Shown piece by piece: positions 1-64,000 of a stretch of 64,000 nt of DNA; position 1 is the stretch's first letter, and every line of letters starts with the position of its first letter. The position numbers and the translations under genes are program-made. Origin of the DNA: Chamaelirium japonicum (Eukaryota > Streptophyta > Magnoliopsida > Liliales > Melanthiaceae); assembly GCA_947650365.1 (NCBI GenBank), contig CANTAL010000148.1, positions 558,001 to 622,000 on the forward strand, given 5' to 3'. The notes under the pieces are model-generated. The model saw nothing but the letters and a program-made list of their open reading frames with translations. It was not told the DNA's origin and did not search any database.

Positions 1-1625
1 ATTCGTGCGAATGAATTAGAATGGATCGTACGAATGAATTAGAATGGATCGTACGAATGAATTAGAATGGATCATGCGAATGAATTAGAATTGATCGTAC
101 ATACGAATTAGTTAGAATGGATCGTACGAATGAATTAGAATAGATCTTACGAATGAATTAGAATGGATAGTGCGAATGAATTAGAATGGATCGTACAAAT
201 GAATTAGAATGGATACATTCGTGCGAATGATTTAGAACGGATTGTGCGAATGAATTAGAACGGATCGTGCGAATGAATTAGAATGGATCGCACGAATAAA
301 TTAGAATGGATCATACAAATGAATTAGAATGGATCGTACGAAAGAATTAGAATGGATCATACGAACGAATTAGAATGGATCGTACGAACGAATTAGAATG
401 GATCGTACGAACAAATTAGAATGGATCGTACGAATGAATTAGAATGGATACATTCGAGCGAATGAATTAGAATGGATCATACGAATGAATTAGAATGGAT
501 CATAGGAATGAATTAGAACGGATCGTGCAAATGAATTAGAATGGATCATACGAATGAATTAGAATGGATACATTCGTGCGAATGAATTAGAATGGATCGT
601 ACGAATGAATTAGAATGGATCGTGCGAATGAATTAGAATGGATAGTGCGAATGAATTAGAATGGATCGTACGAATAAATTAGAATGGATACATTCGTGCG
701 AATGAATTAGAATGGATCGTACGAATGAATTAGAATAGATCATACGAATAAATTAGAATGGATACATTTGTGCGATGAATAAGAATGGAGCGTACGAATG
801 AATTAGAATGGAGCGTACGAATGAACTAGAATGGATACATTCATGCGAATGAATTAGAATGGATCATATGAAAGAATTAAAATGGATCGTGCGAATGAAT
901 TAGATAGGATCGTACGAATGAATTAGAATGGATACATTCGTGCGAATGAATTTGAATGGATCGTACGAATAAAATAGACTTGATCGTACGAATAAATTAG
1001 AATGGATACATTCATGCAAATGAATTAGAATGGATCGTACGAATGAATTAGAATGGATCATACGAATGAATTAGAATGGATCATACGATTGAATTAGAAT
1101 GGATCATATGAATGAATTAGAATGGTTACATTCATGCGAATGAATTAGAATGGATCGTACGAATGGATTAGAATGGATCGTACGAATGGATTAGAACGCA
1201 TTGTACGAATGAATTAGAATAGATACATTTGTGCGAATGAATTAGATTACATCGTACGAATGAATTTGAATGGATTATGCGAATGAATTAGAATGGATCG
1301 TACGAATGAATTAGTATGGATCATGCGATTGAATTAGAATAGATCGTACGAATGAATTAGAATGGATTGTGGGAATGAATTAGAATGGATCGTACGAATG
1401 AATTAGAATGGATCCACCGAATGTGTTAGAATGGATCATACGAATGACTTAGAATGGATCGTACGAATGAATTAGAATGGATTATGCGAATGAATTAGAA
1501 TGGATCATATGAATGAATAAGAATGGATCGTACGAATGAATTACAATGGATCGTGTGAAAGAATTAGAATGAATCGTACGAATGCATTAGAATGGATCAT
1601 ACGAATGAATTAGAATGAATCGTAC
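1..1625 (+). repeat. Satellite block 1, forward
   Basis: Forward monomers entering from the left edge. The part from about 770 carries bar codes also seen at 13.42-14.79 kb in the same orientation: a one-base-short 28-mer with GTGCGATGAATAAG, the pair of GGAGCG tails, TTAGAACGCATTG at about 1191, and GATCCACCGA at 1411. It ends in AATGAATCGTAC. Confidence 0.95.
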
Positions 1626-1660
1626 GATCCGTACGATCCATTCTAATTCATTCGTCTGAT
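1600..1660. other. Forward-to-reverse junction type 1, first copy
   Basis: AATGAATCGTAC then GATCC, then TTCGTCTGATCC in the next reverse unit. The arms fold into a nearly perfect hairpin with ATCGTACGAT at its tip; here GTACGATCC is repeated once. Related junctions are at about 8401, 14791, 16768, 30998, 36648, 46147, 49318, 50539 and 51581. Confidence 0.88.
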
Positions 1661-2478
1661 CCATTCTAATTCATTCGCACGAATGTATCCATTCTAATTC
1701 ATTCGTACAATCCATTCTAATTCATTCGCATGATCCATTCTAATTCATTCGTATGATCCATTCTAATTCATTCCTACGATCTATTCTAATTCATTCGCTC
1801 GAATGTATCCATTCTAATTCATTCGTTCGATCCTTTCTAATTCATTCGTACGATCCATTCAAATTCATTCGCATGATCCATTCTAATTCATTCGTACGAT
1901 CCATTCTAATTCATTCTCACGAATGTAACCTTTCTAATTCATTTGTACGATCCATTCTAATTCATTCGTACGATCCATTCTAATCCATTCGTACGATCCA
2001 TTCTAATCCATTCGTACGATCCATTCTAATTCATTCATACGATCCATTCTAATTCATTCTCACAAATGTAACCTTTCTGATTCATTTGTATGATCCATTC
2101 TAATTCATTCGTACGATCCATTCTAATCCATTCGTACGATCCATTCTAAACCATTCTACGATCCATTCTAATTCATTCGCACGAATGTAACCATTCTAAT
2201 TCATTCGTACGATCCATTCTAATTCGTTCGTACGATCCATTCTAATTCATTCGCACGAATGTATCTATTCTAATTCATTTGCATGATCCATTCTAATTTA
2301 TTCCTATGATCCATTCTAATTCATTCGTACGATCCATTCTAATTCATTCGCTCGAATGTATCCATTCTAATTAATTCGCTCGAATGTATCCATTCTAATT
2401 CATTCGTACAGTCCATTCTTATTCGTTCATACGATCCATTCTAATTCATTCGTACGAACCATTCTAATTCGTTCGTAC
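1623..2478 (-). repeat. B module copy 1
   Basis: 856-bp spacer between mirrored arms. The left end has TTCGTCTGATCC (the usual form is TTCGTCCGATCC), then 28-mer GCACGAATG, GTACAATCC, GCATGATCC, GTATGATCC, CCTACGATCT, 28-mer GCTCGAATG, GTTCGATCC, as in 8401-9253. The right end stops three to four units before the canonical right terminus. Confidence 0.8.
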
Positions 2479-5400
2479 GATTCATTCTAATTCATTCATA
2501 CGATCCATTCTAATGCATTCGTACGATTCATTCTAATTCATTCGCACGATCTATTCTAATTTATTCGTACGATCCATTCTTATTCATTCATACGATCCAT
2601 TCTATTTCATTCGCACAATCCATTCTAATTCATTCGTACGATCCATTCTATATCATTCATATGATCCATTCTAACTCATTCGGTGGATCCATTCTAATTC
2701 ATTCGTACGATCCATTCTAATTCATTCGCACGATCCATTCTAATTTATTCTTACGATCCATTCTAATTCATTCGTATGATCTATTCTAATTCATTCGCAT
2801 GATCCATTCTAATTCATTCGTACGATCCATTCTAATTCATTCGTACAATCCATTCAAATTCATTCGTACGATGCAATCTAATTCATTCGCACAAATATAT
2901 CTATTCTAATTCATTCGTACAATGCGTTCTAATCCATTCGTACGATCCATTCTAATACATTTGTACGATCCATTCTAATTCATTCGCACGAATGTAACCA
3001 TTCTAATTCATTCATATGATCCATTCTAATTCTTTTGTACGATCCATTCTAATTCATTCGTATAATCCATTCTAATTCATTCGTACGATCCAATCTAATT
3101 CATTTGCATGAATGTATCTATTCTAATTTATTCGTACGATCCAGTCTAATTCATTCGTACGATCCATTCTAATTCATTCGCACGAATATATCCTTTCTAA
3201 TTCATTCGTACGATCCTTTCTAATTTATTCGCACGATCCATTCTAATTCTTTCATATGATCCATTCTAATTCATTCGCACGAATGTATCCATTCTAGTTC
3301 ATTCGTACGCTCCATTCTAATTCATTCGGACACTCCATTCTTATTTATCGCACAAATGTATCAATTCGAATTTATTCGTACGATCCATTCTAATTCATTC
3401 GTACGATCCATTCTAATTCATTCGTACGATCCATTCTAATTCATTCATATGATCTATTCTAATTCATTCGCGGGAATGTATCCATTCTAATTCATTCGCA
3501 CAATCCAATCAAATTCAAACGTACGATCTATTCTAATTCATTCACATGATGTATTCTAATTCATTCGTTTGATCCATTCTAATTCATTCGTATGATTCGT
3601 TCTAATTTATTCGTACGATCCATTCTAATTCATTCGCACAAAAGTATCCATTCTAATTCATTCGAACGATCCATTCTAATTCATTTGTACGAATGTATCC
3701 ATTCTAATTCATTCGCACGATCCATTCTAATTCATTCGCACGATCCATTCTAATTCATTCGTATGATCCATTCTAATTCATTCGTACGATCCATTCTAAT
3801 TCATTTGCATGAATGTATCCATTCTAATTCATTCGTACGATCCATTCCAATTCATTCGTATGATCCATTCTAATTCATTCATGCAATCCATTCTAATTCA
3901 TTCATACGATCCATTCTAATTCATTCGCATGAATGTATGTATCCATTCTAGTTCATTCGCACGATCCATTCTAATTCATACGTACAATCCATTCTAATTC
4001 ATTCGCACGAATGTATCCATTCTAATTCATTCGCACGATCCATTCTAATTCATTCGTACGATCCATTCTAATTCATTCATACGATCCGTTCAAATTCATT
4101 CGTACGATCCATTCTAATTCATTTGCATGAATGTAACCATTCTAATTCATTCGTACGATCCATTCTAGTTCATTTGCACGATCTATTCTAATTCATTCAC
4201 ACAATCCATTCTAATTTATTCGCACGAATGTATCCATTCTAATTCATTCGCACGATCCATTCTAATTCATTTGAACGGTCCATTCTAATTCATTCGCAAG
4301 AATATATCCATTCTAATTCATTCGCACGATCCATTCTAATTCATTCGTACGATCCATTCTAATTCATTCATACGATCCATTCTAATTCATTCGCACGAAT
4401 GTATCCATTCTAATTCATTCGTACGATCCATTCTAATTCATTCGCATGATCCATTCTAATTTATTCGCACAAATGTATCCATTCTAATTCATTTGTACGA
4501 TCCATTCTAATTCATTCGCACGATCCATTCAAATTCATTCGTATGATCCATTCTAATTCATTCACACGAATGTATCCATTCTAATTCATTCGTACGATCC
4601 ATTCTAATTGATTCGTATGATCCATTTTAATTTATTCGCACGATCCATTCTAATTCATTCGTACGATCCATTCTAATTTTTTCGCACGATCCATTCTGAT
4701 TCATTCGTATGATCCATTCTAATTCAGTCGCACGATACATTCTAATTCATTCGCACGATCGATTCTAATTCATTCGTACGATCCATTCTAATTCATTCGT
4801 ACGGTCCATTCTAATTCATTCGCAAGAATGTATCCATTCTAATTCATTCGCACGATCCATTCAAATTCATTCGTACGATCCGTTCTAATTTATTCGTACG
4901 ATCTATTCTAATTCATTCGTACAATCCATTTTAATTTATTCGTACGATCCATTCTAATTTATTCGCACGAATGTATCCATTCTAGGTCATTCGTATGATC
5001 CATTCTAATTCATTCGCACAAATGTATCCATTCTAATTCATTTGTACGATCCATTCTAATTCATTCATATGATCCATTCTAATTCATTCACACGATCCAT
5101 TCAAATTCATTCGAATGATCCATTCTAATTCATTCGCACAATCCATTCTAATTCATTCGTACGAATGTATCCATTCTAATTCATTCGCATGATCTATTCT
5201 AATTCATTCGTAAGGTCCATTCTATTTTATTCGCAAGAATGTATCCATTTTAATTTATTCGCACGATCCATTCTAATTCATTCGTACGATCCATTCTAAT
5301 TCATTCGTACGATCCATTCTAATTCATTCTTACGATTCATTCTAATTCAATCGTACGATCCATTCTAATTCATTCATACAATCCATTCTAATTCATTTGC

Positions 5401-7090
5401 ACGAATGTATCCATTCTAATTCATTCGTACGAACCATTCTAATTCATTCGCACGATCCATTCTAATTCATTCGTATGATCCATTCTAATTCATTCGCACA
5501 AATATATCCATTCTAATTTATTCGCACGATACATTCTAATTCATTCGTACGATCCATTCTAATTCATTCGCACGATCCATTCTAATTCATTCGTACGAAT
5601 GTATAAATTCTAATTCATTCGTACGATCTATTCTAATTCATTCGTACGATCAATTCAAATTCATTTGTACGATCCATTCTAATTCATTCGCATAAATGTA
5701 TCCATTGTAATTCATTCGCACGATCCATTCTAATTCATTCGTACGATCCATTCTAATTCATTCGCAAGATCCATTCTAATTCATTCGTACAAATGTTTCC
5801 ATTCTAATTCATTCATACGATCCATTCTAATTCATTCGTACGATCAATTCTAATTCATTTGTACGATTCATTCTAATTCATTCGCACGAATGTATCCATT
5901 CAAATTCATTCGCACGATCTATTCTAATTTATTTGTATGATGCATTCTAATTCATTCGTACGATCCATTCTAAATCATTAACACGAATGTATCCATTCTA
6001 ATTCATTTGAATGTTTTTAATCTAATTCATTCGTATGATCCATTCTAATTCATTCACACGAATGTATCCATTCTAATTCATTCGCACTATCCATTCTAAT
6101 TCATCCATACGATGCATTCTAATTCCTTCGTATGATCTATTCTAATTCATTCGCACGATCCATTCTAATTCATTCTTATGATCCATTCTAATTCATTCGC
6201 ACGAATGTATCCATTCTAATTGATTCGTACGATCCATTCTAATTCATTCGCACGAATTAAACCATTCTAATTCGTTTGTACGATCCATTCTAATTCATTC
6301 GTACAATACATTCTAATTCATTCGCACGAATGTTTCTAATTCATTCGCACGATCCATTCTAATTTATTCGTACGATCCATTCTAATTCATTCGCACGATC
6401 CATTCTTATTCATTAATACGATCCATTCTAATTCATTCGCACAATCCATTCTAATTCATTCGTACGATCCATTCTAATTCATTCGTATGATCCATTCTAA
6501 CTCATTCGGTGGATCCATTCTAATTCATTTGTACGATCCATTCTAATTCATTCGCACGATCCATTCTAATTTATTCGTATGATCCATTCTAATTCATTCG
6601 TACGATCTATTCTAATTCATTCGCATGATCCATTCTAATTCATTCGTACGATCCATTCTAATTCATTCGTACAATCCATTCAAATTCATTCATACGATGC
6701 AATCTAATTCATTCGCACAAATATATCTATTCTAATTCATTCGTACGATCCATTCTAATTCATTCGTATGATCCATTCAAATTCATTCCCAAGATCCATT
6801 CTAATCAATTCGTACGATCCATTCTAATTCATTCGCACAATCTATTCTAATTCATTCGTACGATCAATTCTAATTCATTCGCTCGATCCATTCTAATTCA
6901 TTCGCACGAATGGATCCATTCTAATTCATTCGCACGAATGGATCCATTCTAATTCATTAGTACGATCCATTCTAATTCATTCTTACATTCCATTCTAATT
7001 CATTCGCACGAATGTATCCTTTCTAATTCATTCGTACGATCCATTCTAATTCATTCGTACGATCCATTCTAATTCATTCGCACGAATCTA
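1626..7090 (-). repeat. Satellite block 2, reverse (5.5 kb)
   Basis: Longest reverse block. Its first 850 bp are a B module; from about 2479 to its end it is the left arm of the large palindrome and mirrors block 5 unit by unit. Rare variants inside include TTGAATGTTTTTAATC (6007-6022), a truncated 28-mer CGAATGTTTCTAAT (6328-6340) and CTATTTTATTCGCAAGAATG (5222-5241). Confidence 0.95.
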
Positions 7091-7150
7091 TCATACGAAT
7101 GAATTAGAATGGATCATGCGAATGAATTAAAATGGATCGTACAAATGAAT
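7060..7150. other. Reverse-to-forward junction type 2, first copy
   Basis: A reverse 28-mer (CGCACGAATCTATC) meets ATACGAATG, followed by CATGCG and an AAAATGG unit. The same junction is at about 17787, 30400, 33920 and 62635. The right half is the reverse complement of the right end of block 4 (9200-9254) and block 42. Confidence 0.88.
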
Positions 7151-8400
7151 TAGAATGGATCGTGCGAATGAATAAGAATGGATCGTACGAACGAATTAGA
7201 ATGGATCGTACGAATGAATTAGAATGGATTGTATGAACGAATTAGAATGGATCGTACGAATGATATAGAATGGATACATTCGAGCGAATGAATTAGAATG
7301 GATCGTACGAATGAATTAGAATGGATCATAGGAATGAATTAGAATGGATCGTGCAAATGAATTAGAATGGATACATTCGTGCGAATGAATTAGAATGGAT
7401 CGTACGAATGAATTAGAATGGTTACATTCGTGCGAATGAATTAGAATGGATCGTACGAATGGATTAGAATGGATCGTACGAATGGATTACAATGGATCGT
7501 ACGAATGAATTAGAATGGATCATACAAATGAATTAGAAAGGTTACATTCGTGAGAATGAATTAGAATGGATCGTACGAATGAATTAGAATGGATCATGCG
7601 AGTGAATTTGAATGGATCGTACGAATGAATTAGAATGGATCGAACGAATGAATTAGAATGGATACATTCGAGCGAATGAATTTGAATAGATCGTAGGAAT
7701 GAATTAGAATGTATCATACGAATGAATAAGAATGGATCGTGCGAATGAATTAGAATGGATTGTACGAATGAATTAGAATGGATACATTCTTGCGAATGAA
7801 TTAGAATGGATCGGACGAATGAATTAGAATGGATCGTACGAATGAATTAGAATGGATCATATGAATGAATTAGAATGGTTACATTCATGCGAATGAATTA
7901 GAATGGATCGTACGAATGGATTAGAATGGATCGTACGAATGGATTAGAACACATTGTACGAATGAATTAGAATAGATACATTTGTGCGAATGAATTAGAT
8001 TGCATCGTACGAATGAATTTGAATGGATTGTATGAATGAATTAAAATGGATCGTACGAATGAATTAGAATGGATCATGCGAATGAATTAGAATAGATCGT
8101 ACGAATGAATTAGAATGGATCGTACGAATAAATTAGAATGGATCATGCGAATGAATTAGAATGGATCGTACGAATGAATTAGAATGGATCCATCGAATGA
8201 GTTAGAATGGATCATACGAATGAATTAGAATGGATCGTACGAATGAATTAGAATGGATTGTGCGAATGAATTAGAATGGATCGTATGAATGAATAAGAAT
8301 GGATCGTACGAATGAATTAGAATGGATCGTGCAAATGAAATAGAATGAATCGTACGAATGCATTAGAATAGATCGTACGAAAGAATTAGAATGAATCGTA
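7091..8400 (+). repeat. Satellite block 3, forward
   Basis: Begins at ATCATACGAATG just after a reverse 28-mer. About 7091-7838 is an inverted B module and ends at the variant tail GATCGGACG (about 7810) plus one ordinary unit. About 7839-8400 is the same forward cassette that precedes the switch in blocks 1 and 5, with TTAGAACACATTG near 7948 and GATCCATCGAATGAG near 8190. Confidence 0.94.
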
Positions 8401-9253
8401 TGATCCATTCTAATTCATTCGTCCGATCCATTCTAATTCATTCGCACGAATGTATCCATTTTAATTAATTCGTACAATCCATTCTAATTCATTCGCACGA
8501 TCCATTCTAATTCATTCGTATGATCCATTCTAATTCATTCCTACGATCTATTCTAATTCATTTGCTCGAATGTATCCATTCTAATTCATTCGTTCGATCC
8601 ATTCTAATTCATTCGTACGATCCATTCAAATTCATTCGCATGATCCATTCTAATTCATTCGTACGATCCATTCTAATTCATTCTCACGAATGTAACCTTT
8701 CTAATTCATTCGTACAATCCATTCTAATCCATTCGTACGATCCATTCTAATCCATTCGTACGATCCATTCTAATCCATTCTAATTCATTCTCACAAATGT
8801 AACCTTTCTAATTCATTTGTACGATCCATTCTAATCCATTCGTACGATCCATTCTAATCCATTCGTATGATCCATTCTAATTCATTCGCACGAATGTAAC
8901 CATTCTAATTCATTCGTACGATCCGTTCTAATTCATTCCTACGATCCATTCTAATTCATTCGCACGAATGTATCCATTCTAATTCATTTGCACGATCCAT
9001 TATAATTCATTCCTATGATCCATTCTAATTCTTTCGTACGATCCATTCTAATTCATTCGCTCGAATGTATCCATTCTAATTCATTCGTACGATCCATTCT
9101 AATTCGTTCATACGATCCATTCTAATTCGTTCGTACGATCCATTTTAATTCGTTCGTACGATCCATTCTAATTCATTCGCACGATCCATTCTAATTCATT
9201 TGTACGATCCATTTTAATTCATTCGCATGATCCATTCTAATTCATTCGTATGA
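8401..9253 (-). repeat. Satellite block 4, reverse; complete B module
   Basis: 853 bp with both recognisable B termini: the left starts with GATCCATTC then TTCGTCCGATCC, the right ends with CGCATGATCC then TTCGTATGATA. It is the inverted partner of 7091-7838. Confidence 0.94.
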
Positions 9254-12200
9254 TACATTCGTGCGAATGAATTAGAATGGATCGTACGAATGAATTAGAA
9301 TGGATCGTACAAATGAATTAGAATGGACACATTCGTGCGAATGAATTATAATGGAATGTAAGAATGAATTAGAATGGATCGTACTAATGAATTAGAATGG
9401 ATCCATTCGTGCGAATGAATTAGAATGGATCGTACGAATGAATTAGAATGGATCGAGCGAATGAATTAAAATTGATCGTACGAATGAATTAGAATAGATT
9501 GTGCGAATGAATTAGAATGGATCGTACGAATAAATTAGAATGGATCTTGGGAATGAATTAGAATGGATCATACGAATGAATTAGAATAGATCGTGCGAAT
9601 GAATTAGAATAGATACATTTGTGCGAATGAATTAGATTGCATCGTACAAATGAATTTGAATGGATTGTACGAATGAATTAGAATTGATCGTACGAATGAA
9701 TTAGAATAGATCATGCGAATGAATTAGAATAGATCGTACGAATGAATTAGAATGGATCGTACGAATAAATTAGAATGGATCGTGCGAATGAATTAGAATG
9801 GATCGTACGAATGAATTAGAATGGATCCACCGAATGAGTTAGAATGGATCATACGAATGAATTAGAATGGATCGTACGAATGAATTAGAATGGATTGTGT
9901 GAATGAATTAGAATGGATCGTATGAATGAATAAGAATGGATCGTGCGAACGAATTAGAATGGATCGTACGAATGAATTAGAATGGATCGTGCGAATGAAT
10001 TAGAAACATTCGTGCGAATGAATTAGAATGTATCGTACGAATGAATTAGAATGTATCGTACGAATGAATTAGAATGGATCGTACAAATGAATTAGAATGG
10101 TTATATTCGTGCGAATGAATTAGAATGGATCGTACGAATCAATTAGAATGGATTCATTCGTGCGAATAAATTAGAATGGATCATAAGAATGAATTAGAAT
10201 GGATGGTGCGAATGAATTAGAATAGATCATACGAAGGAATTAGAATGGATCGTATTGATGAATTAGAATGGATAGTGCGAATGAATTAGAATGGATAAAT
10301 TCGTGCGAATGAATTAGAATGGATCATATGAATGAATTAGATTAAAAACATTCAAAATAAATTAGAATGGATACATTCGTGTTAATGATTTAGAATGGAT
10401 CGTACGAATGAATTAGAATGGATCGTACGAAAGACTTAGAATGGATCGTACGAATGAATTAGAATGGATCGTACGAATGAATTAGAATAGATCGTGCGAA
10501 TGAATTAGAATGGATACATTCGTGCGAATGAATTAGAATGGATCGTACAAATAAATTAGAATTAATCGTACGAATGAATTAGAATGGATTGTATGAATGA
10601 ATTAGAATGGATACATTCGTACGAATGAATTAGAATGGATCGTGCGAATGAATTAGAATGGATCGTACGAATGAATTAGAATGGATCGTGCGAATGAATT
10701 AGAATAGATAAATTCGTGCGTATGAATTAGAATGGATCGTACAAATGAATTAGAATTGATCGTACGAATGAATTAGAATAGACCGTACGAATGAATTAGA
10801 ATTGATACATTCGTACGAATGAATTAGAATGGATCGTGGGAATGAATTAGAATGGATCGTACGACTGAATTAGAATGTATAGTGCGAATAAATTAGAATG
10901 GATACATTTGTGCGAATAAATTAGAATGGATCATACGAATGAATTAGAATGGATCGTGCGAATGAATTAGAATGGATCGTACGAATGAATTAGAATGGAT
11001 ACATTTGTGCAAATGAATTAGAATGGATCGTATGAATGAATTAGAATGGATCGTACGAATGAATTAGAATGAATCATAAGAATGAATTAGAATGGATCGT
11101 ACGAATGAATTAGAATGGATCGTACGAATGAACTAGAATGGATCGTGCGAATAAATTAGAATGGATACATTCTTGCGAATAAAATAGAATGGACCATACG
11201 AATGAATTAGAATGGATCGTGCGAATGAATTAGAATGGATACATTCGTGCGAATGAATTAGAATGGATTGTGCGAATGAATTAGAATGGATCGTGCGAAT
11301 GAATTTGAATCGATCATGCGAATGAATTAGAATGGATCATACGAATGAATTAGAATGGATCGTACGAATGAATTAGAATGGATACATTTGTGCGAATAAA
11401 TTAGAATGGATCGTACAAATGACCTAGAATGGATACATTCGTACGAATGAATTAGAATGGATCGTATGAATAAATTAGAATGGATCGTACGAATGAATTA
11501 GAATGGATCGTACGAATAAATTAGAACGGATCGTACGAATGAATTTGAATGGATCGTGCGAATGAATTAGAATGCATACATTCTTGCGAATGAATTAGAA
11601 TGGACCGTACGAATGAATTAGAATGGATCGTACGAATGAATTAGAATCGATCGTGTGAATGAATTAGAATGGATCGTGCGACTGAATTACAATGGATCGT
11701 ACGAATGAATCAGAATGGGTCGTGCGAATAAATTAGAATGGATCGTACGAATGAATTAGAATGGATCGTGCGAATAAATTAGAATGGATCGTACGAATCA
11801 ATTAGAATGGATCGTACGAATGAATTAGAATGGATACATTCGTGCGAATGAATTAGAATGGATTGTACGAATGAATTAGAATGGATCGTGCGAATGAATT
11901 AGAATGGATCGTACAAATGAATTAGAATGGATACATTTTTGCGAATGAATTAGAATGGATCGTGCGAATGAATTAGAATGGATTGTACGAAATAATTAGA
12001 ATGGATACATTCGTGCGAATGAATTAGAATGGATCGTATGAATGATTTAGAATGGATCGTACGAATGAATTAGAATGGATCGTGCGAATGAATTAGAATG
12101 GATACATTCTTGCGAATGAATTAGAATGGACCGTTCGAATGAATTAGAATGGATCGTGCGAATGAATTAGAATAGATACATTCGTGCGAATGAATTAGAA

Positions 12201-14790
12201 TGGATTGTGTGAATGAATTAGAATAGATCGTGCAAATGAACTAGAATGGATCGTACGAATGAATTAGAATGGTTACATTCATACAAATGAATTAGAATGG
12301 ATCGTACGAATGAATTAGAATGGATCGTACGAATGAATATGAATGGATCGTGCGAATGAATTAGAATGGATACATTCGTGCGAATGAATTAGAATGGATT
12401 GTACGTATGAATTAGAATGGATCATGCGAATGAACTAGAATGGATACATACATTCATGCGAATGAATTAGAATGGATCGTATCAATGAGTTAGAATGGAT
12501 CGTATCAATGAATTAGAATGGATTAGAATGGATACATTCATGCAAATAAATTAGAATGGATCATACGAATGAATTAGAATGGATCGTGCGAATGAATTAG
12601 AATGGATCGTGCGAATGAATTAGAATGGATACATTCGTACAAATGAATTAGAATGAATCGTGCGAATGAATTAGAATGGATCGTACAAATGAATTAGAAT
12701 GGATACATTTGTGCGAATAAATTAGAATGGATCGTACGAATGAATTAGAATGAATCATACGAATGAATTAGAATGGATCATACGAATAACTTAGAATACA
12801 TCATGTGAATGAATTAGAATGGATCGTACGTTTGAATTAGATTGGATTGTGCGAATGAATTAGAATAGATACATTCGTGCGAATGAAATAGAATAGATCG
12901 TATGAATAAATTAGAATGGATCGTACGAATGAATTAGCATGGATACATTTGTACGAATGAATTAGAATGGATCGTACGAATGAATTAGAATGGATCGTAC
13001 GAATGAATTGGAATGGATAGTGCGAATGAATTAGAATGGATCGTACGAATGAATTAGAATGGATTGTACGAATGAATTAGAATAGATCGTGCGAATGAAT
13101 TAGAATGGATCGTTGGAAAGAATTAGAATGGATCGTACAAATGAATTAGAATGGATCATATGAATGAATTAGAATCGATCGTGCGAATGAATTAGAATGG
13201 ATCGTACGAATGAATTAGAATGGATACATTCGTGCGAATGAATTAGAATGGATCGTACGAATGAATTTGAATGGATCGTGCGAATGAATTAGAATGGATA
13301 GTGCGAATAAATTAGAATAGATCGTATGAATGAATTAGAATGGATACATTCGTGCGAATGAATTAGAATGGATCGTACGAATGAATTAGAATGGATCGTA
13401 CGAATAAATTAGAATGGATACATTTTTGCGATGAATAAGAATGAAGCGTACGAATGAATTAGAATGGAGCGTACGAATGAACTAGAATGGATCATATGAA
13501 AGAATTAGAATAGATCGTGCGAATGAATTAGAAAGGATCGTACGAATGAATTAGAATGGATATATTCGTGCGAATGAATTAGAATGTATCGTACGAATGA
13601 ATTAGACTGGATCGTACGAATAAATTAGATTGGACACATTCATGCAAATGAATTAGAATGGATCGTACGAATGAATTAGAGTGGATTATACGAATGAATT
13701 AGAATGGATCGTACGAATGAATTAGAATGGATCGTATAATGAATTAGAATTGTTACATTCGTGCGAATGAATTAGAATGGATCGTACGATTGGCTTAGAA
13801 TGGATCGTACGAATGGATTAGAACGCATTGTACGAATGAATTAGAATAGATACATTTGTGCGAATGAATTAGATTGTATCGTATGAATGAATTTGAATGG
13901 ATTATACGAATGAATTAGAATGGATCGTACGAATGCATTAGAATGGATCATGCGAAAGAATTAGAATAGATCGTACGAATGAATTAGAATGGATCGTACG
14001 AATAAATTAGAATGGATCGTGCGAATGAATTATAATGGATCGTACGAATGAATTAGAATGGATCCACCGAATGAGTTAGAATGGATCATACGAATAAATT
14101 AGAATGGATCGTACGAATGAATTAGAATGGATTGTACGAATGAGTTAGAATGGATACATTCGTGCGAATGAATTAGAATGGAATGTAAGAATGAATTTGA
14201 ATAGGTCGTCCTAATGAATTAGAATGGATCCATTTGTGTGAATGAATTAGAATGGATCGTACGAATGAATTAGAATGGATCGAGCGAATGAATTAGAATT
14301 GATCGTACGAATGAATTAGAATAGATTTGTGCGAATGAATTAGAATGGATCGTACGAATGAATTAGAATGGATCTTGGGAATGAATTAGAATGGATCGTA
14401 CAAATGAATTAGAATGGATCGTGCGAATGATTTAGAATAGATACATTTGTGTGAATGAATTAGATTGCATCGTACGAATGAATTTGAATGGATTGTACGA
14501 ATAAATTAGAATGGATCATACGAATGAATTAGAATAGATCATGCGAATGAATTAGAATGGATCGTACGAATGAATTAGAATGGATCCACCGAATGAGTTA
14601 GAATGGATCATACGAATGAATTAGAATGGATCGTACGAATGAATTAGAATGGATTGTGCGAATGAATTAGAATGGATCGTATGAATGAATAAGAATGGAT
14701 CGTACGAATGAATTAGAATGGATCGTGCGAATGAATTAGAATGAATCGTACGAATGCATTAGAATGGATCGTACGAATGAATTAGAATGA
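9254..14790 (+). repeat. Satellite block 5, forward (5.5 kb)
   Basis: Longest block of the window and right arm of the large palindrome. It holds mirror copies of the block 2 bar codes: GATTAAAAACATTCAA (10340-10355), TAGAAACATTCGTGCG (10001-10016) and CATTCTTGCGAATAAAATAG (11168-11187). The cassette at 9.33-9.9 kb (GGAATGTAAG, then CTTGGG, then GATTGCATCG) returns at about 14.15-14.5 kb, so the arm has an internal repeat about 4.8 kb long. Confidence 0.95.
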
Positions 14791-15732
14791 ATCGTACGAT
14801 CCATTCTAATTCATTCGTCCGATCCATTCTAATTCATTCGCACGAATGTACCTATTCTAATTCATTCGTACAATCCATTCTAATTCATTCGCACGATCCA
14901 TTCTAATTCATTCATATGATCTATTCTAATTCATTCCTACAATCTATTCTTATTCATTCGCTCGAATGTATCCATTCTAATTCATTCGTTCGATCCATTC
15001 TAATTCATTCGTACGATCCATTCTAACTCATTTGGTGGATCCATTCTAATTCATTTGTACGATCCATTCTAATTCATTCGCACGATCCATTCTAATTTAT
15101 TCGTACGATCCATGCTAATTCATTCGTACGATCTATTCTAATTCATTCGCACGAATGTAACCATTCTAATTCATTCGTATGATTCATTCTAATTCATTCG
15201 TATGAGCTATTCTAATTCATTCATACGATCCATTCTAATGCATTTGTACGATTCATTCTAATTCATTCGCATAAATATATCCATTCTAATTCATTCGTAC
15301 GATCCATTCTAATTCATTCGCATGACCCATTCTAATTCATTCACACAAATATATGCATTCTAATTCATTCGTACGATCCATTCTAATGCATTCGTATGAT
15401 CCATTCTAATCTATTCGTACGATCCATTCTAATTCATTTATACGATCCATTCTAATTCATTCTCACAAATGTAACCTTTCTAATTCATTTGTACGATCCA
15501 TTCTAATTCATTCATACGATCCATTCTAATCCATTCGTACGATCCATTCTAATCCATTCGTACGATCCATTCTAATTCATTCGCACGAATGTAACCATTC
15601 TAATTCATTCGTACGATCTATTCTAATTCATTCGTAAGATCCATTCTAATTAATTCGCACAAATGTATCCATTCTAATTCATTCGTACGATCCATTCTTA
15701 TTCATTCATACGATCCATTCTAATTTATTTGT
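14791..15732 (-). repeat. Satellite block 6, reverse
   Basis: Starts with the recurrent left B terminus (TTCGTCCGATCC), then departs from the B order. The CGGTGGATCC-type marker lies near 15026 (here TTGGTGG), and a TATGAGCTATTC unit near 15205 also occurs near 26950 and 61770. Confidence 0.94.
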
Positions 15733-16768
15733 ATGAATGAATTAAAATGGATCGTATAAATGAATTAGAATGGAACGTGCGAATGAATTAGAATGGATCG
15801 TACGAACGAATTAAAATGGATCGTACGAACGAATTAGAATGGATCGTACGAATGAATTAGAATGGATACATTCGAGCGAATGAATTAGAATGGATCGTAC
15901 CAGTGAATTAGAATGAATCATAGGAATTAATTAGAATGGATCGTGCAAATGAATTAGAATGAATACATTCGTGCGAATGAATTAGAATGGATCGTGCGAA
16001 TGAATTAGAATGGATCGTACGAATGAATTAGAATGGATATATTTGAACGAATAAATTAGAATGGATCATACGAATGAATTAGAATGGATCGTACGAATGA
16101 ATTAGAATGGATCGTGCGAATGAATTAGAATGGATCGTATGAATGAATTAGAGTGGATCGTACGAATGAATTAAAATGGATACATTCATACGACTGAATT
16201 AGAATGGATCGTGCGAATTAATTAGAATGGATCGTACGAATAAATTAGAATGGATACATTTGTGGGAATGAATCTGAATGGATTGTATGAAAGAATTACA
16301 ATGGATTGTACGAATGGATTAGAATGGATCGTACGAATGAATTAGAATGGATCATACAAATGAATTAGAAAGGTTACATTCGTGAGAATGAATTAGAATG
16401 GATCGTACGAATGAATTAGAATGGATCATGCGAATGAATTTGAATGGATTGTACGAATGAATTAGAATGGATCGTACGAATGAATTAGAATGGATCGTAC
16501 GAATGAATTAGAATAAATCGTACGAATGAATTAGAATGGATCGTACGAATGAATTAGAATGGATACATTTGTACGAATAAATTAGAATGGATTGTACGAA
16601 TGAATTAGAATGGATACATTCTTGCGAATAAATTAGAATGGATCGTATATTCGTGCAAATAAATTAGAATGGATCATACGAATGAATTAGAATGGATCGT
16701 GCCAATGAATTAGAATGAATCGTACGAATGCATTAGAATGGATCGTACGAATGAATTAGAATGAATCG
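15733..16768 (+). repeat. Satellite block 7, forward
   Basis: Entered through GTATGAATGAATTAAAATGG. Contains the G-type cassette (28-mer CATTCGAGCG near 15868, then a GGAATTAATT form of the GGAATG unit, then GTGCAAATG) and ends in AATGAATCGTACGA, the recurrent forward-to-reverse junction. Confidence 0.93.
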
Positions 16769-17786
16769 TACGACCCATTCTAATTCATTCGTCCGATCCA
16801 TTCTAATTCATTCGCATGAATGTATCCATTCTAATTCATTCGTACAATCCATTCTAATTCATTCGCACGATCCATTCTAATTCATTCGTATGATCCATTC
16901 TAATTCATTCCTACGATCTATTCTAATTCATTCGCTCGAATGTATCCATTCTAATTCATTCGTTTGATCCATTCTAATTCATTCGTACGATCCATTCAAA
17001 TTCATTCGCATGATCCATTCTAATTCATTCGTACAATCCATTCTAATTCATTCTCACGAATGTAACCTTTCTAATTCAATTGTATGATTCATTCTAATTC
17101 ATTTGTACGATCCATTCTAATCCATTCGTACGATCCAGTCTAATCCATTCGTCCGATCCATTCTAATCCATTCGTACGATCCATTCTAATTCATTCTCAC
17201 AAATGTAACCTTTCTAATTCATTTGTACGATCCACTCTAATTCATTCGTACGATCCATTCTAATCCATTTATCCGATCCATTCTAATCCATTCATACGAT
17301 CCATTCTAATTCATTCCCACGAATGTAACCATTCTAATTCATTCGTACGATCCATTCTAATTCATTCCTACGATCCATTCTAATTCATTCGCACGAATGT
17401 ATCCATTCTAATTCATTTGCACGATCCATTCTAATTCATTCCTATGATCCATTCTAATCCATTCATACGATCCATTCTAATTCATTCGCATGATCCATTC
17501 TAATTCAATCGTAAGATCCATTCTAATTCATTTGCACAAATGTATCCATTTTAATTCATTCGTACGATCCATTTTAAATTATTCATACGATCCATTCTAA
17601 TTCATTCGCACGATCCATTCTTATTCATTCGAATGAATATATCTATTCTAATGCATTCGTATGATCCATTCTAATTTATTCGCACGATCTATTCTAATTC
17701 ATTCGTACGATCCATTCTAATTCATTCGTACGATCCATTCTAATTCATTCGTACGATCCATTCTAATTCATTCGCACGAATGTATC
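16769..17786 (-). repeat. Satellite block 8, reverse
   Basis: Starts with the left B terminus and keeps the B order well (GTACAATCC, GCACGATCC, GTATGATCC, CCTACGATCT, 28-mer GCTCGAATG, GTTTGATCC). Its last 280 bp (about 17500-17786) match the ends of blocks 24 and 28. Confidence 0.93.
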
Positions 17787-18310
17787 ATACGTATGAATTA
17801 GAATGGATCATGCGAATGAATTAAAATGGATCGTACAAATGAATTAGAATGGATCGTGCGAATGAATTAGAATGGATCATATGAACGAATTAGAATGGAT
17901 CATACGAACGAATTAGAATGGATCGTATGAACGAATTAGAATGGATCGTACGAATGAATTAGAATGGATACATTCGAGCGAATGAATTAGAATGGATTGT
18001 ACGAATGAATTAGAATGGATCGTAGGAATGAATTAGAATGGATCGTGCAAATGAATTAGAATGGATACATTCGTGCGAATGAATTAGAATGGATCGTAGG
18101 AATGAATTAGAATGGATCGTACGAATGAATTAGAATGGTTACATTCGTGCGAATGAATTAGAATGGATCGTACGAATGGATTAGAATGGATCGTTCGAAT
18201 GGATTAGAATGGATCGTACGAATGAATTAGAATGCATCGTACAAATGAATTAGAAAGGTTATATTTGTGAGAATGAATTAGAACAGATCGTACGAATGGA
18301 TTAGAATGAT
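17787..18310 (+). repeat. Satellite block 9, forward; truncated inverted B
   Basis: Opens with the right B terminus read in reverse (GTATCATACGTATG, then CATGCG, then AAAATGG). It is cut at about 18310 by an imperfect palindrome, GATCCATTCATATG followed by ATTCATTCATATGATCC. Confidence 0.92.
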
Positions 18311-20068
18311 CCATTCATATGATTCATTCATATGATCCATTCTAATTCGTTCGTACGATCCATTCTAATTCGTTCGTACGATCCATTCTAATTCATTCGC
18401 ACGATCCATTCTAATTCATTCACACGATCCATTCTAATTCTTTCATATTATCCATTCTAATTCATTCGCATGAATGTATCCATTCTAGTTCATTCGTACG
18501 CTCCATTCTAATTCATTCGTACGCTCCATTCTTATTCATCGCACAAATGTATCCATTCTAATTCAGTCGTACGATCCATTCTAATTCATTCAGACGATCG
18601 ATTCTAATTTATTCGTATGATCCATTCTAATTCATTCGTACGATCCATTCTGATTCTTTCGTACGATCCATTCTAATTCATTCGCACGATCTATTCTAAT
18701 TCATTCGTACAATCCATTCTAATTCATTCGTACGATCCATTCTAATTCATTCGCACTATCCATTCTAATTCATTCGTACGATCCATTCTAATTCATTCGT
18801 ACGATCCATTCTAATTCATTCGCACAAATGTATCCATTCTAATTCATCCGTACGATCCATTCTAATTCATTCATACGATCTATTCTAATTCATTCGCACG
18901 AATGTATCCATTCTAATTCATTCGCACAATCCAATCTAATTCAAACGTACGATCCATTCTAATTCATTCACATGATGTATTCTAATTCATTCGTATGATC
19001 CATTCTAATTCATTCGTATAATTCATTCTAATTCATTCGTCCGATCCATTCTAATTCATTGGCACAAATGTATCTATTCTAATTCATTCGTACGATCCAT
19101 CTAATTCATTTGCACGATCCATTCTAATTCATTTGTACGAATGTATCCATTCTAATTCATTCGCACGATCCATTCTAATTCATTCGCACGATCCATTCTA
19201 ATTTTTTCGTATGATCCATTCTAATTCATTCGTACGATCCATTCTAATTCATTTGCATGAATGTATCCATTCTAATTTATTCCTACAATCCAGTCTAATT
19301 CATTCGTACGATCCATTCTTATTCATTCGCACGAATATATCCATTCTAATTCATTCGTACGATCCTTTCTAATTCATTCGCACGATCCATTCAAATTCTT
19401 TCATATGATCCATTCTAATTCATTCGCACGAATGTATCCATTCTAGTTCATTCGTACGATCCATTCTAATTCATTCGTACGCTCCATTCTTATTCATCGC
19501 ACAAATGTATCCATTCTAATTTACTCGTACGATCCAATCAAATTCAATCGTATGATCCATTCTAATTCATTCGCATTTTCAATTCTAATTCATTCGTCCG
19601 ATCCATTCTAATTCATTCGCACGAATGTATCCATTCTAATTCATTTGTACGATCCATTCTAATTCATTCGCATGATCCATTCTAACTCATTCGGTGGATC
19701 CATTCTAATTCATTCGTACGATCCATTCTAATTCATTGGCACGATCCATTCTAATTTATTCGTACGATCCATTCTAATTCATTCGTATGATCTATTCTAA
19801 TTCATTCGCATGATCCATTCTAATTCATTCGTACGATCCGTTCTAATTCATTCGTACAATCCATTCAAATTCATTCGTACGATGCAATCTAATTCATTCG
19901 CACAAATGTATCTATTCTAATTCATTCGTACGATCCATTCTAATTCGTTCGTACGATCTATTCTAATTCGTTCGTACGATCCATTCTAATTCGTTCGTAC
20001 GATCCATTCTAATTCATTCGTACGATCTATTCTAATTCATTTGTACGATCCATTTTAATTCATTCGTA
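18311..20068 (-). repeat. Satellite block 10, reverse
   Basis: Holds two copies about 958 bp apart of a cassette with CTAGTTCATTCG (about 18485 and 19443) and the one-base-short CTTATTCATCGCAC unit. The stretch 18.9-19.27 kb is a direct copy of 3.47-3.83 kb (shared ACATGATGTATTC at 3544 and 18970). Confidence 0.93.
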
Positions 20069-20717
20069 CAAATGAATTAGAATGGATCGTATGAATGAAT
20101 AAGAATGTATCGTACGAATGAATTAGAATGGATACATTTATGCGAATTAATTAGAATGGATCGTACGAATGAATTAGAATGGATCGTACGAATGAATTAG
20201 AATGGTTACATTCGTACGAATGGATTAGAATGGATCGTATGAATGGATTAGAATGGATCGTACGAATGAAATAGAATAGATTATACAAATGAATTAGAAA
20301 GGTTACATTTGTGAGAATGAATTAGAATGCATCGTACGAATGGATTAGAATGGATCGTACGAATGGATTAGAATGGATCGTACGAATGAATTAGAATAGA
20401 TCATACAAATGAATTAGAAAGGTTACATTCGTGAGAATAAATTAGAATGGATCGTGCGAATGAATTAGAATGGATCGTACGAACGAATTAGAATGGATCG
20501 TACGAACGAATTAGAATGGATCATACGAATGAATTAGAAAAGATACATTTGTGCGAATGAATTAGATTGCATGGTATGAATGAATTTGAATAGATTGTAC
20601 GAATGAATTAGAATGGATCGTGCGAACGAATTAGAATGGATCATATGAATGAATTAGAATGGATCGTACGAATGAATTAGAATGGATACATTCGAGCGAA
20701 TGAATTAGAATGGATCA
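20069..20717 (+). repeat. Satellite block 11, forward
   Basis: Entered by the recurrent junction CGTACAAATG then CGTATGAATGAATAAG, also at 22468, 52204 and 53730. Two near-identical groups with AAAGGTTACATT lie at about 20297 and 20416. Confidence 0.92.
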
Positions 20718-21057
20718 CACGATCCATTCTAATTCATTCGTACGATCCATTCTAATTCATTCTCACAAATGTAACCTTTCTAATTCATTTGTACGATCCA
20801 TTCTAATTCATTCGTACGATCCATTCTAATCCATTCGTACGATCCATTCTAATCCATTCATACGATCAATTCTAATTCATTCGCATGAATGTAACCATTC
20901 TAATTCATTCGTACTAATACATTCTAATTCATTCCTACGATCCATTCTAATTCATTCGCACGAATGTATCCATTCTAATTCATTTGCACGATCCATTCTA
21001 ATTCATTCCTATGATCCATTCTAATTTATTCACACGATCTATTCTAATTCATTCGCA
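20718..21057 (-). repeat. Satellite block 12, reverse (short)
   Basis: About 340 bp between two forward blocks. Carries TCACAAATGTAACC and TTTGCACGATCC then CCTATGATCC, in the order also found at 15.46, 22.08 and 31.44 kb. Confidence 0.9.
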
Positions 21058-21897
21058 TGGATCGTACGAATGGATTAGAATGGATCGTACGAATGCATTA
21101 GAATGGATCATACGACTGAATTAGAATGGATCGTACGAATGAATTAGAATGGATCATGCGAATGAATTTGAATGGATCGTACGAATGAATTAGAATGGAT
21201 CGAACGAATGAATTAGAATGGATACATTCGAGAGAATGAATTAGAATAGATCGTAGGAATGAATTAGAATGGATCATATGAATGAATTAGAATGGATCGT
21301 GCGAATGAATTAGAATGGATCGTACGAATGAATTAGAAAGGATCGTACGAACGAATTAGAATGGATCATACGAACGAATTAGAATGGATCGTACGAACGA
21401 ATTAGAATGGATCGTACGAATTAATTAGAATGGATACATTCGAGCGAATGAATTAGAATGGATCGTACGAATGAATTAGAATGGATCATAGGAATGAATT
21501 AGAATGGATCATGCGAATGAATTAGAATGGATCATATGAATGAATTAGAATGGTTACATTCGTGCGAATGAATTAGAATGGATCGTACGAATGGATTAGA
21601 ATGGATCGTACGAATGGATTAGAACGCATTGTACGAATGAATTAGAATAGATACATTTGTGCGAATGAATTAGATTGCATCGTACGAATGAATTTGAATG
21701 GATTGTACGAATGAATTAGAATGGATCGTATGAATGAATTAGAATGGATCATGCGAATGAATTAGAATAGATCGTACAAATGAATTAGAATGGATCGTGT
21801 GAACAAATTAGAATGGATCGTATGAACGAATTAGAATGGATCGTACGAATGAATTAGAATGGATACATTCGAGCGAATGAATTAGAATGGATCGTAC
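21058..21897 (+). repeat. Satellite block 13, forward
   Basis: Contains an inverted B-type order (CATGCG, GAACG, 28-mer CGAGAG, GTAGG) at about 21160-21300 and the TTAGAACGCATTG cassette near 21620. Ends at GATCGTACGATGCAATC, a switch form also seen at 25690, 42346 and 63679. Confidence 0.92.
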
Positions 21898-22468
21898 GAT
21901 GCAATCTAATTCATTCGCACGATCCATTCTAATTCATTCTCACGAATGTAACCTTTCTAATTCATTTGTATGATCCATTCTAATTCATTCGTATGATCCA
22001 TTCTAATCTATTCGTACGATCTATTCTAATCCATTCGTACGATCCATTCTAATTCATTCGTACAATCCATTCTAATTCATTCTCACAAATATAACCTTTC
22101 TAATTCATTTGTACGATCCATTCTAATTCATTCGTACGATCCATTCTAATCGATTCGTACGATCCATTCTAATTCATTCGTACGATCCATTCTAATTCAT
22201 TCGCACGAATGTAACCATTCTAATTCATTCGTACGATCCATTCTAATTCATTCCTACGATCCATTCTAATTCATTTGCACGATCCATTCTAATTCATTCC
22301 TATTATCCATTCTAATTCATTCGTACGATCCATTCTAATTCATTCGCTCGAATGTATCCATTCTAATTCATTCGTACGATCTATTCTAATTCGTTCATAG
22401 GATCCATTCTGATTCGTTCGTACGATCCATTCTAATTCATTCGTACGATCCATTCTAATTCATTCGTA
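21898..22468 (-). repeat. Satellite block 14, reverse
   Basis: About 570 bp with the order TCACGAATGTAACC, TTTGTATGATCC, several units with CTAATCCATTCG or CTAATCTATTCG, then TCACAAATATAACC, as in other B interiors. Confidence 0.91.
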
Positions 22469-22851
22469 CAAATGAATTAGAATGGATCGTATGAATGAAT
22501 AAGAATGGATCGTACGAATGAATTAGAATGGATCGTGCGAATGAATTAGAATGAATCGTACGAATGAATTAGAATGGATACATTCGAGCGAATGAATTAG
22601 AATGGATCGTACGAATGAATTAGAATGGATCATAGGAGTAAATTAGAATGGATCGTGCAAATGAATTAGAATGGATACATTCGTGCGAATGAATTAGAAT
22701 GGATCGTAGGAATGAATTAGAATGGATCGTACGAATGAATTAGAATGGTTACATTCGTTCGAATGAATTAGAATGGATCGTACGAATGAATTAGAATGGA
22801 TCGTACGAATGAATTAGAATTGATCATACGAATGAATTAGAATGGATCGTA
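22469..22851 (+). repeat. Satellite block 15, forward
   Basis: Shares both ends with block 45 (52205-52492): entry through CGTACAAATG then GAATAAG, exit through ATTGATCATACG, GATCGTACGATCC. It mirrors the first part of block 16. Confidence 0.92.
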
Positions 22852-23150
22852 CGATCCATTCTAATTCATTCGCACGATCCATTCTAATTCATTCGTAGGA
22901 TCCATTCTAATTCATTCGCACGAATGTAACCATTCTAATTCATTCGTACGATCCATTCTAATTCATTCCTACGATCCATTCTAATTCATTCGCACGAATG
23001 TATCCATTCTAATTCATTTGCACGATCCATTCTAATTCATTCCTATGATCCATTCTAATTCATTCGTACGATCCATTCTAATTCATTCGCTCGAATGTAT
23101 CCATTCTAATTCATTCGTATGATCCATTCTAATTCGTTCGTACGATCCAT
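22560..23150. repeat. Palindrome centred near 22.85 kb
   Basis: Block 15 and the start of block 16 mirror each other: GTACGAT, 28-mer with GTAACC, GTACGAT, CCTACGAT, 28-mer with GTATCC, TTTGCACG, CCTATG (CTCCTATG on the left), GTACGAT, 28-mer GCTCGAATG. The centre is offset by one unit. Arms are about 290 bp. Confidence 0.82.
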
Positions 23151-25360
23151 TCTATTTCGTTCGTACGATCCATTCTAATTAATTTTCACGATCTATTCTA
23201 ATTTATTCGTACGATCCATTCTAATCCATTCGTATGATCAATTCTAATTCATTCGCACGATCCATTCTAATTCATTCTCACGAATGTATCCTTTCTAATT
23301 ATTTTGTATGATCCATTTTAATTCATTCATACGATCCATTCTAATCCATTCGTACGATCCATTCTAATTCAATTCGTGCAATCCATTCAAATTCATTTGC
23401 ACAAATGTATCCATTCTAATTCATTCATATGATCCATTCTAATTCATTCGCACGAATGTATCCATTCTAATGCATTCGTACGATCCATTCTAATTCATTC
23501 GCACGATCCATTCTAATTCATTCGTGTGATCAATTCTAATTCATTCGCACGATCCATTCTAGTTCATTCGTACGATCTAATTCATTCGTACGATCCATTC
23601 TAATTCATTGTACGATCGATTCTAATTCATTCGCACGATCCATTCTAATTCATTTGCATGAATGTATCCATTCTAATTTATTCGTACGATCCAGTCTAAT
23701 TCATCCGTACGATCCATTCTAATTCATTCGCACGAATATATCCATTCTAATTCATTTATACAGTCCTTTCTAATTCATTCACACGATCCATTCTAATTCT
23801 TTCATATGATCCATTCTAATTCATTCGCACGAATGTATCTATTCTAGTTCATTCGTACGCTCCATTCTAATTCATTCGTACGCTCCATTCTTATTCATCG
23901 CACAAATTTATCCATTCTAATTTATTCGTACGATCCATTCAAATTCAATCGTATGATACATTCTAATTCATTCGCACGATCAATTCTAATTCATTCGTCC
24001 GATCCATTCTAATTCATTCGCATGAATGTATCCATTCTAATTCATTCGTACGATCCATTCTAATTCATTCGTACGATCCATTCTAATTCATTCGCATGAT
24101 CCATTCTAACTCATTCGGTGGATCCATTCTAATTCATTTGCACGATCTATTCTAATTTATTCGTACGATCCATTCTAATTCATTCGTACGATCTATTCTA
24201 ATTCATTCGCATGATCCATTCTAATTCATTCGTACGATCCATTTTAATTCATTCGTACAATCCATTCAAATTCATTCGTACGATGCAATCTAATTCATTC
24301 GCACAAATGTATCTATTCTAGTTCATTCGTACAATGCGTTCGAATCCATTCGTACGATCCATTCTAATTCATTCGTATGATCAATTCTAATTCATTTGCA
24401 CGATCCATTCTAATTCATTCATACGATTCATTCTAATTCATTCACACGAATGTAACCATTCTAATTCATTCGTACGATCCATTCTAATTCATTCGTATAA
24501 TCCATTCTAATTCATTCGCACGAATGTATCCATTCTAATTCATTTGCACGGTCCATTCTAATTCATTCCTATGATCCATTCTAATTCATTCGTACGATCC
24601 ATTCTAATTCATTCGCTCGAATGTATCTATTCTAATTCATTCGTACGATCCATTCTAATTCATTCGTATGATCCATTCTAATTCACTGGTACGATCCATT
24701 CTAATTCATTCGCTCGAATGTATCCATTCTAATTCATTCATACGATCCATTCTAATTCATTCGGTGGATCCATTCTAATTCATTCGTACGATCCATTCTA
24801 ATTCATTCGCACGATCCATTCTAATTTATTCGTACGATCCATTCTAATTCATTCGTACGATCTATTCTAATTCATTCGCATGATCCATTCTAATTCATTC
24901 GTACAATCCATTCTAATTCATTCGTACAATCCATTCAAATTCATTCGTACGATGCAATCTAATTAATTCACACAAATGTATCTAATCTAATTCATTCGTA
25001 CAATGCGTTCTAATCCATTCGTACGATCCATTCAAATTCATTCGTACAATCCATTCTAATTCATTTGCACGATCCATTCTAATTCATTCGCACAAATATA
25101 TCCATTCTAATTTATTCGTACGATCCATTCTTATTCATTCATACGATCCATTCTAATTCATTTGCACGATCCATTCTAATTCATTCCTATGATCCATTCT
25201 AATTCATTCGTACGATCCATTCTAATTCATTCGCTCGAATGTATCCATTCTAATTCATTCGTACGAACTATTCTAATTCATTCGTACGATCCATTCTAAT
25301 TCATTCTCACGAATGTAACCTTTCTAATTCATTTGTATGATCCATTCTAATTCATTCGTA
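22852..25360 (-). repeat. Satellite block 16, reverse (2.5 kb)
   Basis: The first 300 bp mirror block 15. Further on it holds two direct copies about 646-669 bp apart: CGGTGGATCC at 24116 and 24762, GATGCAATC at 24282 and 24951. The one-base-short CTTATTCATCGCAC unit is near 23888. Confidence 0.93.
24111..25070 (-). repeat. Direct repeat, about 650 bp period
   Basis: CGGTGGATCC recurs at 24116 and 24762, GATGCAATC at 24282 and 24951. The change of offset from 646 to 669 is one monomer. Both copies go on to the TACAATGCGTTC/TACAATGCGTTCG unit. Confidence 0.82.
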
Positions 25361-25693
25361 CGAATGAATTCGAATGGATCGTACGAATGAATTAGAATAG
25401 ATCGTACGAATGAATTAGAATGGATCGTACGAATAAATTAGAATGGATCGTGTGAATGAATTAGAATGGATCGTGCGAATAAATTAAAATGGATTGTACG
25501 AATGAATTAGAATGGATACATTCGAGCGAATGAATTAGAATAGATCGTAGGAATGAATTAGAATGGATCATAGGAATGAATTAGAATGGATCATGCAAAT
25601 GAATTAGAATGGATACATTCGTGCGAATGAATTAGAATGGATCGTGCGAATGAATTAGAATGGATTGTACGAATGAATTAGAATGGATCGTAC
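25361..25693 (+). repeat. Satellite block 17, forward
   Basis: About 330 bp of forward units with the G-type cassette (28-mer CATTCGAGCG near 25520, then GTAGG, CATAGG, GCAAATG). Its end is CGTACGATGCAATC. Confidence 0.9.
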
Positions 25694-25712
25694 GATGCAA
25701 TCTAATTCATTC
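25694..25712 (-). repeat. Single inverted monomer
   Basis: GATGCAATCTAATTCATTCG stands alone in reverse between forward units. The left edge is the CGTACG palindrome; the right edge is the CATTCGAGCGAATG dyad of a 28-mer-like unit. Confidence 0.9.
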
Positions 25713-26742
25713 GAGCGAATGAATTAGAATGGATCGTACAAATGAATTTGAATGGATCGTGCGAATGAATTAGAAAGGATCGTACGAATGAATTAGAATG
25801 GATATATTCGTGCGAATGAATTAGATTGCATCGTACGAATGAATTTGAATGGATTGTACGAATGGATTAGAATGGATCGTACGAATGAATTAGAATGGAT
25901 CATGCGAATGAATTAGAATAGATCATACGAATGAATTAGAATGGATCGTACGAATGAATTAGAATGGATCGTACGAATGGATTAGAATGGATCGTACGAA
26001 TGCATTAGAATGGATCATACGAATGAATTAGAATAGATCGTACGAATGAATTAGAATGGATCATGCGAATAAATTTGAAAGGATCGTACGAATAAATTAG
26101 AATGGATCGAACGAATGAATTAGAATGGATCGTACGAATGAATTAGAATGGATACATTCGAGCGAATGAATAAGAATGGATCGTACGTATGAATTAGAAT
26201 GGATCATAGGAATGAATTAGAATGGATAGTGCGAATGAATTAGAATGGATCGTACGAACGAATTAGAATGGATTGTACGAACGAATTAGAATGGATCGTA
26301 TGAATGAATTAGAATGGATCGTACGAATGGATTAGAATGGATCGTACGAATGGATCATGCGAATGAATTAGAATGGATCGTACGAATGAATTAGAATGGA
26401 TCGTACGAATGAATTAGAATGGATACATTCGTGCGAATGAATTAGAATGGATTGTGTGAATGAATTAGAACAGATTGTGCAAATGAATTAGAATAAATCG
26501 TGCGAATGAATTAGAATGGATCGTATGAATGAATAAGAATGGATCGTACGAATGAATTAGAATGGATACATTCGAGCGAATGAATTAGAATGGATTAGAA
26601 TGGACCGTACGAATGAATCAGAATGGATCGTACAAATGAATTAGAATGGATCGTACGAATGGATTAGAATGCATTGTACGAATGAATTAGAATAGATCAT
26701 ACGAATGGATTAGAATGGATCATACGAATGAATTAGAATGGA
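25713..26742 (+). repeat. Satellite block 19, forward
   Basis: Carries ATTAGATTGCATCG near 25825, GATCGAACG near 26105 and the 28-mer CGAGCG near 26160, an inverted B-type order. Ends in the perfect palindrome AGAATGGATCCATTCT. Confidence 0.92.
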
Positions 26743-27572
26743 TCCATTCTAATCCATTCGCACGATCCATTCTAATTCATTCGCTCGAATGTATCCATTC
26801 TAATTCATTCATACGATCCATTCTAATGCATTCGTACGATCCATTCTAATTCATTCGTACGATCCATTCTAATTCATTCGTATGATCTATTCTAATTCAT
26901 TCGCACGAATATAACCATTCTAATTCATTCATACGATTCATTCTAATTCATTCGTATGAGCTATTCTAATTCATTCGTACAATCCATTCTAATCCATTCG
27001 TACGATCCATTCTAATTCATTCTCACAAATGTAACCTTTCTAATTCATCTGTACGATCCATTCTAATTCATTCATACGATCCATTCTAATTCATTCGTAC
27101 GATCCATTCTAATTCATTCCTACGATCCATTCTAATTCATTCGTATGAATATATCCATTCTAATTTATTCGTACGATCCAGTCTAATTCATTCGTACGAT
27201 CCATTCTAATTCATTCGCACGAATGTATCCATTCTAATTCATTCATACGATCCATTCTAATTCATTCGTATGATCCATTCTAATTCATTCGCACGATCCA
27301 TTCAAATTCATTCACACGATCCATTCTAATTCATTCGTACGATCCATTCTAATTCATTCATACGATCTATTCTAATTCATTCGCACGAATGTATCCATTC
27401 TAATTCATTCGCACGATCTATTCTAATTCATTCCTACGATCCATTCTAATTCATTCGCACGAATATATCCATTCTAATTCATTTGCACAATCCATTCTAA
27501 TTCATTCGTATGATCCATTCTAATTCATTCGTACGATCCATTCTAATTCATTCGTAAGATCCATTCTAATTC
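26743..27572 (-). repeat. Satellite block 20, reverse
   Basis: Mixed cassette with GCTCGAATG (about 26785), TATGAGCTATTC (about 26955), TCACAAATGTAACC (about 27025) and the CCAGTC unit (about 27180) known from 3.14, 19.29 and 23.69 kb. Leaves through TTCGTACGAAAGAATGG. Confidence 0.91.
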
Positions 27573-27832
27573 GTACGAAAGAATGGATATATTCGTGCGA
27601 ATGAATTAGAATGGATTGCTCGAATGAATTAGAATGGATACATTCGTGCGAATGAATTAGAATGGATCGTACGAATGAATTAGAATGGATTGTACAAATG
27701 AATTAGAAAGGTTACATTTGTGAGAATGAATTAGAATGGATCGTACGAATGAATTAGAATGGATCGTATGAATGAATTTGAATGGATCGTGCGATGAATT
27801 AGAATGGATCATACAAATGAATTAGAATGGAT
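27573..27832 (+). repeat. Satellite block 21, forward (short)
   Basis: About 260 bp, with AAAGGTTACATTTG near 27710 and one unit lacking a base (GTGCGATGAATT). Ends in GGATTCTAATCC, where forward and reverse cores abut with little spacer. Confidence 0.88.
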
Positions 27833-28073
27833 TCTAATCCATTCGTACGATCCATTCTAATCTATTTTTATTCATTCGCACAAATGTATCCATTCTAATT
27901 CATTCGCACGAATGTATCCATTCTAATTAATTCGTACGATCCATTCTAATTCATTCGTACGATCCACTCTAGTTCATTCGCACGAATGTATCCATTCTAA
28001 TTCATTCGTACGATCCATTCTAATTCATTCGTACGATCCATTCTAATTCATTCATACGATCCATTCTAATTCA
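27833..28073 (-). repeat. Satellite block 22, reverse (short)
   Basis: About 240 bp. The first units are damaged (CTAATCTATTTTTATTC). Two 28-mers follow almost back to back (about 27870-27910). Confidence 0.87.
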
Positions 28074-28411
28074 TGCAAATGAATTAGAAAGGTTACATTC
28101 CTGAGAATGAATTAGAATGGATCGTGCGAATGAATTAAAATGGATATATTCGTGCGAATGAATTAGAATGGATCGTGCGAATGAATTAGAATGGATCATA
28201 CGAATGAATTAGAATGGATACATTTGTGACAATGAATTAGAATGGATCGTACGAATGAATTAGAATGGATCGTACGAATGAATTAGAATGGATCATGCGA
28301 ATGAATTTGAATGGATCGTACGAATGAATAAGAATGGATCGTACGAATGAATTAGAATGGATACATTCGAGCGAATGAATTAGAATAGATCGTAGGAATG
28401 AATTAGAATGT
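28074..28411 (+). repeat. Satellite block 23, forward
   Basis: Inverted B-type order (CATGCG, 28-mer CGAGCG at about 28368, GTAGG). It is cut at GAATGTCGCACGATCC, one of the few switches without a clean palindrome. Confidence 0.89.
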
Positions 28412-30399
28412 CGCACGATCCCTTCTAATTCATTTGTATGATCCATTCTAATTCATTCCAACAATCTATTCTAATTCATTTGCACGATCCATTCTAATTC
28501 ATTCCTATGATCCATTCTAATTCATTCGTACGATCCATTCTAATTCATTCGCTCGAATGTATCCATTCTAATTCATTCGTATGATCCATTCTAATTCGTT
28601 CGTACGATCCATTCTAATTCGTTCGTACGATCCATTCTAATTAATTCGCACGATCTATTCTAATTCATTCGTACGATCCATTCTAATCCATTCGTATGAT
28701 CAATTCTAATTCATTCGCACGATCCATTCTAATTCATTCTCACGAATGTAACCTTTCTAATTCATTTGTATGATCCATTCTAATTCATTCGTACGATCCA
28801 TTCTAATCCATTCGTACGATCCATTCTAATTCATTTGCACGATCCATTCTACTTCATTCCTATGATACATTCTAATTCATTCGTACGATCCATTCTAATT
28901 CATACGCTCGAATGTATCCATTCTAATTCATTCGTACGATCCATTCTAATTCGTTCATACGATCCATTCTAATTCATTCGTACGATCTATTCTAATTCGT
29001 TCGTACGATCCATTCTAATTCATTCGCATGATCTATTCTAATTCATTCGTACGACCCATTCTAATCCATTCGTATGATCAATTCTAATTCATTCGCACGA
29101 TCCATTCTAATTCATTCTCACGAATGTAACCTTTCTAATTCATTTGTATGATCCATTCTAATTCATTCGTACGATCCATTCTTATCAATTCGTACGATCT
29201 ATTCTAATTCAATTCGTGCAATCCATTCAAATTCATTCGCACAAATGTATCCATTCTAATTCATTCGTATGATCCGTTCTAATTCATTCGCACGAATATA
29301 TCCATTCTAATTCATTCGTACAATCCATTCTAATTCATTCGCTCGAATGTATCCATTCTAATTCATTCGCACGATCCATTCTAATTCATTGCTACGATCC
29401 ATTCTAATTCATTCACACAAATGTATCCATTCTAATTCATTCGTACGATCCATTCTAATTCATTCGTACAATCCATTCAAATTCATTCGTACGATGCAAT
29501 CTAATTCATTCATACAAATGTATCTATTCTAATTCATTTGTACAATGCGTTCTAATCCATTCGTACGATCCATTCTAATCCATTCGTACGATCCATTCTA
29601 ATTCATTCGCACGAATGTAACCATTCTAATTCATTCGTACGATCCATTCTAATTCATTCCTACGATCCATTCTAATTCATTCGCACGAATGTATCCATTC
29701 TAATTCATTTGCACGATCCATTCTAATTCATTCCTATGATCTATTCTAATTCATTCGTACGATCCATTCTAATTCATTCGCTCGAATGTATCCATTCTAA
29801 TTCATTCGTACAATCCATTCTAATTCGTTCATACGATCCATTCTAATTCATTCGCTCGAATGTATCCATTCTAATTCATTTGCACGATCCATTCTAATTC
29901 ATTCCTATGATCTATTCTAATTCATTCGTACGATCAATTCTAATTCATTCGCTCGAATGTATCCATTCTAATTCATTCGTACGATCCATTCTAATTCATT
30001 CATCCGATCCATTCTAATTCATTCGCTCGAATGTATCCATTCTAATTCATTCGTATGATCCATTCTAATTCATTCACACGATCCATTCTAATTCATTCAT
30101 ACGATCCATTCTAATTCATTCGTACGAATATATCTATTCAAATTCAATCGTATGATCCATTCTAATTCATTCGCACAAATGTATCCATTTTAATTCATTC
30201 GTACGATCCATTCTAATTTATTCATACGATCCATTCTAATTCATTCGTACGATCCATTCTAATTCATTCGCATGAATATATCTATTATAATTCATTCGTA
30301 TGATCCATTCTAATTTATTCACACGATCTATTATAATTCATTCGTACGATCCATTCTAATTCATTCGTACGATCCATTCTAATTCATTCGCACGAATGT
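28412..30399 (-). repeat. Satellite block 24, reverse (2.0 kb)
   Basis: Starts with two tandem copies of a 355-bp higher-order unit (28481-29190). The part 29.2-29.64 kb is a direct copy of 53.02-53.46 kb. The end (30.12-30.40 kb) matches the ends of blocks 8 and 28. Confidence 0.93.
28481..29190 (-). repeat. Tandem 355-bp higher-order unit
   Basis: TGCACGATCC starts at 28481 and again at 28836 (355 bp = thirteen 23-mers and two 28-mers). Both copies run CCTATG, GTACGAT, 28-mer GCTCGAATG, TTCGTTCG-type units, TCAATTC, then 28-mer TCACGAATGTAACC. Confidence 0.85.
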
Positions 30400-30997
30400 A
30401 TCATACGAATGAATTAGAATGGATCATGCGAATGAATTAAAATGGATCGTACAAATGAATTAGAATGGATTGTGCGAATGAATTAGAATGGATCGTACGA
30501 ACGAATTAGAATGGATCGTACGAACGAATTGGAATGGATCGTATGAACGAATTAGAATGGATCGTACGAATGAATTAGAATGTATACATTCGAGCGAATG
30601 AATTAGAATGGATCGTACGAATGAATTAGAATGGATCTTAGGAATGAATTAGAATGGATCGTGCAAATGAATTAGAATAGATACATTCGTGCGAATGAAT
30701 TAGAATGGATCGTAGGAATGAATTAGAATGGATCGTACGAATGAATTAGAATCGTTACATTCGTACGAATGAATTAGAATGGATCGTACGAATTGATTAG
30801 AATGGATCGTACGAATGGATTAGAATGGATCGTATGAATGAATTAGAATGGATCGTACAAATGAATTAGAATGGATCGTACGAATGGATTAGAATAGATC
30901 GTACGAATGGATTAGAATGGATCGTACGAATGGATTAGAATGGATCGTACGAATGAATTAGAATGGATCATACAAATGAATTAGAATGGATCGTACG
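30400..30997 (+). repeat. Satellite block 25, forward; inverted B start
   Basis: Begins with the right B terminus in reverse (GTATCATACG, CATGCG, AAAATGG), then GAACG units, the 28-mer CGAGCG (about 30590) and five units with GAATGGATT. Ends at TCGTACGGTCATTTC, a worn form of the recurrent junction. Confidence 0.92.
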
Positions 30998-32193
30998 GTC
31001 ATTTCTAATTCATTCGTCTGATCCATTCTAATTCATTCGCATGAATGTATCCATTCAAATTCATTCGTACAATCCATTCTAATTCATTCGCACGATCCAT
31101 TCTAATTCATTCGTATGATCCATTCTAATTCATTCCTACGATCTATTCTAATTCATTCGCTCGAATGTATCCATTCTAATTCATTCGTTCGATCCATTCT
31201 AATTCATTCGTACGATCCAATCAAATTCATTCGCATGATCCATTCTAATTCATTCGTACGATCCATTCTAATTCATTCTCACGAATGTAACCTTTCTAAT
31301 TCATTTGTATGATCCATTCTAATTCATTCGTACGATCCATTCTAATCCATTCGTACGATCCATTCTAATACATTCGTACGATCCATTCTAATCCATTCGT
31401 ATGATCCATTCTAATCCATTCGTACGATCCATTCTAATTCATTCTCACAAATGTAACCTTTCTAATTCATTTGTATGATCCATTCTAATTCATTCGTACG
31501 ATCCGTTCTAATCCATTCGTACGATCCATTCTAATTCATTCGCACGAATGTAACCATTCTAATTTATTCGTACGATCCATTCTAATTCATTCCTACGATC
31601 CATTCTAATTCATTCGCACGAATGTAACCATTCTAATTCATTCGTACGATCCATTCTAATTCATTCCTATGATCCATTCTAATTCATTCGCACGAATGTA
31701 TCCATTCTAATTCATTTGCCCGATCCATTCTAATTCATTCCTATGATCCATTCTAATACATTCGTAAGATCCATTCTAATTCATTCGCTCAAATGTATCT
31801 ATTCTAATTCATTCGTACGATCCATTCTAATTCATTCTCACGAATGTAACCTTTCTAATTCATTTGTATGATCCATTCTAATTCATTCGTACGATCCATC
31901 CTAATCCATTCGTACGATCCATTCTAATCCATTCGTACGATCCATTCTAATCCATTCGTACGATCCATTCTAAACCATTCGTACGATCTATTCTAATTCA
32001 TTCGCGTGAATGTAACCATTCTAATTCATTCGTACGATCCATTCTAATTCATTTCTATGATCCATTCTAATTCATTCGCACGAATGTATCCATTCTAATT
32101 CATTTGCACGATCCATTCTAATTCATTTCTATGATCCATTCTAATTCATTCGTATGATCAATTCTAATTCATTCGTACGATCCTAATTCATTC
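30998..32193 (-). repeat. Satellite block 26, reverse
   Basis: Starts with a B left end in which TTCGTCTGATCC replaces TTCGTCCGATCC. Two TCACGAATGTAACC groups lie at about 31275 and 31838. Ends after a deleted unit (GATCCTAATTC near 32180). Confidence 0.93.
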
Positions 32194-33360
32194 GCACGAA
32201 TGAATTAGAATAGATCGTACGAATGAATTAGAATGGATACATTCGAGCGAATGAATTAGAATGGATCATAGGAATGAATTAGAATGGATCGTGCAAATGA
32301 ATTAGAATGGATACATTCGTGCGAATGAATTAGAATGGATCGTAGGAATGAATTAGAATGGATCGCACGAATAAATTAGAATGGATACATTCATGCAAAT
32401 GAATTAGAATGGATCGTACGAATGAATTAGAATGGATCATACGAATGAATTAGAATGGATCGTACGAATGGATTAGAATGGATCGTACGAATGAATTAGA
32501 ATGGATCATACGAATGAATTAGAATGGATACATTCTGCGAATGAATTAGAATGGATACATTCTTGCGAATGAATTTGAATGGATCGTACGAATGGATCGT
32601 ACGAATGAATTAGAATGGTTACATTCGTGCAAATGAATTAGAATGGATCGTACGAGTTAGAATGGATCATACGAATGAATTTGAATGGATCGTACGAATG
32701 AATTAGAATGGATTGTGCGAATGAATTAGAATGGATCGTATGAATGAATAAGCATGGATCGTACGAATGAAATTGAATGGATTGTACGAATGAATTAGAA
32801 TGGATCGTACGAATGAATTAGAATGGATCATAAGAATAAATTAGAATGGATCGTACGAATGAATTAGAATGGATACATTTGTGTGAATGAATTATAATGG
32901 ATCGTACGAAAGAATTTGAATGGATCGTTCGAATGAATTAGAATGGATCGTATGAATGGATTAGAATGGATCGTACGAATGAATTAGAATGGATCGTACA
33001 AAAGAATTATAATGGTTACATTCGTGCGAATGAATTAGAATGGATCGTACGAATGAATTAGAATGGATCGTGCGAAAGAATTAGAATGGATGGTGCGAAT
33101 GAATTAGAATGGATCGTACGAATGAATTAGAATGGATACATTCGTGCGAATGAATTAGAATGGATCGTACGAATGAATTAGAATGGATCGTAGGAATGAA
33201 TTAGAATGGATCCACAAAATGAGTTAGAATGGATCATACGAATGAATTAGAATGGATCGTACGAATGAATTAGAATGGATACATTCGAGCGAATGAATTA
33301 GAATAGATCGTAAGAATGAATTAGAATGGATCGTACGAATGAATTAGAAGGGATCATACG
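32194..33360 (+). repeat. Satellite block 27, forward
   Basis: Contains shortened units (GGATCGTACGAATGGATCG near 32580; CGTACGAGTTAG near 32650). Its last part (about 32990-33360) is a copy of 47690-48080, including the worn GATCCACAAAATGAG unit near 33210. Confidence 0.92.
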
Positions 33361-33919
33361 TACGATCCATTCTAATTCATTCGCACGATCCATTCTAATT
33401 CATTCGCACAATCCATTCTAATTCATTCGTACGATCCATTCGAATTCATTCGCATGAATGTATCCATTCTAATTCATTCGTACGATCCATTCTGATTCAT
33501 TCGCACGATCCATTCTAATTCATTCGTACGATCCATTCTAATTCATTCGTACGCTCGATTCTTATTCATTCGTACGCTCCATTCTTATTCATCGCAAAAA
33601 TGTATCCATTCTAATTTATTCGTACGATCCATTCAAATTCTATCGTATGATCCATTCTAATTCATTCGCACAAATGTATCCATTTTAATTCATTCGTACG
33701 ATCCATTCTAATTTATTCATACGATCCATTCTAATTCATTCGCACGATCCATTCTAATTCATTCGTACGATCCATTCTTATTCATTCGCATGAATATATC
33801 TATTCTAATTCATTCGTATGATCTATTCTAATTTATTCGCACGATCTATTCTAATTCATTCGTACGATCCATTCTAATTCATTCGTACGATCCATTCTAA
33901 TTCATTCGCACGAATGTAT
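33361..33919 (-). repeat. Satellite block 28, reverse
   Basis: About 560 bp. Includes the one-base-short TTATTCATCGCA unit near 33590. The last 300 bp match the ends of blocks 8 and 24 and lead into the same reverse-to-forward junction. Confidence 0.92.
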
Positions 33920-36648
33920 CATACGAATGAATTAGAATGGATCATGCGAATGAATTAAAATGGATCGTACGAATGAATTAGAATGGATCGTATAAATGAA
34001 TTAGAAAGGTTACATTTGTGAGAATGAATTAGAATGGATCGTACGAATGAATTAGAATGGATCGTACGAATTGATTAGAATGGATCGTATGAATGAATTA
34101 GAATGGATCATACAAATGAATTAGAAAGGTTACATTCGTGAGAATGAATTAGAATGGATCGTACGAATGAATTCGAATGGATCGTACGAATGAATTAGAA
34201 TAGATCGTGCGAATAAATTAGAATGGATCATATGAATGAATTAGAGAGTTTACATTTGTGAGAATGAATTAGAATGGATCGTACGAATGGATTAGAATGG
34301 ATCGTACGAATTGATTAGAATGGATCGTACGAATGGATTAGAACGCATTGTACGAATAAATTGGAATAGATACATTTGTGCGAATGAATTAGATTGCATC
34401 GTACGAATGAATTTGAATGGATCGGACGAATGAATTAGAATGGATCATAGGAATGAATTAGAATGGATCGTGCGAATGAATTAGAATGTATCGTACGAAC
34501 GAATTAGAATGGATCGTATGAACGAATTAGAATGGATCGTACAAATGAATTAGAATGGATATATTCGAGCGAATGAATTAGAATAGATCGTGCGAATAAA
34601 TTAGAATGGATCATACGAATGAATTAGAATAGATATATTCATGCGAATGAATTAGAATGGATCGTACGAATGAATTAGAATGGATCGTGCGAATGAATTA
34701 GAATGGATCGTATGAATAAATTAGAATGGATTGTACGATTGAATTAGAATGGATACATTCGTGAGAATGAATTAGAATGGATCGTACGAATGAATTAGAA
34801 TGGATACATTCGAGCGAATGAATTAGAATGGATCGTACGAATGAATTAGAATGGATCATAGGAATGAATTAGAATGGATCGTGCAAATGAATTAGAATGG
34901 ATACATTCGTGCGAATGAATTAGAATGGATCGTAGGAATGAATTAGAATAGATCGTATGAATGAATTAGAATGGTTATATTCGTGCGAATGAATTAGAAT
35001 GGATCATAGGAATGAATTAGAATGGATCATGCAAATGAATTAGAATGGATACATTCGTGCGAATGAATTAGAATGGATCGTAGGAATGAATTAGAATGGA
35101 TCGTACGAATGAATTAGAATGGTTACATTCGTGCGAATGAATTAGAATGGATCGTACGAATGGATTATAATGGATCGTACGAATGGATTAGAATGGATCG
35201 TACGAATGAATTAGAATGGATCGTATAAATGAATTAGAAAGGTTACATTTGTGAGAATGAATTAGAATGGATCATACGAATGAATTAGAATGGATCGTAC
35301 GAATGGATTAGAATGGATCGTATGAATGAATTAGAATGGATCATACAAATGAATTAGAAAGGTTACATTCGTGAGAATGAATTAGAATGGATCGTACGAA
35401 TGAATTCGAATGGATCGTACGAATGAATTAGAATAGATCGTGCGAATAAATTAGAATGGATCATATGAATGAATTAGAGAGTTTACATTTGTGACAATGA
35501 ATTAGAATGGATCGTACGAATGGATTAGAATGGATCGTACGAATTGATTAGAATGGATCGTACGAATGGATTAGAACGCATTGTACGAATAAATTGGAAT
35601 AGATACATTTGTGCGAATGAAATAGATTGCATCGTACGAATGAATTTGAATGGATCGGACGAATGAATTAGAATGGATCATAGGAATGAATTAGAATGGA
35701 TCGTGCGAATGAATTAGAATGGATCGTGCGAATGAATTAGAATGGATCGTACGAACGAATTAGAATGGATCGTATGAACGAATTAGAATGGATCGTACGA
35801 ATGAATTAGAATGGATATATTCGAGCGAATGAATTAGAATAGATCGTGCGAATAAATTAGAATGGATCATACGAATGAATTAGAATAGATATATTCATGC
35901 GAATGAATTAGAATGGATCGTACGAATGAATTAGAATGGATCATGCGAATGAATTAGAATGGATCGTATGAATAAATTAGAATGGATTGTACGATTGAAT
36001 TAGAATGGATACATTCGTGAGAATGAATTAGAATGGATCGTACGAATGAATTAGAATGGATACATTCGAGCGAATGAATTAGAATGGATCGTACGAATGA
36101 ATTAGAATGGATCATAGGAATGAATTAGAATGGATCGTGCAAATGAATTAGAATGGATACATTCGTGCGAATGAATTAGAATGGATCGTAGGAATGAATT
36201 AGAATAGATCGTATGAATGAATTAGAATGCTTATATTCGTGCGAATGAATTAGAATGGATCATAGGAATGAATAAGAATGGATCATGCAAATGAATTAGA
36301 ATGGATACATTCGTGCGAATGAATTAGAATGGATCGTAGGAATGAATTAGAATGGATCGTACGAATGAATTAGAATGGTTACATTCGTGCGAATGAATTA
36401 GAATGGATCGTACGAATGGATTATAATGGATCGTACGAATGGATTAGAATGGATCGTACGAATGAATTAGAATGGATCGTACAAATGAATTAGAAAGGTT
36501 ACATTTGTGAGAATGAATTAGAATGGATCGTACGAATGAATTAGAATGGATCGTACGAATGGATTAGAATGGATCGTGCGAATGAATTAGAATGAATCGT
36601 ACGAATGCATTAGAATGGATCATACAAATGAATTAGAATGGATCGTAC
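33920..36648 (+). repeat. Satellite block 29, forward (2.7 kb)
   Basis: Mostly a tandem duplication with 1233-1256 bp period (see separate entry). Entry is the right B terminus in reverse; exit is a worn copy of the recurrent forward-to-reverse junction (GATCGTACAATCC). Confidence 0.94.
33960..36570 (+). repeat. Tandem duplication, 1233-1256 bp period
   Basis: Two full copies and the start of a third. Matching marks: GATCGTATAAATG at 33988 and 35221 (offset 1233), AGAGAGTTTACATTTG at about 34243 and 35476 (1233), AGATATATTCATGCG at 34631 and 35887 (1256), CATTCGAGCG at 34807 and 36063 (1256). The 23-bp change is one extra monomer in copy 2 near 35710. Very few other differences, so the duplication is young. 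Confidence 0.93.
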
Positions 36649-37491
36649 AATCCATTCTAATTCATTCGTCCAATCCATTCTAATTCATTCGCACGAATGT
36701 ATCCATTCTAATTCATTCGTACAATCCATTCTAATTCATTCGCACGAACCATTCTAATTCATTCGTATGATCCATTCTAATTTATTTCTACGATCTATTC
36801 TAATTCATTCGCTCGAATGTATCCATTCTAATTCATTCGTTCGATCCATTCTAATTCATTCGTACGATCCATTCAAATTCATTCGCATGATCCATTCTAA
36901 TTCATTCGTATGATCCATTCTAATTCATTCTCACGAATGTAACCTTTCTAATTCATTTGTATGATCCATTCTAATTCATTCGTACGATCCATTCTAATCC
37001 ATTCGTACGATCCATTCTAATCCATTCGTATGATCCATTCTAATTCATTCGTACGATCCATTCTAATTCATTCTCACAAATATAACCTTTCTAATTCATT
37101 TGTACGATTCATTCTAATTCATTCGTACGCATTCGTATGATCAATTCTAATTCATTCGCACGATCCATTCTAATTCATTCGTATGATCCATTCTAATTCA
37201 TTCGTACAATTCATTCTAATTCATTCGTACGATCCATTCTAACTCATTCGTATGATCAATTCTAATTCATTCGTATGATCCATTCTAATCCATTCGTACG
37301 ATCCATTCAAATTCATTCGTACGATCCATTCTAATTCATTCGCACGAATGTAACAATTCTAATTCATTCGTACGATCCATTCTAATTCATTGGCACGAAT
37401 GTATCCATTCTAATTCATTTGCACGATCCATTCTAATTCATTCCTATGATCCATTCTAATTCATTCGTACGATCCATTCTAATTCATTCGT
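36649..37491 (-). repeat. Satellite block 30, reverse
   Basis: Left B end with TTCGTCCAATCC, then a well-kept B order as far as the first TCACAAATATAACC. A short unit GTACGCATTCGTATG near 37128 marks an internal rearrangement. It stops about 200 bp short of the right B terminus. Confidence 0.92.
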
Positions 37492-39878
37492 ACGAATGAA
37501 TTAGAATGGATCGTACGAATGGATTAGAATGGATCGTACGAATGAATTAGAATGGATCGTACAAACGAATTAGAATGGATCGTATGAACGAATTAGAAAG
37601 GATCGTACGAATGAATTAGAATGGATACATTTGAGCGAATGAATTAGAATGGATCGTACGAATGAATTAGAATGGATCATAGGAATGAATTAGAATGGAT
37701 CGTGCAAATGAATTAGAATGGATACATTCGTGCGAATGAATTCGAATGGATCGTAGGAATGAATTAGAATGGATCGTAGGAATGAATTAGAATGGATACA
37801 TTCGAGCGAATGAATTAGAACGGATCGTACGAATGAATTAGAATGGATCATAGGAATGAATTAGAATGGATCGTGCAAATAAATTAGAATGGATACATTC
37901 GTGTGAATGAATTAGAATGGATCGTAGGAATGAATTAGAATGGATCGTACGAATGAATTAGAATGGTTACATTCGTGTGAATGAATTAGAATGGATCGTA
38001 CGAATGGATTAGAATGGATCGTACGAATGGATTAGAATGGATCGTACGAATGAATTAGAATGGATCGTACAAATGAATTAGAAAGGTTACATTTGTGAGA
38101 ATGAATTAGAATGGACCGTACGAATGAATTAGAATAGATCATACGAATGGATTAGAATGGATCGTATGAATGGATTAGAATGGATCGTATGAATGGATTA
38201 GAACGCATTGTACCAATGAATTTGAATAGATACATTTGTGCGAATGAATTAGATTGCATCGTACGAATGAATTTGAATGGATCGGACGAATGAATTAGAA
38301 TGGATCGTACGAATGAATTAGAATGGATCATAGGAATGAATTAGAATGGATTGTGCAAATGAATTAGAATGGATACATTCATGCGAATAAATTATAATGG
38401 ATCGTGTGAATGAATTAGAATGGATCGTGCGAATGAATTAGAATGGATCGTACGAATGAATTAGAATGGATATATTTGAACGAATAAATTAGAATGGATC
38501 ATACGAATGAATTAGAATGGATCGTACGAATGAATTAGAATGGATCGTGTGAATGAATTAGAATTGATCGTACGAATGAATTAGAATGGATCGTACGAAT
38601 GAATTAGATCTTATGAATGAATTAGAATGGATCGTACGAATGAATTAAAATGGATACATTCATACGACTGAATTAGAATTGATCGTGCGAATTAATTGGA
38701 ATGGATTGTACGAATGAATTTGAATGGATACATTTGTGCGAATGAATCTGAATGGATTGTATGAATGAATTACAATGGATCGTACGAATGAATTAGAATG
38801 GATTGTACGAATGAATTAGAATAGCTCATACGAATGAATTAGAATGAATCGTACGAATGAATTAGAATGGTTACATTCGTGCGAATGAATTAGAATAGAT
38901 CGTACGAATGAATTAGAATGGATCGTACGAATAAATTATAATGGATCGTGCGAATGAATTAGAATGGATCGTACGAATGAATTAGAATGGATCATACGAA
39001 TGAATTAGAATGGATCATACGAATGGATTAGAATGGATCGTACGAATGAATTAGAATGGATACATTCATACGTATGAATTAGAATGGATCGTACAATTGA
39101 ATTAGAATGGATCGTACGAATGGATTAGAATGGATCGTACGAATGGATTAGAATGGATAGTACAAATGAATTAGAATGGATTATACAAATGAATTAGAAA
39201 GGTTACATTTGTCAGAATGAATTAGAATGATTCGTACAAATGGATTAGAATGGATCGTACGAATGAGTTAGAATGGATCATACAAATGAATTAGAAAGGT
39301 TACATTCGTGAGAATGAATTAGAATGGATCGTACGAATGAATTAGAATGGATCATGCGAATGAATTTGAATGGATCGTACGAATGAATAAGAATGGATCG
39401 TACGAACGAATTAGAATGGATCGTACGAATGGATTAGAATGGATCGTATGAATGGATTAGAATGGATCGTACGAATGGATTAGAAAGGTTACATTTTTGA
39501 GAATGAATTAGAATAGATCGTACGAATGGATTAGAATGGATCGTACGAATGAATTAGAATCGATACATTTGTGCGAATGAATTAGATTGCATCATACGAA
39601 TGAATTTGAATCGATTGTACGAACGAATTAGAATGGATCGTACGAATAAATTAGAATGGATCATGCGAATGAATTAGAATAGATCATACGAATAAATTAG
39701 AACGGATCGTGTGAATGAATTAGAATGTGTCGTATGAACGAATTAGAATGGATCGTACGAATGAATTAGAATGGATCGTACAAATGAATTAGAAAGGTTA
39801 CATTTGTGAGAATGAATTAGAATGGATCGTACGAATGAATTAGAATGGATTGTACGAATGAATTAGATTGCATCGTAC
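37492..39878 (+). repeat. Satellite block 31, forward (2.4 kb)
   Basis: Two G-type cassettes (28-mer CGAGCG near 37630 and 37805), then TTAGAACGCATTG near 38190 and GATCGGACG near 38282. Further cassettes resemble blocks 7 and 29. Ends in GATTGCATCGTACGATCC. Confidence 0.93.
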
Positions 39879-40989
39879 GATCCATTCTAATTCATTCGCT
39901 CGAATGTATCCATTCTAATTCATTCGTACGATCCATTCTAATTCATTCTCACGAATGTAACCATTCTAATTTATTCGTACGATCCATTCTTATTCATTCA
40001 TACGATCCATTCTAATTCATTCATACGATCCATTCTAATCCATTCGTACGATCTATTCTAATTCATTCACACAAATGTATCCATTCTAATTCATTCGTTA
40101 GATCCATTCTAATTCATTCGTACGATCCATTCAAATTCTTTCGCATGATCCATTCTAATTCATTCGTATGATCCATTCTAATTCATTCGTACAATCCATT
40201 CAAATTCATTCGTACTATGCAATCTAATTCATTCACACAAATATATCTATTCTAATTCATTCGTACAATGCGTTCTAATCCATTCGTGCGATCCATTCTA
40301 ATCCATTCGTACGATCCATTCTAATTCATTCGCACGAATGTATCCATTCTAATTCATTTGCACGATCCATTCTAATTCATTCTCACGAATGTAATCTTTC
40401 TAATTCATTTGTATGATCCATTCTAATCCATTCCTACGATCCATTCTAATCCATTCGTACGATCCATTCTAATCCATTCGTACGATCCATTCTAATCCAT
40501 TCATACGATCCATTATAATTCATTCTCACAAATGTAACCTTTCTGATTCATTTGTACGATCCATTCTAATTCATTCGTACGATCCATTCTAATCCATTCG
40601 TACGATCCATTCTAAACCATTCTACGATCCATTCTAATTCATTCGCACGATCCATTCTAATCCATTCGTACGATCCATTCTAATCCATTCGTACGATCCA
40701 TTCTAATTCATTCTCACAAATGTAACCTTTCAAATTCATTTGTAGGATCCATTCTAATTCATTCGTACGATCCATTCTAATCCATTCGCACGATCCATTC
40801 TAATCCATTCGTACGATCCATTCTAATTCATTCGCATGAATGTAACCATTCTAATTCATTCGTACGATCCATTCTAATTCATTCCTACGATCCATCCTAA
40901 TTCATTCGCACGAATGTATCCATTCTAATTCATTTGCACGATCCATTCTAATTCATTCCTATGATCCATTCTAATTCATTCGTATGATA
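39879..40989 (-). repeat. Satellite block 32, reverse
   Basis: Rich in CTAATCCATTCG units: about fifteen between 40280 and 40830, in runs of up to four, interleaved with TCACAAATGTAACC 28-mers. Ends TTCGTATGATACATTC, like the end of block 4. Confidence 0.92.
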
Positions 40990-42346
40990 CATTCATACGA
41001 CTGAATTAGAATGGATTGTACGAATGAATTAGAATTGATCGTACGAATGAATTAGAATGGATCGTGCGAATGAATTAGAATGGATCGTACGAATGAATTA
41101 GAATAAATTAGAATGGATCTTACGAATGAATTAGAATGGATACATTCGTGCAAATGAATTAGAATGGATCGTACGAATGAATTAGAATGGATCATAGGAA
41201 TGAATTAGAATGGATCGTGCAAATGAATTAGAATGGATTATCGGAATGAATTAGAATGGATCGTGCAAATGAATTAGAATGGATACATTCGTGCGAATGA
41301 ATTAGAATGGATCGTCGGAATGAATTAGAATGGATCGTACGAATGAATTAGAATAGTTACATTCGTGCGAATGAATTAGAATGGATCGTATGAACGAATT
41401 AGAATGGATCGTATGAATGAATTAGAATGGTTACATTCGTACGAATGGATTAGAATGGATCGTACGAATGGATTAGAATGGATCGTACGAATGGATTAGA
41501 ATGGATCGTATGAATGAATTAGAATGGATCATACAAATAAATTAGAAAGGATACATTTGTGAGAATGAATTAGAATGGATCGTACGAATGAATTAGAACG
41601 GATCGTACGAATGGATTAGAATGGATCGTACGAATGGATTAGAATGGATCATAGGAATGAATTAGAATGGATCATACAAATGAATTAGAAAGGTTACATT
41701 TGTGAGAATGAATTAGAATGGATCGTACGAATGAATTAGAATGGATCGTACGAATGTATTAGAATGGATCGTACGAATGAATTAGAATGGATCGTACGAA
41801 CGAATTAGAATCGATCGTACGAATGAATTAGAATGGATCGTACGAACGAATTAGAATGGATCGTACGAACGAATAAGAATGGATACATTCGAGCGAATGA
41901 ATTATAATGGATCGTACGAATGAATTAGAATGTATCATAGGAATGAATTAGAATGGATCGTGCGAATGAATTAGAATGGATCATATGAATGAATTAGAAT
42001 GGTTATATTCGTGCGAATGAATTAGAATGGATCGTACGAATGGATTAGAATGGATCGTACGAATGGATTAGAACGAATTGGACGAATGAATTAGAATAGA
42101 TACATTTGTGCGAATGAATTAGATTGCATCATACGAATGAATTTGAATGGATTGTACGAATGAATTAGAATGGATCGTACGAATGAATTAGAATGGATCA
42201 TGCGAATGAATTAGAATAGATCGTACGAATGAATTAGAATGGATCGTGCGAACAAATTAGAATGGATCGTATGAATGAATTAGAATGGATCGCACGAATG
42301 AATTAGAATGGATACATTCGAGCGAAAGAATTAGAATGGATCGTAC
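40990..42346 (+). repeat. Satellite block 33, forward
   Basis: Contains an irregular short unit (GAATAAATTAGAATGG near 41103), the TTAGAACGAATTG unit near 42067 and ATTAGATTGCATC near 42120. Ends in CGTACGATGCAATC. Confidence 0.92.
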
Positions 42347-44480
42347 GATGCAATCTAATCCATTCGTACGATCCATTGTAATCCATTCGTACGATCCATT
42401 CAAATTCATTCGCACAATCCATTCTAATTCATTCGTACGATCCATTCTAATTCAGTCGCATGAATATATATATTCTAATTCATTCGTATGATCCATTCTA
42501 ATTTATTCGCACGATCTATTCTAATTTATTCGCATGATCCATTCTAATTCATTCCTACGATCCAATTAAATTCATTCGCACGAATGTATCCATTCTAATT
42601 CATTCGTTCGATCCATTCTAATTCATTCGTACGATCCATTCAAATTCATTCGCATAATCCATTCTAATTCATTCGTACGATCCATTCTAATTCATTCTCA
42701 CGAATGTAACCTTTCTAATTCATTTGTATGATCAATTCTAATTCATTCGTACGATCCATTCTAATCCATTCGTACGATCCATTCTAATCCATTCGTACGA
42801 TCCATTCTAATCCATTCGTACGATCCACTCTAATCCATTCATACGATCCATTCTAATTCATTCTCACAAATGTAACCTTTCTAATTCATTTGTACGATCC
42901 ATTCTAATCCATTCATACGATCCATTCTAATCCATTCGTACGATCCATTCTAATTCATTCGCACGAATGTATCGATTCTAATTCATTCGTACGATCCATT
43001 CTAATTCATTCCTATGATCTATTCTAATTCATTCGCACGAATGTATCCATTCAAATTCATTCGCATGATCCATTCTAATTCATTCGTACGATCCATTCTA
43101 ATTCATTCTCACGAATGTAACCTTTCTAATTGATTTGTGTGATCCATTCTAATTCATTCGTACGATCCATTCTAATCCATTCGTACGATCTATTCTAATT
43201 CATTCGCATGATCCATTCTAATTCATTCGTACGATCCATTCAAATTCATTCGCTCGAATGTAACCATTCTAATTCATTCGTATGATCCATTCTAATTCAT
43301 TCCTACGATCCATTCTAATTCATTCTCACGAATGTAACCGTATCTATTCTAATTCATTCGAACAATGCGTTCTAATCCATTCGTACGATCCATTCTAATT
43401 CATTCGTCCGATCCAATCTAATTCCTTCGCACGAATGTATCCATTCTAATTCATTCGTACAATCCATTCTAATTCATTCGCACGATCCATTCTAATTCAT
43501 TCGTATAATCCATTCTAATTCATTCCTACGATCCATTCTAATTTATTCGCTCGAATGTATCCATTCTAATTCATTCGTACGATCCATTTTAATTCATTCG
43601 CACGATCCATTCAAATTCATTCGCACGAATGTGTCCATTCTAATTCATTTGCACGATCCATTCTAATTCATTCCTATGATCCATTCTAATCATTCGTACG
43701 ATCCATTCTAATTCATTCGCACGAATGTATCCATTCTAATTCATTCGTACGATCCATTCTAATTCATTCGTATGAACTATTCTAATTCATTCGCACGATC
43801 CATTCTAATTCATTCGTATGATCCATTCGTACGATCTATTCTAATTCATTCGCATGATCCATTCTAATTCATTCTCACGAATGTATCCATTCTAATACAT
43901 TCGTACGATCCATTCTAATCCATTCGTACGATCCATTCTAATTCATTCATACGATCCATTCTAATTTGTTCGTACGATCCATTCTAATTCGTTCGTACGA
44001 TCCCTTCTAATTCATTAGCACTATCCTTTCTAATTCATTCGTACGATCCATTCTAATTCATTCGTACGATCTATTCTAATTCATTCGTATAAATATATCC
44101 ATTCTAATTCATTCGTACGATCCATTCTAATTCATTCCGACGATCCATTCTAATTCATTCGCACGAATGTATCCATTCTAATTCATTCGTACGATCCATT
44201 CTAATTCATTACTACGATCCATTCTAATTCATTCGCACAAATGTAACCATTCTAATTCATTCGTACGATCCATTCTAATTCATTCCTACGATCCATTCTA
44301 ATTCATTTGTATGATCCATTCTAATGCATTCGTACGATCCATTCTAATTTATTCGTTCAAATATATCCAATCTAATTCATTCGTACGATCCATTCAAATT
44401 CATTCGTACGATCCATTCTAATTTATTCATACGATCCATTCTAATTCATTCGTACGAATGTAACCATTCTAACTCATTCA
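42347..44480 (-). repeat. Satellite block 34, reverse (2.1 kb)
   Basis: B-like interior twice: TCACGAATGTAACC near 42698 and 43108, offset about 410 bp. A broken 28-mer pair (GTAACCGTATC near 43335) marks an internal junction. Exit is TCATATGAATTAG. Confidence 0.92.
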
Positions 44481-46147
44481 TATGAATTAGAATGGATCAT
44501 ACAAATGAATTAGACTGGATCATGCGAATGAATTAGAATGGATCGTGCGAATGAATTAGAATGCATCGTACGAACGAATTAGAATGGATCGTACGAACGA
44601 ATTAGAATAGATCGTACGAATGGATTAGAATGGATCATACGAATGTATTAGAATGGATACATTCGTGCGAATAAATTAGAATGGATCGTAGGAATGAATT
44701 AGAATGGATCGTACGAATGAATTAGAATGGTTGCATTTGTGCGAATGAATTAGAATGGATCGTAGGAATGAATTAGAATGGATCGTACGAATGAATTACA
44801 ATGGATACATTTGTGCGAATGAATTAGAATGAATCATAGGAATGAATTAGAATGGATCGTACGAATGAATTAGAATGGATACATTTGTACGAATGAATTA
44901 GAATGGATCGTACGAATGAATTAGAATGGATCATACGAATGAATTAGAATGGATAGTGCGAATTAATTAGAATGGATCGTACGAATAAATTAGAATGGAT
45001 CGTACGAATGAATTAGAATGGATCGTACGATTGAATTAGAATGGATCATACAAATGAATTAGAAAGGTTACATTCGTAAGAATGAATTAGAAAGGATCGT
45101 GCGAATGAATTAGAATTGATCATACGAATGAATTAGCATGGATCGTACGAATGAATTAGAAAGGATCGTATGAATGAATTAGAATGGATCGTGCGAATGA
45201 ATTAGAATGGATAGTGCGAGTGAATAAATTAGAATGGATCATACGAATGAATTAGAATAGATATATTCATGCGAATGAATTAGAATGGATCGTACGAATG
45301 AATTAGAATGGATCGTGCGAAGAATTAGAATGGATCGAATGAATAAATTAGAATGGATCGTACGAATGAGTTAAAATGGATACATTTGTGCGAATGAATT
45401 AGAATGGATCATACGATTAAATTTGAATGGATTGTAGGAATGAATTAGAATGGATCGTACGAATGAATTAGAATGGATCGTACGAATGGATTAGAACGCA
45501 TTGTACGAATGAATTAGAATAGATACATTTGTATGAATGAATTAGAATGGATCGTACGAATGGATTAGAATGGATCGTGCAAATGAATTAGAATGGATAC
45601 ATTTGTGCGAATAAATTAGAATGGATCATAGGAATGAATTAGAATGGATCGTACGAATGAATTAAAATAGATCGTGCGAATGAATTAGAATGGATCGTAC
45701 GAATGAATTAGAATAGATCGTACAAATGAATTAGAATGAATATATTCGTGCGAATGAATTAGAATGGATCGTACGAATGAATTAGAATGGATCGTACGAA
45801 TGAATTAGAATGGATCGTGCGAATGAATTTGAATGGATCGTACGAATGAATTAGAATGGATCGAACGAATGAATTAGAATGGATACATTCGAGCGAATGA
45901 ATTAGAATAGATCGTAGGAATGAATTAGAATGGATCATACGAATGAATTAGAATGGATCGTGCGAATGAATTAGAATGGATCGTACGAATGAATTAGAAT
46001 GGATTGTGCGAATGAATTAGAATGGATCGTATGAATGAATAAGAATGGATCGTACGAATGAATTAGAATGGATCGTGCGAATGAATTAGAATGAATCGTA
46101 CGAATGCATTAGAATGGATCGTACGAATGAATTAGAATGAATCGTAC
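44481..46147 (+). repeat. Satellite block 35, forward
   Basis: The last 400 bp carry an inverted B-type order (GATCGAACG near 45862, 28-mer CGAGCG near 45890), then the cassette GAATAAG, GAATGCATTAG, AATGAATCGTAC that precedes the recurrent switch. One unit lacks bases (GTGCGAAGAATT near 45318). Confidence 0.93.
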
Positions 46148-46955
46148 GATCCATTCTAATTCATTCGTCCAATCCATTCTAATTCATTCGCATGATCCAT
46201 TCTAATTCATTCTCACAAATGTAACCTTTCTAATTCATTTGTACGATCCATTTAATTCATTCGTACGATCGATTCTAATCCATTTATACGATCCATTCTA
46301 ATCCATTCGTACGATCCATTCTAATTCATTCACACGAATGTAACCATTCTAATTCATTCGTACGATCCATTCTAATTCATTCCTACGATCCATTCTAATT
46401 CATTCGGACGAATGTATCCATTCAAATTTATTTGTACGATCCATTCTAATTCATTCGTACGATCCATTCTAATTCATTCGCTCGAATGTATCCATTCTAA
46501 TTCATTCGTATGATCCATTCTAATTCATTCCTACGATCCATTCTAATTCATTCGCACGAATGTATCCATTCTAATTCATTTGTACGATCCTTTCTAATTC
46601 GTTCGTACGATCCATTCTAATTCGTTCGTACGATCCATTCTAATTCGTTCGTACGATCCATTCTAATTCATTCGTACGATCCATTCTAATTCATTTGCAC
46701 GATCCATTCTAATTCATTCGTATGATCCATTCTAATTCATTCGCACGAATGTATCCATTCTAGTTCATTTGCACGATCCATTCTAATTCATTCCTATGAT
46801 CCATTCTAATTCATTCGTACGATCCATTCTAATTCATTCGCTCGAATGTATCCATTCTAATTCATTCATACGATCCATTCTAATTCGTTTATATGATCTA
46901 TTCTAATTCGTTCGTACGATCCATTCTAATCCATTCGCATGATCCATTCTAATTC
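46148..46955 (-). repeat. Satellite block 36, reverse
   Basis: Left B end (TTCGTCCAATCC), then direct entry to a TCACAAATGTAACC group, so part of the B order is missing. Units with TTCGTTCG follow near 46600-46660. Its end mirrors block 37. Confidence 0.92.
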
Positions 46956-47200
46956 ATTAGAATGGATACATTCGAGCGAATGAATTAGAATAGATCATAG
47001 GAATGAATTAGAATGGATCATACGAATGAATTAGAATGGATCGTACGAACGAATTAAAATGGATCGTACGAATGAATTAGAATGGATACATTCGAGCGAA
47101 TGAATTAGAATGGATCGTACGAATGAATTAGAATGGATCATAGGAATGAATTAGAATAGATTGTGCAAATGAATTAGAATGGATTCATTCGTGCGAATGA
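46745..47200. repeat. Small palindrome centred near 46.96 kb
   Basis: Reverse-to-forward switch through CTAATTCATTAG. Outward on both sides come a GTACGAACG unit, the 28-mer CGAGCG, GTACG, CATAGG, GTGCAAATG and the 28-mer with GTGCG. The right side has an extra 28-mer group next to the centre. Confidence 0.7.
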
Positions 47201-48080
47201 ATTAGATTAGATCTTACGAATGAATTAGAATGGATCGTACGAATGAATTAGAATGGATCGTGCGAATGAATTGGAATGAATCGTACGAATGAATTAGAAT
47301 GGATCGTACGAATGAATTAGAATGGATACATTTGTACGAATGAATTAGAATGGATCGTACGAATGGATTAAAATAGATACATTTTTGCGAATGAATTTGC
47401 TTGCATCGTACGAATGAATTTGAATGGATTGTACGAATGAATTAGAATGGATCGTACGAATGAATTAGAATGGATACATTCGAGCGAATGAATTAGAATG
47501 TATCATACGAATGAATTAGAATCGATACATTTGTGCGAATGAATTTGAATGGATTGCACGAATTGAATTAGAATGGATCATACGAATGAATTGGAATGGA
47601 TCGTGCGAATGAATTAGAATTGATCATACGAATGAATTAGAATGGATCGTTCGAATGAATTAGAATGGATCGTACGAATGAATTAGAATGGATCGTACAA
47701 ATGAATTAGAATTGTTACATTCGTGCGAATGAATTAGAATGGATCGTACGAATGAATTAGAATGGATCGTGTGAATGAATTAGAATGGATAGTGCGAATG
47801 AATTAGAATGGATCATATGAATGAATTAGAATGGATACATTCGTGCGAATGAATTAGAATGGATCGTATGAATGAATTAGAATGGATCGTACAAATGAAT
47901 TAGAATGGATCGTAGGAATGAATTAGAATGGATCCACCGAATGAGTTAGAATGGATCATACGAATTAATTAGAATGGATCGTACGAATGAATTAGAATGG
48001 ATACATTCGAGCGAATGAATTAGAATAGATCGTAGGAATGAATTAGAATGGATCGTACGAATGAATTAGACTGGATCATA
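46956..48080 (+). repeat. Satellite block 37, forward
   Basis: Two 28-mers CATTCGAGCG near 46970 and 47090. Contains GATCCACCGAATGAG near 47932 and ends at the junction shared with block 27 (ATCATACGCACGATCC). Confidence 0.92.
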
Positions 48081-48272
48081 CGCACGATCCATTCTAATTC
48101 ATTCGCACGATCCATTCTAATTCATTCACACAATCCATTCTAATTCATTCGCAAGAATGTATCCATTCTAATTCATTTGCACGATCCATTCTAATTCATT
48201 CGTACGGTCCATTCTATTTTATTCGCAAGAATGTATCCATTCTAATTTATTCGCACGATCCATTCTAATTCG
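48081..48272 (-). repeat. Satellite block 38, reverse (short)
   Basis: 192 bp. Its unit order, including the rare CTATTTTATTCGCAAGAATG, copies about 5.13-5.27 kb in the same orientation, 43 kb away. Confidence 0.91.
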
Positions 48273-49318
48273 TACGAATGACTTAGAATGGATCATAGGA
48301 ATGAATTAGAATGGATCGTGCAAATGAATTAGAATGGATATATTCGTGTGAATGAATTAGAATGGATCGTAGGAATGAATTAGAATGGATCGTACGAATG
48401 AATTAGAATGGTTACATTCGTGCGAATGAATTAGAATGGATCGTACGAATGGATTAGAATGGATCGTACGAATGGATTAGAAAGGATCATACGAATGAAT
48501 TAGAATGGATCGTACAAATGAATTAGAATGGATCGTACGAACGAATTAGAATAGATCGTACGAATGAATTAGAATGGATCATAGGAATGAATTAGAACGG
48601 ATCGTCCGAATGAATTAGAATGGATCGTACGAATGAATTAGAATGGATACATTCGTGCGAATGAATTAGAATGGATCGTACGAATGAATTAGAATGGATC
48701 GTGCGAATGAATTAGAATGGATAGTGCAAATGAATTAGAATTGATCATACGAATGAATTAGAATGGATCGTACGAATGAATTAGAATGGATCGTGCGAAT
48801 GAATTAGAATGGATCGTACGAATGAATTAGAATGGTTACATTCGAGCGAATGAATTAGAATGGATCATACGAATGAATTAGAATGGATACATTTGTGCGA
48901 ATGAATTTGAAAGGATTGCACGAATTGAATTAGAATGGATCATACGAATGAATTAGAATGGATCGTGCGAATGAATTAGAATTGATCATACGAATGAATT
49001 AGAATAGATCGTACGAATGAATTAGAATGGATCATATGAAAGAATTAGAATGGATCATATGAACAAATTAGAATGGATCGTATGAATGAATTAGAATGGA
49101 TACATTCGAGCGAATGAATTAGAATGGATCGTACAAATGAATTAGAATGGATCGTACGAATGGATTAGAATGGATCGTACAAATGGATTAGAATGGATCG
49201 TGCGAATGAATTAGAATGGATCGTAAGAATGAATTAGAATGGATCGTGCGAATGAATTAGAATGAATCGTACGAATGTATTAGAATGGATCGTACGAATG
49301 AATTAGAATGAATCGTAT
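48273..49318 (+). repeat. Satellite block 39, forward
   Basis: G-type cassette near the start, then several cassettes with GATTGCACGAATTG (about 48910, also near 47553 and 54209). Ends in AATGAATCGTATGATCC, the recurrent junction with one change. Confidence 0.92.
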
Positions 49319-50160
49319 GATCCATTCTAATTCATTCGTCCGATCCATTCTAATTCATTCGCACGAATGTATCCATTCTAATTCATTTGTACAATCCATT
49401 CAAATTCATTCGCACGATCCACTTTAATTCATTCGTATGATCCATTCTAATTCATTCCTACGATCTATTCTAATTCATTCGCTCGAATGTATCCATTCTA
49501 ATTCATTCGTACGATCCATTCTAATTCATTCGTACGATCCATTCTAATTCATTCACACGATCCATTCTAATTCATTCGTACGATCCATTCTAATTCATTC
49601 GCACGATTCATTCTAATTCATTTGCACGATCTATTCTGATTCATTCGCTCGAATGTATTCATTCTAATTCATTCATTCAATCCATTCTAATTCATTCCTA
49701 TGATCCATTCTAATTCATTCGTACGATCCATTCTAATTCATTCGCTTGAAAGTATCGATTCTAATTCATTCGTACGATCCATTTTAATTCATTCGCAAGA
49801 ATGTATCCATCCTAATTCTTTCGCACGATCCATTCTAATTCATTCGTACGATCCATTCTAATTCATTCATACAATATATTCTAATTCATTTGTATGATTC
49901 ATTCTAATTCATTCGTACGATCCATTCTAATTCATTCCTACAATCTATTCTAATTCATTCGCTCGAATGTATCCATTCTAATTCATTCGTACGATCCATT
50001 CTTATTCATTCGTACGATCCATTTAAATTCATTCACGTGATCCATTCTAATTCATTCGTACGATCCATTCTAATTCATTCTCACGAATGTAACCTTTCTA
50101 ATTCATTTGTATGATCCATTCTAATTCATTTGTATGATCCATTCTAATTCATTCTAACTC
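49319..50160 (-). repeat. Satellite block 40, reverse
   Basis: Left B end (TTCGTCCGATCC). The B order is kept to the GCTCGAATG 28-mer near 49480; a second, partial set is near 49910-50120. Leaves through a damaged unit (CATTCTAACTCGTATGAACG). Confidence 0.92.
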
Positions 50161-50539
50161 GTATGAACGAATTAGAATGGATCGTACGAATGAATTAGAA
50201 TGGATACATTCGAGCGAATGAATTAGAATGGATCGTAGGAATGAATTATAATGGATCATAGGAATAAATTAGAATGGATCGTACGAATGGATTAGAACGC
50301 ATTGTACGAATGAATTAGAATGGATCGTACAAATGAATTAGAATGGATACATTCGTGCGAATGAATTAGAATAGATCGTACGAATGAATAGAATGGATTG
50401 TGCGAATGAATTAGAATGGATAGTGCGAATGAATTAGAATGGATCATACGAATGAATTAGAATGGATCCACCGAATGAGTTAGAATGGATCATACGAATG
50501 AATTAGAATGGATCGTACGAACAAATTAGAATGAATCGT
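50161..50539 (+). repeat. Satellite block 41, forward
   Basis: About 380 bp with TTAGAACGCATTG near 50292 and GATCCACCGAATGAG near 50466. Ends in AATGAATCGTACGATCC. Confidence 0.91.
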
Positions 50540-51047
50540 ACGATCCATTGTAATTCATTCGTCCGATCCATTCTAATTCATTCGCACGAATGTATCCATT
50601 CTAATTCATTCATACAATCCATTCTAATTCATTCGCACGATCCATTCTAATTCATTTGTATGATCCATTCTAATTCATTCCTACGATCTATTCTAATTCA
50701 TTCACTCGAATGTATCAATTCTAATTAATTCGTTCGATCCATTCTAATTCATTCGTACGATCCATTCAAATTCATTCGCATGATCCATTCTAATTCATTC
50801 GTATGATCCATTCTAATTCATTCTCACGAATGTAACCTTTCTAATTCATTTGTATGATCCATTCTAATTCATTCGTACGATCCATTCTAATCCATTCGTA
50901 CGATCCATTCTAATTCATTCGTACGATCTATTCTAATTCATTCTCACAAATGTAACATTTCTAATTCATTTGTACGATCCATTCTAATTCATTCATACGA
51001 TCCATTTTAATTCATTCGCATGATCCATTCTAATTCATTCGTATGAT
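50540..51047 (-). repeat. Satellite block 42, reverse; short B module
   Basis: 508 bp with both B termini (TTCGTCCGATCC on the left; CGCATGATCC then TTCGTATGATA on the right). Relative to 8401-9253 about 350 bp of the interior is missing. Confidence 0.93.
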
Positions 51048-51581
51048 ACATTCGTGTGAATGAATTAGAATGGATCGTACGAATGAATTAGAATGGATCG
51101 TACGAATGAATTAGAATAGATCGTGCGAATAAATTAGAATGGATCATACGAATGAATTAGAATAGATATATTCATGCGAATGAATTAGAATGGATCGTAC
51201 GAATGAATTAGAATGGATCGTGCGAATGAATTAGAATGGATTATATGAATAAATTAGAATGGATAGTACGAATGAATTAAAATGGATACATTTGTGCAAA
51301 TGAATTAGAATGGATCATACGATTGAATTTGAATGGATCGTACGAATAAATTAGAATGGATACATTTGTGCGATGAATAAGAATAGAGCATACGAATGAA
51401 TTAGAATGGAGCGTACGAATGAACTAGAATGGATACATTCGTGCGAATGAATTAGAATGGATCATATGAAAGAATTAGAATGGATCGTGCGAATGAATTA
51501 GAATGGATCATGCGAATGAATTACAATGAATCGTACGAATGCATTAGAATGGATCGTACGAATGAATTAGAATGAATCGTA
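51048..51581 (+). repeat. Satellite block 43, forward
   Basis: Carries the one-base-short GTGCGATGAATAAG unit near 51370 with GGAGCG tails, matching about 770-900 and 13430-13500. Ends in the recurrent junction. Confidence 0.91.
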
Positions 51582-52204
51582 CGATCCATTCTAATTCATT
51601 CATTCGATCCATTCTAATTCATTCCTACGATCCACTCTAATTCATTCGTATGATCCATTCTAATTCATTCCTACGATCTATTCTAATTCATTCGCTCGAA
51701 TGTATCCATTCTAATTCATTCATTCGATCCATTCTAATTCATTCGTACGATCCATTCAAATTCATTCGTATGATCCATTCTAATTCATTCTCACGAATGT
51801 AACCTTTCTAATTCATTTGTATGATCCATTCTAATTCATGCGTACGATCCATTCTAATCCATTCGTACGATCCATTCTAATCCATTCGTATGATCCATTC
51901 TAATTCATTCGCACGAATGTAACCATTCTAATTCATTCGTACGATCCCTTCTAATTCATTCCTACGATCCATTCAAATTCATTCGCACGAATGTATCCAT
52001 TCTAATTCATTTGCATGATCCATTCTAATTCATTCCTCTGATCCATTCTAATTCATTCGTACAATCCATTCTAATTTATTCGCTCGAATGTATCAATTCT
52101 AATTCATTCGTACGATCCATTCTAATTCGTTCATACGATCCATTCTAATTCGTTCATACGATCCATTCTAATCCATTCGTACGATCCATTCTAATTCATT
52201 CGTA
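51582..52204 (-). repeat. Satellite block 44, reverse
   Basis: Left B end altered to TTCATTCGATCC and lacking the first 28-mer. The later B order is kept through TTTGCATGATCC and CCTCTGATCC. Exits through CGTACAAATG. Confidence 0.92.
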
Positions 52205-52492
52205 CAAATGAATTAGAATGGATCGTATGAATGAATAAGAATGGATCGTACGAATGAATTAGAATGGATCATAGGAATGAATTAGAATGGATCGTGCAAA
52301 TGAATTAGAATGGATACATTCGTGCGAATGAATTAGAATGGATCGTAGGAATGAATTAGAATGGATCGTACGAATGAATTAGAATGTTTACATTTGTGCG
52401 AATGAATTAGAATGGATCGTACGAATGAATTAGAATGGATCGTGCGAATGAATTAGAATTGATCATACGAATGAATTAGAATGGATCGTACG
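52205..52492 (+). repeat. Satellite block 45, forward (short)
   Basis: 288 bp, sister of block 15 with the same entry and exit junctions but lacking about four units. Mirrors the start of block 46. Confidence 0.92.
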
Positions 52493-52800
52493 ATCCATTC
52501 TAATTCATTCGCACGATCCATTCTAATTCATTCGTACGATCCATTCTAATTCATTCGCACGAATGTAACCATTCTAATTCATTCGTACGATCCATTCTAA
52601 TTCATTCCTACGATCCATTCTAATTCATTCGCTCGAATGTATCCATTCTAATTCATTTGCACGATCCATTCTAATTCATTCCTATGATCCATTCTAATTC
52701 ATTCGTACGATCCATTCTAATTCATTCGCTCGAATGTATCCATTCTAATTCATTTGTACGATCCATTCTAATTCGTTCATACGATCCATTCTAATTCGTT
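52205..52800. repeat. Palindrome centred near 52.49 kb
   Basis: Second copy of the 22.85-kb palindrome with the same ATTGATCATACG, GATCGTACGATCC centre. The left arm is shorter (288 bp). Its presence at two sites shows that the inverted structure was copied after it formed. Confidence 0.8.
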
Positions 52801-53730
52801 TGTATGATCCATTCTAATTCGTTCGTACGATCCATTCTAATTCATTCGCACGATCTATTCTAATTCATTCGTACGATCCATTCTAATCCATTTGTATGAT
52901 CAATTCTAATTCATTCGCACGATCCATTCTAATTCATTCTCACGAATATAACCTTTCTAATTCAATTGTATGATCCATTCTAATTCATTCGTACGATCCA
53001 TTCTAATCCATTCGTACGATCTATTCTATTTCACTTCATGCAATCCATTCAAATTCATTCGCACAAATGTATCCATTCTAATTCATTCGTATGATCCATT
53101 CTAATTCATTCGCACGAATGTATCCATTCTAATTCATTCGCTCGAATGTATCCATTCTAATTCATTCGTACGATCCATTCTAAATCATTCCTACGATCCA
53201 TTCTAATTCATTCACACGAATGTATCCATTCTAATTTATTCGTACGATCCATTCAAATTCATTCGTACAATCCATTCAAATTCATTCGTACGATGCAATC
53301 TAATTCATTCGCACAAATGTATCTATTCTAATTTATTCGTACAACGCGTTCTAATCCATTCGTACGATCCATTCTAATCCATTCGTACGATCCATTCTAA
53401 TTCATTCGCACGAATGTAACCATTCTAATTCATTCGCACGAATGTAACCATTCTAATTCATTCGTACGATCCATTCTAATTCATTCCTACGATCCATTCT
53501 AATTCATTCGCACGAATGTATCCATTCTAATTCATTTGCACGATCCATTCTAATTCATTCGTACGATCCATTCTAATTCATTCGCTCGAATGTATCCATT
53601 CTAATTCATTCGTACGATCCATTCTAATTCGTTCATACGATCCATTCTAATTCGTTCATACGATCCATTCTAATTCATTCGTACGATCCATTCTAATCCA
53701 CTCGTACGATCCATTCTAATTCATTCGTAC
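52493..53730 (-). repeat. Satellite block 46, reverse
   Basis: Direct copy of the block 24 order about 23.8 kb away (GATGCAATC at 29493 and 53292). Two CGAATGTAACC 28-mers lie back to back near 53415-53450. Confidence 0.93.
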
Positions 53731-55462
53731 AAATGAATTAGAATGGATCGTATGAATGAATAAGAATGGATTGTACGAATGAATTAGAATAGATCGTGCG
53801 AATGAATTAGAATGAATCGTACGAATGAATTTGAATGGATACATTCGAGCGAATGAATTAGAATGGATCGTACGAATGAATTAGAATGGATCATAGGAAT
53901 GAATTAGAATGGATCGTGCAAATGAATTAGAGTGGATACATTCGTGCGAATGAATTAGAATGGATCATAGGAATGAATTAGAATGGATCGTACGAATGAA
54001 TTAGAATGGTTACATTCGTGCGAATGAATTAGAATGGATCGTACGAATGAATTAGAATGGATCGTGCGAATGAATTAGAATTGGTCATACGAATGAATTA
54101 GAATGGATCGTGCGAATGAATTAGAATGGATACATTCGTGCGAATGAATTAGAATGGATCATACGAATGAATTAGAATAGATACATTTGTGCGAATGAAT
54201 TTGAATGGATTGCACGAATTGAATTAGAATGGATCGTACGAATGGATTAGAATGGATCGTACGAATGAATTAGAATGGATCATACAAATGAATTAGAAAG
54301 GTTACATTCATGAGAATGAATTAGAATGGATCGTGCGAATGAATTAGAATTGATCATACAAATGGATTAGAATGGATCGTATGATTGAATTAGAATAGAT
54401 CGTGCGAATGAATTAGAATGGATCGTACGAACGAGTTAGAATGGATCGTACGAACGAATTAGAATGGATCGTATGAACGAATTAGAATGGATCGTACGAA
54501 TGAATTAAAATGGATACATTCGAGCGAATGAATTAGAATGGATCGTACGAATGAATTAGAATAGATCATAGGAATGAATTAGAACGGATCGTGCAAATGA
54601 ATTAGAATGGATACATTCGTGCGAATGAATTAGAATGGATCATAGGAATGAATTAGAATGGATCGTACGAATAAATTAGAATGGTTACATTCGTGCGAAT
54701 GAATTAGAATGGATCGTACGAATGAATTAGAATGGATCGTGCGAATGAATTAGAATGGATCATACGAATGAATTAGAATGGATCGTACGAATGAATTAGA
54801 ATGGATACATTCGAGCGAATGAATTAGAATGGATTGTACGAATGAATTAGAATGGATCATAGGAATGAATTAGAATGGATCGTGCAAATGAATTATAATG
54901 GATACATTCGTGCGAATGAATTAGAATGGATCATAGGAATGAATTAGAATGGATCGTACGAATGAATTAGAATGGTTACATTCGTGCGAATGAATTAGAA
55001 TGGATCGTGCGAATGAATTAGAATGGATCGTGCGAATGAATTAGAATGGATCATACGAATGAATTAGAATGGATCGTACGAGTGAATTAGAATGGATCGT
55101 GCGAATGAATTAGAATGGATCGTACGAATGAATTAGAATGGATACATTTGTGCAAATGAGTTAGAATGGATCATACGAATGAGTTAGAATGGATCGTACG
55201 AATGAATTAGAATGGATCATACGAATGAATTAGAATGGATCGTGCGAATAAATTAGAATGGATAGTACGAATGAATTAGAATGGATACATATGAGTGAAT
55301 GAATTAGAATAGATCGTAGGAATGAATTAGAATAGATCATACAAATGAATTAGAATGGATCGTGCGAATGAATTAGAATGGATTGTACGAATGAATTAGA
55401 ATGGATACATTCGTGCGAATGAATTAGAATGGATCGGACGAATGAATTAGAATGGATCGTAC
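53731..55462 (+). repeat. Satellite block 47, forward
   Basis: Entry shared with blocks 11, 15 and 45. Contains a 291-bp higher-order unit in tandem (54517-55080). Ends with an inverted B left end (GATCGGACG, one unit, then TCGTACAATTC). Confidence 0.93.
54517..55080 (+). repeat. Tandem 291-bp higher-order unit
   Basis: The 28-mer CATTCGAGCG recurs at 54517 and 54808 (291 bp = nine 23-mers and three 28-mers). The order GTACG, CATAGG, GTGCAAATG, 28-mer GTGCG, CATAGG, GTACG, 28-mer GTTACATTCGTGCG, two units with GTACG or GTGCG, GTGCG, CATACG is the same in both. This is the clearest example of the G-type cassette. Confidence 0.88.
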
Positions 55463-55740
55463 AATTCATTCTAATTCATTAGTACGATCCATTCTAATGT
55501 ATTCGTACGATTTATTCTAATTCATTCGCACGATCCATTCTAATTCATTCGTACGATCAATTCTAATTCATTTGCACAATCCATTCTAATTCATTCTCAC
55601 AAATGTATCCATTCTAATACATTCGTACAATCCATTCTAATTCATTCGCACGATCCATTCTAATTCATTCGTATGATCCATTCTAATTCATTCCTACGAT
55701 CTATTCTAATTCATTCGCTCGAATGTATCCATTCTAATTC
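55140..55740. repeat. Interrupted palindrome near 55.46 kb
   Basis: The left arm is an inverted B left end (GATCGGACG, 28-mer GTGCG, TGTACG, GTGCG, CATACAAATG, GTAGG, 28-mer GAGTG). The right arm repeats that order after a spacer of about 140 bp: 28-mer, GTACAAT, GCACGAT, GTATGAT, CCTACGATCT, 28-mer GCTCG. Confidence 0.72.
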
Positions 55741-56370
55741 ATTCGTACAATCCATTCTAATTCATTCGCACGATCCATTCTAATTCATTCGTATGATCCA
55801 TTCTAATTCATTCCTACGATCTATTCTAATTCATTCGCTCGAATGTATCCATTCTAATTCATTCATACAATCCATTCTAATTCATTCGCACGATCTATTC
55901 TAATTCATTCGTATGATCCATTCTAATTCATTCGTACGATCCATTCTAATTCATTCGTATGATCCATTCTAACTCATTCGCACAAATGTATCCATTCTAA
56001 TTCATTCGTACGATCCATTCTAATTCATTCGCACGATCCATTCTAATTCATTCGTACGATCTATTCTAATTCATTCGTACGATCCATTCTTATTCATTCG
56101 TACGATCCATTCTAATTCATTCGCACGATCCATTCTAATTCATTCGTACGATCCATTCTAATTCATTCGCACGAATGTAACCATTCTAATTCATTCGTAC
56201 GATCCATTCTAATTCATTCGTACGATCCATTCTAATTCATTCCTACAATCCATTCTAATTCATTTGCACAAATGTATCCATTCTAATTCATTCGCACGAT
56301 CCATTCTAATTCATTCGTACGATCTATTCTAATTCATTTGCATGAATGTATCCATTTTAATTTATTCGTA
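55463..56370 (-). repeat. Satellite block 48, reverse
   Basis: Contains the exact 120-bp duplication (55621-55860). Starts with a damaged pair of cores (AATTCATTCTAATTCATTAG). Confidence 0.93.
55621..55860 (-). repeat. Exact 120-bp tandem duplication
   Basis: 55621-55740 and 55741-55860 are identical over all 120 bases (four 23-mers and one 28-mer). A third, partial copy from 55861 differs at two positions in its first 60 bases. Confidence 0.98.
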
Positions 56371-56686
56371 TGAATGAATTAGAATGGATCGTACGAACGA
56401 ATTAGAATTAGAATGGTTACATTCGAGCGAATGAATTTGAATGGATCGTACAAATGGATTAGAATGGATCGTACGAATGGATTAGAACGCATTGTACGAA
56501 TGAATTAGAATAGATATATTTGTCTGAATTAATTAGATTGCATCGTACGAATGAATTTGAATGGACTGTACGAAAGAATTAGAATGGATCATGCGAATGA
56601 ATTAGAATAGATCGTACGAATGAATTAGAATGAATCGTACGAATAAATTAGAATGGATCATGCGAATGAATTAGAATAAATCGTAC
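56371..56686 (+). repeat. Satellite block 49, forward
   Basis: About 315 bp. A core duplication (ATTAGAATTAGAATGG) is near 56402. TTAGAACGCATTG and ATTAGATTGCATCG follow in the usual order. Confidence 0.9.
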
Positions 56687-57171
56687 GACCCATTCTAATT
56701 CATTCTCACAAATGTATCCATTCTATTTCATTCGTATGATCCATTCTAATTCATTCGCACGATCCAATCTAATTCATTCGCACGAATATATCCATTCTAA
56801 TTCATTCGTACGATCCATTCTAATTCATTCGTAGGATCCATTCTAATTCATTCGCACGATCCATTCTAATTTATTCGTACGATCCATTCTAATTCATTCG
56901 TATGATCTATTCTAATTCATTCGCATGATCCATTCTAATTGATTCGTATGATCCATTCTAATTTATTCGTACAATCCATTCAAATTCATTCATACGATGC
57001 AATCTAATTCATTCGCACAAATGTATCTATTCTAATTCATTCGTACAATGCGTTCTAATCCATTCGTACGATCCATTCTAATCCATTTGTACGATCCATT
57101 CTAATTCATTCGCACGAATGTAACCATTCTAATTCTAATTCTTTCGTACGATCCATTCTAATTCATTCGTA
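56687..57171 (-). repeat. Satellite block 50, reverse
   Basis: About 485 bp with GATGCAATC near 56997 and TACAATGCGTTC near 57045, the reverse form of the cassette in block 49. A duplicated core part (CTAATTCTAATTC) is near 57130. Confidence 0.9.
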
Positions 57172-60100
57172 CGAATAAATTAGAACGGATACATTCATGC
57201 AAATGAATTAGAATGGATCGTACGAATGAATTAGAATGGATCATACGAATGAATTAAAATGGTTACATTCGTGCGAATGAATTAGAATGGATCGTACAAA
57301 TGGATTAGAATGGATCGTACGAATGGATTAGAACGCATTGTACGAATGAATTAGAATAGATACATTTGTGCGAATGAATTAGATTGCATCATACGAATGA
57401 ATTAGAATGGATCGTACGAATGGATTAGAATAGATCGTACGAATGGATTAGAATAGATCGTACGAATGAATTAGAATGGATCATACAAATGAATTAGATA
57501 GGTTACATTCGTGAGAATGAATTAGAATAGATCGTACGAATGAATTAGAATGGATCATAGGAATGAATTAGAATGGATCGTGCAAATGAATTAGAATGGA
57601 TACATTCGTGCGAATGAATTAGAATAGATCATAGGAATGAATTAGAATGGATCGTATGAATGAATTAGAATGGTTACATTCGTGCGAATGAATTAGAATG
57701 GATCGTACGAATGGATTAGAATGGATCGTACGAATGGATTAGAATGGATTGTACGAATGAATTAGAATGGATGGTACAAATGAATTAGAAAGGTTACATT
57801 TGTGAGAATGAATTAGAATGGATCGTACGAATGAATTAGAGTGGATCGTACGAATGGATTAGAATGGATCGTACGAATGGATTAGAATGGATCGTTCGAA
57901 TAAATTAGACTGGATCGTACGAATAAATTAGAATGGATACATTCATGCAAATGAATTAGAATGGATCGTACGAATGAATTAGAATGGATCATACGAATGA
58001 ATTAGAATGGATCGTACGAATGAATTAGAATGGATCATATGAATGAATTAGAATGGTTACATTCATGCGAATGAATTAGAATGGATCGTACGAATGGATT
58101 AGAATGGATCGTATGAATGGATTAGAATGCATTGTACGAATGAATTAGAATAGATATATTTGTGCGAATGAATTAGATTGCATCGTACGAATGAATTTGA
58201 CTGGATTGTACGAATGAATTAGAATGGATCGTACGAATGAATTCGAATGGATCATGCGAATGAATTAGAATAGATCGTACGAATGAATTAGAATGGATCG
58301 TATGAACGAATTAGAATGGATCGTACGAATGAATTAGAATGGATCGTACGAATGAATTAGAATGGATCATACAAATGAATTAGAAAGGTTACATTTGTGA
58401 GAATGAATTAGAATGGATCGTACGAATGAATTAGAATGGATCGTACGAATGGATTAGAATGGATCATACGAATGGATTAGAATGGATACATTCGAGTGAA
58501 TGAATTAGAATGGATCGTAGGAATGAATTAGAATAGATCGTACGAATGAATTAGAATGGTTACATTCGTGCGAATGAATTAGAATGGATCGTACAAATGA
58601 ATTAGAATGGATCATGCGAATGAATTAGAATTGATCATACGAATGAATTAGAATGGATCGTGCGAATGAATTACAATGGATCATACGAATGAATTAGAAT
58701 GAATCATACGATTGAATTAGAATGGATCATGCGAATGAATTAGAATGGATCGTACGAATAGATTAGAATGGATCGTATGAATGAATTAGAATGGATCATA
58801 GGAATGAATTAGAATGGATCGTACGAATAAATTAGAATGGATCGTACGAATGGATTAGAATGGATCGTACGAATGAATTAGAATGGATACATTCGAGCGA
58901 ATGAATTAGAATGGATCGTACGAATGAATTAGAATGGATCATAGGAATGAATTAGAATAGATCGTGCAAATGAATTAGAATGGATACATTCGTGCGAATG
59001 AATTAGAATGGATCGTAGGAGTGAATTAGAATAGATCGTACGAATGAATTAGAATGGTTACATTCATGCGAATGAATTAGAATGGATCGTACAAATGAAT
59101 TAGAATGGATCGTATGAATGAATGAGAATGGATCATGCGAATGAATTAGAATGGATTATACGAGATCGTACGAATAGATTAGAATGGATCGTACGAATGA
59201 ATTAGAATGGATCGTATGAATGAATTAGAATGGATCGTACAAATGAATTAGAAAGGTTACATTTGTGAGAATGAATTAGAATGGATCGTACGAATGGATT
59301 AGAATGGATCGTACGAATGGATTAGAATGGATCGTACGAATGGATTAGAATTGATCGTACGAATGAATTAGAATGGATCATACAAATGAATTAGAAAGGT
59401 TACATTCGTGAGAATGAATTAGAATGGATCGTACGAATGAATTAGAATGGATCATGCGAATGAATTTGAATGGATCGTACGAATGAATTAGAATGGATCA
59501 TACAAATGAATTAGAAAGGTTACATTCGTGAGAATGAATTAGAATGGATCGTACGAATGAATTAGAATGGATCATACGAATGAATTAGAATGGATACATT
59601 CGAGCGAATGAATTAGAATGGATCGTACGAATGAATTAGAATGGATCATAGGAATGAATTAGAATGGATCCAGCAAATGAATTAGAATGGATCGTATGAA
59701 TGAATAAGAATGGATCGTACGAATGAATTAGAATGGATACATTTGTGCGAATGAATTAGAATGGATACATTCGTGCGAATGATTTAGAATGGATCGTACG
59801 AATGAATTAGAATGGATCATAGAAATAAATTAGAATGGATCGTGCAAATGAATTAGAATGGATCGTACGAACGAATTAGAATGGATCGTATGAACGAATT
59901 AGAATGGATCGTACGAATGAATTAGAATAGATACATTCGAGCGAATGAATTAGAATGGATCGTACGAATGAATTAGAATGGATCATAGGAATGAATTAGA
60001 ATGGATTGTGCAAATGAATTAGAATGGATACATTCATGCGAATGAATTAGAATGGATCATTGGAATGAATTAGAATAGATCGTACGAATGAATTAGAATG

Positions 60101-60182
60101 GTTACATTCGTGAGAATGAATTAGAATGGATCGTACGAATGAATTAGAATGGATCGTGCGAATGAATTAGAATGGATCATAA
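57172..60182 (+). repeat. Satellite block 51, forward (3.0 kb)
   Basis: Its last kilobase is the left arm of the 60.18-kb palindrome. Several G-type cassettes occur (28-mer CGAGCG near 58890, 59600 and 59935). A truncated unit (ATACGAGATCGTACG) is near 59158. Confidence 0.93.
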
Positions 60183-61290
60183 GATCCATTCTAATTCATT
60201 CGTATGATCAATTCTAATTCATTCGCACGATCCATTCTAATTCATTCGTACGATCCATTCTAATTCATTCGCATGAATGTAACCATTCTAATTCATTCGT
60301 ACGATCCATTCTAATTCATTCCTATGATCCATTCTAATTCATTCGCATGAATGTATCCATTCTAATTCATTTGCACAATCCATTCTAATTCATTCCTATG
60401 ATCCATTCTAATTCATTTGCACAATCCAATCTAATTCATTTGCACGATCCATTCTAATTCATTCCTATGATCCATTCTAATTCATTCGTATGATCAATTC
60501 TAATTCATTCGCTCGAATGTATCCATTCTAATTAATTTGTACGATCCATTCTAATTCGTTCATACGATCCATTCTAATTCGTTCGTACGATCCATTCTAA
60601 TTCATTTGCACGATCCATTCTAATTCATTCCTATTATCCATTCTAATTCATTCGTACGATCCATTCTAATTTATTCGCACGAATATATCCATTCTAATTC
60701 ATTCGCACAAATGTATCCATTCTAATTCATTCGTACGATCCATTCTTATTCATTCATACGATCCATTCTAATTCATTTGCACGATCCATTCTAATTCATT
60801 CCTATGATCCATTCTAATTCATTCGTACGATCTATTCTAGTTCATTCGCTCGAATGTATCCATTCTAATTCATTCGTATGATCCATTCTAATAAATTCTC
60901 ACGAATGTAACCTCTCTAATTCATTTGTATGATCCATTCTAATACATTAGTAAGATACATTCAAATTCATTCGCATAATCCATTCTAATTCATTCATACA
61001 ATCAATTCTAATTCATTCTCACGAATGTAACCTTTCTAATTCATTTGTATGATCCATTCTAATTCATTCGTACGATCCATTCAAATTCATTCGTATGATC
61101 CATTCTAATTCATTCGTACGATCCATTCTAATTCATTCTCATAAATGTATCCATTCTAATTCATTCGTTCGATCCATTTTAATCCAATCGTACGATCCAT
61201 TCTAATCCATTCGTACGATCCATTCTAATTAATTTGTACGATCCATTCTAATTCATTCTCACAAATGTAACCTTTCTAATTCATTTGTAC
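59200..61290. repeat. HOR-level palindrome centred near 60.18 kb
   Basis: Arms of about 1.0-1.1 kb. Reading out from 60182 on both sides, the reverse-strand tails run: GCACGAT, GTACGAT, 28-mer with GTAACC, GTACGAT, CCTATGAT (CCAATGAT on the left), 28-mer GCATGAATG, TTTGCACAAT, CCTATGAT, then 28-mer GCTCGAATG, GTTCATACG, GTTCGTACG, TTTGCACG, two 28-mers, CTTATTC, 28-mer GCTCGAATG, TCACGAATG. The right arm has one extra unit at the centre (GTATGATCAATT) and a few more indels. Mirroring ends near the damaged unit at 61305. Confidence 0.85.
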
Positions 61291-62634
61291 GATCCATTCT
61301 AATCCATTATAATCCATTCTAATTCATTCGCACGATCCATTCTAATTCATTTGCATGAATGTATCCATTCTAATTCATTCGAACAATCCATTCTAATTCA
61401 TTCGTACGATCCATTCTAATTCATTCGCATGAATATATCTATTCTAATTCATTCGTATGATCCATTCTAATTCATTCGCACAAATGTATCAATTCTAATT
61501 CATTCGTTCGATCCATTCTAATTCATTCGCATAAATATATCCATTCTAATTCATTCATACGATCCATCCTAATTCTTTCGCACGAATATATCCATTCTAA
61601 TTCATATGTAAGATCCTTTCTAATTCATTCGCACGATCTATTCTAATTCTTTCATATGATCCATTCTAATTCATTCGTACGACCCATTCTAATCCATTCG
61701 TACGATCTATTCTAATTCATTCGCACGAAAGTAACCATTCTAATTCTTTCGTACGATTCATTCTAATTCATTCGTATGAGCTATTCTAATTAATTCGTAC
61801 GATACATTCTAATTCATTCGTACGATCCATTCTAATCCATTCGTACGATCCATTCTAATTCATTCGTACGATCCATTCTAATTCATTCTCACAAATGTAA
61901 CCTTTCTAATTCATTTGTACGATCCATTCTGATTCATTCGTACGATCCATTCTAATCCATTCGTACGATCCATTCTAATTCATTCGCACGAATGTAACCA
62001 TTCTAATTCATTCTTACGATCCATTCTAATCCATTCGTCCGATCCATTCTAATTCATTCGTACGAATGTATCCATTCTAATTCATTCGTACAATCAATTC
62101 TACTTCATTCGCACGATCCACTCTAATTCATTCGAACGAATGTATCCATTCTAATTCATTCGTACAATCCATTCTAATTCATTCGCACGATCCAATCTAA
62201 TTCATTCGCATAAATGTATCCATTCTAATTCATTCATACGATCCATTCTAATTTATTCGCAAGAATGTATCCATTCTAATTCATTCGTACAATCCATTCT
62301 AATTTATTCGTACAAATGTATCCAATCTAATTCATTCGTACGATCCATTCTAATTCATTCGTACGATTCATTCTAATTCATTCGCACGATCCATTCTAAT
62401 TCATTCATACGATCCATTCTAATTCATTCGCATGAATGTATCCATTCTAATTCATTCGTACAATCCATTCTAATTCATTCGCACGATCCATTCTAATTCA
62501 TTCGTATGATCCATTCTTATTCATTCCTACGATCTATTCTAATTCATTCTCTCGAATGTATCCATTCTAATTCATTCGTACGATCCATTCTAATTCATTC
62601 GTACGATCCATTCTAATTCATTCGCACGAATGTG
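60183..62634 (-). repeat. Satellite block 52, reverse (2.5 kb)
   Basis: The first 1.1 kb mirrors block 51. Later parts resemble blocks 20 and 34. A damaged unit (CCATTATAATCCATTC) near 61305 marks the end of the mirrored part. Confidence 0.93.
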
Positions 62635-63678
62635 TCATACGAATGAATTAGAATGGATCATGCGAATGAATTAAAATGGATCGTACAAATGAATTAGAAT
62701 GGATCGTGCGAATGAATTAGAATGGATCGTACGAACGAATTAGAATGGATCGTACGAACGAATTAGAATGGATCGTATGAACGAATTAGAATGGATCGTA
62801 CGAATGAATTAGAATGGATACATTCGAGCGAATGAATTAGAATGGATCGTACAAATGAATTAGAATGGATCATAGGAATGAATTAGAATGGATCGTGCAA
62901 ATGAATTAGAATGGATACATTCGTGCGAATGAATTAGAATGGATCGTACGAATGAATTAGAATGGATCGTACGAATGAATTAGAATGGATCGTACAAATG
63001 AATTAGAAAGGTTACTTTTGTGAGAATGAATTAGAATGGACCGTACGAATGAATTAGAATGGATCGTACGAATGGATTAGAATGCATCGTACGAATGAAT
63101 TAGAATGGATCGTACGAATGAAATAGAATGGATCATAGGAATGAATTAGAATGGATCGTGCAAATGAATTAGAATAGATCGTACGAATGGATTAGAATGG
63201 ATCATACGAATGAATTAGAATGGATCATACAAATGAATTAGAAAGGTTACATTCATGAGAATGAATTAGAATGGATCGTGCGAATGAATTAGAATGGATC
63301 GTGTGAATGAATTAGAATGGATCGTATGAACGAATTAGAATGGATCGTACGAACGAATTAGAATGGATCGTATGAACGAATTAGAATGGATCGTACGAAT
63401 GAATTAGAATGGATACATTCGAGCGAATGAATTAGAATGGATCGTACTAATGAATTAGGATGGATCGTACGAATGGATTAGAATGGATCGTACGAATGAA
63501 TTAGAATGGATTGTACGAACGAATTAGAATGGATCGTATGAGCGAATTAGAATGGATCGTACGAATGAATTAGAATGGATACATTCGTGCGAATGAATTA
63601 GAATGGATCGTACGAATGAATTAGAATGGATCGTGCGAATGAATTAATTGTACGAATGAATTAGAATGGATCGTACGA
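62635..63678 (+). repeat. Satellite block 53, forward
   Basis: Begins with the right B terminus in reverse (GTGTCATACG, CATGCG, AAAATGG). GAACG units occur at both ends. A short unit (GAATTAATTGTACG) is near 63645. Ends in CGTACGATGCAATC. Confidence 0.93.
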
Positions 63679-63900
63679 TGCAATCTAATTCATTTGTACA
63701 ATGCGTTCTAATCCATTCGTACGATCCAATATAATTCATTCGTACGATCTATTCTAATTCATTCGCACGAATGTATCCATTCTAATTCATTCGTACGATC
63801 TATTCTAATTCGTTCATACGATCCATTCTAATTCGTTCGTACGATCCATTCTAATTCGTTCGTACGATCCATTCTAATTCATTCGTACGATCCATTCTAC
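63440..63900. repeat. Small palindrome centred near 63.68 kb
   Basis: On each side a 28-mer lies about 90 bp from the centre, followed outwards by GTACGAT, a TCATACG unit and a GTTCGTAC unit. Arms are about 200 bp. The centre is CGTACGATGCAATC. Confidence 0.7.
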
Positions 63901-64000
63901 TTCATTCGCACGATCCATTCTAATTCATTCGTATGATCCATTCTAATTCATTCCTACGATCTATTCTAATTCATTCGTATGATCCATTCTAATTCATTCA
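63679..64000 (-). repeat. Satellite block 54, reverse, open at window edge
   Basis: At least 322 bp. Mirrors the end of block 53 around 63679, then runs into a CCTACGATCT unit of B type at the window edge. Confidence 0.92.

Follow-up and report, generated by a model that had tools for sequence, protein, structure and literature searches.

An old inverted duplication of a 5-6 kb unit in a mixed-orientation satellite array

The window analysed here, a 64-kb stretch of DNA, contains an inverted duplication that is genuine, though old: a unit of about 5-6 kb lies beside its own reversed copy, with small variants in the same order. This palindrome is no one-off: inverted copies are a general property, of which it is the longest case seen, shorter ones being common in the window and occurring in six other sampled stretches. 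Its best explanation, to which we give about an even chance, is that a switch-bounded unit was duplicated directly and that one copy was then inverted by recombination between opposite blocks.

The satellite and its palindrome

A single 23/28-bp satellite makes up the whole window, divided into 54 orientation blocks of widely spread length (mean 49, sd 45 monomers), with about one strand switch per 1.2 kb. The two variants are interspersed (2044 monomer tokens of 23 bp and 491 of 28 bp, of 2654), their consensus monomers being one 5-bp deletion and one substitution apart. The monomer carries the 8-bp self-complementary TCGTACGA, and TTCGTACGA is found in - blocks, for example within ATTCGTACGATCC. 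Because this repeat anatomy agrees with the published description, the satellite looks like the CENH3-binding Chio1/Chio2 of the holocentric Chionographis japonica, an assignment made by anatomy and not by monomer letters. Chio1 is Chio2 minus 5 bp and with a 1-bp substitution, and these centromeric satellites likewise combine 23-/28-bp variants and an 8-bp dyad symmetry with mixed forward/reverse arrays (Kuo et al. 2023, PMC10264360); the Chio satellite also contains TTCGTACGA (PMC12722358). No Rfam family reached its gathering score in the window, no closed open reading frame of 150 amino acids was found there, and prokaryote genomes, viral contigs and plasmids gave no matches to the patterns or stretch searched.

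By monomer-level local alignment with rare-variant weighting, the continuous cores of the two arms (Table 1) form one long inverted match of 174 monomer pairs with a score of 363, compared with best scores of 17.2 and 16.3 for two kinds of decoy (the same monomers in an impossible direction). The cores are 96.4% identical over 4089 compared bases (148 substitutions), monomer length is equal in 169 of the 174 pairs, and five left-arm and 10 right-arm monomers are unpaired. They have 181 non-consensus bases in common versus 27.5 expected; private non-consensus bases number 73 in the left arm and 69 in the right, and five differ in both. In bins of 15 monomer pairs the divergence ranges over 2.2-4.9%, without a gradient along the arm, as for a single event.

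An earlier note, made from the letters alone, had read the variants of its blocks 2 and 5 as mirrored, which the alignment bears out, and had proposed that a long segment was truly duplicated in inverted orientation and that the copies then diverged at single bases and by gaining or losing whole monomers, which alignment and shared rare bases together support. The marks it cited were recovered as well: the oddity stands unchanged at both 6009 (-) and 10340 (+), more than 20 bases agree exactly at 5222/11168, and the common truncated monomer lies at 6320/9974. Its description of the palindrome as nested is apt, in that the arms contain a mirrored switch of their own and the main palindrome adjoins another, smaller one (35 monomers, score 60.8, identity 94.5%). 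It had the arms begin, however, at the switches on either side of the centre, whereas the mirror crosses these (7075/9243) and reaches 7843/8396. As to the extents given for the arms, the inner core is indeed continuous, but the outermost parts match only piecewise (2655-3419/13360-14095, score 61.5; 2471-2884/14457-14799, score 45.3).

Over the extents in that note, 2479-7090 aligns to the reverse complement of 9254-14790 with a score of 236 and 96.1% identity. The baseline was 258 random pairs of 179 monomers each, drawn with block orientation disregarded, as compared with 190 and 229 monomers in the arms. Here the score separates clearly (random mean -528, sd 59, maximum -201), whereas identity alone discriminates weakly (random mean 94.2%, sd 0.5, maximum 96.0).

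Table 1. Positions in the window of the palindrome and associated features
Feature	Position	Strand	Basis or relation
Left arm, continuous core	3494..7843	- to 7075, + beyond	inverted alignment to 8396-12856
Right arm, continuous core	8396..12856	- to 9243, + beyond	partner of 3494-7843
Spacer between arms, 552 bp	7844..8395	+	alignment
Left arm, outer part	2471..3419	-	piecewise match to 13360-14095 and 14457-14799
Right arm, outer part	13360..14799	+	ends at + to - switch
Right arm inner-edge switch, + to -	8383..8416	.	centred on dyad TCGTAYGA; 10-junction family member
+ to - switch, 8403 family	1607..1649	.	both flanks common with 8403; direct flank scores L26 R43
+ to - switch, 8403 family, right arm outer end	14779..14812	.	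flank scores with 8403 L40 R15
Switch within left arm, - to +	7063..7113	.	mirrored at 9231-9281; inverted flank scores L145 R47
Switch within right arm, - to +	9231..9281	.	mirror of 7063-7113
Unit U, switch-to-switch, 6.4 kb	8396..14799	.	pieces recur in window in both orientations
Second, smaller palindrome	777..3346	.	777-1627 mirrored by 2471-3346; spacer 1628-2470
Rare 24-bp monomer (oddity)	6005..6028	-	common with 10334-10358

Switches, borders and inverted copies

Strict patterns count about 97,800 strand switches genome-wide. Over nine sources, 265 junctions collapse into 67 types, mostly in a few flank-sharing clusters, and an independent origin of each switch at the dyad is thus not supported; all counts exclude three of the 25 fetched stretches (L024, L027, L028), which were not satellite. 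By single linkage, the inner-edge switch at 8403 falls within the window in a family of 10 junctions, and has both flanks in common with those at 1627 and 14799. With three mismatches allowed, its junction type occurs in 46 places in all nine sources, and was therefore probably not made by the palindrome event; it is part of an old, much-copied family centred on TCGTACGA. A hotspot could in principle produce alike junctions repeatedly.

Direct pieces of unit U surround the inverted copy, at 556-1445 (score 46), 1650-2129 (43), 7964-8313 (50) and 14800-15006, with a weak one at 1469-1627 (18). The spacer is related to the unit's outer end, 7964-8403 matching 2471-2912 in inverted orientation, and 8153-8610 and 7844-8860 matching 14549-15006 and 1091-2129, respectively, in direct orientation. 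The borders specific to the inverted copy run - to - (2470/2471) and + to + (7843/7844), same-orientation borders at which the breakpoint is placed to within one monomer.

Inverted copies occurred in all seven satellite stretches examined and in none of the decoys. Matches in the window scoring at least 25 comprise 98 inverted and 103 direct. They do not cluster at switches, as 38 of the 201 span one versus 46.5 expected, and inverted matches span one less often than expected (11 of 98 versus 21.4). Mean identity among pairs of at least 20 monomers does not differ between direct and inverted (0.9667 versus 0.9686, p = 0.75), and at a cut-off of at least 98% the counts of long pairs (12 of 76 direct, none of 19 inverted) are not significantly different (Fisher p = 0.12); neither comparison supports a greater age of inverted pairs. 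A 23-bp stretch of the rare monomer has 17 exact copies genome-wide. Eight of these oddity copies are on contigs within the range of the 100 places listed per marker, and three of the eight have the second marker at a distance of 315-338 bp and oriented alike. The arm markers, with 650 and 235 exact copies, were too common for mapping other copies of the arms.

Origin of the palindrome

Under the duplication-then-inversion reading, strand switches, many centred on TCGTACGA, would have arisen in a holocentromere array of Chio1/Chio2 type and then been copied along with it. A switch-bounded unit of about 6.4 kb (U) would have multiplied as direct copies, one of which was later reversed through homologous exchange between monomer blocks of opposite orientation. 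The outcome would be rc(U) (2471-7843) beside U (8396-14799), with direct pieces of U on both sides of rc(U), and the two copies would then have diverged by point changes and monomer gain or loss. The same-orientation borders are of the kind expected from recombination between monomers of opposite orientation, and the near-equal private changes and shared rare bases were also counted for this reading. We infer the order, direct copy first and inversion second, as well as the exchange mechanism; the alike mean identity of direct and inverted pairs lends that order no support, and the shortfall of switch-spanning inverted matches was counted against this reading. The palindrome itself is taken as a by-product of array turnover.

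This reading is favoured over a one-step fold-back because the inner-edge switch belongs to an old, much-copied family. In fold-back priming or replication template switching of MMBIR/ODIRA type, a tentative and appreciably less probable alternative, a 3' end at the TCGTACGA dyad would pair with TCGTACGA about 550 bp back and prime reverse copying of 5-6 kb, with a short spacer remaining between the arms. Known fold-back inverted duplications (PMC3907307; PMC10622511; ODIRA, PMC10766183) resemble the palindrome in their two arms, short spacer and short self-complementary switch sequence: all 21 sequenced human junctions had a spacer, 13 of them with 2-8 bp of inverted microhomology (PMC3907307), and the models for yeast invoke short inverted repeats (PMC10766183, PMC10622511). 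Here, too, a switch with TCGTAYGA marks the border between the 552-bp spacer and the right arm, but the junction lies in satellite surroundings and, with its flanks common to 1627 and 14799, is not private to the event. Spacers under 1 kb occur in five of 19 inverted pairs of at least 30 monomers versus 0.9 expected (p 0.0016 if independent), an enrichment predicted by fold-back too; the excess is gone, however, among pairs of at least 10 monomers (14 of 330 versus 12.0). While overlaps of at least 4 bp are found in 23 of the 67 distinct junction types versus 11% of random joints, the mean overlap of + to - types is not above random (1.27 versus 1.44), and of 11 short-spacer pairs, six have the switch no more than about 50 bp from an arm edge but five have it mid-spacer. 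Finally, the sister genus Chamaelirium has TTCGTACGA yet consistently oriented centromere arrays (PMC12722358), so the dyad is not sufficient.

An assembly or sequencing artefact, whether a fold-back (hairpin) read or mis-joined haplotypes, might be suspected for satellite on a 788-kb contig. We consider it highly improbable: a fold-back read would be near identical, in contrast to the 148 substitutions and 73/69 private split seen here; inverted pairs are present on other contigs too, including one of 137 Mb; and the published C. japonica assembly was built from HiFi reads with hifiasm (PMC10264360). Selection for macro-dyad symmetry, by which long inverted arms would be retained because their hairpins or cruciforms aid centromere chromatin, is suggested by analogy with the functional role proposed for Tribolium macro-dyads (PMC13081366) and by the occurrence of an 8-bp dyad in centromeric satellite (PMC10264360). 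It seems unlikely given arms diverged by 3.6%, block lengths spread as under random switching, and the one-way arrays of the sister genus.

Known arrays and what the palindrome adds

The palindrome is interesting but not new in kind, comparable macro-dyads being known in Tribolium, the only documented case according to PMC13081366. There, as here, (peri)centromeric satellite forms kilobase inverted subarrays within one array, and inversion sites recur many times in like form, as do the window's junctions (PMC13081366). Tribolium arrays, however, are mostly of two subarrays with a few conserved types of inversion site, whereas the window is of a plant, with a 23-bp monomer and many blocks, and the junctions over nine sources make up 67 types; the arms in the window also match in monomer order, which goes without report in the portion of the Tribolium account available to us. 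Human BSat/HSat arrays similarly have interspersed inversions but differ in sequence and host, and the part of their description we drew on contains no comparison of monomer order (PMC9186530). For Chio1/Chio2, the mixed orientation of the arrays is already published (PMC10264360, PMC12722358), with no mirroring of monomers in the consulted portions of these papers; to the orientation mixture, all that the consulted portion of the PMC10264360 text describes, the window adds a mirrored order of monomers, common switch junctions and kilobase units present as inverted copies.

A broader proposal, which we think rather doubtful, is that the arrays of Chio holocentromeres are orientation-equilibrated. 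Opposite blocks would recombine continually, flipping switch-bounded units whose switches had been seeded at the 8-bp dyad, and for this reason direct and inverted copies of segments would be about equally frequent, as are the 103 and 98 matches in the window. An exchange of this inverting kind seems to be lacking in the macro-monocentric sister genus and could be what allowed centromere units to spread along chromosomes.

In these centromere arrays, the mixed orientation already described is accompanied by monomer-ordered inverted copies of kilobase units, and bar-code comparison with clean decoys offers a means of reading satellite array history. It is now a testable question why one genus has some 100,000 centromere-repeat switches while its sister is reported to have consistently oriented arrays despite a shared dyad motif, and testable, too, whether inversion helped holocentromeres to spread.

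The satellite and its surroundings

A single tandem repeat fills all 64 kb of the window, and its 2654 parsed monomers, among them 2044 with a length of 23 bp and 491 with one of 28 bp, fall into 54 blocks of alternating orientation. This make-up agrees with that of Chio1/Chio2, the satellite that binds CENH3 in the holocentric Chionographis japonica. For it the available text of PMC10264360 describes monomers of 23 and 28 bp set apart by one substitution and a 5-bp deletion, along with dyad symmetries and with forward and reverse arrays in individual mixtures; the accessible part of PMC12722358 gives TTCGTACGA as a shared motif. The window repeat likewise has 23- and 28-bp monomers, TTCGTACGA and a forward/reverse mixture, and its consensus monomers differ by a 5-bp deletion and one substitution. 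On this match of repeat anatomy, C. japonica is very probably the source species.

On the contig carrying the window (C160, positions 558001–622000), the array contains a non-satellite insert at about 546.8–550.1 kb (8849–10000 of the fetched stretch L012 and 1–2080 of L013), whose 1002-aa open stretch reads like a putative plant LINE reverse transcriptase. COX1 frames 532 aa long that stay open under the standard code are also present in the assembly, which fits a plant mitochondrion. Among the matches listed, full COX1 occurs with equal score on dozens of small contigs (C514–C3216), and much organelle sequence therefore seems to be left in the assembly.

The palindrome and its possible origin

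The window was cut into monomers, matches were weighted by the rarity of the base in its column, and the monomer strings were aligned four ways: direct, inverted and in two impossible directions (decoys). The top inverted alignment pairs 3494–7843 with 8396–12856 (174 pairs, 96.4% identity) at a score of 363, against 17 for the best decoy in the window. The two arms have 181 non-consensus bases in common where 27.5 are expected, along with 73 and 69 private ones, and their divergence per bin of 15 pairs ranges from 2.2 to 4.9% without a gradient. Outer pieces extend the arms as far as 2471 and 14799. An earlier note had proposed a nested palindrome at 2479–14790, and the alignment of 2479–7090 with the reverse complement of 9254–14790 bears this out, scoring 236 against −528 for random pairs (s.d. 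59, maximum −201; n = 258). The note's placing of the arm starts at the orientation switches flanking the centre has to be given up: the − to + switch at 7075 mirrors that at 9243, with scores of 145 and 47 for the inverted flanks, and thus lies inside the arms and is older than the duplication.

Together with its outer part, the right arm forms a 6.4-kb unit, U (8396–14799), bounded by + to − switches at 8395 and 14799. These two and the switch at 1627 resemble one another in both flanks (scores of 26 and 43 for 1627/8403, and 40 and 15 for 8403/14799), and single linkage adds seven further window switches to this group. The left arm is thus a copy of U in inverted orientation with direct pieces of U on either side, and at both of its borders (2470/2471 and 7843/7844) blocks of the same orientation are joined.

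Features of the palindrome and of unit U in the window
Feature	Position	Mirror position	Remark
Outer arm piece	2655–3419	13360–14095	inverted match
Outer arm piece	2471–2884	14457–14799	inverted match
Spacer between arms	7844–8395		
Second palindrome	777–1627	2471–3346	abuts main palindrome
U pieces, direct	556–1445, 1650–2129, 7964–8313, 14800–15006		local alignment
U piece, direct, weak	1469–1627		score 18, near decoy level

We put at about an even chance an origin in which several direct copies of U came first and an exchange between oppositely oriented blocks then turned one of them round. Such an inversion would give borders that join blocks of the same orientation, with remnants in direct orientation on either side of the inverted copy, and both are seen. 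A one-step fold-back or template switching, which we consider unlikely, could also be proposed, but a fold-back would be expected to create a junction of its own at the edge of the spacer, whereas the junction there is a member of a family.

A greater age of inverted pairs in general was unsupported (mean identity 0.9686 inverted versus 0.9667 direct). All 12 long pairs of at least 98% identity are direct, an excess that is not significant (12/76 direct versus 0/19 inverted, P = 0.12).

Switch sites and inverted copies

Across the 1.52-Gb assembly (3253 contigs), strict patterns matched 59 239 − to + switches and 38 564 of the + to − kind, counts slightly inflated by overlapping matches. As the same patterns recover only 14 − to + and 6 + to − switches in the window, of about 27 each, the true number is probably larger. 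Spacing is centred on TCGTACGA in 20 of 28 listed + to − junctions of the window and on ATTCGTACGAAT in 11 of 27 − to + junctions, with one or more chance anchors in each list; for seven stretches taken together, the fractions are 57/141 and 31/135. The 265 junctions group into only 67 types, so most are copies of one another. Counted by flank-sharing clusters, TCGTACGA and ATTCGTACGAAT spacings make up 9/21 and 9/32 at the highest linking threshold, 6/14 and 7/24 at the middle and 1/6 and 5/12 at the lowest. Overlaps of at least 4 bp occur in 8/30 + to − types and 15/37 − to + types (random joints, 11%); mean overlap is raised for − to + types (2.84 versus 1.54 random, P = 0.012) and not above random for + to − types (1.27 versus 1.44, P = 0.61). 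Spacing and overlap together thus point to the dyad as a frequent, non-exclusive switch point. Nor is it sufficient, as the sister genus (Chamaelirium) has the motif yet consistently oriented arrays, according to the available text of PMC12722358. The + to − switches at 21899, 25695, 42348 and 63678 have in common that an unusual half-monomer, TGCAATCTAATTC or TGCAATCTAATCC, directly follows the dyad. Among the matches listed, the chromosome-scale contig C1 (1.37–2.44 Mb) has switch types other than the window's, e.g. CGTACGATCGTACG and TTAGCACGATCCATGCTAA.

At scores of at least 25, the window holds 103 direct, 98 inverted and no decoy matches. A further 25 stretches of 10 kb were sampled; with three lacking satellite left out, these and the window make seven stretches (284 kb, five contigs). 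Inverted matches occurred in all seven, decoys reaching 25 in none, and one stretch had at least 300 direct matches. When smaller pieces were analysed separately, no inverted match was found in the 20 kb left of the window, and lowering the threshold to 20 gave five decoys (best 22). The window palindrome is the longest inverted pair of the seven stretches, followed by pairs of 76, 51 and 49 monomers. Spacers under 1 kb were found in 5 of 19 inverted pairs of at least 30 monomers (0.9 expected) and in 14 of 330 of at least 10 (12.0 expected).

Switches are spanned by 11 of the 98 inverted window matches, fewer than the 21.4 expected (s.d. 3.9). At 33975–36560 a segment of about 1.3 kb has recently been duplicated in direct tandem (99.2% identical), and this pair is the most alike of the 40 window pairs with identity listed. 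A 2.6-kb unit in three direct copies (98.8%) enters the window from the left (window 1–1560 and L013:3732–10000).

Known systems and possible dispersal of the arm

Mixed orientation of Chio arrays is already published (PMC10264360, available text), and so are mosaic inversions of human BSat and HSat arrays (PMC9186530). The window palindrome is comparable to the macro-dyads of Tribolium satellite arrays, stated to be documented only there in the accessible part of PMC13081366. The word 'inverted' is absent from the main text of PMC10264360 and PMC12722358, and nothing further on inversion or holocentromere satellites in Chionographis was evident among the matches listed; the mirrored monomer order counts as new within that scope only.

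Exact copies of a rare monomer common to both arms number 17 and are spread over 10 contigs. Close inverted pairs of it also occur at C11:34320345/34331752 and C98:669813/673262/685915, on two other contigs of the assembly, and are possibly further palindromes of the same family. Given this spread of the monomer, the arm seems to be part of a segment family dispersed over the chromosomes.
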